A stretch of 41,414 bases of DNA from Balneola sp. (GTDB lineage Bacteria > Bacteroidota > Rhodothermia > Balneolales > Balneolaceae). The position numbers and the translations under genes were made by a program. The stretch covers positions 1-41,414 of the forward strand of contig NZQV01000003.1 of the NCBI GenBank assembly GCA_002696035.1, written 5' to 3'. The notes below the pieces were generated by a model, which was not told where the DNA came from, searched no databases, and worked only from the letters and a program-made list of their open reading frames with translations. Shown here piece after piece: positions 1-41,414 of the stretch (position 1 is its first letter; each line of letters opens with the position of its first letter).

Positions 1-135
1 TCATGGGATGGCCGTGACCGGGATTATGATCGCCTGGGTAACGGTACTTATATTTATGTGCTTCGGGTTACAACAGATACCCCGAAAGGAAGACAAACAT
101 CAGAAACAATCGAAAAGCTCGTAATTATTCGATAA
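1..135 (+). CDS. 3' end of a probable PorU-type (T9SS) secreted protein
   Basis: Only the last 44 codons are present, in frame from base 1 to a TAA at 133-135. The residues contain a W-D-G-R-D motif, then G-N-G-T-Y-I-Y-V-L, and end in K-L-V-I-I-R. That is the usual shape of a FlgD-like or T9SS C-terminal immunoglobulin-type fold. Known context: in T9SS-bearing phyla the sortase gene porU often lies immediately upstream of porV, and a PorV-family gene starts 54 nt downstream here. The PorU identity is inferred from that neighbour, since the catalytic part lies outside the window. Any other T9SS-exported protein with this C-terminal fold would look the same. Confidence 0.6.
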   Translation, partial: SWDGRDRDYDRLGNGTYIYVLRVTTDTPKGRQTSETIEKLVIIR

Positions 136-149
136 CATCAATATTTAAC

Positions 150-170
150 TTTGAATATCTTATATTCAAA
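150..170. promoter_or_regulatory. perfect 9-bp palindrome between porU-like gene and porV
   Basis: TTTGAATAT and ATATTCAAA flank a CTT spacer, 14 nt after the upstream stop and 19 nt before the porV start. There is no T-tract, so a classical intrinsic terminator is unlikely. It could be an operator, an mRNA-processing hairpin or a weak attenuator. AT-rich palindromes can also arise by chance. Confidence 0.4.
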
Positions 171-189
171 TATCAAAAATTAAGTTTTT

Positions 190-1341
190 ATGAAAAGGAC
201 AGTAGCCATACTAGCAGCGGGTTTATTCCTTGCATTTCCCGCCTTAACAAATGCACAGGTTGCCATTACAGCCGTACCCTTTCTACAGATCGAGCCGGAC
301 TCGCGTGGTGCCGGAATGGGTAATACCGGAGTAGCCCTAGCAGACAATGCATCTGCCCTATTCTGGAATCCATCGGGACTCGCGTTCCAAAAGAACAACA
401 ACCAGGCAAGTATTACCCACTCTAACTGGCTGGCCAACTTCAACGTAAGCGATCTTTTCTACGATTATGTAGTAGGAACTTATTACGTTGAGGGAATCGG
501 AACCATTGGCGCACACCTTACTTATTTGAATTTAGGTGAACAAGCCGTAACCGGAGAAGACAGCCCCGAGATCATTTCCAGGTTTAACAGTTACGAACTT
601 GCTTTTGGTGGTTCGTACGGGTACCAGGTAAGTAAGAATCTTGCAGTAGGTACCAGTTTACGGCTTATCTATTCAAGTCTTGCCAGCGGAACTTCCATCA
701 GTGCCCAAAAAGTAAATCCCGGAAGCAGCGTTGCCGTCGACCTTTCCTTTTTATACCGAACCGATCCCTTTGATATTGGCGGCCGAAACGCCCGATTCAG
801 TTTTGGATCCAATCTTTCAAACCTGGGCCCCGGAATTCAGTATACCGATAACGCACAGAAAGATCCCCTCCCAACCGTACTGCGATTTGGATGGTCTTTC
901 GATCTGGATCTGGATGATGCCGGGATCAACCGTATTACCATTGCCAATGATATTTCCAAGATCATGGCACGTACCACTCCTCAATACACCACTAATCCCG
1001 ATGGCTCCATCGACACCTCTCGTGTAGCTGCCGGACCTATCGAAGCCCTCGCAAAATCCTGGAGTAGTTTCGAACGCTTTGACGGACAGAACACTATTGA
1101 AGTTGGATTGATGCAACAGTTTATGATCGGCGCCGGACTTGAATACTGGTATGCTGACCAATTTGCCCTGCGTGGCGGTTACTATTATGAAGATCCCAAC
1201 AACGGTGACCGTGAATACATCACCTTTGGTGCCGGTATCCGATACAGCTTTATCGGGGTCGATTTCAGTTACATAAAAACACTGGAGTCTGATCACCCGC
1301 TGGCTAACACCCTAAGATTCAGTCTACTCATCGACTTTTAA
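190..1341 (+). CDS. porV: PorV/PorQ-family outer-membrane protein
   Basis: The 383-residue product starts with a signal peptide (about residues 1-22, ending in LTNAQ). Near residue 37 it has the family hallmark PDSRGAGMGNTGVALAD, followed by ALFWNPSGLAF. The rest alternates in the manner of a FadL-like beta-barrel and ends in an aromatic-rich strand (LRFSLLIDF). Known role: PorV is an outer-membrane shuttle of the type IX secretion system, which binds cargo C-terminal domains and passes them to the PorU sortase. It follows the porU-like 3' end by 54 nt and precedes a large T9SS-type cargo by only 3 nt, so transporter and substrate appear co-expressed. PorQ and other paralogs share the motif; the neighbour makes PorV the best call. 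Confidence 0.85.
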   Translation: MKRTVAILAAGLFLAFPALTNAQVAITAVPFLQIEPDSRGAGMGNTGVALADNASALFWNPSGLAFQKNNNQASITHSNWLANFNVSDLFYDYVVGTYYVEGIGTIGAHLTYLNLGEQAVTGEDSPEIISRFNSYELAFGGSYGYQVSKNLAVGTSLRLIYSSLASGTSISAQKVNPGSSVAVDLSFLYRTDPFDIGGRNARFSFGSNLSNLGPGIQYTDNAQKDPLPTVLRFGWSFDLDLDDAGINRITIANDISKIMARTTPQYTTNPDGSIDTSRVAAGPIEALAKSWSSFERFDGQNTIEVGLMQQFMIGAGLEYWYADQFALRGGYYYEDPNNGDREYITFGAGIRYSFIGVDFSYIKTLESDHPLANTLRFSLLIDF

Positions 1342-1344
1342 TCT

Positions 1345-4300
1345 ATGCCCCATTTGAAGTTTATTGCGAAGAGCATGTTAGCAATTAGCATGCTCTTTCT
1401 TTTTTGGAATTCCACCATTGAAGCTCAGAATATCCCCATAAAGCGCTCTCATGCCATTGCTGAACTTCAACCCAGAAGCAGCGCTAACCTGAATGCTACC
1501 GGTACGCTCAACGTAGTCGCCATCATGGTAGAGTTTCAGCCAGACAGCAATCGCCTTACCTCCGGAACCGGAATTTTTGGCCCTGATGGAATGGATGGGC
1601 TTCCCTATATGAGCAGAGCCGAAGATATTCGGGTTGAACCGCTCCCCCACAATCGCGGATATTTTGAAGCTCATCTCGAATTTGCAAAAAACTATTACGA
1701 AAAAGCTTCAGACAACCAGCTGACCATCAATTACCAGGTTCTGCCTGATACCTATCGGCTTCCAAAAAGAATGGAAGAATACTCCCCCACCGGAGAAAAT
1801 TTCACCAACGAAAAGATTGGACAGCTGGTACAAGATGCCTGGAATGAAGTAGCTAACGGACCCAATTTTGACGACACAGGTCTCGATCCCGAAAACACCG
1901 CCTTCATTATATTCCACGCCGGTGTGGGTCGCGATATCGAACTCACCGGAACCAACCTCGACATCACCCCTTTTGATATTCCTTCTCTCTATCTGACCAA
2001 AGGAAATCTTGGGAACCTGCTTGATCAGCCCAATTTTAATGGTTTTGAAGTGAATGACGGATCATTCCGGGTTACCAATTCTATGATCATCCCACGCACC
2101 GAGTCGCGGCGCGGCCTGGATATTCAGGAAGATGAATTTGTATTTCCACTTTCCATCAACGGACTTTTGATCGCCTCTATTGGCAGTCACCTGGGACTAC
2201 CCGACTTGTTTAACACCGAAACCGGAGATCCCGCTATTGGTCGTTTTGGACTCATGGACGGCGCCGGATTCTTTGCTTACAATGGATTACTGCCACCCGA
2301 GCCTTCCGCATGGGAGAAAATTTATTTGGGCTGGGAAACTCCCTTCGAAATTTCAGAAAACCGATCTACACCCATTGAACTTTCTGCCAGCTCTTTGGAT
2401 GAGCCGAATAGCATTGCCAAATATAACCTGTCCAGCTCAGAATACTTTTTGATCGAGAACCGTCACCGAGATCCGGATGGAAACGGTATTACCATCACTA
2501 TTCGCGAACCCAATGGAAATGAAGTTCAACAAACATTTACTAATGAAGACGAGGCTTTTGTCTTTCAGGAAGCAGGTTTCGATTCGCTGTTACAAGCCGG
2601 GACTTTTGTAAATGCCACCAATTTTGATTTCAGCCTGCCCGGCGGTCTGGATGTAGGTGAAGATGAAGACGACCCTTCTGACGATCGTAATCTTAATGGT
2701 GGTATTTTGATCTGGCATATTGATGAAGCCGTTATTGATGCTCAGCTTCAAGCAGGCCGTGTAAATGCAGACCCACAGCGCCGGGGCGTAGACCTTGAAG
2801 AAGCCGATGGCGCTCAGGACATTGGCAAAGCATTGACCGGAGCACTTGATAACAGTGCCGCTTTTGGAACCGCCTTTGACTTTTGGTGGGATGGTAATGA
2901 TTACCGGGTGATCCTGGAAACCGGACGGGAAGTGAGTTTCTATGATAATCGCTTTGGCCCAAATACCCGGCCCAATAATGATAGTAACACTGGAGCTAAG
3001 TCATTCTTTGAGCTGTATGATTTTTCCGAAAATTTGCCTGCAGCAACATTCAGCATTCGGGCGGTTGAAACGGAAGGGATTTTATTTGAACCTCTCTTCT
3101 CAACCAATGAAACCCGGAATACAACTTATTTTACCTGGGAACACGATTACTATGATTACTACCCGCTTTCCCTGGGAATTCATGAAGCTGATACCGATAC
3201 ATTTTTAGTGGCACCTACTAAAGATTTCACCTATGCTTTTGATCATTTGGATCCGGTTGAACCCAATTACCATTTAGGCTCTTCCCGTCAGCAACCCATA
3301 TTTGGAGATCTACTGATCATTTCTAATAATCCCCGCAATTATTCTGAGATCACCACCAATGGGTACGACCTCGACCTGGCCACCCAGGATAAGAGTGTAT
3401 GGAACACGCAAACATCGGCAAACCAGGGTTTCATAAGTTCACAGGATGGAGAAACTGTGGATCTAGATTTCACAGATATCTCTATCAATGTAGATGACGG
3501 CTCAGTTATTCAAAACACTTCGGGATATGAATTCCGCTCTGAAGTTGTAAACGGCAAATTCGTTGGTATCAATGGAAGTACGGTTATTTTTGTTGGGGAA
3601 GACATTCCAGATCATACTTCCAATGCTGAAAACAGATTATTTGCAGGTACCATAAAAAGCAATCAGGGTAATTTCTATTACTTGTTTGAAGACGGTGCTT
3701 TTTCAATAGTAGATCCAAATAAGGAGCACCCCATCACTCCAATTTTTGAAGAAGAAAAAGCCGAATGGCCCGCAATATTGGATGAAGGTCAAATTTTGCG
3801 CATCAATAAAACTGAGAGTTCAATTGAAGGATACAATTTTAATGGCGCCACATTGCATAATACCCCCATCTTTGCTCCTGATAGCATTCAGTTTATTGGG
3901 ACTCCCCTAATTGCAGATATCACCGGCGATAATATTCAGGATATATTGGTAGTGGGGCAGGATAAATATTCCGTTAACATATTCGCTTACGAGTTAACGG
4001 GTGAGCCCATTCAAGGTTTCCCGCTTTATGTAGGGGCTTCATGGGATGCCAAAACACAACCCATTCATCCCGTTATTTACGAAAATAAATTATATGCCGT
4101 TAGTCACCGGGGAGATCTGAAAGCCTGGGAATTCAAGAATTTCACCAGCTCCCAATGGCCCGCTCGTTATGGTAAGAACCCTTATAACAAAGTTTCCGGT
4201 TCTGTGAATATTTCCGGACCTGCTGAAACGAATTTTTCAGTATTGAATCCTGAGGAAACCTACAACTGGCCCAATCCGGCATCGGATCATACGAAAATAC

Positions 4301-4521
4301 GATTTGAACTTTCCGAACCCGGTGGAACGGTAGAGATCACAGTCATCAGTATGACCGGCAGAAAGATCTTTGAGGAAACCATTACCTCAAACGGAGGGTC
4401 GCCACAGGAGCTCACCCTAAATACACAAAACTGGGCAAGTGGCGGATATGTAGCCCGTGTAAAAGCCACGGTTGAAGGAAAATCAGAAACCAAACTCATT
4501 AAAATTGGAGTGTTGAAATAA
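1345..4521 (+). CDS. M6-peptidase-like secreted protein with T9SS C-terminal domain; zinc motif lost
   Basis: The 1058-residue protein has an N-terminal signal peptide (about residues 8-27). The M6 (immune inhibitor A-like) scaffold is visible in IIFHAGVGRD (near 188), HLGLPDLFN (282-290), IGRFGLMDGAGFF, PSAWEKIYLGW and ILIWHIDEAVID. In active M6 enzymes the residues before LGLPD read HExGH; here the aligned residues are ASIGS (277-281), so the metal ligands and catalytic Glu are absent and it is probably not a protease. A repeat-like region with PLIADITGDNIQDILVVG follows. The C-terminus (from YNWPNPASDHTKIRFEL) is a T9SS type-A sorting domain. It starts 3 nt after porV, and its TAA overlaps the next ATG by one base. 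Inferred role: a surface binding or structural protein exported by T9SS. Confidence 0.8.
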   Translation: MPHLKFIAKSMLAISMLFLFWNSTIEAQNIPIKRSHAIAELQPRSSANLNATGTLNVVAIMVEFQPDSNRLTSGTGIFGPDGMDGLPYMSRAEDIRVEPLPHNRGYFEAHLEFAKNYYEKASDNQLTINYQVLPDTYRLPKRMEEYSPTGENFTNEKIGQLVQDAWNEVANGPNFDDTGLDPENTAFIIFHAGVGRDIELTGTNLDITPFDIPSLYLTKGNLGNLLDQPNFNGFEVNDGSFRVTNSMIIPRTESRRGLDIQEDEFVFPLSINGLLIASIGSHLGLPDLFNTETGDPAIGRFGLMDGAGFFAYNGLLPPEPSAWEKIYLGWETPFEISENRSTPIELSASSLDEPNSIAKYNLSSSEYFLIENRHRDPDGNGITITIREPNGNEVQQTFTNEDEAFVFQEAGFDSLLQAGTFVNATNFDFSLPGGLDVGEDEDDPSDDRNLNGGILIWHIDEAVIDAQLQAGRVNADPQRRGVDLEEADGAQDIGKALTGALDNSAAFGTAFDFWWDGNDYRVILETGREVSFYDNRFGPNTRPNNDSNTGAKSFFELYDFSENLPAATFSIRAVETEGILFEPLFSTNETRNTTYFTWEHDYYDYYPLSLGIHEADTDTFLVAPTKDFTYAFDHLDPVEPNYHLGSSRQQPIFGDLLIISNNPRNYSEITTNGYDLDLATQDKSVWNTQTSANQGFISSQDGETVDLDFTDISINVDDGSVIQNTSGYEFRSEVVNGKFVGINGSTVIFVGEDIPDHTSNAENRLFAGTIKSNQGNFYYLFEDGAFSIVDPNKEHPITPIFEEEKAEWPAILDEGQILRINKTESSIEGYNFNGATLHNTPIFAPDSIQFIGTPLIADITGDNIQDILVVGQDKYSVNIFAYELTGEPIQGFPLYVGASWDAKTQPIHPVIYENKLYAVSHRGDLKAWEFKNFTSSQWPARYGKNPYNKVSGSVNISGPAETNFSVLNPEETYNWPNPASDHTKIRFELSEPGGTVEITVISMTGRKIFEETITSNGGSPQELTLNTQNWASGGYVARVKATVEGKSETKLIKIGVLK

Positions 4522-7500
4522 TGAGAACCCTGAGAACATCCATCATACTGTTTGGTTTGCTGTTTTTTGCATGGGGAAACTCTTTTGCTCAGACCGACGT
4601 CTCTTTTTACGACTATCCTCAGAATCACCTTGACTGGTTCACCATTGAAAGCGAGCATTTTCTGGTTCATTTTCAGGAAGGCAACAGTCGTTCCGGACAA
4701 GTGATATCCCGGATTGCAGAGGAAGTGTATGACCCTATCACCTCTTTGTATCAATATGCACCTGATGAGAAAGTCAGCATCGTCATCAAAGATCGTGAAG
4801 ATTATTCCAATGGTGCGGCTTACTTCTTCGACAACAAAATTGATATCTGGCTGCCTGCCCTTAATACGCCACTTCGGGGAACCCATAACTGGCTCCGAAA
4901 TGTGATAGCCCACGAATTTCTTCACATCGTTCAAATTCAAAAAGGAATGAAGCGCAGCCGTAAGATCCCGGCTTTCTATTTACAATGGCTTGCCTACGAG
5001 GATGTACGCCGCCCCGATGTGCTGTACGGCTTCCCAAATGGGATCGTCACCGCTCCTTTTGCCACCGTCAATATTCCCGCATGGCTTGCTGAGGGAACCG
5101 CTCAATATCAAACCTCGGGACTTTTGTACGAAACGTGGGATAGTCATCGGGACATGATCTTGCGCACCCGTATTCTCAATGACACTTATTTCAGCCTCGA
5201 TGAAATGGGTACCTTTACTTCCAAAACAAGCCTGGAACGCGAAACGGTTTATAATCAGGGCTATGCGTTTGTGATCTACCTGGCGGATCGTTTTGGGGAA
5301 GATGTGCTCCGTGAAATTACTGTGGAGCTGGGCGAACGAGGAGTATATCGTGTAGCACAGGCTATCGAAAATGCGACCGGCATCTCAGGTTACGAGGTAT
5401 TTGATGAATGGATAGCCGACCGAAAGAGTTTTTATGAAAACGCCATAGCAGATATCAATCCAACCGAGGCAGATACCGTTGAGCCTCTTGGGTTTTTCAA
5501 CTTTCACCCCCAACTTTCCCCCGATGGCGAGAAGCTGGCTTACATATCCAATAAGTTTGTAGATTTTGGCCTTCTCTCCCTTTATCTGAAGGACGTAAAT
5601 GGTGAAGAAAAAGAAATTGCAGTGATCAATAACGCCGATTTCAGAGAGTCTGATGGCCACGTAGCTTCCATGGAGCCGATCGTCAGTTTTCTGGAAACTT
5701 CTTTTTCCTTTTCTCCCGATGGCGAGAAAATTGCCTATGCCATCAACAAAAAAAATAAATACGGTGAACACTATCGCGACATCTTTCTATACGACCTTAA
5801 AAAGGAAGAAAGCAACAGGCTGACCAACAGCGCCCGTATAGAATATCCCGCATGGAATAACGCGGGTGACAAAATCGCAGCCGTTCAGTTCTCAGGAGGA
5901 ACCCAAAACCTGGTGCTCCTTTACCCCGAACATAAAGATTCTGTTACCACACTCACCACTTTCGAAAGTGGAGAAACGATTTACACGCCTACCTGGAGTC
6001 CTGACGATTCCAGGATCTATTTTGCCACAGCAGATCTTTCCAACCGAAATATTCATGTGTATGATGTAGAGTCTGGCCGAATTTCTGAAGTATTAGACGA
6101 TCCTTACCAAGATTACCGGGATCCGTTTTTAGGTAGAAATGGAAAATATTTGTATTACGCTTCCAATCCTGAAGGCATCTTCAACATCTTCAGAATGGAC
6201 CTTGAGACCCGCGAAACCGATAAACTTACCAGCGTGATCGGTGGAGCGTTCATGCCGTTTATTTCCGAAGACGGAGAACTTTACTACTCTGAGTTTAAAG
6301 TGGATGGCTACAAGATCATGAAAGCAGAGGTAGAGCCACTTCTGAACAATACCGAAAAAGGGTTGTATGAACCGGAGTTTTCGGATGAGGAGCCACAGCT
6401 TGTTGATAATTACGAATACATCGAAAAGCTTAACAATTTCGACGATACCGACCTTCGCCCCTTTTCGGAAGGAGCCCGGGCTGTCGCCGATACCGGTAAT
6501 TACGCTTACAGTATGTCCACCATTGATGACAACTCGGAGCGACTTTACCGCAAATATGAAGACACCTATTCAGGATTCAGCTTTTTCCCGGTTCTTCGTT
6601 TTGACAACTACACCAAGCCCAACGGCAATAATGGTGCGCTTATCAAAAATGGAAAATTTGGAAAGTTTGGTGAGAATTTACTTCGCGATATGAAACCAGG
6701 AGTCTATCTTTCATCCCGGGATGTGATCGACAAACTCAGCTTTTTTGGCGGGTTAATGGTTGGTGTGGCCTCTCAGCCCGCAAGCAGTATCGGCGGCTTT
6801 TTCCGGCCCGACCGCATTCTTGGCTTAGACCGTGATGCCTTCCTTATAGTGGAACACCGCGGCTTGCCTTTTATTGAACGAAGCTGGTCGCCAACCGTAG
6901 CACTGGAAGTCTATAACTTGCGCCGAAATGTATCTGATGGACTTTCCATCGAAGAATTCCCCTGTACCTCCTGCCTGCCAGATACCATCAGCACCGATAT
7001 AGCGTATGATGTCTGGGAAGCCGGACTGTTTCTGCGCAGTAAATTAAGCCGATTCAGCCTGCTGGAACTTGGGGTGATGTACAGTCCCTATCGTGTTTCA
7101 ACAGAGAATTTTTATTCCAGGGAACTGAAGCAGGACATTCCCGGGGAATCCTCACAATACTACAGAGGAACGACTTTATCTGCATCCTATACCTTCGATT
7201 ATTACATGTATTCCAATGATGCCGATATTGCTCCGCTTGGATTGAAGGGCTACGCACGATACGAGTATCAGCCTTCGAGTTTGCTGGAGGAATATGAGAT
7301 CAAAGAGGGCACCCTGTCTCCCATCTTCAAGGAATCCAGGAATCATTCAGCAGAAATTCATTTACGCTATGGGTTCAAAACCTTCAAAAATCAGTCCTTT
7401 CAGGCGCGCGTACGCGGATTTCATTATTTCAATGATCCCGATGATTCTTTCTTCTCTGATTATGTAGGCGGATTCCTGGGCATGCGGAGTTATCCGTTTT

Positions 7501-7880
7501 TTGCATTGGGAGGAAGTACTACAGGATTTACCAGCCTCTCTTGGTTTGCACCCATTTACCGAAATATTGGAACACAAGTTGGCCCTTATACCCTGGACAA
7601 ACTTTTTGCACGCTTCTTTTTTGAAACAGGAAATGGCTGGCGCAGTCCATACGACACCGGTAATAATCTTAAAACCGGAGTTGGTGCAGAAATTCGCCTG
7701 GCCCTGAATGGATTCTATTTATTTCCGCTCAAGTTTTTTGTAAGTACTTCATACGGGTTCAATGAGTTTACTCTTACCCTGCCCGATGATTTCATCACCA
7801 ACTCACAAACCAATCAGGTTACATACGGCCGGGAACTGCTCTTTCATTTTGGCCTGACCTTCGATTTTGAACTGCTATGA
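4521..7880 (+). CDS. peptidase MA-like domain + TolB-like propeller + outer-membrane barrel fusion
   Basis: The 1119-residue protein starts with a signal peptide (about 1-23, ending SFAQ). Residues 35-300 resemble gluzincin peptidases: HEFLH at 131-135 supplies two zinc ligands and the catalytic Glu, and WLAEGTAQY places a third Glu ligand near 191. Residues about 310-600 carry repeated S-P-D-G-E-K-x-A-Y and W-S-P-D-D-S-R-I-Y motifs of PD40/TolB-type beta-propellers. The last 400 or so residues are rich in alternating aromatic strands and end in FHFGLTFDFELL, as in Omp85/BamA-like surface-antigen barrels. It overlaps the previous gene by 1 nt (TAATG) and the next by 4 nt (ATGA). A cell-surface zinc protease anchored by its own barrel is the likely product; the substrate is unknown. 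Confidence 0.75.
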   Translation: MRTLRTSIILFGLLFFAWGNSFAQTDVSFYDYPQNHLDWFTIESEHFLVHFQEGNSRSGQVISRIAEEVYDPITSLYQYAPDEKVSIVIKDREDYSNGAAYFFDNKIDIWLPALNTPLRGTHNWLRNVIAHEFLHIVQIQKGMKRSRKIPAFYLQWLAYEDVRRPDVLYGFPNGIVTAPFATVNIPAWLAEGTAQYQTSGLLYETWDSHRDMILRTRILNDTYFSLDEMGTFTSKTSLERETVYNQGYAFVIYLADRFGEDVLREITVELGERGVYRVAQAIENATGISGYEVFDEWIADRKSFYENAIADINPTEADTVEPLGFFNFHPQLSPDGEKLAYISNKFVDFGLLSLYLKDVNGEEKEIAVINNADFRESDGHVASMEPIVSFLETSFSFSPDGEKIAYAINKKNKYGEHYRDIFLYDLKKEESNRLTNSARIEYPAWNNAGDKIAAVQFSGGTQNLVLLYPEHKDSVTTLTTFESGETIYTPTWSPDDSRIYFATADLSNRNIHVYDVESGRISEVLDDPYQDYRDPFLGRNGKYLYYASNPEGIFNIFRMDLETRETDKLTSVIGGAFMPFISEDGELYYSEFKVDGYKIMKAEVEPLLNNTEKGLYEPEFSDEEPQLVDNYEYIEKLNNFDDTDLRPFSEGARAVADTGNYAYSMSTIDDNSERLYRKYEDTYSGFSFFPVLRFDNYTKPNGNNGALIKNGKFGKFGENLLRDMKPGVYLSSRDVIDKLSFFGGLMVGVASQPASSIGGFFRPDRILGLDRDAFLIVEHRGLPFIERSWSPTVALEVYNLRRNVSDGLSIEEFPCTSCLPDTISTDIAYDVWEAGLFLRSKLSRFSLLELGVMYSPYRVSTENFYSRELKQDIPGESSQYYRGTTLSASYTFDYYMYSNDADIAPLGLKGYARYEYQPSSLLEEYEIKEGTLSPIFKESRNHSAEIHLRYGFKTFKNQSFQARVRGFHYFNDPDDSFFSDYVGGFLGMRSYPFFALGGSTTGFTSLSWFAPIYRNIGTQVGPYTLDKLFARFFFETGNGWRSPYDTGNNLKTGVGAEIRLALNGFYLFPLKFFVSTSYGFNEFTLTLPDDFITNSQTNQVTYGRELLFHFGLTFDFELL

Positions 7881-8893
7881 AAAAGCTGATCTTCATCATA
7901 CTTCTTTGTTTCTGCTTTGCCGGACAAACACTTGCTCAGCAAACGTTTCATTTTAGTAGTGGAATCTTTAAGAAACCGGATGTAGCAGAGACACAGAGAT
8001 CCAAGCAGGTCACTATTTCTGATTTTTCGTATCAGCCAAATGGCAATTCAAGTGTCTGGGAGATGCCCAGGACTAACCCGGGAGTTGCATTTGCTGCATC
8101 TGCTATTGTGCCGGGTGCAGGTCAGGCTTTCAACAAAAAATGGGTGCGTGCCGGTATTTACTTTGCTATTGAGGCCGCCGGGCTCATCTATCACTTCGAT
8201 AAGAATTCACTGGCCCGCCGGCAGGAAGAGGCCTACGAACAATTCACCCACGAAAACTGGAGTGTGGTTGCTTATGCCCAATGGCTGGTGCAGTATTCCG
8301 ATGCCAACAATCTAAGCCAAAGTCAGCTTAACAATCTTCGTTCTATGGTGTTCTCAAACGGCAGGCCTATTGCCCCAAATTGGGGAAATACACCCAATGA
8401 CTGGAGTGAAGTAAACATTCGTGTGTTACACGAGGTGGAGAAACAGACTCCTTTTATTTTAAATACCCCCGAAGGCTGCTGGGAAAATGATCCCCCAAAT
8501 TGTAACAGAAGAAGCGAGTTTTCGCATGAATTACCTCAATACGGATCACAGCAGTACTATGAGCTGATCAGTAAATACTATCAGTTTCAACCGGGATGGA
8601 GAGATTGGTATACAGACATTACCACGGCTGAAAATCAATCTGCAGCGGCCTTGTATCAATATATGTGGAATGGGCAAGATCAGCCTTTTGCCTTGTTTTA
8701 TCAGGGGCGGGATATGGCAGAAGAGTTCAACAATAATTATCGTAAAGCAGGGAACATCCTCAAGCTTTTACTGGTAAATCATGTAGTGTCGGCTTTTGAT
8801 GCGCTTTTTACCGTTCAGCTAAAAAACAGCCGACTAGAGACTAACGCCAACATGCTAAGCATGGAACAATTTTCGTTAACCTGGCACTTTTAA
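7877..8893 (+). CDS. membrane-associated protein, DUF5683-like
   Basis: The 338-residue product has a signal peptide (about 1-20, ending TLAQ). Near residues 70-105 there is a glycine/alanine hydrophobic segment, NPGVAFAASAIVPGAGQAF, then KWVRAGIYFAIEAAGLIY. The P-G-x-G-Q followed by a hydrophobic helix resembles DUF5683-type proteins of Bacteroidota. The middle holds two Cys-x(5)-Cys-like residues (EGCWENDPPNC), possibly a disulfide in the periplasm. It starts inside the end of the preceding barrel-protease gene (ATGA overlap), so translation is probably coupled and its function may be linked to that outer-membrane protein. The molecular function is unknown. Confidence 0.6.
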   Translation: MKKLIFIILLCFCFAGQTLAQQTFHFSSGIFKKPDVAETQRSKQVTISDFSYQPNGNSSVWEMPRTNPGVAFAASAIVPGAGQAFNKKWVRAGIYFAIEAAGLIYHFDKNSLARRQEEAYEQFTHENWSVVAYAQWLVQYSDANNLSQSQLNNLRSMVFSNGRPIAPNWGNTPNDWSEVNIRVLHEVEKQTPFILNTPEGCWENDPPNCNRRSEFSHELPQYGSQQYYELISKYYQFQPGWRDWYTDITTAENQSAAALYQYMWNGQDQPFALFYQGRDMAEEFNNNYRKAGNILKLLLVNHVVSAFDALFTVQLKNSRLETNANMLSMEQFSLTWHF

Positions 8894-8916
8894 CCCGCCA
8901 CTACAAACTGTATTTT

Positions 8917-9762
8917 ATGGGTATGCTGAAATATATCTTTACCAACAAATATTTCTACATAGGTTCGTTGGCCATTATTCTATTTGGCGCAGCTTCTCTG
9001 TACATCGCTGATAAGCTGATAATGCCAGCCTATACAAATTACAATGAAGGCGTTACGGTTCCAGATGTCACCAGAATTTCTCTGGAGGAAGCCCAAGACC
9101 TACTCACCGATTATGGGTTACGTTTTGAAGTAACTGACCGACGCGCGAATTCTGCCTTCCCCGCTGATTATGTGATCGATCAGTCGCCGGGAGCATCCAA
9201 TATCGTCAAGCCGAATCGCAAGATCTATCTTACGGTGAACACTGAAGTAAAACCTCAGGTTGTAGTTCCGGGTGTGGTTGATCTTTCCCTCCGAAATGCC
9301 GAAATACAACTTCAGAACTATGGACTTCAGGTGGGCAGTCGCAGTTATGAGTCTTCACGTTTTAAAACAATTATCCGACAGTCTATACCTGAAGGCACCA
9401 CGGTGGAAAAAGGTGCCGTAGTAGACCTGGTGGTTGGAGACGGACTTGGCAGCCGTATGGTCACCATTCCCGAGATCATTGGGCTACAGCTGCCTGAAGC
9501 ACAACTGAAGTTACGCGAAACCGGACTTCGTGTGGAAGCCGTACAGTTTCGTCCTACAAAAGATATGGTCCCAAACACTGTACTCGATTATAGTCCCAAG
9601 AAGGAAGAATTTCGTGAAGGTGAATCCATTACCCTGACCATTTCTGAGCGTTTTGAAGTTGAAGAGGAAAGTGAAGGCGGAGCTGTAATCATCGATTCTA
9701 CCGGTAACGATTCGGGAATACCACCAGATTCACTGAACAATCAACCCAACCAACAAGACTAA
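8917..9762 (+). CDS. membrane-anchored protein with three PASTA domains
   Basis: The 281-residue protein has one N-terminal transmembrane helix (about residues 13-33) and three consecutive PASTA repeats (roughly 45-109, 114-175 and 182-244). Each begins with a V-P-x-V/I-x-G/R-x-x-L-x-x-A pattern, for example TVPDVTRISLEEAQDLL, VVPGVVDLSLRNAEIQL and TIPEIIGLQLPEAQLKL. The tail is acidic and low-complexity. PASTA domains are known to bind peptidoglycan or muropeptides in penicillin-binding proteins and Ser/Thr kinases. No kinase or transpeptidase domain is present, so this is a stand-alone periplasmic cell-wall-binding protein by inference. It sits 3 nt before rpe. An alternative ATG exists two codons downstream of the chosen start. 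Confidence 0.85.
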   Translation: MGMLKYIFTNKYFYIGSLAIILFGAASLYIADKLIMPAYTNYNEGVTVPDVTRISLEEAQDLLTDYGLRFEVTDRRANSAFPADYVIDQSPGASNIVKPNRKIYLTVNTEVKPQVVVPGVVDLSLRNAEIQLQNYGLQVGSRSYESSRFKTIIRQSIPEGTTVEKGAVVDLVVGDGLGSRMVTIPEIIGLQLPEAQLKLRETGLRVEAVQFRPTKDMVPNTVLDYSPKKEEFREGESITLTISERFEVEEESEGGAVIIDSTGNDSGIPPDSLNNQPNQQD

Positions 9763-9765
9763 CAC

Positions 9766-10437
9766 ATGAATTTTCAACTCCCTTTAATTGCCCCATCCAT
9801 TTTAGCTGCCGACTTTTCTGAGCTCGGCTCAAACATACAGGATGCAATTGAAGGAGGTGCTTCATGGATCCATTGTGATATCATGGACGGACACTTTGTG
9901 CCAAACATCAGTTTTGGCCCGAACATAGTAAAGGCGGCAAAGAAATCTGCACCTGAAGCCTTCATCGATGTTCACTTAATGATCGAGAACCCCGATCAGT
10001 TTGTAGAATCTTTTGTTCAGGCTGGTGCCGATCTTATTTCGGTACATTACGAAGCTACTCACCACCTGCACCGGAGCATTCAAAACATCAAAAAATATGG
10101 CTTGATGGCCGGGGTAGTAGTAAATCCGGCAACATCCCTCCATAATCTGGAACCGATATTAGAAGATGTAGACCTGGTACTCATCATGAGTGTAAATCCC
10201 GGGTTTGGAGGGCAGAGTTTTATTGAAAATAGCTACCAGCGGTTAACCGAATTAGCCAAGATGCGGGATGAAGGAGATCATGGCTTTCTCATTCAGGTTG
10301 ATGGGGGCGTAAACCTAAAGAACGCCAAAAAAGTAGCAGACGCCGGAGCTGATATCCTTGTTGCCGGAAGCGGCGTATTTTCTGCCCAGGATATAGGCAC
10401 CCGTTATCAGGAGCTTCAGGAGAAACTGGGAGAGTAA
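9766..10437 (+). CDS. rpe: ribulose-phosphate 3-epimerase
   Basis: The 223-residue protein is full length for this TIM-barrel enzyme, which interconverts ribulose 5-phosphate and xylulose 5-phosphate in the cytoplasmic pentose phosphate pathway. Visible family motifs are IAPSILAADFSELG at the start, WIHCDIMDGHFVPNISFG with metal and catalytic residues, DVHLMIENPDQF, VNPGFGGQSFI for phosphate binding, and QVDGGVN. It follows the PASTA gene by 3 nt and is probably the last gene of the upstream run. No anomaly was seen. Confidence 0.97.
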   Translation: MNFQLPLIAPSILAADFSELGSNIQDAIEGGASWIHCDIMDGHFVPNISFGPNIVKAAKKSAPEAFIDVHLMIENPDQFVESFVQAGADLISVHYEATHHLHRSIQNIKKYGLMAGVVVNPATSLHNLEPILEDVDLVLIMSVNPGFGGQSFIENSYQRLTELAKMRDEGDHGFLIQVDGGVNLKNAKKVADAGADILVAGSGVFSAQDIGTRYQELQEKLGE

Positions 10438-10615
10438 TCAATATCATTCCTTAATGAAAACGAAGACCCAACCAGCTATTTGCTGTTTCGGTCCTTATCT
10501 GCCTACATCATTTCTTCTATCAAATTCTTATCTTTTAAAATCTTAATACTAATAAAATTTTACTCCCATAGAAGACCAGAATACACTTACCGAGCAAGTC
10601 ATACAGCTTAAAGGC

Positions 10616-11563
10616 GTGGATCCCATTTCACTATTTGGGATGCACGACCGCAATATCAGCGCTTTAGATAAGGCTTTTCCTGAATCAAAATTCAACGCCC
10701 GGGGCGACCGCATTAAGATCACAGGTCCGCAAGAAGAAGTTGAGACGGCCCTGGAAGTCATAAAAGGCATGCTGGATATCCTGGACCGCAAGGATGCTGT
10801 TGAAGAAAACGACCTAAAAACGCTCATCGCCTTAAAGAGTGGTGAAAGCACAGCCCGACGGCCACAGATACGAGATCTGGGTGAACCCGGCGACACCATC
10901 ATTCACACACACAACGGTGAAGCCATCTCCGCCAAAACTCCGGGACAAAAACGCATTGTCACGTCTTCCACTAAACAGGATATCGTATTCGCGATCGGTC
11001 CTGCCGGAACCGGGAAAACATATACCTCAGTAGCACTTGCCGTTCAGGCACTGAAGGATCGCAAAGTGCGAAAGATCATACTTGCACGTCCCGCAGTTGA
11101 AGCAGGCGAAAATCTTGGCTTTCTGCCCGGCGATCTCAAAGAAAAGATCGATCCTTACCTGCGACCGCTTTATGATGCGCTGGAAGATATGATTGACCGC
11201 GATCGACTTGAGCTCTATCTCGCCAAAAATGTGATCGAGATCGCTCCGCTGGCTTACATGCGTGGACGAACACTGAATAATGCATTTGTGATCTTAGATG
11301 AAGCTCAGAACGCTACCAACACTCAGATGAAGATGTTTCTGACACGAATCGGGTTCAACAGCCGTGCTATCATTACAGGAGATATTACCCAAACCGACCT
11401 CCCCCGCCGGCAACAATCGGGACTGATTTCCATCCAAAATATATTACAGGATGTGGAAGGTATTGACTTTGTGTATCTGGGTGAAGAAGATGTGGTGCGC
11501 CATAAACTGGTGCGTGATATCATTAATGCCTACGAAAAATTCGAGAATAAGAAGAAGAAATAG
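10616..11563 (+). CDS. PhoH-family ATPase (start uncertain)
   Basis: The product matches PhoH-type P-loop ATPases: Walker A is GPAGTGKT (residues 128-135), Walker B is FVILDEAQN, and conserved RPAVEAGENLGFLPGD and TGDITQTDLP segments follow. An N-terminal nucleic-acid-binding (KH-like) region is expected in this family, which has been linked to RNA metabolism. The start is a problem. The frame has no ATG upstream of an internal one at 10640, and is open back to a TAA at 10553. The first usual initiator is GTG at 10616. The preceding in-frame residues from 10568 (EDQNTLTEQVIQLKG) look like genuine family N-terminus, so an unusual start such as ATA at 10568 is possible. Confidence 0.93.
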   Translation: MDPISLFGMHDRNISALDKAFPESKFNARGDRIKITGPQEEVETALEVIKGMLDILDRKDAVEENDLKTLIALKSGESTARRPQIRDLGEPGDTIIHTHNGEAISAKTPGQKRIVTSSTKQDIVFAIGPAGTGKTYTSVALAVQALKDRKVRKIILARPAVEAGENLGFLPGDLKEKIDPYLRPLYDALEDMIDRDRLELYLAKNVIEIAPLAYMRGRTLNNAFVILDEAQNATNTQMKMFLTRIGFNSRAIITGDITQTDLPRRQQSGLISIQNILQDVEGIDFVYLGEEDVVRHKLVRDIINAYEKFENKKKK

Positions 11564-11597
11564 CTTTCAGCCGACAGCACTCAGCTTAACTCGTTCT

Positions 11598-11636
11598 TTT
11601 GAAAATCTGGTTATTTATTACTGGAAAATTTTCAAA
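11598..11636. other. inverted repeat after phoH
   Basis: TTTGAAAAT and ATTTTCAAA form a perfect 9-bp inverted repeat around a loop that itself begins and ends with CTGG. It lies between the PhoH gene and the MBL-fold gene. There is no clear T-tract; it may be a weak terminator or chance in AT-rich DNA. Confidence 0.3.
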
Positions 11637-11655
11637 CCACATCATTGCTTAATAA

Positions 11656-12456
11656 ATGAAAACCTACGCTGCTACACTTTATGAAGGTACTTTTTCTGTT
11701 GGTATGGATAAAAAATTTGTCCGTATTGACCGAGATGATCCCCCTGCCAAAGGAGCTCTGAAGTTATCCCTGAATCCATTCCTCATTCACACCGAAGAGC
11801 GAAATTATTTGTTTGATTGTGGAATTGGTGAATTTGGGGAAGATACGGGACCCGAGGTCATCAGAGAAAACTTACAAGAACATGGTCTGACCGAATTTGA
11901 TATCACCGATATTTTTCTAAGCCATCTTCACTATGATCACATTGGGGGATTGGCCCATCGTGAAAACGGATATTGGGAACTTACATTTCCAGATGCCAAG
12001 ATCTGGGTTTCTAAAAAAGCATGGGAAAAAGTTACGGCCAAAGATGAATATTACGACGAAGAAAAAACGGCCTTCATCTCTTTTGTTGATGCCCGTGCCG
12101 ATCTGCATTTTTTGGATCAGGAAGATCAACCCTACCCGGATATGTCGGTTAAAAAGATCGGCGGACACACTGAATTCCATCAGGTTCTTTTATTTGATGA
12201 CGGGCAGCAAAAATACCTGCAAGCCGGTGATGTGATAGGAACCAAAGGAGCCATCAACCGAAAATATGCTGCCAAATACGATTTTGAGCCTAAAGTAAGT
12301 CAGCAGAAAAGAGAAGAACTTGCAAAGCTGGCATTTGACGAAGGCTTCACTATTTTAAGCTACCACGAAGATAAACATCCATTATTTAAACTAACCGGTT
12401 ACGACGAAAAAACCGGATACAGCACTGAAAACGTAGAATCTTATGTCCCTGCCTGA
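11656..12456 (+). CDS. metallo-beta-lactamase-fold metallohydrolase
   Basis: The 266-residue cytoplasmic protein (no signal peptide) carries the binuclear-metal signature HLHYDH at residues 90-95. Further likely ligands follow in order: His in KKIGGHTEFH, Asp in LQAGDVIG, and His in LSYHEDKH. This arrangement fits the hydrolase group that includes quorum-quenching lactonase-like and other MBL-fold enzymes, but the substrate cannot be read from sequence. The gene's 3' end overlaps the purine phosphorylase start by 14 nt, so the two are probably translated from one message; whether the reactions are connected is unknown. Confidence 0.85.
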   Translation: MKTYAATLYEGTFSVGMDKKFVRIDRDDPPAKGALKLSLNPFLIHTEERNYLFDCGIGEFGEDTGPEVIRENLQEHGLTEFDITDIFLSHLHYDHIGGLAHRENGYWELTFPDAKIWVSKKAWEKVTAKDEYYDEEKTAFISFVDARADLHFLDQEDQPYPDMSVKKIGGHTEFHQVLLFDDGQQKYLQAGDVIGTKGAINRKYAAKYDFEPKVSQQKREELAKLAFDEGFTILSYHEDKHPLFKLTGYDEKTGYSTENVESYVPA

Positions 12457-13234
12457 GTACATTTCAACGATCAAGAACTTTTTAACTGAACACGGATTTC
12501 CTGACAAAATTGATGCGGCCGTTATCCTTGGCTCTGGTCTGGGAGGCTTTGGGGATGAGATCGAAAACTCCGACTCCATTCCATATTACGATATTCCCTC
12601 TTTTCCACAATCTACGGTAGAAGGACATTCAGGCTCGCTCATTTTTGGGGAAGTAGACGGCAAAAACGTACTCGCTTTTTCCGGTCGCTTTCATCACTAT
12701 GAAGGGCATGATTTTGCTAAAACCGTTCTCCCCGTTCAGCTTGCCTCTGCTTTTGATGTGGATAAACTCATCATCTCGAATGCAGCCGGAGGAATCAATT
12801 TACGCTATCACGTTGGGGATCTTATGATCATCGATAGCATCATCAAACAATACACGATGGTTTCTGAACCGGCTGAGAATACCTGGAGTTCGAGTTTCGA
12901 ACAATATGCGCAAGAGGTAAGAACGATTGCCCGTGATCTTAATATTGAAACACAAATGGGTACTTATCTCTTTGTAAAAGGACCAAATTACGAAAGCAAA
13001 GCTGAGATCAAAGCTTTCCGGAAATTAGGAGGAGATGCTGTCGGTATGAGTACCGCCCCGGAGCTGATCGAAGCAGCGAAACTGGGCGTCAAAACAGCCG
13101 CCGTTTCTCTCATTACCAATGCCGCGGCCGGCGTGACCGGAGAGAAACTGGATCACGGCGAAGTGAAGGAAGCCGCAGACAAGAAGAAAGATGTGTTTGC
13201 GAAGCTGGTTAAAGGGTTGATTGAGAAGTTTTAA
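12443..13234 (+). CDS. punA: purine-nucleoside phosphorylase
   Basis: The 263-residue protein has the trimeric PNP hallmarks: VILGSGLGGFGDEI (phosphate-binding glycine loop), GHSGSLIFGEVDG, FSGRFHHYEGH with the conserved active-site His, SNAAGGIN, GPNYESKAEIK and GGDAVGMSTAPE. The enzyme splits purine (deoxy)ribonucleosides with phosphate into base and ribose 1-phosphate, in purine salvage. Length is typical. The start is inside the end of the MBL-fold gene (14-nt overlap). The C-terminus is basic and lysine-rich (KEAADKKKDVFAKLVKGLIEKF region). The gene symbol follows common usage for this class. Confidence 0.93.
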   Translation: MSLPEYISTIKNFLTEHGFPDKIDAAVILGSGLGGFGDEIENSDSIPYYDIPSFPQSTVEGHSGSLIFGEVDGKNVLAFSGRFHHYEGHDFAKTVLPVQLASAFDVDKLIISNAAGGINLRYHVGDLMIIDSIIKQYTMVSEPAENTWSSSFEQYAQEVRTIARDLNIETQMGTYLFVKGPNYESKAEIKAFRKLGGDAVGMSTAPELIEAAKLGVKTAAVSLITNAAAGVTGEKLDHGEVKEAADKKKDVFAKLVKGLIEKF

Positions 13235-13590
13235 ATGTTTGAATGCTAAATTTTTACTGGAGGCAATAGTATAGGATTCAGGGTTTGGTAAAATCTCGAA
13301 GGGATGAATACAATTCGGCCTTAGAAAAAAGAGCGCTAAAAAGATGATGCAATGGAGCGTTAAGAAATAAATCTTACCGCTGAGAAATTAAGAAGTGGTC
13401 ACCTCACGAAAAGGAGCATTGATTTATTTTAGCAAAATGGAGTCAGCTTTAGCTCTTTTTCGCAGCCGGGAGTTTTTGGTTCTTTTGTCGGTACAAAAGA
13501 ACAGGATGTGTTAATTCCAAAAAATTGCTGATCCGAATATACTGGAAGCTCCAGCTTCATTTTATCATTTAGAGGATTATGTCGCCCAAC
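13235..13590. other. 356-bp convergent intergenic region with small hairpins, no gene seen
   Basis: This gap lies between the 3' ends of the + strand PNP gene and the - strand RDD gene. No credible ORF or RNA gene is visible. It holds a perfect 10-bp hairpin at 13479-13502 (GTTCTTTTGT/ACAAAAGAAC) and a smaller one at 13545-13558 (GAAGCT/AGCTTC). The first is of a type found scattered in many Bacteroidota-related genomes. It appears to be repeat-derived filler, possibly acting as a bidirectional terminator. Confidence 0.6.
13479..13502. repeat. perfect 10-bp hairpin between convergent genes
   Basis: GTTCTTTTGT, a CGGT loop, then ACAAAAGAAC. The stem itself provides a T-run on both strands. 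Position between two gene ends suggests transcription termination or a REP-type element. Confidence 0.55.
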
Positions 13591-14334
13591 CTACTTCCCA
13601 TGAATAGCATTGTAATCCTTGATCACCGTCTCCAGAAACTCCTCTCCTTTCATTCCGTGATCTGATATTCCCAACCGATCTTCGATCTTCTTACGGGTTT
13701 TTTGGAGCATCAGAAACCAGTTGTCATATTCATAATGGGAGCGGGAATCGAGTACTTCCTTGATGATGCGAATGTCCTTATCAGTAAGTTCAGCTACCTG
13801 CTTGAAACGCGGTTCATACGCATCTGACACTCGCGAAAAAAGTGTGTTATCCAGCTTCACTTTTTTGCGCTCTTTGATCACACAGGTCTTCCCCAGAATA
13901 TCCCCAATGCGCTGCCCTTTCCCATTCATGATGATGGTCACAAAAGCCAACACCCCGCTCGTCATTGTAATTTCAACCACCCGGAAAAGCCATCGGAGTA
14001 AATAACCACTGAGGGTAGCGCGTGTCCCATCAATTTTTACCACGCGAATGCCCACTATCTTCTTTCCCAAACTATACCCATTCGAAACCACTTCTGAAAT
14101 AAGATGATAGGTAAGCACCGGAATGATCAGCACCACATAAAGGATCCAAACCGGACTGCTTTCTATATCAGACGGTGAGGAACCGAGGCTACTGATATAT
14201 CCCCAGATCCATATCACTACCAAATAATAAACACCTATAAAAAAGGCATCCAGGAAAAAGGCAAGAACACGCTCGCCCACACCTGCCGGCTCGTAATTCA
14301 ATTTCACATGTTGAGTGGTTTCAATTCCGACCAT
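13591..14334 (-). CDS. RDD-family membrane protein
   Basis: The 247-residue protein has the RDD pattern: GERVLAFFLDAFFIGVYYLV (first helix with Arg and Asp), a second hydrophobic stretch near WILYVVLIIPVLTYH, GYSLGKKIVGIRVVK, and a late Asp in NGKGQRIGDILGKT. About 90 soluble residues follow, which is long for an RDD tail. RDD proteins have been linked to transport or stress tolerance but have no general function. The gene is divergent from the SpoIIM-like gene with a 154-bp gap. This RDD/SpoIIM/DUF4129/DUF4350/MoxR/DUF58 grouping recurs in many bacteria, so a common membrane process is likely. Confidence 0.88.
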   Translation of the reverse strand: MVGIETTQHVKLNYEPAGVGERVLAFFLDAFFIGVYYLVVIWIWGYISSLGSSPSDIESSPVWILYVVLIIPVLTYHLISEVVSNGYSLGKKIVGIRVVKIDGTRATLSGYLLRWLFRVVEITMTSGVLAFVTIIMNGKGQRIGDILGKTCVIKERKKVKLDNTLFSRVSDAYEPRFKQVAELTDKDIRIIKEVLDSRSHYEYDNWFLMLQKTRKKIEDRLGISDHGMKGEEFLETVIKDYNAIHGK

Positions 14335-14488
14335 TCTTTTGATTTATGATTGTGATGTATGATTTTCGATTTGTGATTTCTCTGTGAATTCGGTTCTGCT
14401 GAATAGTTTGGATTTACTATCTTCACCTTTCAACAAACGAGCATGAAGTTATGTGCATCCCACTTAAAATGAAAACCAGTTCAAGCCT

Positions 14489-15442
14489 ATGAGGGAAGTC
14501 GCCTTTCTGCGGAAAAATGCCGACAAATGGAAGGAATTCGAGCAAATGCTGGACAATTCCTCCTCCGACGATCCCGATAAATTGGCAGATCTGTATGTCG
14601 AGCTCAGCGCTGACCTCGCCTACGCACAGGCCAACTATCCCGGCAGCAAGACCGAAGAATACCTTAATCAGCTTTCAGTGGCGGTCCATAGCGAGATCTA
14701 CCGCTCCCGAAAAGAAGAACGGGGAAGGCTCATTACTTTCTGGACCGAAGAACTGCCACTGCTTTTTGCCTCCAAACAAAAAGAATTACTATACAGCTTT
14801 TTGGTATTCATGCTGGCCATTGGCATCGGGATCCTGTCATCCGTAAATGATCCCTCTTTTGTGCGGCAGATCATGGGCGATGCCTACGTGAATATGACCA
14901 TCAGCAACATTGACGAAGGCGATCCTCTTGCCGTCTATAAAAAAGCGGAAGAGCTCGACATGTTTTTCGCTATTACTATCAACAACGTACGGGTTTCATT
15001 CTATGCTTTTGCAAGCGGACTGTTGACTTCCATTGGCACTGGCGTGGTTTTGTTAAACAACGGGATCATGGTCGGGGCTTTTTTGAACTTCTTCGCTGAA
15101 TACAACTTAATAGGAGAAGCCCTCCGCGTGATCTTCATCCATGGGGCACTCGAACTTTCTGCCATCGTTATTGCAGGAGCGGCTGGCTTTGTGGTGGGTA
15201 ATGGAATACTATTTCCCGGCACGTATACCCGCCGCCGATCCTTCATCAGAGCCGGAAAAGAAGGTCTTAAGATGATCATTGGCCTCGTTCCTGTTTTTGT
15301 GGCTGCAGGCTTGCTGGAATCCTTCGTCACACGGTACACACAAATGCCGCTATGGTTGAGTTTGTGCATCATCTTCGGTTCCTTCGCTTTTATCATTTAC
15401 TACTTTATATGGTTGCCTCTAACACTAAAAAAGAACTCATGA
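14489..15442 (+). CDS. SpoIIM-like (stage II sporulation protein M family) membrane protein
   Basis: The 317-residue protein has a soluble N-terminal helical part (1-105), then several transmembrane helices (about 108-128, 165-190, 215-240 and 260-305). Typical family features are YVNMTISNIDEGDPLAVY, ITINNVRVSFYAFASGLL, GIMVGAFLNFFAEYNL and FIHGALELSAIVIAGAAGF. The organism is not implied to sporulate: this family is widespread in non-sporeformers beside MoxR and DUF58 genes. The stop overlaps the next start (ATGA), so the following membrane gene is translationally coupled. Confidence 0.88.
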   Translation: MREVAFLRKNADKWKEFEQMLDNSSSDDPDKLADLYVELSADLAYAQANYPGSKTEEYLNQLSVAVHSEIYRSRKEERGRLITFWTEELPLLFASKQKELLYSFLVFMLAIGIGILSSVNDPSFVRQIMGDAYVNMTISNIDEGDPLAVYKKAEELDMFFAITINNVRVSFYAFASGLLTSIGTGVVLLNNGIMVGAFLNFFAEYNLIGEALRVIFIHGALELSAIVIAGAAGFVVGNGILFPGTYTRRRSFIRAGKEGLKMIIGLVPVFVAAGLLESFVTRYTQMPLWLSLCIIFGSFAFIIYYFIWLPLTLKKNS

Positions 15443-16263
15443 ACGAATTCGTACTCCAAAAATATCGTGATCTCGGTGGCATTCTAACCGATTCCTTTCA
15501 ATACATTCGTGTTCACTGGAAGAGCCTGGGGAAAGCACTTTTACTACTTGTACTCCCCTTCTATCTCATCTCAGGATTACTGGTTGGCGATTCCTACTCA
15601 AATTTCTTAACCGCCGTGATGGAGAATCCCAATGCCGATCCCGGTACCCTCTTTACCGGAAACTTTTTGTTCGGTTTATTGCTTTTAGCCTTCTCCTCCG
15701 GGGCATTACTCACAGCTTCCTTAACGCATGTACAGATCGCCCGGGACCACGGCGAAGTTCAGCTTTCACAGATCACCGATCGCTTTGGCGGCAACTTCCT
15801 CAAGCTTTTTCTGATCTATGTTCTCATCATCCTGGCGATCTTCTTTTCGGCATTTCTGTTCATCATTCCGGCTATTTATATCGGGGTGAAATTATTCCTT
15901 GCTCCTGCCACATCCATCCTCGAAGACCTCAACCCCATTGACGCCATAACAAGATCCTGGAGCCTCACAACCGGTCACTGGTGGTTCACTTTTGCCGTGT
16001 ATCTGGTGATGAATATCATTTCCTCTTTTATGTCCTACATCCTCATCATTCCGATGGGCATTGTGATCAGTTTTGTGGGAATGGCAGGTGCTGATGCCGA
16101 AAGTTCACTCATGTCTATGATGGGAATTTTTTATGGGCTGATGATCGTCTTCGCCTCCTTATTTTCCGTGATCATGCTCATTGCTATGTGCCTGCATTAT
16201 TTCAACCTTATTGAGCGTAAAGAAGGCACCGGACTTCGCCAACAGATCGAGGAGCTGGGGTGA
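15439..16263 (+). CDS. multi-pass membrane protein of the SpoIIM-DUF4129 cluster
   Basis: The 274-residue protein begins at the ATG that overlaps the SpoIIM stop (MNEFVLQKYRDLG); a longer upstream reading frame would run inside the SpoIIM gene and is not credible. It has a soluble start and about six hydrophobic helices. The central FIIPAIYIGVKLFLAPATSI then DAITRSWSLTTGHWW resembles membrane domains seen in YciC-like and glycerophosphodiesterase-associated proteins, where a helix pair is followed by an A-x-x-R-S-W-x-L-x-x-G-x-W motif. The function is unknown. It ends overlapping the GTG start of the DUF4129 gene. Confidence 0.8.
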   Translation: MNEFVLQKYRDLGGILTDSFQYIRVHWKSLGKALLLLVLPFYLISGLLVGDSYSNFLTAVMENPNADPGTLFTGNFLFGLLLLAFSSGALLTASLTHVQIARDHGEVQLSQITDRFGGNFLKLFLIYVLIILAIFFSAFLFIIPAIYIGVKLFLAPATSILEDLNPIDAITRSWSLTTGHWWFTFAVYLVMNIISSFMSYILIIPMGIVISFVGMAGADAESSLMSMMGIFYGLMIVFASLFSVIMLIAMCLHYFNLIERKEGTGLRQQIEELG

Positions 16264-16964
16264 TAAGAACCATCCTCTTACTTTTTCTGTGGATGTCTCC
16301 CTTGCTGGGTCAGGCCCAGGATGACGCCAAACAACTACCGGCCGACTCCAGCGACATCACCGTGCGTACCGTGAATGCAGAGACTTTTCGGGAACTCGCC
16401 AACAGCCGCGAGTTTGAGTACAATGAGATCCCCGAAAATCCCGATTCCCTTTGGAGCCGAATACGAGCCTGGCTATTTCAGCTGATCGGGAAGATCTTTG
16501 ATAGCAAATGGGCTTCCATTTTCATTCGCATTGCTTTTATTGGCATTTTTGTCGCAGTACTACTTTCTGTCATCAATCAAATACTGGGTGGAAAGCTGAC
16601 CACTTCCTTCACCGGAAATAAATCAGATAAAGACCTTTCTCTTAACATCACTGAGGAAAAACTACATCAACAAGACTACGATGAACTATTGCAGTCGGCC
16701 CTGGAAAAAAATGAGTTCAAAAATGCAGTCCGGATCTTATACCTGAAAGCCTTGCAGGATCTTACAAAGGCGGAACTCATCACCTGGAAAGCCAATAAAA
16801 CCAACAGCGATTACCTGCGGGAATTATCCTCACATCCGGCTAAATCAACCTTTTCGCGGCTCACTTATTTTTACGAATATGTGGAGTATGGCGATTTTGA
16901 GATCAATAGAGATGGATTTCAAAAATTTCGCGATATCTACCAAACTATGGAGCTCAATACATAA
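16260..16964 (+). CDS. DUF4129-domain membrane protein
   Basis: The 234-residue protein uses a GTG start overlapping the preceding TGA (GTGA). It has a cleavable-looking signal (1-19, ending LLGQAQ), a periplasmic stretch, one transmembrane helix (about 88-107), and a cytoplasmic C-terminal DUF4129 domain. The DUF4129 signature is AVRILYLKALQDLTKAEL, ITWKANKTNSDYLREL and FSRLTYFYEYVEYGDF. DUF4129 proteins in other bacteria are neighbours of MoxR/DUF58 genes; their biochemical role is not established. Confidence 0.87.
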   Translation: MIRTILLLFLWMSPLLGQAQDDAKQLPADSSDITVRTVNAETFRELANSREFEYNEIPENPDSLWSRIRAWLFQLIGKIFDSKWASIFIRIAFIGIFVAVLLSVINQILGGKLTTSFTGNKSDKDLSLNITEEKLHQQDYDELLQSALEKNEFKNAVRILYLKALQDLTKAELITWKANKTNSDYLRELSSHPAKSTFSRLTYFYEYVEYGDFEINRDGFQKFRDIYQTMELNT

Positions 16965-16966
16965 TC

Positions 16967-18169
16967 TTGTTCACTAAAGAACGCACATATTACTACCTGC
17001 TTGGTTTATTGATCGTGATCTTCGTGGTCTTTCAGATCTTTAAACCCAAACCACTCGACTGGACTGAAAGCTTTTCGGCCGACAGTAAAATTCCCTATGG
17101 CGGATACTTGCTCCACGAATACTTGCCTTCCCTGTTTACGGATCAGGAGCTCACCCAAAACCAGGCGCCTCTTTTTAATTATGGTGATACACTCAATCCA
17201 CAGAAGAACTGGATCTTCATAAATAAAAGCTTTGGATTGGATCAATTTGAGACGGACATCCTGCTCTCACAGATTCAGCAAGGAGCTCATGTATTTATCG
17301 CAGCCCGCACCTTTCAAAACACTTTCAAAGACTCCCTCAACATTGGCACCACACTCAAGAATCCCCTTTTAGGAGGGGGCTCTATTCTGGATGATGACAC
17401 CGCCCGTGTTCACTTCACCAATCCTGCTCTCAAAACCCAAGCCGGATATCCATATTACCAAAGCACTACACAAACCTATTTTTCCGGTATAGACTCTGCT
17501 AAAACTGTCGCTGTTCTTGGAACAAACGATGAGGGCGAAACCAATTTCCTGCGTATAAAAATGGGTGAAGGAAATTTGTACCTGCATTCCAATCCCACCC
17601 TGTTCACCAATTATTTTGTACGGGATGAAAATGGGATCGGGTATGTAAGCAAAGCACTTTCCTACCTGCCCGATCAGCCCGTTATCTGGGATGAATACTA
17701 TAAAGATGTAAACAGAACAGGCGGAAGTGTGGTCCGCTATGTGGTGTCGGAAGAGAACCTGCGCCGGGCCTGGGTGTTAGGTATCGTTGGGCTGCTATTA
17801 TTTATGATATTTCGGGCGAAACGCAAACAACGGGTGATTCCTGAGATCACTCCACCCCAGAATTCAAGCATTGAGTTCGCCAAAACCATCGGTGATCTGT
17901 ATATGGAAAAAGGAGATCACAAGCTTATGGCCAAAAAGAAGATCCGGTTTTTCTTTGAGTACGTCCGAACCAATCTCGGCCTTGATACCGATGAGGAAAC
18001 CAAGCAACTCACTAAAGATATCTCAAACCGCTCCGGAATTGAACATTCAGAGATTGAAGCTTTATTTGATATCATTGAACTCACTTCCGACAAAGAAGAT
18101 ATTTCCGCTAAAGAACTGAAATTACTAACCGATCGCATTGATCGATTCTATAACCAAAGTCAACGATGA
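16967..18169 (+). CDS. DUF4350-domain membrane protein
   Basis: The 400-residue protein uses a TTG start 2 nt after the DUF4129 stop; no better start was seen. A helix spans about residues 9-27 and a second lies near 270-286 (LGIVGLLLFMIF). The segment between is extracytoplasmic and has the shape of DUF4350, with PYGGYLLHEYLP near its start and WDEYYKD near its end; it is often compared to a GATase-like fold. A cytoplasmic helical tail (about 300-400) follows. Its stop overlaps the MoxR start (ATGA). The role is unknown, but the order is conserved in related clusters. Confidence 0.8.
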   Translation: MFTKERTYYYLLGLLIVIFVVFQIFKPKPLDWTESFSADSKIPYGGYLLHEYLPSLFTDQELTQNQAPLFNYGDTLNPQKNWIFINKSFGLDQFETDILLSQIQQGAHVFIAARTFQNTFKDSLNIGTTLKNPLLGGGSILDDDTARVHFTNPALKTQAGYPYYQSTTQTYFSGIDSAKTVAVLGTNDEGETNFLRIKMGEGNLYLHSNPTLFTNYFVRDENGIGYVSKALSYLPDQPVIWDEYYKDVNRTGGSVVRYVVSEENLRRAWVLGIVGLLLFMIFRAKRKQRVIPEITPPQNSSIEFAKTIGDLYMEKGDHKLMAKKKIRFFFEYVRTNLGLDTDEETKQLTKDISNRSGIEHSEIEALFDIIELTSDKEDISAKELKLLTDRIDRFYNQSQR

Positions 18170-19158
18170 GTACCGACGAAAATCAACAACAACCATTTGA
18201 AAACCGCACCGATCTTACCGGTGTAGAGAAACTTGTAGATGCTATTCGCAGTGAGATCGGCAAGATCATCGTTGGTCAGCACGAGATGGTGGATCTTTTG
18301 ATCGCTGCTCTCCTTTCCAGCGGACATGTCCTGATCGAGGGAGTGCCGGGAGTAGCCAAAACGCTGACTACCAAATTACTTGCTCAAACCATCGACTCAG
18401 ATTTCTCGCGCATTCAATTCACCCCTGACCTGATGCCCGCCGATGTAACCGGAACTTCCGTTTTCAACCCCAAAACCAGCAATTTTGATTTTAAACAAGG
18501 CCCCATCTTTTCAAACATTGTTCTGATCGACGAGATCAATCGTTCGCCCGCTAAAACACAAGCTGCTTTGTTTGAAGTAATGGAAGAACGGCAAGTTACT
18601 GTAGATGGGAAAACGTACCTGATGGATGCACCTTTCATGGTAGTAGCCACCCAAAATCCCATTGAGCATGAAGGCACTTACCGTTTGCCGGAAGCCCAGC
18701 TCGACCGTTTTTTATTCCGCATTGATGTCCCCTATCCTTCTCTGGATGAGGAAGTGCAAATTCTGGTGGGAAGTCACAAGCGCAAAAATCAGCTTAACAT
18801 TCAGGATCTGGAGAAAGTAGTTACGGCTGAACAGATAAAAGCTCAACAACAGGTTGTTGCCGGTATTCACGTAGAACCGGAGTTAATGAAATACATCGCT
18901 GAGATCATTCAAAACACACGTAACAGCAGCTCGGTTTCCATTGGGGCATCTCCAAGAGCTTCTGTATTTGTGATGAAAGCCGCACAGGCTCTCGCCGCTA
19001 TGAACGGCCGCGATTTCATCACCCCGGAAGATGTCAAAGAAGTTATCAACCCTGTTTTACGGCATCGAATTACGCTGACGCCGGAACGCGAAATGGAAGG
19101 AATTAAACCCGATCAGGTTATTCAGATGATCCTGGAAAAAGTGGAAGTTCCCAGATAG
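18166..19158 (+). CDS. MoxR-type AAA+ ATPase
   Basis: The 330-residue protein has Walker A GVPGVAKT (59-66), Walker B NIVLIDEINRSPAKTQAAL, sensor-type ATQNPIEHEGTYRLPEAQLDRF and a C-terminal lid with SPRASVFVMKAAQALAA. MoxR ATPases are known as chaperone-like remodelers that often act with VWA-domain proteins or DUF58 partners. Here the next gene is DUF58, 10 nt downstream, and the previous gene overlaps. It probably supplies the energy for assembly or maturation of the membrane components of the cluster (inference). Confidence 0.95.
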   Translation: MSTDENQQQPFENRTDLTGVEKLVDAIRSEIGKIIVGQHEMVDLLIAALLSSGHVLIEGVPGVAKTLTTKLLAQTIDSDFSRIQFTPDLMPADVTGTSVFNPKTSNFDFKQGPIFSNIVLIDEINRSPAKTQAALFEVMEERQVTVDGKTYLMDAPFMVVATQNPIEHEGTYRLPEAQLDRFLFRIDVPYPSLDEEVQILVGSHKRKNQLNIQDLEKVVTAEQIKAQQQVVAGIHVEPELMKYIAEIIQNTRNSSSVSIGASPRASVFVMKAAQALAAMNGRDFITPEDVKEVINPVLRHRITLTPEREMEGIKPDQVIQMILEKVEVPR

Positions 19159-19168
19159 AAAACCTCCT

Positions 19169-20509
19169 ATGAATCCCATTCATATATTTAAACAAATCTA
19201 TCTCAGCAACCTGTTCTTTCAGGGGCTGGCGGGCATTGCTTTGACTTTTTTGGTGGGATATTTCATACCTGCAGTTGGTCCGATCGCAGAGCTGCTATTT
19301 CTGGGATTTGTGGTTGTTTTTGTAGCTGATCTGGTGCTCCTCTTTTCCAGGAGTAAACCATTTTCAGGTGACAGAAACGCCCCTAAGCGACTTTCTAATG
19401 GGGATGAGAATACGATCAGGATTCAACTACAGAATAAATTCTCCTTTTCGGTGAAAGTGGAGATCATTGATGAGATCCCGCATCAGTTTCAGCTTCGTGA
19501 TTTTGGATTTTGGACTGATTTTCACGCAGGAGAGGAAAAGTCACTTTCCTATGATCTGCGCCCAACCCAGCGCGGAGCATACGATTTCGGAAACATCAAT
19601 CTGTTTGCCCAGACTAAGATTGGCCTAGTCCGGCGTAAACTTTCGATTCCTGCACAGGAAACCATTCCGGTCTACCCTTCCTTTATTCAAATGCGGAAGT
19701 TTGAGATGTATGCCATCTCGAACCGACTGACAGATATCGGCGTCAAAAAGATCCGTCGGGTTGGGCACACTATGGAATTCGATCAGATCAAAGAATATGT
19801 GCGGGGTGACGACATACGCTCCATCAACTGGAAAGCTACGGCTCGGGCCAACGACCTGATGGTAAATCAGTATCAGGATGAACGCTCGCAGAATGTGATC
19901 AACGTGATCGATATGGGCCGTGTAATGAAAATGCCCTTCGACGGCCTGCATCTTCTTGATTATGCCATCAACACCAGCCTGGTGATCTCGAATATTGCGC
20001 TCATTAAAGATGACAAAGCCGGGCTCATTACTTTTTCGAACACTGATTCTGTAGTCGTTAAACCGGAAAAAAAACGAACACATATTCAGCGTATTCAGGA
20101 AGCTCTCTATAATCTGGAAACCAGTTTTCTGGAATCAGATTATGAGCGGCTGGTACTTTCCCTGAAAAAGCATGTAAATCAGCGCAGCCTCATTTTGCTC
20201 TACACCAACTTTGAGACGTTCTCATCTATGGAGCGGCAGCTTCCCTACCTGCAGCGCATCGCCAAAGATCATATGTTAGTCACCATCTTCTTTGAGAATA
20301 CCGAGATGTCAAAGTTGCTGAAGCAGGAATCCAGGACCATGAGCGACATCTACACCAAAACCACTGCCGAGAAATTCGCCTTCGAGAAGAAGCAGATCGT
20401 AAAAGCATTGAATCAGCGTGGGATTCAAACCATCCTCACTCCGCCAAAAGAGTTGTCAGTGAATGCAATCAACAAATACCTGGAGATGAAGGCAAGGGGA
20501 TTGATATAA
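19169..20509 (+). CDS. DUF58-domain protein (VWA-like)
   Basis: The 446-residue protein starts with two hydrophobic helices (about 14-60), then a beta-rich region, and the DUF58 signature EYVRGDDIRSINWKATARA near residue 210. NVIDMGRVM follows and is part of the VWA-like fold. Known from other bacteria: DUF58 proteins pair with MoxR ATPases, which fits the gene immediately upstream. This is the last gene of the coupled set. A 77-bp gap precedes the repeat protein. Confidence 0.92.
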   Translation: MNPIHIFKQIYLSNLFFQGLAGIALTFLVGYFIPAVGPIAELLFLGFVVVFVADLVLLFSRSKPFSGDRNAPKRLSNGDENTIRIQLQNKFSFSVKVEIIDEIPHQFQLRDFGFWTDFHAGEEKSLSYDLRPTQRGAYDFGNINLFAQTKIGLVRRKLSIPAQETIPVYPSFIQMRKFEMYAISNRLTDIGVKKIRRVGHTMEFDQIKEYVRGDDIRSINWKATARANDLMVNQYQDERSQNVINVIDMGRVMKMPFDGLHLLDYAINTSLVISNIALIKDDKAGLITFSNTDSVVVKPEKKRTHIQRIQEALYNLETSFLESDYERLVLSLKKHVNQRSLILLYTNFETFSSMERQLPYLQRIAKDHMLVTIFFENTEMSKLLKQESRTMSDIYTKTTAEKFAFEKKQIVKALNQRGIQTILTPPKELSVNAINKYLEMKARGLI

Positions 20510-20586
20510 ACATCACAAATCTTTTTACACCCTGAAACTTTTCCCTTCGTTTTTTCGTCTTTGTCTTGTAATCAGTTTAGGATACT

Positions 20587-21417
20587 ATGGGACAATCAAA
20601 CAAATTCAGTAACTACTCTTTTGATAAAGAAATTAACGGGGACATCGACTACGATCCGGATTTTGACCTGGATGAATATATCCGTCAAAAAAGCGATCCT
20701 CACACTGGATCAAGTAGACAATCTTCAGTCGCCGATGAAAAGGAAAACTCTCAATTCAAAAATGCGGTGCTCATCTTTATGGTATTTGCAGCCGCTTTTT
20801 TGTGGATGAATGACTGGAGTATTTCTCAGGCCTGGAATGGTGTTTTCGGGAATGAAGAAGTCACGAGTAGTGCTCCCTCCTTTGGTGTCCAGGTTCCTGA
20901 GATCAACATCCCGGATATTCCCGCCCCGCCATTACCTCCGGCTACTATGAGTAGTCAGGAAGGATATGTAGACTATCTTGCCTCATTAAATGAAGCCGGT
21001 TACCAAGATAATTTTTCCAGCTCCCAAGCCATTGGGTTATATAATGGAGGGGTAACCATAGAGTACTTGAACCGCATGAATGAAGCCGGTTATTTAGATA
21101 AATTTTCCTATTCTGCCATGATTGGGCTTTATAATACTGGTGTAACTGTAGAGTACCTTGACGCTCTTAGCGAAGCGGGTTTTCTTGATGACTTTTCGTA
21201 TTCAGCCATCATTGGGCTTTATAGTACCGGTGTAACCATCGAGTACTTGAATGAGCTCAGTTCCAGGGGCTATCTCGAAAATTTTTCTTACTCCGCCATC
21301 ATCGCATTATATAATACGGATGTGACGGTTGAGTACCTGGATCAGCTAAATGAAAATGGACTTTTAGAGAATATGAGCTACTCCGATATTATCATGGCTT
21401 ACAACACTGATAATTAG
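20587..21417 (+). CDS. single-pass membrane protein with 30-residue tandem repeats
   Basis: The 276-residue protein has an acidic cytoplasmic N-terminus, one helix (about 60-77, AVLIFMVFAAAFLWM), a Pro-rich linker (PEINIPDIPAPPLPP), then repeats of exactly 30 residues at 135-164, 165-194, 195-224, 225-254 and a partial at 255-276. The consensus core is G-Y-L-(D/E)-x-F-S-Y-S-A-I-I-G-L-Y-N-T-G, then V-T-x-E-Y-L. This resembles the helical repeats following some BlaR1/M56 peptidases (GVTPEF-type), but no peptidase domain is present. Function is unknown; a periplasmic protein-binding scaffold is plausible. It lies 77 bp after DUF58 and may belong to that cluster. Confidence 0.75.
   Translation: MGQSNKFSNYSFDKEINGDIDYDPDFDLDEYIRQKSDPHTGSSRQSSVADEKENSQFKNAVLIFMVFAAAFLWMNDWSISQAWNGVFGNEEVTSSAPSFGVQVPEINIPDIPAPPLPPATMSSQEGYVDYLASLNEAGYQDNFSSSQAIGLYNGGVTIEYLNRMNEAGYLDKFSYSAMIGLYNTGVTVEYLDALSEAGFLDDFSYSAIIGLYSTGVTIEYLNELSSRGYLENFSYSAIIALYNTDVTVEYLDQLNENGLLENMSYSDIIMAYNTDN
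20989..21414 (+). repeat. 90-bp tandem coding repeats
   Basis: Four full and one partial 90-bp units encode the 30-residue protein repeats. The DNA is diverged between units while the phase is strictly kept, which indicates old duplication under selection rather than recent slippage. Confidence 0.8.
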
Positions 21418-21439
21418 GTCAGCTTTCGGCTCTTAAAAT

Positions 21440-23227
21440 TTAAACCATCCGCTCGGGTTGATCCAGATCCCTGAACTGAAGTTCATATAAATGCGAATAA
21501 AGTCCGTTTTGTTCAATGAGCTCCAAATGACTACCCCTCTCAACGATCTCTCCCTCATCCAATACCAAAATTTGATCAGCATGTTGTACGGTGGAAAGCC
21601 GGTGGGCGATCACAAAAGTTGTTCTATCTTTCATCAATCTACCAAGCGCTTCCTGCACCTGGGCTTCGGATTCTGAATCCAGCGAAGATGTTGCCTCATC
21701 GAGCAACAGTATGGCCGGATCTTTCAGGATCGCCCGGGCAATAGCCAATCGCTGGCGCTGACCTCCACTCAATTTCACGCCCTTTTCGCCGATCATAGAA
21801 TCATATCCATGCTCGGTTTGCAGTATGAAATCATGAGCATTTGCATCTTTAGCTGCCTGTATGACTTCCTGCTCGGTAGCATCAAGCTTTCCATACATAA
21901 TATTCTCCCGGATCGTAGTTCCAAATAAATGAACTTCCTGAGGCACTATGGAAATGTGATTCCGCAGAGATTTAAAAGTCACATGCTGAATATTCTTCCC
22001 ATCCACATATATAGCTCCTGTTTCAGGATCGTAAAATCTTGGAATGAGATTCAGCAAAGTCGTTTTACCGGCTCCGCTGGGACCAACCAAGGCCACGGTT
22101 TTCCCGGCTTCCACTTTAAATGAAATGCCCTTCAGTACTTCTTTATTACCTTCATAACTGAACCAAAGATCTTCTACTTCAACTTCCCCGTTTACCGATG
22201 AAAGAACTTCAGCATTGCGATCATTTTCGATTTCCGGCGTTTCTTCGAGAAGTTCAAAAATACGTTCTGAGGCACCTGCTGCTGTATTCACTGCTGTATA
22301 TAACCGGGAAGTCTGGCTGATGGATCTCGAAATATTCAGCGCGTAAATAATGAAGGCAACCAGGTCGCCGGCAGTCAGTCTTTCCGCAAGCACTTCTTTA
22401 CCTCCGTACCAAAAGATGATCACCAGCGTACTCATGAACATAATGCCAACACCTGACCAAAAGAACTGAGTAAGTACTACCTTTCGGCGTGCGGTTACAA
22501 ATAATTTCTCAACCGCATCTTTATAACGGTTTACCTCATAATCTTCTCTTACAAAAGCTTTCACTAAACGAACGGCACCCAAGGCATCTTCAGCCACCGC
22601 GGTAGAATTGGCCAGTTCATCCTGAATGTCTTTGGATAGATGACGGATCTTCTGCCCGAAATATCGTGTCGCAAGTGTTACAAATGGAACTGTCAGAAAG
22701 ATCACCAAACTCAATCTCCAGTTTAGTACTACCATCAGTGAGACCGACCCGATAAGCGAAAAGGTGATGGTAAGGAGTTGAGGTAACGAATCCGTAAGGG
22801 CAGTTCGGATGGAGCCAACATCATTAGTGAGCCGAGAGGTGATCTCACCTAAACGTCGTTCTGCAAAAAATTTAAAGCCCAACCGGTGAAGGTGCTCATA
22901 CACTTTTTTCCGGAGATCGGTTATCACCCGCTCGCCCACCCACTCCAGGTGATAATTCCCGAAGAACGAAAATGCAGCCTGGAACACGAACAGGGCAAAC
23001 AATCCAATAGCCAGCCAATTCAGAAGCTCATTGTTCCCGGCTTCAAATACCGCATCCAGCAGTTCCCGCAGTCCCAGCGGAACCGTAAGCCAGATTCCTG
23101 ATGCCACCAAAGTAGCTACCGTTGCAAAATAAAAACGCCTCCGGTAGGGTTTACTCAGGGCAAAAATATCCTTCAGCGTAAGCCAAAGTGACTTTATGGA
23201 TTTATTTTCTTTCGATTCTTTAGTCAT
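21440..23227 (-). CDS. MsbA-like ABC exporter (fused permease-ATPase)
   Basis: The 595-residue half-transporter has six transmembrane helices in the first ~320 residues and a C-terminal ATPase domain. Walker A is GPSGAGKTTLL, the signature is LSGGQRQRLAIARAI, Walker B is ILLLDEATSSLDSES, and the switch His lies in FVIAHRLSTVQ. It works as a homo- or heterodimer; MsbA-type members flip lipids such as lipid A cores, others export drugs or peptides, and sequence by eye cannot separate these. It is convergent with the repeat protein and divergent from the nfeD operon (133-bp gap). Confidence 0.9.
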   Translation of the reverse strand: MTKESKENKSIKSLWLTLKDIFALSKPYRRRFYFATVATLVASGIWLTVPLGLRELLDAVFEAGNNELLNWLAIGLFALFVFQAAFSFFGNYHLEWVGERVITDLRKKVYEHLHRLGFKFFAERRLGEITSRLTNDVGSIRTALTDSLPQLLTITFSLIGSVSLMVVLNWRLSLVIFLTVPFVTLATRYFGQKIRHLSKDIQDELANSTAVAEDALGAVRLVKAFVREDYEVNRYKDAVEKLFVTARRKVVLTQFFWSGVGIMFMSTLVIIFWYGGKEVLAERLTAGDLVAFIIYALNISRSISQTSRLYTAVNTAAGASERIFELLEETPEIENDRNAEVLSSVNGEVEVEDLWFSYEGNKEVLKGISFKVEAGKTVALVGPSGAGKTTLLNLIPRFYDPETGAIYVDGKNIQHVTFKSLRNHISIVPQEVHLFGTTIRENIMYGKLDATEQEVIQAAKDANAHDFILQTEHGYDSMIGEKGVKLSGGQRQRLAIARAILKDPAILLLDEATSSLDSESEAQVQEALGRLMKDRTTFVIAHRLSTVQHADQILVLDEGEIVERGSHLELIEQNGLYSHLYELQFRDLDQPERMV

Positions 23228-23360
23228 TGAGGATAAATATACGTGTTCCTTCTCGAAAACTTATCGTCCCGAAAATAAATTCACCCAACACCAAGATTTT
23301 TTGCATTCAATTCCATATCTATACACCTGTTCTGTAAATCTTAATTTGATAGTATTCGTT

Positions 23361-23864
23361 ATGGATGGTGAAATTTTAACCTGGCTCTTTTTAGGCGGCG
23401 GCATCCTGTTGATGTTTCTGGAAGCCGTTCTACCCGGCGGTGTTGCTTTCCTTTTAGGCTTAAGCGGAATAGGCGTGGGTGCTCTTCGGTATTTCGGATT
23501 TCTGGAAGATCCCCTTACTGCAACATTGGTGTGGCTGCTCTCGTCTACTGCACTAACCATTGCCATTCGGCCTTTTATAAACAAATATTTTAAAGGAGAA
23601 TCGTACACCAAACTGGCTGATGAAGATTATGAAGCCATGGATCAAATTGTGGAGGTTACCGAGCCGGTGGATGATCTTACGAACGAGGGCAGAATCAGAT
23701 TTCAGGGCATTTCGTGGCAAGCCCGTTCTATGGAGGGCGAAATTCCGGCAGGCACACAGGTGCGGATCAAATACCGGGATAACACTACCTGGATCGTGGA
23801 ACCGGTAGATGAACTCGACATGCCTTCAACAGGAAATAAACTCAAAGAATCAAACAATAACTGA
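23361..23864 (+). CDS. NfeD-family membrane protein
   Basis: The chosen ATG gives 167 residues starting MDGEILTWLFLGGG; the frame is open further upstream but that part is unlike the family and lies in the promoter gap. Three or so helices occupy the first half (GGILLMFLEAVLPGGVAFLL, LVWLLSSTALTIAI). The C-terminal half is the OB-fold-like NfeD domain (GRIRFQGISWQARSMEGEIPAGTQVRI). NfeD proteins are known partners of stomatin/SPFH proteins, and two SPFH genes follow directly (1-nt gap to the first). A role in membrane microdomain organisation is inferred. Confidence 0.88.
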   Translation: MDGEILTWLFLGGGILLMFLEAVLPGGVAFLLGLSGIGVGALRYFGFLEDPLTATLVWLLSSTALTIAIRPFINKYFKGESYTKLADEDYEAMDQIVEVTEPVDDLTNEGRIRFQGISWQARSMEGEIPAGTQVRIKYRDNTTWIVEPVDELDMPSTGNKLKESNNN

Positions 23865-23865
23865 T

Positions 23866-24801
23866 ATGTGGACTACTTTACTCATCGTCATCGTCTTATC
23901 CTATTTCATACTTACGCGGCTGTTTCAGATCGTTGAATTTCGGGAAGAAGTGATTCAGGAACGCCTTGGGAAATACAAGAAAACCCTGAAACCCGGATTC
24001 CATTTTTTGATCCCTTTTGTGGATCGGCCGGCCTACAGTCAGGAAATGCGGGAACAAGTCCTTGATGTTCCCAGCCAAACTTGTATCACCAAAGATAATA
24101 TTGAAGTGGCTGTGGATGGACTCGTTTATCTCAAGGTTATGGATTCACACAAAGCGAGTTATGGCATCAACAATTACAAAGCTGCTGCGGTGAATCTGGC
24201 TCAAACCACCATGCGATCTGAGATCGGAAAAATGACGCTGGATGATACCTTTTCGGAACGGGATAAAATGAATGAAAACATTGTCCGCGAGATCGATAAA
24301 GCCGCCGACCCCTGGGGCATAAAAGTGATGCGTTACGAGATCAAGAATATCAATCCGTCCAATGAGATCGTCGATACCATGGAGCGCCAAATGGAGGCAG
24401 AACGTGAGAAAAGAGCTGAGATCACCAACTCTGAGGGGCACCGACAGGCCCGTATCTTTGAATCAGAAGGAGAACAGCAAAGTCAGGTTTTGGTCTCCGA
24501 AGCCAACCGCCAAAAGCGTATCAATGAAGCTAAAGGACGAGCCAAAGAAATTGAGTTAATTGCCACAGCAACGGCCAAAGGTATACGCCGGGTGGCAGAG
24601 GCTATCGAAAAACCCGGGGGCGATGTGGCCGTTAAAACCAAACTGGTAGAGCAATATATCAAGCAGTTTGGCAATATCATTAAGTCATCAAATGTGTCTG
24701 TCTTGCCTACTGAGACCGCAAACCTGAAAACGTTCTTTGAAGGCGTAAGTCAGATCAGCGATCATACCAAAGACGCATCCACAAAAACAAAAAATCAGTA
24801 A
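23866..24801 (+). CDS. SPFH-domain (stomatin/QmcA-like) membrane protein, copy 1
   Basis: The 311-residue protein has one N-terminal helix (about 3-20) and the SPFH/band 7 domain: GKYKKTLKPGFHFLIPFVD, EVAVDGLVYLKVMD, AAVNLAQTTMRSEIGKMTLDDTFSER, PWGIKVMRYEIKNI. A long, charged coiled-coil follows (QMEAEREKRAEITNSEG). The ATG at 23866, 1 nt after nfeD, is preferred over an in-frame one farther upstream that would overlap nfeD. Such proteins form large membrane-bound oligomers. The next gene is a paralog of the same length. Confidence 0.9.
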   Translation: MWTTLLIVIVLSYFILTRLFQIVEFREEVIQERLGKYKKTLKPGFHFLIPFVDRPAYSQEMREQVLDVPSQTCITKDNIEVAVDGLVYLKVMDSHKASYGINNYKAAAVNLAQTTMRSEIGKMTLDDTFSERDKMNENIVREIDKAADPWGIKVMRYEIKNINPSNEIVDTMERQMEAEREKRAEITNSEGHRQARIFESEGEQQSQVLVSEANRQKRINEAKGRAKEIELIATATAKGIRRVAEAIEKPGGDVAVKTKLVEQYIKQFGNIIKSSNVSVLPTETANLKTFFEGVSQISDHTKDASTKTKNQ

Positions 24802-24816
24802 TCGGGAGAACGAATT

Positions 24817-25752
24817 ATGGAAATCATAGAACTTGTCAGTAAGGTCTTATTAGGAATTTTCTCCATCTATGTGATGTATCAGTTCATCCGTTCGTTGCGG
24901 CTGGTACCCAATCAGTTTGCCTATATTGTGGAGCGACTCGGAAACTATCAAAAAACACTGGGACCGGGATTTCATGCCCTCATTCCCTTCATCGATAAAG
25001 TGGTATATAAGCAGGATCTGCGTGAAGAAACCATCGAAGTGGAACCGCAGGAATGCTTCACCAAAGACAACGTGAAGGTAGAAGTGGACGGCGTGATCTA
25101 TCTGAGCGTCATGGATCCGGTGAATGCGAGTTATGGTATTACCAACTACCGGTATGCGGCGGTACAACTTGCCCAAACCACCACACGATCTGTTTTAGGA
25201 AACATGGATCTTGATGAAACCTTCGAGGAACGTGCAGCTATGAGTCGTGAAGTGGTAAAAGTGCTCAGCGAAGTAGAAAATGTATGGGGCATTAAAGTGC
25301 ACCGGTATGAGATCAAGAATATTCTAACCCCCCGCACCGTGCAAAAAGCTATGGAAAGACAGATGACAGCCGAGCGCGATCGGCGTGCCATCATCGCTAA
25401 GTCTGAAGGTGTGAAGGGCTCTAAAGTGAATGATGCGGAAGGAATGAGAGCCGAGATCATCAATATCTCTGAAGCTGAAATGCAGCGCCGGATCAATGAA
25501 GCAGAAGGATATGCAGAAGAAATCCTGTCCATTGCCGAAGCTACAGCAAAATCTATTGAGGAAGTTGCAGAGGCCCTTTCCCAACCCAAGGGAACCGAAG
25601 CTATGCGACTCCAGCTTTCAGAAAAATACCTCGAAAGTTTATCCGGCCTGGGTAGCGATAAAAATCAGGTGATACTGCCTAAAGACATTTCCAATTACGA
25701 GTCGTTGATGGAGGGATTGTCGTTGGGTGATCTGGAGAGCGAGAAGAAGTAG
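24817..25752 (+). CDS. SPFH-domain (stomatin/QmcA-like) membrane protein, copy 2
   Basis: Also 311 residues, with the same layout as its upstream neighbour: an N-terminal helix (about 6-22), GNYQKTLGPGFHALIPFIDK, EVDGVIYLSVMDPVNASYGI, QLAQTTTRSVLGNMDLDETF, and a coiled-coil tail. It starts 15 nt after copy 1 with GGGAGAACG-type purine-rich sequence before the ATG. The tandem pair suggests a hetero-oligomer, as known for HflK/HflC. A hairpin at 25766-25790 follows the stop. Confidence 0.9.
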   Translation: MEIIELVSKVLLGIFSIYVMYQFIRSLRLVPNQFAYIVERLGNYQKTLGPGFHALIPFIDKVVYKQDLREETIEVEPQECFTKDNVKVEVDGVIYLSVMDPVNASYGITNYRYAAVQLAQTTTRSVLGNMDLDETFEERAAMSREVVKVLSEVENVWGIKVHRYEIKNILTPRTVQKAMERQMTAERDRRAIIAKSEGVKGSKVNDAEGMRAEIINISEAEMQRRINEAEGYAEEILSIAEATAKSIEEVAEALSQPKGTEAMRLQLSEKYLESLSGLGSDKNQVILPKDISNYESLMEGLSLGDLESEKK

Positions 25753-25765
25753 TGACGTTAATCAA

Positions 25766-25790
25766 CTGATGCTCCGACGCAGAGCATCAG
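25766..25790. terminator. stem-loop after the nfeD-SPFH operon
   Basis: CTGATGCTC and GAGCATCAG form a perfect 9-bp stem with loop CGACGCA, 14 nt after the stop codon. There is no U-run, so it may be a REP-type mRNA-end hairpin rather than a full intrinsic terminator. The loop plus stem core (ACGCAGAGC) matches the core of the hem-region REP repeats in reverse. Confidence 0.5.
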
Positions 25791-25828
25791 GAGTGATTTG
25801 CTGAAAACAACTATTTTGAATCCACCAT

Positions 25829-25872
25829 CTTACACCCTCCGCCAGACTTCACATTCGTTCAGTCCGGCACCC
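25829..25872 (+). repeat. dispersed repeat C, copy 1
   Basis: Begins CTTACACCCTCCGCCAGA and ends TCCGGCACC. A second copy in the same orientation lies at 35544-35587 with several mismatches. Confidence 0.55.
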
Positions 25873-25880
25873 GCATTCCC

Positions 25881-25929
25881 GGGACCGGAAGTTCCAGCAT
25901 GCAATCCCAATAAGACGTTGGGAACGAAG
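25881..25929 (-). repeat. dispersed hairpin repeat B, inverted copy
   Basis: Read on the - strand it resembles the copies at 28763-28813 and 32227-32261: a CGTTCCCAA arm, a short loop, a partly lost second arm, then GCATGC and a GGAACTTCCGGTCCC tail. A REP-like dispersed family is indicated. Confidence 0.5.
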
Positions 25930-26055
25930 TTTGAATATCATATAACAATTGAAAATTGGCTATTTGATCCTTGGAATTTACCCCGTCTCAAGCTTGGGAA
26001 CGAGCCCTTCTACCTTTATCTTTAAGGGTTAGTAATTTTACCCCAAAATTCTTTA

Positions 26056-28464
26056 ATGAAGATATACCCCAATTCCCTTTTAGATAAACTTGGATTTGAA
26101 CAGATCCGGCAGTCCGCACTTGAACTTACCCAGTCACTCCGGTCTGAGGAACTACTGGAAACCTTGAGTCCCTCTTCCGATCGCAAACGTGTAAACCTGT
26201 TGACACAGCAAACGGCTGAGATGCTGGAGATCCTCCTGGATCCCGATCCGTTTCCACTTCGGGAATTTCCTGAGGTCCGCGATTACCTATCTACTTCTAA
26301 AGCCGAGGGAAGCCTCATCCCCCTGCCTGCATTTGTTGACCTACTAAAGATCTGTGCACTTTCCCGGAATGTGAAGAAATTTCTGAAGCATCGTTCGGAG
26401 GAATATCCACAGCTTTCCAAAGTTTCCGAAGGGCTCATCCCCATGAAGGAACTGGAAAAGAGCATTAAGGAAAAGGTGACGGAACACGGAGAACTACGGG
26501 ATGATGCTAGTCCCGAGCTACAATCTATTCGCCGAAAACTGAATAAGCGAAAAAGTGATCTGCGCGGCACCATCAACCGGGCAATGAGCAAAGCATCCAA
26601 AGATGGCATGAGTTCTGATGAAGGGCCAACCATTCGCAACGGACGCATGGTGATTCCCATTCAGGCCGAGTTCAAACGGAAGGTGCAGGGTTTTGTGCAT
26701 GATGTCTCTTCGAGCGGACAAACGGTCTACATAGAGCCCGTGGAAGCACTGAATATGAATAATGAGATCCGACAGTTTGAAGCCGAAGAACAGCGGGAAA
26801 TTGAACGGATTCTTCGGGAGCTCACCAAGCACGTTCGCCAAAACCGGGAATACATAGATCAGAATACCTTGTATCTCGCGGAAATTGATGTAATAGCAGC
26901 CAAAGCTAAACTCACCAAAAAGCTGGAAGGGCATATTCCCATCATTTCTGAAAAGAGCTATCTGAGCGTTAAGGAAGCCTATAATCCCATTTTGAGGCTG
27001 AAGAACTTGAGCATTCGGAAAAAAGAAAACCGGGAAAAGATCATACCACTTTTTCTGAAAATGGAAGAAGACGAACGCTGCCTGATGATCACAGGTCCCA
27101 ATGCCGGAGGTAAGTCGGTAGCCATGAAAACTGTGGGATTGCTTTCTCTCATGATGCAATCTGGTTTTGGCGTTCCGGCCGATCCGACTTCCGAACTTCC
27201 CGTTCTGTCCGGCTTATTTGTGGATATGGGTGATGACCAATCCATCGAAGACGATTTGAGTACCTTCTCCTCCCGGTTACAGTGGATGCGAGAAACCGTG
27301 AAGCAGTTTGAGGCAGGCAGTTTGATCCTGATCGATGAAGCGGCTGCCGGAACAGATCCTGAGGAAGGCGGGGCTTTGTTTCAATCCTTCATCGAACGTA
27401 TGCTTGAAAAGGATTGCAAAGTGATCGTGACCACGCACCACGGTTCATTGAAAGTTTTTGCACATGAACACGAAATGGCCGTAAATGGATCGATGGAGTT
27501 TGATCAGGCGACCCTTTCCCCTACCTACAAATTCAAAAAGGGAATTCCTGGAAGTAGTTATGCCTTTGAAATTGCCCAGCGCATGAAACTGGATCAGGAT
27601 GTGCTCAAACGTGCCAAGGTGATCCTGGGTAAAGCCAAGAACAAAATGGAATCGCTGATCACCGAGCTGGAAACCAAAACCCAGCAGGCCGCAGAACTGA
27701 AAGAGAAATACACCTCCCTTCAATCCAAGGCGGAATCGGAACGCAAGAAGTTTGAGAATAAGATCCAAGCTATCGAAAAAGATAAGGAGAAGATCCGGGA
27801 GAAGGCGCTGAAGGAAGCGAAGTCGATCATGGATTCGGCCAATCAACGCGTGGAAAGGGCCGTACAGCAGATCGTAGAGCAAAACAAAGCGGATAAGGAT
27901 GAGATCAAGGAGATCCGCAAAGATGTGGAGCAGGAGAAAAAGGAAATTGACCGCTCGTTGCAGGAAATTGAGGATAAAAAAGAAGACCGCGAGCAAAGGT
28001 CTGACGATCCCCCCAAAGAGGGAGACCATGTTCGTTTCAAGGATGGAAATACCACCGGGGAACTGGTAGAGATCAATGGCAAGAATGCAGTCGTACAGGC
28101 CGGCGGGTTACGCCTCAAGACCAAATACAAGAACCTGGTAAAGGTTGAAAAGAAAAAAGAGAAAAAGGCCAAAGCGCGTTCTTCAGTCATGGTTGGAGAT
28201 AACAGCCTGACCACAGAAATGGTGAAGCCGTCTCTCGAAGTTCGTGGCATGCGAACCGAAGATGCCGTACATGAAGTGACCCAATATATCGACCGCGCCG
28301 TATTCCGCAATATGAATCAAGTGGAGATCATCCACGGCAAAGGCGATGGTATCTTACGAAGTCAGATCCAGTCGTATTTAAATACTCGTAGTGATGTTAA
28401 AAGTGTGGAAACGGCGCCCATTGAGCGTGGCGGGGCCGGTTGTACGGTCGTGGAGTTGAAATAG
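26056..28464 (+). CDS. mutS2: endonuclease MutS2
   Basis: The 802-residue protein has the MutS2 layout: N-terminal clamp/lever helices, an ATPase with Walker A GPNAGGKS and Walker B LILIDEAAAGTDPEEGG, a long charged coiled-coil (about 520-660), and a C-terminal Smr nuclease domain starting LEVRGMRTEDAVHEV with HGKGDGILR. Known roles are suppression of homologous recombination and, in some bacteria, splitting of collided ribosomes. It lacks the mismatch-recognition domain of MutS1. Length is typical. A small hairpin at 28466-28488 follows the stop. Confidence 0.96.
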   Translation: MKIYPNSLLDKLGFEQIRQSALELTQSLRSEELLETLSPSSDRKRVNLLTQQTAEMLEILLDPDPFPLREFPEVRDYLSTSKAEGSLIPLPAFVDLLKICALSRNVKKFLKHRSEEYPQLSKVSEGLIPMKELEKSIKEKVTEHGELRDDASPELQSIRRKLNKRKSDLRGTINRAMSKASKDGMSSDEGPTIRNGRMVIPIQAEFKRKVQGFVHDVSSSGQTVYIEPVEALNMNNEIRQFEAEEQREIERILRELTKHVRQNREYIDQNTLYLAEIDVIAAKAKLTKKLEGHIPIISEKSYLSVKEAYNPILRLKNLSIRKKENREKIIPLFLKMEEDERCLMITGPNAGGKSVAMKTVGLLSLMMQSGFGVPADPTSELPVLSGLFVDMGDDQSIEDDLSTFSSRLQWMRETVKQFEAGSLILIDEAAAGTDPEEGGALFQSFIERMLEKDCKVIVTTHHGSLKVFAHEHEMAVNGSMEFDQATLSPTYKFKKGIPGSSYAFEIAQRMKLDQDVLKRAKVILGKAKNKMESLITELETKTQQAAELKEKYTSLQSKAESERKKFENKIQAIEKDKEKIREKALKEAKSIMDSANQRVERAVQQIVEQNKADKDEIKEIRKDVEQEKKEIDRSLQEIEDKKEDREQRSDDPPKEGDHVRFKDGNTTGELVEINGKNAVVQAGGLRLKTKYKNLVKVEKKKEKKAKARSSVMVGDNSLTTEMVKPSLEVRGMRTEDAVHEVTQYIDRAVFRNMNQVEIIHGKGDGILRSQIQSYLNTRSDVKSVETAPIERGGAGCTVVELK

Positions 28465-28465
28465 A

Positions 28466-28488
28466 AGCGCAGATTGTTGGATTGCGCT
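28466..28488. terminator. hairpin directly after mutS2
   Basis: AGCGCA and TGCGCT pair around an 11-nt loop, 1 nt after the stop. No T-tract follows, so terminator function is uncertain; the sequence also belongs to a common GCGCTGATTTCAC-type genomic repeat. Confidence 0.4.
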
Positions 28489-28616
28489 GATTTCACTGAT
28501 TCTATTCACTAACTTAGTTAGAACCAGCGATTCAGCCATGCATTTCGAACCGGTGGTTCGGAACGAGGCCCCCCGGGATCACTGAAAAATCAGCGCGTAT
28601 AACCTTCTAAAATTTA

Positions 28617-28713
28617 CTTTGCCTGACGCGATCCCGAATAAGTCGGGACAAAAGAGGAGCAAAATCATAGCTATTTAAGGATTTGTCCCGAGAATTCGGG
28701 ATTCGCGGCAAAC
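28617..28713. repeat. nested inverted repeat (about 97 bp)
   Basis: Outer arms begin TTTGCCTGACGCG and end CGCGGCAAA. Inner arms ATCCCGAAT...TCGGGACAAA (left) and TTTGTCCCGA...ATTCGGGAT (right) are complementary except for three bases. Each inner arm is itself a TCCCGA/TCGGGA hairpin. This architecture fits a REPIN-like or miniature element. Confidence 0.6.
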
Positions 28714-28762
28714 AGCCATTCTAAAAAACTTTTTTTAGCGCTCAGGATGACAACTTCCTTAA

Positions 28763-28813
28763 CTCGTTCCCAACCACCCCGTTGGGAATGCAATGCAGGA
28801 CCTCCCGGTCCCA
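28763..28813 (+). repeat. dispersed hairpin repeat B
   Basis: CTCGTTCCCAA, a short loop with CACCCCG, TTGGGAATGCAATGC, then a GGACC/GGTCC mini-palindrome. Related to 25881-25929 (inverted) and 32227-32261. Confidence 0.55.
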
Positions 28814-28945
28814 TATGATTGCGTTCATAATGATCAATTTCCCTTCATAATATTAATTACTCTCGTTCTCTGGGTCTCCTTTTCATTAACGCTTCACAAA
28901 AGATCTCGTTATTGATGCATAACCGCTTGAAACTGTGGAGGCATT

Positions 28946-30130
28946 ATGAAAGAGAAAAGGAGATTCTGGTCACGCCTGAAAAGTATCGCATTGTTTGGAT
29001 TACTCTTCATTGGCATTGTCTTCTCCGGTATAGCGGTGTTCAATACGAGCCTTCCCAAGGCATCGTCAACTCCTGAAGAACTCTCTTTGGATGAACAACA
29101 CCGGATCGCTGAAATCAATCATCTGAGATCCACTCTTGGAAACCGGATATGGCCGGGATGGGGAGATCTGGAGATTCCCGTTTTACTCTATAACGAATCA
29201 CACGCTTTTTTTACAGGTTCAGATAGCGCCATCACTGCTACCGGCTGGACCCGCATCCCTTATCAAACAACATTCGGCTCAGCGTGGAAGCCCATTGATG
29301 ACGATCTCTCTTATTTCCAGCAGCCTCTTCCTGGAAACGGGCAGACGCCACAAGCTTTCATCGTTCAGGTTGGAGAGCAATTAGCCGCGAGTATGACTAC
29401 CAAGGAGTGGACACAGATCAAGCTGGTAAAGCTGATCAAAAACGACCTTCCCGGATTTCTAAAACCCATCTTTCCCTATCAATTATTTACAAATAAATTC
29501 GACAGCGACTGGCACATCGCAAGCGTACTTCATGAATCTTTCCATGTATTTCAGGCTCAACAAAACTATACACGATTTGAAAATGCCGAAAAGCTGAACA
29601 GTCTGCATGATCTGTATCCATGGAATAATCCGGATTTCAGGCACCAATGGGTGGAAGAACGTAAACTGCTGGCAAAAGCCCTGAAAGAACCCAATGAAGA
29701 TCGGGCAAAGTCGTTGGTCATAGACTGGCTCACCATCCGAGAGACAAGGCGGACATCCCTCACTGAGAAACTGATCACCTACGAAAAAGAGCGGGAATGG
29801 CTGGAAGGTCTGGCTAAATATGCAGAGATCAATGCATGGCGAATGGCGTTGGATACGGCTAGCTATACTCCCCTGGCTGTCATGAATAACGACCCCGATT
29901 TCAACTTCTACCAAAACGCAGAGGATAATTTCAGTAAAGAGCTGCTTCAGCTTCAAAGTGATCTTGGTTTCAGTGAATCCATGTTATACTACAGCGGCTG
30001 GGTGCAGGCTGAATTGTTAGATCGCTTCTATCCCGATTGGAAAGATCTGGCTCTTCAATCAGATATATATCTGGAAGACCTGCTGAGGCAACAATGCATT
30101 CCTTTGAACTGCGGCATCACACTAAACTGA
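28946..30130 (+). CDS. membrane-anchored putative zinc metallopeptidase
   Basis: The 394-residue protein has one N-terminal helix (about 13-32) that places the rest outside the cytoplasm. HESFH (196-200) gives a HExxH zinc motif, and EGLAKYAE (287-294) supplies the third Glu of a gluzincin-like site 87 residues downstream. Two Cys near the C-terminus (QQCIPLNCG) could form a disulfide. The family is not recognised. A strong Shine-Dalgarno-like GGAGG at 28937-28941 lies 4 nt before the ATG, stronger than most starts here. The gene stands alone between repeat-rich DNA and the convergent hem cluster. The substrate is unknown. Confidence 0.7.
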   Translation: MKEKRRFWSRLKSIALFGLLFIGIVFSGIAVFNTSLPKASSTPEELSLDEQHRIAEINHLRSTLGNRIWPGWGDLEIPVLLYNESHAFFTGSDSAITATGWTRIPYQTTFGSAWKPIDDDLSYFQQPLPGNGQTPQAFIVQVGEQLAASMTTKEWTQIKLVKLIKNDLPGFLKPIFPYQLFTNKFDSDWHIASVLHESFHVFQAQQNYTRFENAEKLNSLHDLYPWNNPDFRHQWVEERKLLAKALKEPNEDRAKSLVIDWLTIRETRRTSLTEKLITYEKEREWLEGLAKYAEINAWRMALDTASYTPLAVMNNDPDFNFYQNAEDNFSKELLQLQSDLGFSESMLYYSGWVQAELLDRFYPDWKDLALQSDIYLEDLLRQQCIPLNCGITLN

Positions 30131-30191
30131 CTTAAAACCAACATCTGCTAAAACCTTTAGAACCAAGCTACTGCTTAGGAATTCTTGAAGG

Positions 30192-30599
30192 TCAACTTTC
30201 AGAAAGTCGTTGTTCTATTTCCTGAATCTTGTGATTACGGTCGATGGAATAGATCGTCCCTTCCGATTCAATATACCGGTAGATCCTGAGAGCACGCTCG
30301 TAAAGTTGAGCCGATTCTACATCTTTATTCACTTCACCAGCCACAATCGTCCCCAACTCATAAAACAGATCTGCTGCATTTTCGAGGTTTTCATGATTCA
30401 TCCCGGCATGTTCCTCCAGCTTCTCGATCATTTGATCGGCATCCATATCGAGCAGCGCATCTATATCCAATTTAAGATGTTCAGTAAGCGCCTGGTTTGT
30501 GATCTGTATCGCTTCCTGGGATTGACCCTTTCCCTTTAAACCCACCACGGCAGCAATGACCCGCTCCAGCACTTGCGTGAGCTGGTAGATCTGCCGCAT
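30192..30599 (-). CDS. small helical protein, DUF6483-like
   Basis: The 135-residue protein is nearly all amphipathic helix, with no signal or transmembrane segment. MRQIYQLTQVLERVIAAVVG, a KGKGQSQEAIQITNQALTEHL stretch (TPR-like helix pair) and ELGTIVAGEVNKDVESAQLYERALRIY suggest a tetratricopeptide-like bundle. It resembles DUF6483-type proteins, but this is from memory of the general pattern and is not firm. It lies 35 nt downstream of hemL on the same strand and is probably co-transcribed with it. Confidence 0.65.
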   Translation of the reverse strand: MRQIYQLTQVLERVIAAVVGLKGKGQSQEAIQITNQALTEHLKLDIDALLDMDADQMIEKLEEHAGMNHENLENAADLFYELGTIVAGEVNKDVESAQLYERALRIYRYIESEGTIYSIDRNHKIQEIEQRLSES

Positions 30600-30634
30600 G
30601 ATATAATCGTTCTGGTTAAGAATAGTTCAAGGAA

Positions 30635-31927
30635 TTATGCAGAAATTTCTGTGATAGTTTCTTCGAATGCCGTAAGTGTATTGCTGATATCGTCTGGAGT
30701 CAGTGCATTACTGAGAAAGAAAGCCTCAAATGGCGATGGAGGTAAATGTACACCTCGTTTTAGCATTCCATGGAAGATCTTACCAAAAAGCTCTTTGTCG
30801 GTGCGATTGGCGTCATCAAAGGTTTCAACCGGACCTTCACAATAGAACACGCCTACCATTGAACCTACGCGATTTATGGTATGGGGAATGTCGTTGTCGC
30901 TGAGGATCTGCCCGATGCCATTCGCCAGCACCGAAGCTTTTTTCTCAAGCTCTTCATAGACTCCGGGATTGTCTTTCAGTTTTTTGAGGAGCGTAAATCC
31001 TGCAGCCATAGCCAGAGGATTTCCGGATAAGGTTCCGGCCTGATATACCGGTCCGGTTGGCGCTACATAATCCATGATCTCTTCTTTTCCGCCATATGCT
31101 CCAACAGGTAGTCCTGCTCCGATGATCTTGCCGTAGGTCACCATATCGGCTGTGACACCATATACTTTTTGTGCTCCCTGAAAGTCCACTCGGAAGCCGG
31201 TCATCACTTCATCAAAAATGAGGACGATACCATGTTCATCGCAAAGGGTTCTTAAGCCTTCCAAAAATCCTTCTTTGGGAGGAATGCATCCCATATTTCC
31301 GGCAATCGGTTCCAGGATGATGGCAGCCATGTCGTCTTTGTTGGCCTCAACCAATTCTTTCACAGAATCCAGATCGTTGTATTTGGCGTTGAGCGTGTCT
31401 TTAGCGGTTCCTTCGGTTACGCCCGGACTGCTCGGCTCGCCCATCGTCAAAGCGCCACTTCCTGCTTCAATCAGAAAGGAATCGCCATGACCGTGATAAT
31501 TTCCCTTGAACTTGATGATCTTGTTTTTACCGGTATATCCACGAGCAACGCGGATGGCGCTCATGGTAGCTTCTGTTCCGGAATTCACCATACGGACTTT
31601 ATCCACGCCGGGGACAGAACTGGTGATCAATTCTGCCATCTCTACTTCAAGCTTTGTTGGTGCCCCAAAAGAAGTCGAATTCACTGCTGTTTCCTGCACG
31701 GCTTTTACCACATCGGGCTCGGCATGTCCAAGTAACATTGGCCCCCAAGAGCTGATGTAATCGATGTACTTATTTCCGTCTTCATCCCACAAATAGGCAC
31801 CATTCGCTTTTGTGATAAAGATCGGCGTACCGCCGACACTGTTAAAGGCCCGAACCGGAGAATTTACGCCTCCGGGAATAACCTTGGATGCACGTTCGAA
31901 AAGTTCTTTGCTTTTTGGGGTTTCCAT
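30635..31927 (-). CDS. hemL: glutamate-1-semialdehyde 2,1-aminomutase
   Basis: The 430-residue PLP enzyme turns glutamate 1-semialdehyde into 5-aminolevulinate, the second step of the C5 heme route after HemA. Key segments: [16 protein letters not shown] near the start, [17 protein letters not shown] (PLP phosphate), [13 protein letters not shown] (PLP Asp), and [17 protein letters not shown] with the Schiff-base Lys. Length is typical. Structured element E1 lies 31 nt before the ATG. On its strand the toxin-antitoxin pair and hemB are upstream. Confidence 0.97.
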
Positions 31928-31958
31928 ATTTTTTTGTTGATTTTTTTTGGTTGAATCT

Positions 31959-32140
31959 CACTGCCCTCTCTCTGGATTGTGGCTAAAGCCAAACCCGGTC
32001 TCTCTCCAAAGAGAGATAGGTTCTGGCTACTACCTGATATATAGGCAATGGCTTTACGATTATCCATTGGCATGAACCTGTGTCCTTCAGGGAGGGACAG
32101 CAAGAACAGCTTGCCTGTTGCTTGCAGGGAGGGTCGTCAG
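31959..32140 (-). repeat. structured intergenic element E, copy 1 (upstream of hemL)
   Basis: Starts (+ strand) CACTGCCCTCTCTCTGG and ends GTCAG. It contains four short stem-loops in fixed order: TGGCT/AGCCA, TCTCTC/GAGAGA, GTCC..GGGAC, and a long hairpin at 32100-32125 (GCAAG-AACAG / CTGTT-G-CTTGC). The + strand start is 31 nt upstream of the hemL ATG. Confidence 0.8.
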
Positions 32141-32166
32141 TATGTCAATAATTAGAGTACAATATT

Positions 32167-32224
32167 ACCTGGTTCCACACGCTCTGCGTTGGAACCTACT
32201 ATCGACTCTGGAGAGTCGATCTAC
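32167..32224. repeat. REP-A copy 1
   Basis: GGTTCC ... GGAACC arms around CACGCTCTGCG, followed by the perfect hairpin ATCGACTCT-GG-AGAGTCGAT. Located downstream of the antitoxin stop, with repeat B between. Confidence 0.75.
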
Positions 32225-32226
32225 TT

Positions 32227-32261
32227 CCTCGTTCCCACAAACCGGTTGGGAATTCATTGTA
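32227..32261 (+). repeat. dispersed hairpin repeat B, at antitoxin 3' end
   Basis: CTCGTTCCCA, loop, GGTTGGGAATTCATTG. It ends 2 nt from the antitoxin stop codon (32263-32265). Related to 28763-28813 and inverted 25881-25929. Confidence 0.5.
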
Positions 32262-32262
32262 T

Positions 32263-32484
32263 CTATGGTCGTTCTCGGCTTTCACGAACTGCTTCATTTA
32301 TTTCATTTGTACTAATCCCTGTATCAACACCGGGTATATCTAATGGGGATTTTTTCTCTTTCACAGGTTTCAAAATAAATGTCTGACCATCTCGTCTTTT
32401 AATTTCTACTTCGCCGTCTCGTTGAGCATCATTCAAAACATCTGATAATTTTTGCCGAGCCTGAGAATATGTATACACTTTCAT
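32263..32484 (-). CDS. Phd/YefM-family antitoxin
   Basis: The 73-residue protein starts MKVYTYSQARQKLSDVLNDA, the usual N-terminal DNA-binding fold of Phd/YefM antitoxins, followed by a short charged tail rich in Lys and Glu that would bind the toxin. It is 2 nt downstream of the PIN-domain toxin gene on the same strand, so the antitoxin is second; most Phd/YefM systems have the antitoxin first. The antitoxin is expected to neutralise the PIN ribonuclease and autoregulate the operon. Confidence 0.85.
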   Translation of the reverse strand: MKVYTYSQARQKLSDVLNDAQRDGEVEIKRRDGQTFILKPVKEKKSPLDIPGVDTGISTNEINEAVRESRERP

Positions 32485-32486
32485 AA

Positions 32487-32879
32487 CTATACCTCAATGA
32501 TTTCAATGTTTAGTTCTTTCGCTATATTTAAAAGGCCATTATCTAAACTCATGATTGGACTCCTATATTGCCGGGCACAATCCAACATGTAAGCGTCATA
32601 CGCATATAGTGAATACTCATCTGAAATTTTCAATGACTCCACAATGCGTAATGGCGTTCTTCTTACAGGCACTTCAGAATATTGTTCAATGACCTGAAAA
32701 GCTTGGTCAAGAGAGATTCTACCTCTTTTAAACATTGCAGATAGTGCATTTCCTATCTCGGCATCTAAACTTGCAGGAGAAATCAGATCAAAGCCCTCTG
32801 TCTTATGAATGATCTTTCTTTTGTTAGATTCATTCAAAAGAACAGCCAATATTGCTGATGTGTCAATAACCAATTTCAT
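32487..32879 (-). CDS. PIN-domain (VapC-like) ribonuclease toxin
   Basis: The 130-residue protein from the ATG at 32879 (MKLVIDTSAILAVLL) is a standard PIN domain. The acidic catalytic set is visible: Asp in VIDTSAIL, Glu in DAEIGNAL, Asp in YAYDAYMLDCA and Asp in MSLDNGLL. VapC toxins cut tRNA or rRNA. A longer frame starts 8 codons upstream (TTG), but its extra residues are unlike the family. The gene is first in a two-gene operon with a Phd/YefM antitoxin. A TGTAACAATTGTACA imperfect palindrome just upstream (about 32887-32901) may be the operator. Confidence 0.88.
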   Translation of the reverse strand: MKLVIDTSAILAVLLNESNKRKIIHKTEGFDLISPASLDAEIGNALSAMFKRGRISLDQAFQVIEQYSEVPVRRTPLRIVESLKISDEYSLYAYDAYMLDCARQYRSPIMSLDNGLLNIAKELNIEIIEV

Positions 32880-32952
32880 AAATACAATGTAACAATTGTA
32901 CAACTAAAAAACTATTCACAGAATACTCGATTTATTTCACCGATTTCTGAAT

Positions 32953-32997
32953 GCACGGCATCGGAACCTATTATCGACTCTGGAGAGTCGATTTACA
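32953..32997. repeat. REP-A copy 2 (left arm degraded)
   Basis: GCACGGCATCGGAACC then the intact ATCGACTCT-GG-AGAGTCGAT hairpin, in the hemB to toxin gap. The GGTTCC arm is lost. Confidence 0.65.
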
Positions 32998-33095
32998 TTC
33001 TCATTCCAGACTATCAAGCCTACATGATGGCATAATGATCTACAAAACCTTTTTCTCATTCCAACCACTCGGTCCGCAAAAGGCTAATTGACTTT

Positions 33096-34148
<1,053 letters not shown>

Positions 34149-34170
34149 TTAAAATCTTTGTTCGATTCAA

Positions 34171-34360
34171 CACTGCCCTCTCTCTCCCCGAATTCTCGGG
34201 GTGGCTAAAGCCAAATCCGGTCTCTCTCCTAAGAGAGATAGGTTCTTGCCAATGATGAGCACTTCATCCAAGTTACTTAATAACCAGTGCCAAGAACTTG
34301 TGACCCTCTGGAGGGACAGAAAGAACGAACTTGTTCGTTGCTTTCGGGGAGGATAGTCAG
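34171..34360 (-). repeat. structured intergenic element E, copy 2 (upstream of hemB)
   Basis: Full-length copy, 190 bp. It has a different first hairpin (CCCCGA/TCGGGG) but shares TGGCT/AGCCA and TCTCTC/GAGAGA, and its long hairpin (34319-34345) has GAAAG-AACGAAC / GTTCGTT-G-CTTTC, compensatory to copies 1 and 3. It fills the hemF-hemB gap, ends 5 nt before the hemF stop, and the similarity seems to continue into that stop. Confidence 0.8.
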
Positions 34361-34364
34361 TACA

Positions 34365-35297
34365 TCAATAATTGATCCAATCAATGGGTTTCAGGTGCTC
34401 TACCAATGTAGCCTCAGGACTGCCTTCTTCGGGATGATGATCATACACCCACCGAACTTGCGGAGGCAGGCTCATCAAAATAGATTCGATGCGGCCTTTG
34501 GTCTTCAGCCCAAATAAAGTACCGCGATCGTGGATCAAATTAAATTCTACATAACGACCTCGACGAATTTCCTGCCATGTACGATGCTCTTCGTTATAGT
34601 CTGCATCTTTTCTTTTCTTCAGGATCGGAAGGTAAGCATCAGTAAAAGCAAACCCGCAGGCTTTCGCAAATTCAAAGAGATCTTCAGCAGAACGAGTCTC
34701 ATCCGGTCGCTGATAATCGAAAAACAACCCACCTATTCCCCGTGCTTCCTCGCGATGATGGTTGTAAAAATAAGCATCACATTCCGCTTTAAAATCCGGA
34801 TAATGTTCCGGGTTGAACCGATCACATGCTTCCTTGTGAACCCGGTGAAAATGCTTGGCATCTTCCGGGAACAAGTAATACGGCGTCATATCTGCTCCAC
34901 CGCCAAACCACTGATCTCTCAGTTCACCCGTTTCTTTATCATACAGTTCAAAATAGCGGTAATTGGCGTGAACCGTAGGCGCAAACGGATTCCGGGGATG
35001 TATCACCAGCGATACGCCCGTGGCAAAAAACTCAGATTCGGGCACTTCAAATTTATTTTGCATGGCTTCGGGAAGCGGTCCGCCTACCGTGGAGACATTC
35101 ACCCCACCCTTCTCGATCACTTCACCATCCTCGATGATACGAGTACTTCCCCCGCCAAATCCATCCCGCTCCCAATCCTCGATGAGGAATTTCTGCGTTC
35201 CTTCCACGGCTTCCAGTTCATCACAAATGTGCTGCTGAACATCGGAAACAAATTGGGTGAATTGTGTTTTGATGGATGTTAGGTTTCGGGTTTTCAT
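34365..35297 (-). CDS. hemF: oxygen-dependent coproporphyrinogen III oxidase
   Basis: The 310-residue enzyme performs the aerobic oxidative decarboxylation of coproporphyrinogen III. Family motifs include GGVNVSTVGG, SLVIHPRNPFAPTVHANYRYFE, WFGGGADMTPYYLFPEDA, FFDYQRPDETRS and VEFNLIHDRGTLFGL. The C-terminus ends IDWINY; most relatives stop at a D-W-(I/V) ending, and the extra residues and stop lie in sequence shared with the E-element flank. The O2-using enzyme points to aerobic or facultative growth. E3 lies 38 nt upstream of the ATG. Confidence 0.97.
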   Translation of the reverse strand: MKTRNLTSIKTQFTQFVSDVQQHICDELEAVEGTQKFLIEDWERDGFGGGSTRIIEDGEVIEKGGVNVSTVGGPLPEAMQNKFEVPESEFFATGVSLVIHPRNPFAPTVHANYRYFELYDKETGELRDQWFGGGADMTPYYLFPEDAKHFHRVHKEACDRFNPEHYPDFKAECDAYFYNHHREEARGIGGLFFDYQRPDETRSAEDLFEFAKACGFAFTDAYLPILKKRKDADYNEEHRTWQEIRRGRYVEFNLIHDRGTLFGLKTKGRIESILMSLPPQVRWVYDHHPEEGSPEATLVEHLKPIDWINY

Positions 35298-35335
35298 ACT
35301 CTCAGTTTCATTTTCAATATTTGGCCGTTATCACA

Positions 35336-35518
35336 CACTGTCCTCTCTCTGGATTATGGCTAAAGCCAAATCCGGTCTCTCTCCAAAGAGAGACAAATTC
35401 TTACCAATGCTTACTATCTAAGCAATTGACTTAAAATAATCTAAAACCCAGAACTTGTGTCCCTCCAAAGGGACAGCAAGAACGAACTTGTTCGTTACTT
35501 GCGGGGAGGAGGGTCCGC
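35336..35518 (-). repeat. structured intergenic element E, copy 3 (upstream of hemF)
   Basis: Starts CACTGTCCTCTCTCTGG. It has TGGCT/AGCCA, TCTCTC/GAGAGA, a perfect GTCCCT/AGGGAC hairpin near 35460, and the long hairpin at 35476-35502 (GCAAG-AACGAAC / GTTCGTT-A-CTTGC). The middle segment is diverged from copies 1 and 2, while the hairpins are kept. Confidence 0.8.
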
Positions 35519-35543
35519 ATAATTCGAGCAACTTTGCCTTTAG

Positions 35544-35587
35544 CTTACACCCTCCGCCAGAGTTCGTATTCACTCACTCCGGCACCT
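35544..35587 (+). repeat. dispersed repeat C, copy 2
   Basis: Begins CTTACACCCTCCGCCAGAG and ends TCCGGCACC; counterpart of 25829-25872, with scattered mismatches, about 10 kb away and in the same orientation. Confidence 0.55.
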
Positions 35588-35620
35588 CCCTCAAGGGAGG
35601 ACTATTTCCAAAACACATTT

Positions 35621-35703
35621 CACCTGGTTCCACACGCTTTGCGCCTGCCTTTGTCGGCAGACAGGTTGGAACCAAATAATCGACTCTGGAGAGTCGATCT
35701 ACG
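35621..35703. repeat. REP-A copy 4 with a nested 22-bp hairpin insertion, at the hemE stop
   Basis: Same GGTTCC/GGAACC arms and ATCGACTCT-GG-AGAGTCGAT hairpin as copy 1. Between the GCG of the loop and the GGAACC arm there is an extra segment, CTGCC-TTTGTC-GGCAG with short flanks. The hairpin ends about 6 nt from the hemE stop (35707-35709). Confidence 0.75.
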
Positions 35704-35706
35704 TTT

Positions 35707-36738
35707 TCAATATCGAAAATTCTTTACGGTATCGACGAATCTTTTGGCATTTTCAACGGGCACGTTAGGCAAAATCCCATGCCCTAAATTAGCAATGTAA
35801 TTTCCTTTGCCGAATCGCTGCATCATCTCTTTGGCTTCAGCTTCAATGGCTTCCGGTTTCATCAATAATTTAGACGGATCGAAATTCCCCTGAACCACTT
35901 TATCCCCGGCAAACTGTCGGGCATGTTCAGGTGTACATCCCCAGCCTATTCCAAAACCGGCAACGTTGGTATTTGCAAACATCGGGTAGCTCCATTCGGC
36001 ATCCTTGCAGAACATGATCAGCGGTACGCCGTAATCTTCATTCGCAATTCTCTTCAAATGCGGTAGCGCAAGCTTCTGGAAATCATCCGGGCCCAAAGCA
36101 GCTGCCCACGATTCAAATACCTGCAATGCCTGCGCTCCGGCTTTCACCTGATTATGTAAATACTGAATGGTCTGATCCGTCATCACTTCCAGCAATTTCT
36201 GCGCTGCTTCCGGTTCAGAAAACAAAAAAGATTTTGCGGTCGAAAAGGTTTTTGAACCTTGTCCTTCTACCAGGTAGCAAAATAACGTCCACGGGGCGCC
36301 AGCAAACCCGATCAAAGGCACACGGCCGTCAAGTTCTTTGCGGGTCAAGGTCAGGGCATCATATACATAACTGAGCTGCTCTTCTGCAGGAATGATATTC
36401 AGATCGTTCACCTGCTCTACCGTTCGGATCGGATCCGGTAAATAGGGACCGAATCCCGGTTTCAGCTGCACTTCCACATCCAGGCATTCGATCAGCACCA
36501 GGATATCAGAAAACAAAATAGCGGCATCAGTACCCACAATATCGATGGGCTGAATGGTGATCTCGGATGCCAGTTCGGGCGTTTTAACCCGCTCAAAAAA
36601 ACTGTACTTCTTTTTGATCTCCATATACTCCGGGAGATAACGGCCGGCCTGTCGCATCATCCACACGGGCGGACGTTCAGTTTCTTTGCCTTCCAGCGTA
36701 TCGAGTAACAATCGGTTTTTAAGTTCGGGGAATGACAT
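35707..36738 (-). CDS. hemE: uroporphyrinogen decarboxylase
   Basis: The ATG at 36738 gives 343 residues beginning MSFPELKNRLLLDTL; a longer TTG start would add nine residues that are not family-like. Motifs are PPVWMMRQAGRYLPEY (substrate Arg and Gln), ILFSDILV (catalytic Asp), GFAGAPWTLFCYL, and HGILPNVPVEN near the C-terminus. The enzyme converts uroporphyrinogen III to coproporphyrinogen III and precedes HemF in the pathway; hemF is the next gene on this strand. A GTCAGGTTT hairpin and truncated element E4 lie in its 5' gap. Confidence 0.97.
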   Translation of the reverse strand: MSFPELKNRLLLDTLEGKETERPPVWMMRQAGRYLPEYMEIKKKYSFFERVKTPELASEITIQPIDIVGTDAAILFSDILVLIECLDVEVQLKPGFGPYLPDPIRTVEQVNDLNIIPAEEQLSYVYDALTLTRKELDGRVPLIGFAGAPWTLFCYLVEGQGSKTFSTAKSFLFSEPEAAQKLLEVMTDQTIQYLHNQVKAGAQALQVFESWAAALGPDDFQKLALPHLKRIANEDYGVPLIMFCKDAEWSYPMFANTNVAGFGIGWGCTPEHARQFAGDKVVQGNFDPSKLLMKPEAIEAEAKEMMQRFGKGNYIANLGHGILPNVPVENAKRFVDTVKNFRY

Positions 36739-36770
36739 GCTTTGAATTTGTTTTCGTTTTGACAAGACCT

Positions 36771-36791
36771 GTCAGGTTTTAGAAACCTGAC
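36771..36791. repeat. perfect 9-bp hairpin upstream of hemE
   Basis: GTCAGGTTT and AAACCTGAC around TAG, flanked by GAC...GTC bases that extend the symmetry loosely. Common small palindrome type in this phylum group; it lies 33 nt upstream of the hemE ATG. Confidence 0.55.
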
Positions 36792-36837
36792 CAAGTCTAA
36801 AATTAATTTGATCGCCTTAGCTTAAATGCTCTTCAAC

Positions 36838-36903
36838 CACTGCCCTCTCTCTGGAGAGACAGATAGAACGAACTTGTTCGGCGCTTTTGGGGAGGACAGT
36901 CAG
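36838..36903 (-). repeat. structured intergenic element E, copy 4 (internally deleted)
   Basis: Only 66 bp. It keeps the CACTGCCCTCTCTCTGG start, the AACGAAC-TT-GTTCG hairpin (partly degraded) and the GGGGAGGACAGTCAG end, with about 120 internal bp missing. This is an internally deleted form of the ~190-bp element. Confidence 0.75.
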
Positions 36904-36920
36904 CGCAATTCAAGCACCAA

Positions 36921-36957
36921 TTACCTGTAAATGAATCAACTCAATGAGTCGATCTAT
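36921..36957. repeat. REP-A remnant over the hemD stop
   Basis: A degenerate copy: TTACCTGT, then ATCAACTCA-AT-GAGTCGAT. On the - strand the hairpin arms span the hemD stop codon and encode its last residues (RSTH). Confidence 0.5.
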
Positions 36958-37651
36958 GATCCTCAAAATAAAATTGCTGAATAGTTTCCATAAGCGAATC
37001 TATCGTAAAATATTCCGGGGTGATGCAATTCTTCATCCCAAGCTCACGGGCCGTTTCTTCAGTTGTTGGGCCAATACAAAAAACCTGTATTCCATCCGGC
37101 ACTTTATTTTGATGGCAGAATGATTCCACCGCGCTTGGACTCATAAAAACCAAGGCATCAAAATCATCCAGATCACTTATGATATGGTTTGTAAGCTTGG
37201 TTTTATAGACTTCAACAGAAGTTAGTTCTACTTGATCACCCAATAGCGTATCAAGATCGGCAGCTTTCAGATTTCCACAGAAATGGACCACTTTATTCAG
37301 ATCCAGCTCTCGCATCATAGCCGCAAGGGTTGTTGCTTTATACTGCTCGGGGATGGAAACTTTCAGCCCAATTTCCTCTAGCTTTTCGGCCGTTTTACTT
37401 CCCACAGCAAAAATATGTTTGGGGATCTCAAAATCTTTGATCACGGGTCTTACCGCCTTCACAGCTTTTTTACTGGTAAAGATCCACGCATCTGCTTTTT
37501 GAGGAACCCCATTTCTCCACATGCCCGGCAGCTTATACTCAAAAGTGATAAGTGGCTCACTCTCGATCAGTAATTCGCTGTTCTCCAGACGCGTTCGTTT
37601 TTGTTCAGAGAGCTGCGTTGTAAAGAGAATTCGGGGCTTATTATTCTTCAT
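36941..37651 (-). CDS. hemD: uroporphyrinogen-III synthase
   Basis: The ATG at 37651 gives 236 residues starting MKNNKPRILFTTQLSEQK; a start 11 codons earlier would overlap hemC by 44 nt and is less likely. HemD sequences are poorly conserved. Support comes from position after hemC, from FTSKKAVKAV, KIFAVGSKTAEKLEEIG-like segments (HIFAVGSKTAEKL), and from DALVFMSPSAVESF followed by FCIGPTTEETARELG, which are the usual two-lobed pattern. It closes and inverts the linear tetrapyrrole made by HemC. It overlaps hemC by 11 nt. The last residues lie in a REP-A remnant. Confidence 0.9.
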   Translation of the reverse strand: MKNNKPRILFTTQLSEQKRTRLENSELLIESEPLITFEYKLPGMWRNGVPQKADAWIFTSKKAVKAVRPVIKDFEIPKHIFAVGSKTAEKLEEIGLKVSIPEQYKATTLAAMMRELDLNKVVHFCGNLKAADLDTLLGDQVELTSVEVYKTKLTNHIISDLDDFDALVFMSPSAVESFCHQNKVPDGIQVFCIGPTTEETARELGMKNCITPEYFTIDSLMETIQQFYFEDHRSTH

Positions 37652-38540
37652 GCGCTCGCTCCAGCAATTCCTCTGCTCCTTCATTTTTCAATAATTTCGC
37701 CCACTCTTTTCCATTTTGAGCGGATGTTTCCTTCACTAGAATTTCCCGTTCAATATCCAAACGCTTCGAACCATCCAGAGATAGAACCGCGCCCTCAAAA
37801 TACAATCTGTCTCCACGTATCCGGGCGTTCGCGCCAACCGGACTAGAACATCCCGCTTCCAATTCATTCAAAAAGGCTCGCTCAATGTCTCCACAAAGTT
37901 TGCTTTCGGGGTGATTGATCTTGCTGATAACATCTTCAAAGTCGATTTCCGCTGCCGTTACAATCCCTACAATTCCCTGCGATGGAGCCGGGATCATCCA
38001 ATCCAGAACCTCCGAGATCCGATCCCCCAGGCCAATACGCTCAAGCCCGGCAGCCGCAAAAACGGCTCCGTGCCAATCATTGGAATCTACTTTCTTCAAT
38101 CGGGTGGGCACATTTCCACGAAGACCAGTCATTTCATCATTTGGATACCGGTTCAGCCAAAAGGCTTTTCGGCGAATGCTCCCTGTTGCCACTACTCTAT
38201 TTTCAGAATCATCGGGGTGAGCCGGACGAACCAACACATCTGCAGGATTTCCACGCTCCAAGACAGCAGCTAATTTCAGTCCTTCGGGTAAAACGGTAGG
38301 TACATCTTTCAGCGAGTGTACGGCCAGATCGATCTCTTTAGCAAGCAGGGCATCATCGAGGGCTTTGGTAAAAACGCCTTTGTCGCCAAGTTTATCGAGA
38401 GGAATATCCTGCACTTTATCGCCAAAGGATTCAATTTCTACCAGCTCGGTTTCCACTCCGTGCGACTTCAGTTCATCAGACACTTTGTTTGCCTGCCAAA
38501 GAGCAAGCGTACTTTTTCGGGTACCAATTCTAAGCTTCAT
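37641..38540 (-). CDS. hemC: hydroxymethylbilane synthase (porphobilinogen deaminase)
   Basis: From the ATG at 38540 the protein is 299 residues and starts MKLRIGTRKSTLALWQA, the family N-terminus; the frame continues upstream into hemA and is not used. Visible residues: Asp79 in AVHSLKDVP (catalytic), GSIRRKA near 120 and Cys231 in LEAGCSSPVGANARI, which binds the dipyrromethane cofactor. It assembles four porphobilinogens. It overlaps hemA by 11 nt and hemD by 11 nt, so these three are one translational unit. Confidence 0.97.
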   Translation of the reverse strand: MKLRIGTRKSTLALWQANKVSDELKSHGVETELVEIESFGDKVQDIPLDKLGDKGVFTKALDDALLAKEIDLAVHSLKDVPTVLPEGLKLAAVLERGNPADVLVRPAHPDDSENRVVATGSIRRKAFWLNRYPNDEMTGLRGNVPTRLKKVDSNDWHGAVFAAAGLERIGLGDRISEVLDWMIPAPSQGIVGIVTAAEIDFEDVISKINHPESKLCGDIERAFLNELEAGCSSPVGANARIRGDRLYFEGAVLSLDGSKRLDIEREILVKETSAQNGKEWAKLLKNEGAEELLERAHEE

Positions 38541-39711
38541 TCCGTGCCTTTTCAAATTCCTGATCGATGCGATCAATGTGAATGGCCATGATCTTTTTCT
38601 TTATTCGTCGCGTCACTTCTTCCATCTTGGAATAGGAATCTTCATCCATTTTATGCTTCACCCTATCCAGTTCGGCATCGGTGATATCACTCAAACGGTG
38701 TTCGATCTCCTTGATTCTTGGCAACAGATAACGCGATCGTTTCACCCGTTTCATGAACTCTTCTTTCTCCTCTGCAATGATCTGTTCGATCTGGGGAACG
38801 GCTTTTTTACGCTTCTCAATAGCTTTTTTATTAGCCTCATGAATGGAATCCATGTCGATGAGCGTTACGTTTTCAATTTCAGCAACTTTTGGATTTACGT
38901 TACGGGGAACACTCAGGTCAAGCACCAGCTGCTGATGGTCAACACCCTCAAAATGCTCGGGATGAAGGATCGGATTCTTGGCGCCGGTTGCAGTTATAAC
39001 CAGGTCGGCTTTTCTGATCTCTTCATCCAGTTCAGAAAAAGCATGTGCCTTAATATCAAAAGAAGAAGCAAGTTGCTTGGCACGGTCGATGGTGCGATTC
39101 ACCACAGAAATATGTTCAGCACCATTTGAAATTAAATTCTTTGCTGAAACCTTACCCATCTTGCCAGCGCCTATCAGTAAGATACGGATGGCAGACAGAT
39201 CTTTGAAATGATCGAGTGCCAGCTGTGTGGCTGCAAAGCCAACGGAAGCCGTACCTTTGCCGAAATCGGTTTCGGTACGGCTCCGTTTGTGTGCTCGGAA
39301 AACGGATTGTATCAGCTGATGAAATTCGCCGGAAAGTCCTTTTTTCTTGGCTTTTTTATACGCTTGTTTTACTTGCTGGATGATCTGAACATCACCCAAA
39401 ACCTGTGAATCTAGTCCTGTACCCACTTCATAAAAATGTCTGTAAGCATCTTCCTCTACATGCATGTAGCCATGCTCTTCAAAAAACTCCCGATCCGTAT
39501 TTGTAGACTTGCAAAGGGCAGATATAAGTACGTCGGGATCACAAAATGCGTAAAGCTCGGTGCGGTTGCAGGTATCCAGCATCAAAATACCGCCGGGAAT
39601 ATCCTTGGTATGGAAATCCAGCAGTTCTCTACGATGGCTGTCCAAATAAAACAATTCACGAATAGACACCTCACTTTTCCAGTGAGATATTCCTATTGCA
39701 CTAAACCTCAT
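38530..39711 (-). CDS. hemA: glutamyl-tRNA reductase
   Basis: The 393-residue enzyme makes glutamate 1-semialdehyde from glutamyl-tRNA, the first and usually controlled step of the C5 route. Cys48 in LMLDTCNRTELYAF is the catalytic thiol, EVGTGLDSQVLGDVQI is the conserved substrate region, and the NADPH site is LLIGAGKMGKVSAKNL. A long C-terminal helix for dimerisation follows. It is the first gene of the hem run and lies downstream of a palindrome-rich divergent region at 39754-39856. Confidence 0.97.
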   Translation of the reverse strand: MRFSAIGISHWKSEVSIRELFYLDSHRRELLDFHTKDIPGGILMLDTCNRTELYAFCDPDVLISALCKSTNTDREFFEEHGYMHVEEDAYRHFYEVGTGLDSQVLGDVQIIQQVKQAYKKAKKKGLSGEFHQLIQSVFRAHKRSRTETDFGKGTASVGFAATQLALDHFKDLSAIRILLIGAGKMGKVSAKNLISNGAEHISVVNRTIDRAKQLASSFDIKAHAFSELDEEIRKADLVITATGAKNPILHPEHFEGVDHQQLVLDLSVPRNVNPKVAEIENVTLIDMDSIHEANKKAIEKRKKAVPQIEQIIAEEKEEFMKRVKRSRYLLPRIKEIEHRLSDITDAELDRVKHKMDEDSYSKMEEVTRRIKKKIMAIHIDRIDQEFEKARNEA

Positions 39712-39753
39712 AAATTAGTTCTTAAAAATTTTCCGGCACATGAGTCAGGAATG

Positions 39754-39805
39754 TATTTTCCGAATGTGAAGATTATGTGAAGAAATAATTCATGTTCGGA
39801 AAATA
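39754..39805. promoter_or_regulatory. 17-bp inverted repeat upstream of hemA
   Basis: TATTTTCCGAATGTGAA on the left pairs with TTCATGTTCGGAAAATA on the right, except two bases, around an 18-nt loop. The loop holds a second TGTGAAGA. The left arm starts about 43 nt upstream of the hemA ATG. Possible operator or leader hairpin. Confidence 0.6.
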
Positions 39806-39838
39806 TTGCCATTTAAAAGGCCTCTGACGTTGATTTTG

Positions 39839-39856
39839 TCTTCACATTTGTGAAGA
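39839..39856. promoter_or_regulatory. TCTTCACA-TT-TGTGAAGA palindrome
   Basis: A perfect 8-bp inverted repeat around a 2-nt centre. The half-site TGTGAAGA also occurs at 39765-39772 and 39776-39783. Four half-sites in 92 bp suggest a regulator binding region. Confidence 0.6.
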
Positions 39857-40098
39857 ATAGAAAGATAAAACATATCGAAACCAATTGTGATTATTAATCC
39901 TTATTGAGTCAATAATCAGGCTGAAAAATTCTTCTTTACAATATTTATAGACCGCCATCTCCATTGCCTGCTTGCATTTATGGGCTGATGAATTCAGGAT
40001 CTTTGATTTTTATCATTTACGAACGAAACTATCTTTAGAAACCGTTATCTTGGAAGCGGTTCCAACCAACAAATTCAACTAGACTTTTATATCATAAT

Positions 40099-41271
40099 AT
40101 GGACGCAGTTTTAGAAACAGAATTATCCTTTGAGCTTTCCGAAGACCAGAAAATGATCCGCGACAGCGTGAAAGAATTTGTAGAGCGCAATGTTGCGCCT
40201 ACAGTCATGGAAAGAGACAACAGTAAAGAATTTCCCCACGAAATTGTAAAACAGCTTGGCGAATTGGGAATGCTTGGCATCTATCATGACGAGCAATATG
40301 GCGGCGGCGGATTTGATGTCGTCAGTTTTTGTTTGGCACTTGAGGAAATTGCCCGTTGGGATGCCTCACTTGCTTTAACCGTAGCTTCTCACACTTCTCT
40401 CGGAACCGGACACATTGCCCTCGCCGGAAATCACGAGCAGAAAATGAAGTACATGCCCGAACTTACTTCCGGAGAAAAATTAGCCGCCTGGTGTTTGACT
40501 GAGCCCGGCTCCGGCAGTGACGCTTCCGGAATGAAAACAACCGCCATTAAAGAGGGTGATAAATACATTCTGAATGGTGCTAAAATCTTTATTACACAGG
40601 GTTCTGTTGGGGACACCTATGTAGTTCTTGCCAAAACTGATCCTGACAAAGGCACCAAAGGCATCTCAGCTTTTATTGTAGAGCGGGAATGGGACGGCGT
40701 AAAGCCCGGTGAAGGCATGCATAAGTTGGGAATGAATTCCTCTGACACCACGGAAGTTGTGTTTGAGAATGTGGAAGTCCCCGCTGAGAATTTACTAGGC
40801 GAGGAAGGACAAGGATTTGTAGATACCATGAAAGTTCTGGACGGTGGTCGCGTAGGAATTGCCGCTCTTTCAGTAGGAATTGCACGTGGAGCACTCGAAG
40901 AATCTCTGAAATATTCAATGGAACGTAAGCAGTTCGGTACCGCCATCGGAAACTTCCAATATATGGAAGGCAAAATGGTAGATATGGCCACCGAAATTGA
41001 TGCCGCGCGCTTGCTTGTTCTGAGATCTGCATGGTTGAAAGACAATGACAAACCCTATACCAAAGAAGCCTCCATGGCCAAATTGTTTGCTTCCGAGCTT
41101 TCGGTGCGTGCTGCTCTTGAAGCTATTCAAATTCACGGCGGATATGGATACACCAAAGAATATCATGTAGAGCGATTTTTACGAGACTCCAAACTCATGA
41201 CAATCGGTGAAGGAACCTCCGAAGTGCAGCGACTCATCATTGCACGCGAGTTGAAGAAGTCTATTGTATAG
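40099..41271 (+). CDS. acyl-CoA dehydrogenase
   Basis: The 390-residue FAD enzyme begins with the N-terminal helical domain ([19 protein letters not shown]). The middle carries [18 protein letters not shown] (FAD/substrate contact) and a [20 protein letters not shown] loop; [18 protein letters not shown] and [10 protein letters not shown] lie at the C-terminus, the Glu of GEGTSE being the likely catalytic base of the short-chain type. It catalyses the first dehydrogenation of acyl-CoA in fatty-acid or branched-chain breakdown; the chain specificity cannot be read. It is a single gene, divergent from hemA, and ends before a clear terminator. Confidence 0.95.
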
Positions 41272-41295
41272 CTAAACTTTGTTGTTGGACCAAAG

Positions 41296-41331
41296 AGCCT
41301 GTGACTTTAAAAATCACGGGCTTTTATTTTA
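41296..41331 (+). terminator. intrinsic terminator of acyl-CoA dehydrogenase gene
   Basis: AGCCTGTGA and TCACGGGCT pair over nine positions (one G-U) around CTTTAAAAA, followed by TTTATTTTAT. Position 25 nt after the stop fits a rho-independent terminator. The remaining bases to 41414 show no gene. Confidence 0.85.
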
Positions 41332-41414
41332 TCCAGACGTGTTGAAAGGTCAGTATATTGTATGTTTATACATCACGTATTGACTGGTGTACGAGGTCGA
41401 GTCGGGCTTGATAA

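Follow-up and report, generated by a model that had tools for sequence, protein, structure and literature searches.

Thuringilysins are peptidases of family M6. Together with immune inhibitor A they are covered by the domain model TIGR03296, and M6 proteases have the motif HExGHxxGLPD. In the available part of PMC12237041, an Asp is described as the third zinc ligand of thuringilysins. Some inactive homologs are also known to act as regulators of related peptidases that are active, as described in sections of PMC11266112. For the type IX secretion system (T9SS), passages of PMC10994853 and PMC12618676 describe PorV as taking over type A sorting domains from SprA, and PMC12618676 also describes genes for type B cargo as frequently showing linkage with that of their dedicated shuttle. 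PorU, PorZ and PorA retain their own sorting domains, PorU and PorZ in P. gingivalis, as stated in excerpts of PMC11285876. An NCBIfam equivalog model, NF052323, has been given the curated name “T9SS-dependent M6-like inactivated metalloprotease”; for this family no publication was found among the matches listed from the open literature.

The window analysed here, a stretch of 41,414 nucleotides from Balneola sp., carries a member of this family (M6i; 1345..4521, on the + strand like all features of the window given below), encoded by an open reading frame of 1058 codons with zero internal stops. NF052323 matches residues 9-1058 over model positions 1-1043 with 1269.4 bits (cut-off 600). The family and the observation of a dead protease are already catalogued under this model and are not a discovery of the present work; what is added here is the linkage of M6i to porV, and its retention in five Balneolaceae genomes in which PorU above its cut-off, PorZ and C25 peptidases were not found. 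The initial annotation of the window had pointed to ASIGS ahead of LGLPD in place of HExGH, to the flanking M6 features FGLMDGAGFF, SAWEKIYLGW and ILIWHIDE, to an undamaged frame, to a position directly after porV and to a T9SS sorting domain. All of these were recovered: bases 2173-2205 encode ASIGSHLGLPD, with residue 277 beginning at 2173, and profile alignment places this segment where M6 proteases have HExGHxxGLPD; the three flanking segments are all present in M6i; the 1058-codon frame is uninterrupted; the end of porV and the start of M6i are three bases apart; and the sorting domain scores 30.2 bits with TIGR04183 (cut-off 23) and 35.4 bits with PF18962 (cut-off 27).

In an AlphaFold2 model built from 57 sequences (mean pLDDT 86.4, pTM 0.82), M6i is predicted to combine a module resembling InhA2 with a beta-propeller and a T9SS sorting domain of type A. 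A putative Sec signal peptide was judged by eye from the sequence at residues 1-28 (1345..1428), where the model has a helix at 3-25. The thuringilysin/InhA-like M6 module follows at residues 52-575 (1498..3069), and in VIA-align 2 this part of the model matched the InhA2 zymogen (4yu5) with Z 21.2 and 3.2 A over 378 residues, in a run on the Foldseek best 1000. The structure prediction that had been suggested as a check thus returned a model in which the M6/InhA-type fold appears to be retained. Residues from about 576 to 932 (3070..4140) matched BamB-like and other propellers with Z about 20-21, although propeller matches are frequent and hence carry little functional information. Among the best 50 Foldseek hits by E-value, most were chains containing a propeller; PorU (6za2) ranked 16th and M6 peptidases were absent. 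Sequence searches of the PDB gave zero M6 matches. The type A sorting domain occupies residues 975-1058 (4267..4518) and was the sole Pfam match above cut-off. PF05547 was absent from M6i, and a genome search with this model gave zero matches even in the controls and thus carries no weight. The M6 domain model TIGR03296 reached 68 bits on M6i against a cut-off of 110.8, and the M6i locus was its only match in the genome, so that no M6 paralog was found.

To collect relatives of M6i, NF052323 was run against 198 genomes from the phylum; it gave matches of at least 358 bits in 78 genomes, 74 of them above the curated cut-off. Together with named contigs this resulted in 157 loci and 149 distinct proteins (150 with that of the window), some of them truncated at contig ends; their sources are Balneolota, genomes of this class and phylum, and Ignavibacteriota. 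In the aligned family both His and the Glu of the motif were absent throughout: H277, E278 and H281 each occurred in 0/150 sequences, and the absence of all three from so many proteins exceeds what chance or sequencing error would produce. At the segment ASIGS of the window (residues 277-281, 2173..2187), position 277 was occupied by A (121), S (15), G (10) or N (4) and position 281 by S (127), N (21), G (1) or T (1). Several surrounding residues were kept. N272, at the start of the zinc-helix equivalent (residues 272-282, 2158..2190; a helix at the expected location in the model), was invariant (150/150), as were D287, the third zinc-ligand position (2203..2205), and D305, which directly follows M304 of the Met-turn (2254..2259); M304 itself was found in 146/150. 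An alignment of orthologs from other Balneolota had been proposed as a check on the five residues; in the present one, which extends beyond Balneolota, no sequence (0/150) has a normal HExxH at the site. This rules out a recent, strain-specific loss.

The comparison with active relatives relied on profile alignment. The M6i profile aligned with that of 11 HExGH-bearing M6 proteins over 378 columns (hhalign; probability 99.9, E 6e-36, 25% identity), pairing A277, S278, S281 and D287 of M6i with the H, E, H and D of M6. These columns and that of the Met-turn M were uniform in the reference (11/11), although the set (L163-L173) had been picked for an HExGH-like motif and the count for H, E and H is thus partly due to selection. 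An unselected count was provided by the TIGR03296 search of the phylum, which returned 30 loci: eight were M6i by coordinates, all lacking HExxH, and the other 22 all carried it (22/22), 13 of them above the TIGR03296 cut-off and nine below. Two loci above this cut-off, L174 (HEMFH) and L175 (HEFFH), stand outside the reference profile. The position of D305 is A in 10/11 reference proteins, and the column of N272 is unaligned. One member of the M6i family, L002, carries HEMAH at residue 139, remote from the zinc site.

No substitute for the missing ligands became apparent. All columns of the M6 module had Cys in at most 50/150 sequences, and of the His just H191 and H458 reached a conservation of 90%, both being shared with the reference set of M6 proteins (9/11 and 10/11, respectively); H110 is His in 132/150 members and K or R in 17. 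Going by this survey of conserved Cys and His, the M6 module shows no sequence sign of a new zinc site.

The gene appears to be maintained rather than decaying, as had been proposed from its frame. For 24 pairs with 80-97% identity, dN/dS ranged from 0.022 to 0.141, indicating purifying selection; these ratios are rough, as pairs overlap in sequences and several dS values exceed 1.5, near saturation. For residues 264-310 in the same pairs, 0-5.5 non-synonymous changes were counted against 4-24 synonymous ones. The open frame and the dN/dS values rule out a decaying pseudogene. A tree was calculated from 44 M6i rows (40 of the 150, including the window, plus four chosen ones) and 22 HExxH-bearing M6 domains. 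All 44 M6i rows formed one clade (branch 100/100), which was split from the HExxH-bearing domains in all 200 bootstrap trees; five HExxH rows on long branches are unsure in their own placement. The simplest reading of the tree would be a single, ancestral loss of the zinc site.

Directly upstream of M6i in the window lies porV (190..1341), encoding the T9SS outer-membrane shuttle (NF033710, 298.4 bits, cut-off 250; PF19572, 121.3 bits), and the window begins with the C-terminal end of PorU, the T9SS sortase (1..135; NF033707, 20.8 bits, model 1055-1095), the remainder of which is found on another contig of the same genome (G000:C25:6-3383, model 2-1075). This gene order is widespread. The named set comprised 80 loci, of which eight were too near a contig end, and in all testable ones (72/72) porV was located directly 5' of M6i on the same strand. 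The second set, from the phylum genomes and overlapping with the named set in organisms, gave 77/78, with G137 as the exception. PorU was present 5' of porV in 51/61 named and 43/47 second-set testable loci; in L053 it adjoins on the opposite strand, and in G079, G125 and G133 it is on a separate contig and M6i is still with porV.

On its other side, M6i overlaps by one base, in its stop codon, with the start of a conserved neighbour of 1119 residues (4521..7880), in which an HEFLH motif (4911-4925) and E191 are combined with a TolB-like propeller and, according to the model, an outer-membrane barrel. This neighbour is located directly 3' of M6i in 62/72 named and 69/77 second-set testable loci. 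HExxH was retained in 135/135 ortholog frames scanned, and H131, E132, H135 and E191 were invariant among 41 sequences. Its model (pLDDT 79.2, pTM 0.80) shows a helical domain, short strands that fit a propeller and long C-terminal strands, which we read as a barrel, and the protein is probably an outer-membrane metallopeptidase; an NCBIfam search gave zero names above cut-off. As far as sequence can tell, a single gene group looks to hold both a dead peptidase, M6i, and an adjoining peptidase that is seemingly intact. A further conserved protein with DUF5683 (7877..8893; PF18935, 29.8 bits, cut-off 26.7) lies 3' of the neighbour peptidase and was present in 96 of the scanned loci.

The co-occurrence of M6i with T9SS components was investigated in the phylum genomes. 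All 78 genomes with M6i had a PorV match, some below cut-off, and in G006 and G011 PorV was seen at the locus. PorU was above cut-off in 73/78, and a PorZ_N match was present in 71/78 and not found in seven; strict co-occurrence with PorU and PorZ, which was looked for as the mark of an attachment-complex member, was therefore not observed. Since PorZ_N matches occur in the own genome as well as in these 71, a role of M6i as replacement of PorZ is ruled out. The genomes with M6i and without PorU above cut-off (G061, G081, G108, G119 and G171) all belong to the Balneolaceae, have a completeness of 99-100% and retain SprA, and searches for PorZ_N and C25 gave zero matches in them. Weak, sub-cut-off matches to the PorU model (E 1.5e-5 to 4.6e-10) were provisionally taken for sorting domains. 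These five genomes had 7-32 type A sorting-domain matches (8 in G061 and 7 in G081); in genomes used for comparison the corresponding numbers were 66 in the own genome (G000), 66 in G089, 97 in G191 and 14 in PorU-bearing G159. At the level of loci only, PorU was absent from at least 5 kb upstream at ten further named ones (L083, L087, L088, L090-L093, L095, L096 and L098), which derive from Gracilimonas, Aliifodinibius, Rhodohalobacter and Balneolaceae. In a quickly built tree of 37 M6i rows, at least three changes of the PorU state are required. Judged from these profile searches, the T9SS of some Balneolaceae thus appears to lack a sortase: SprA, PorV and type A proteins are present, and matches to PorU above cut-off, PorZ_N and C25 are absent.

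Conversely, 63 of the 136 genomes with PorU above cut-off were without M6i, which means that M6i is not a universal T9SS part. PorU and PorV are both present in the five f3 genomes, PorZ_N in four of these and M6i in none. PorV and SprA are accompanied by neither M6i nor PorU above cut-off in G147 and G195, and the same holds for G151, in which PorZ_N is absent as well. A C25 peptidase match is present in G195 (G195:C1:2641921-2643054) within a frame of 1697 residues; it may represent another sortase or a protease among the cargo. A search for GldM (TIGR03517) gave zero matches in 13 genomes, PorU-bearing ones included, and thus carries no weight.

We predict that M6i is probably a non-catalytic T9SS accessory linked to PorV. 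Its zinc residues are gone from all family sequences aligned, its fold is retained in the model, and it is maintained by selection and linked to porV. The protein would be exported by the T9SS, the sorting domain being the single indication used for this step, and at the surface that domain would probably be held by PorV, as described for PorU and PorZ of P. gingivalis in the available passages of PMC11285876. The emptied cleft and the propeller may then serve in binding without cleavage, with cargo, an envelope sugar or the adjacent peptidase as possible targets. A role on the side of PorV and the translocon is more likely than one in sortase anchoring, because M6i persists with PorV where PorU and PorZ were not found. 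The initial annotation had suggested that the protein could have a structural or binding role at the surface, as part of the secretion locus; we infer the same, and the porV linkage strengthens this reading. Neither gene order nor co-occurrence is proof of contact, however, and there are points against an accessory role: M6i does not adjoin porV in G137, a sorting domain is carried by ordinary cargo too, and both the 63 PorU-bearing genomes and G151, G147 and G195 do without M6i. M6i could instead be ordinary cargo of the T9SS, acting at the surface as an adhesin or binding protein, lying in the porUV operon by chance and having no role in secretion. Its sorting domain is of the type A found in 66 matches of the own genome, and numerous PorV- or PorU-bearing genomes lack M6i. 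We nevertheless regard this explanation as unlikely, since porV adjoins M6i in 149/150 testable loci (both sets taken together, with their overlap in organisms), no second full-length M6i was seen among the at most three candidates scored per genome, and M6i has been retained in G061 and G081 despite their small sets of type A proteins.

Two further explanations were considered. M6i could be a pseudo-protease paired with a live one, serving the outer-membrane metallopeptidase at 4521-7880 as partner, decoy or regulator without cutting anything itself, in line with the inactive regulatory homologs described in PMC11266112, with the position of this neighbour directly 3' of M6i at most loci and with its HExxH in every frame scanned. 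The two proteins belong to different peptidase types, though, and at ten named and eight second-set testable loci the neighbour is not beside M6i, which makes such a partnership quite improbable. Alternatively, M6i could have remained an enzyme whose cleft uses a different metal site or a different chemistry, for instance through N272, D287 and D305. All three are invariant in the family, the position of D305 is A in nearly all reference M6 proteins, and none of 22 HExxH-bearing stretches, in an ungapped reading, has N five residues ahead of the first His (0/22). Against this stand the absence of conserved Cys, the restriction of position 277 to A, S, G or N and of position 281 almost entirely to S or N, and the fact that the two highly conserved His (at least 90%) are common to HExGH-bearing M6 proteins and hence probably structural; retained catalysis is accordingly the most remote of these readings, with hardly any probability. 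A more specific version of the accessory role can be put forward tentatively, although it is itself rather unlikely: in Balneolota, Ignavibacteriota and relatives, the exit site of the T9SS may include M6i as a structural subunit that has escaped recognition, a pseudo-protease platform docked on PorV that would receive or hold type A cargo and let a sortase-less T9SS, with no PorU, PorZ or C25, run in several Balneolaceae.

The interest of M6i resides in its T9SS context, chiefly in the genomes without sortase. Its linkage to porV extends over deep lineages, and this pseudo-enzyme has persisted while the state of PorU changed at least three times, which points to a component of type IX secretion not yet studied. 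The PorU-less Balneolaceae in turn point to natural type IX systems without sortase. Compared with described systems, M6i conforms to NF052323 along its whole length and shows no family-level difference from it, and the name of that model itself gives both the inactivation and the dependence on T9SS. With the M6 peptidases M6i shares the fold (residues 52-575), the Met-turn, the Asp of the third ligand and the EYFLIEN and HIDE segments, and it differs from them in having neither of the two His ligands nor the catalytic Glu; with respect to the features that define active M6 peptidases (MEROPS M6, metzincin), it lacks HExxHxxGxxD and has the Met-turn and the fold. PorZ and PorU are, like M6i, linked to the T9SS and carry a type A sorting domain, and PorZ also has a propeller (Pfam PorZ_N_b_propeller), but their N-terminal folds differ from that of M6i, which is present where neither of them was found. 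ADAM11, ADAM22 and ADAM23, described in part of PMC11266112, resemble M6i as binding proteins with dead metzincin modules, although they are eukaryotic, belong to a different metzincin family and have unrelated partners. Finally, the porV-M6i arrangement resembles the gene pairs formed by type B cargo and shuttle, by analogy only.
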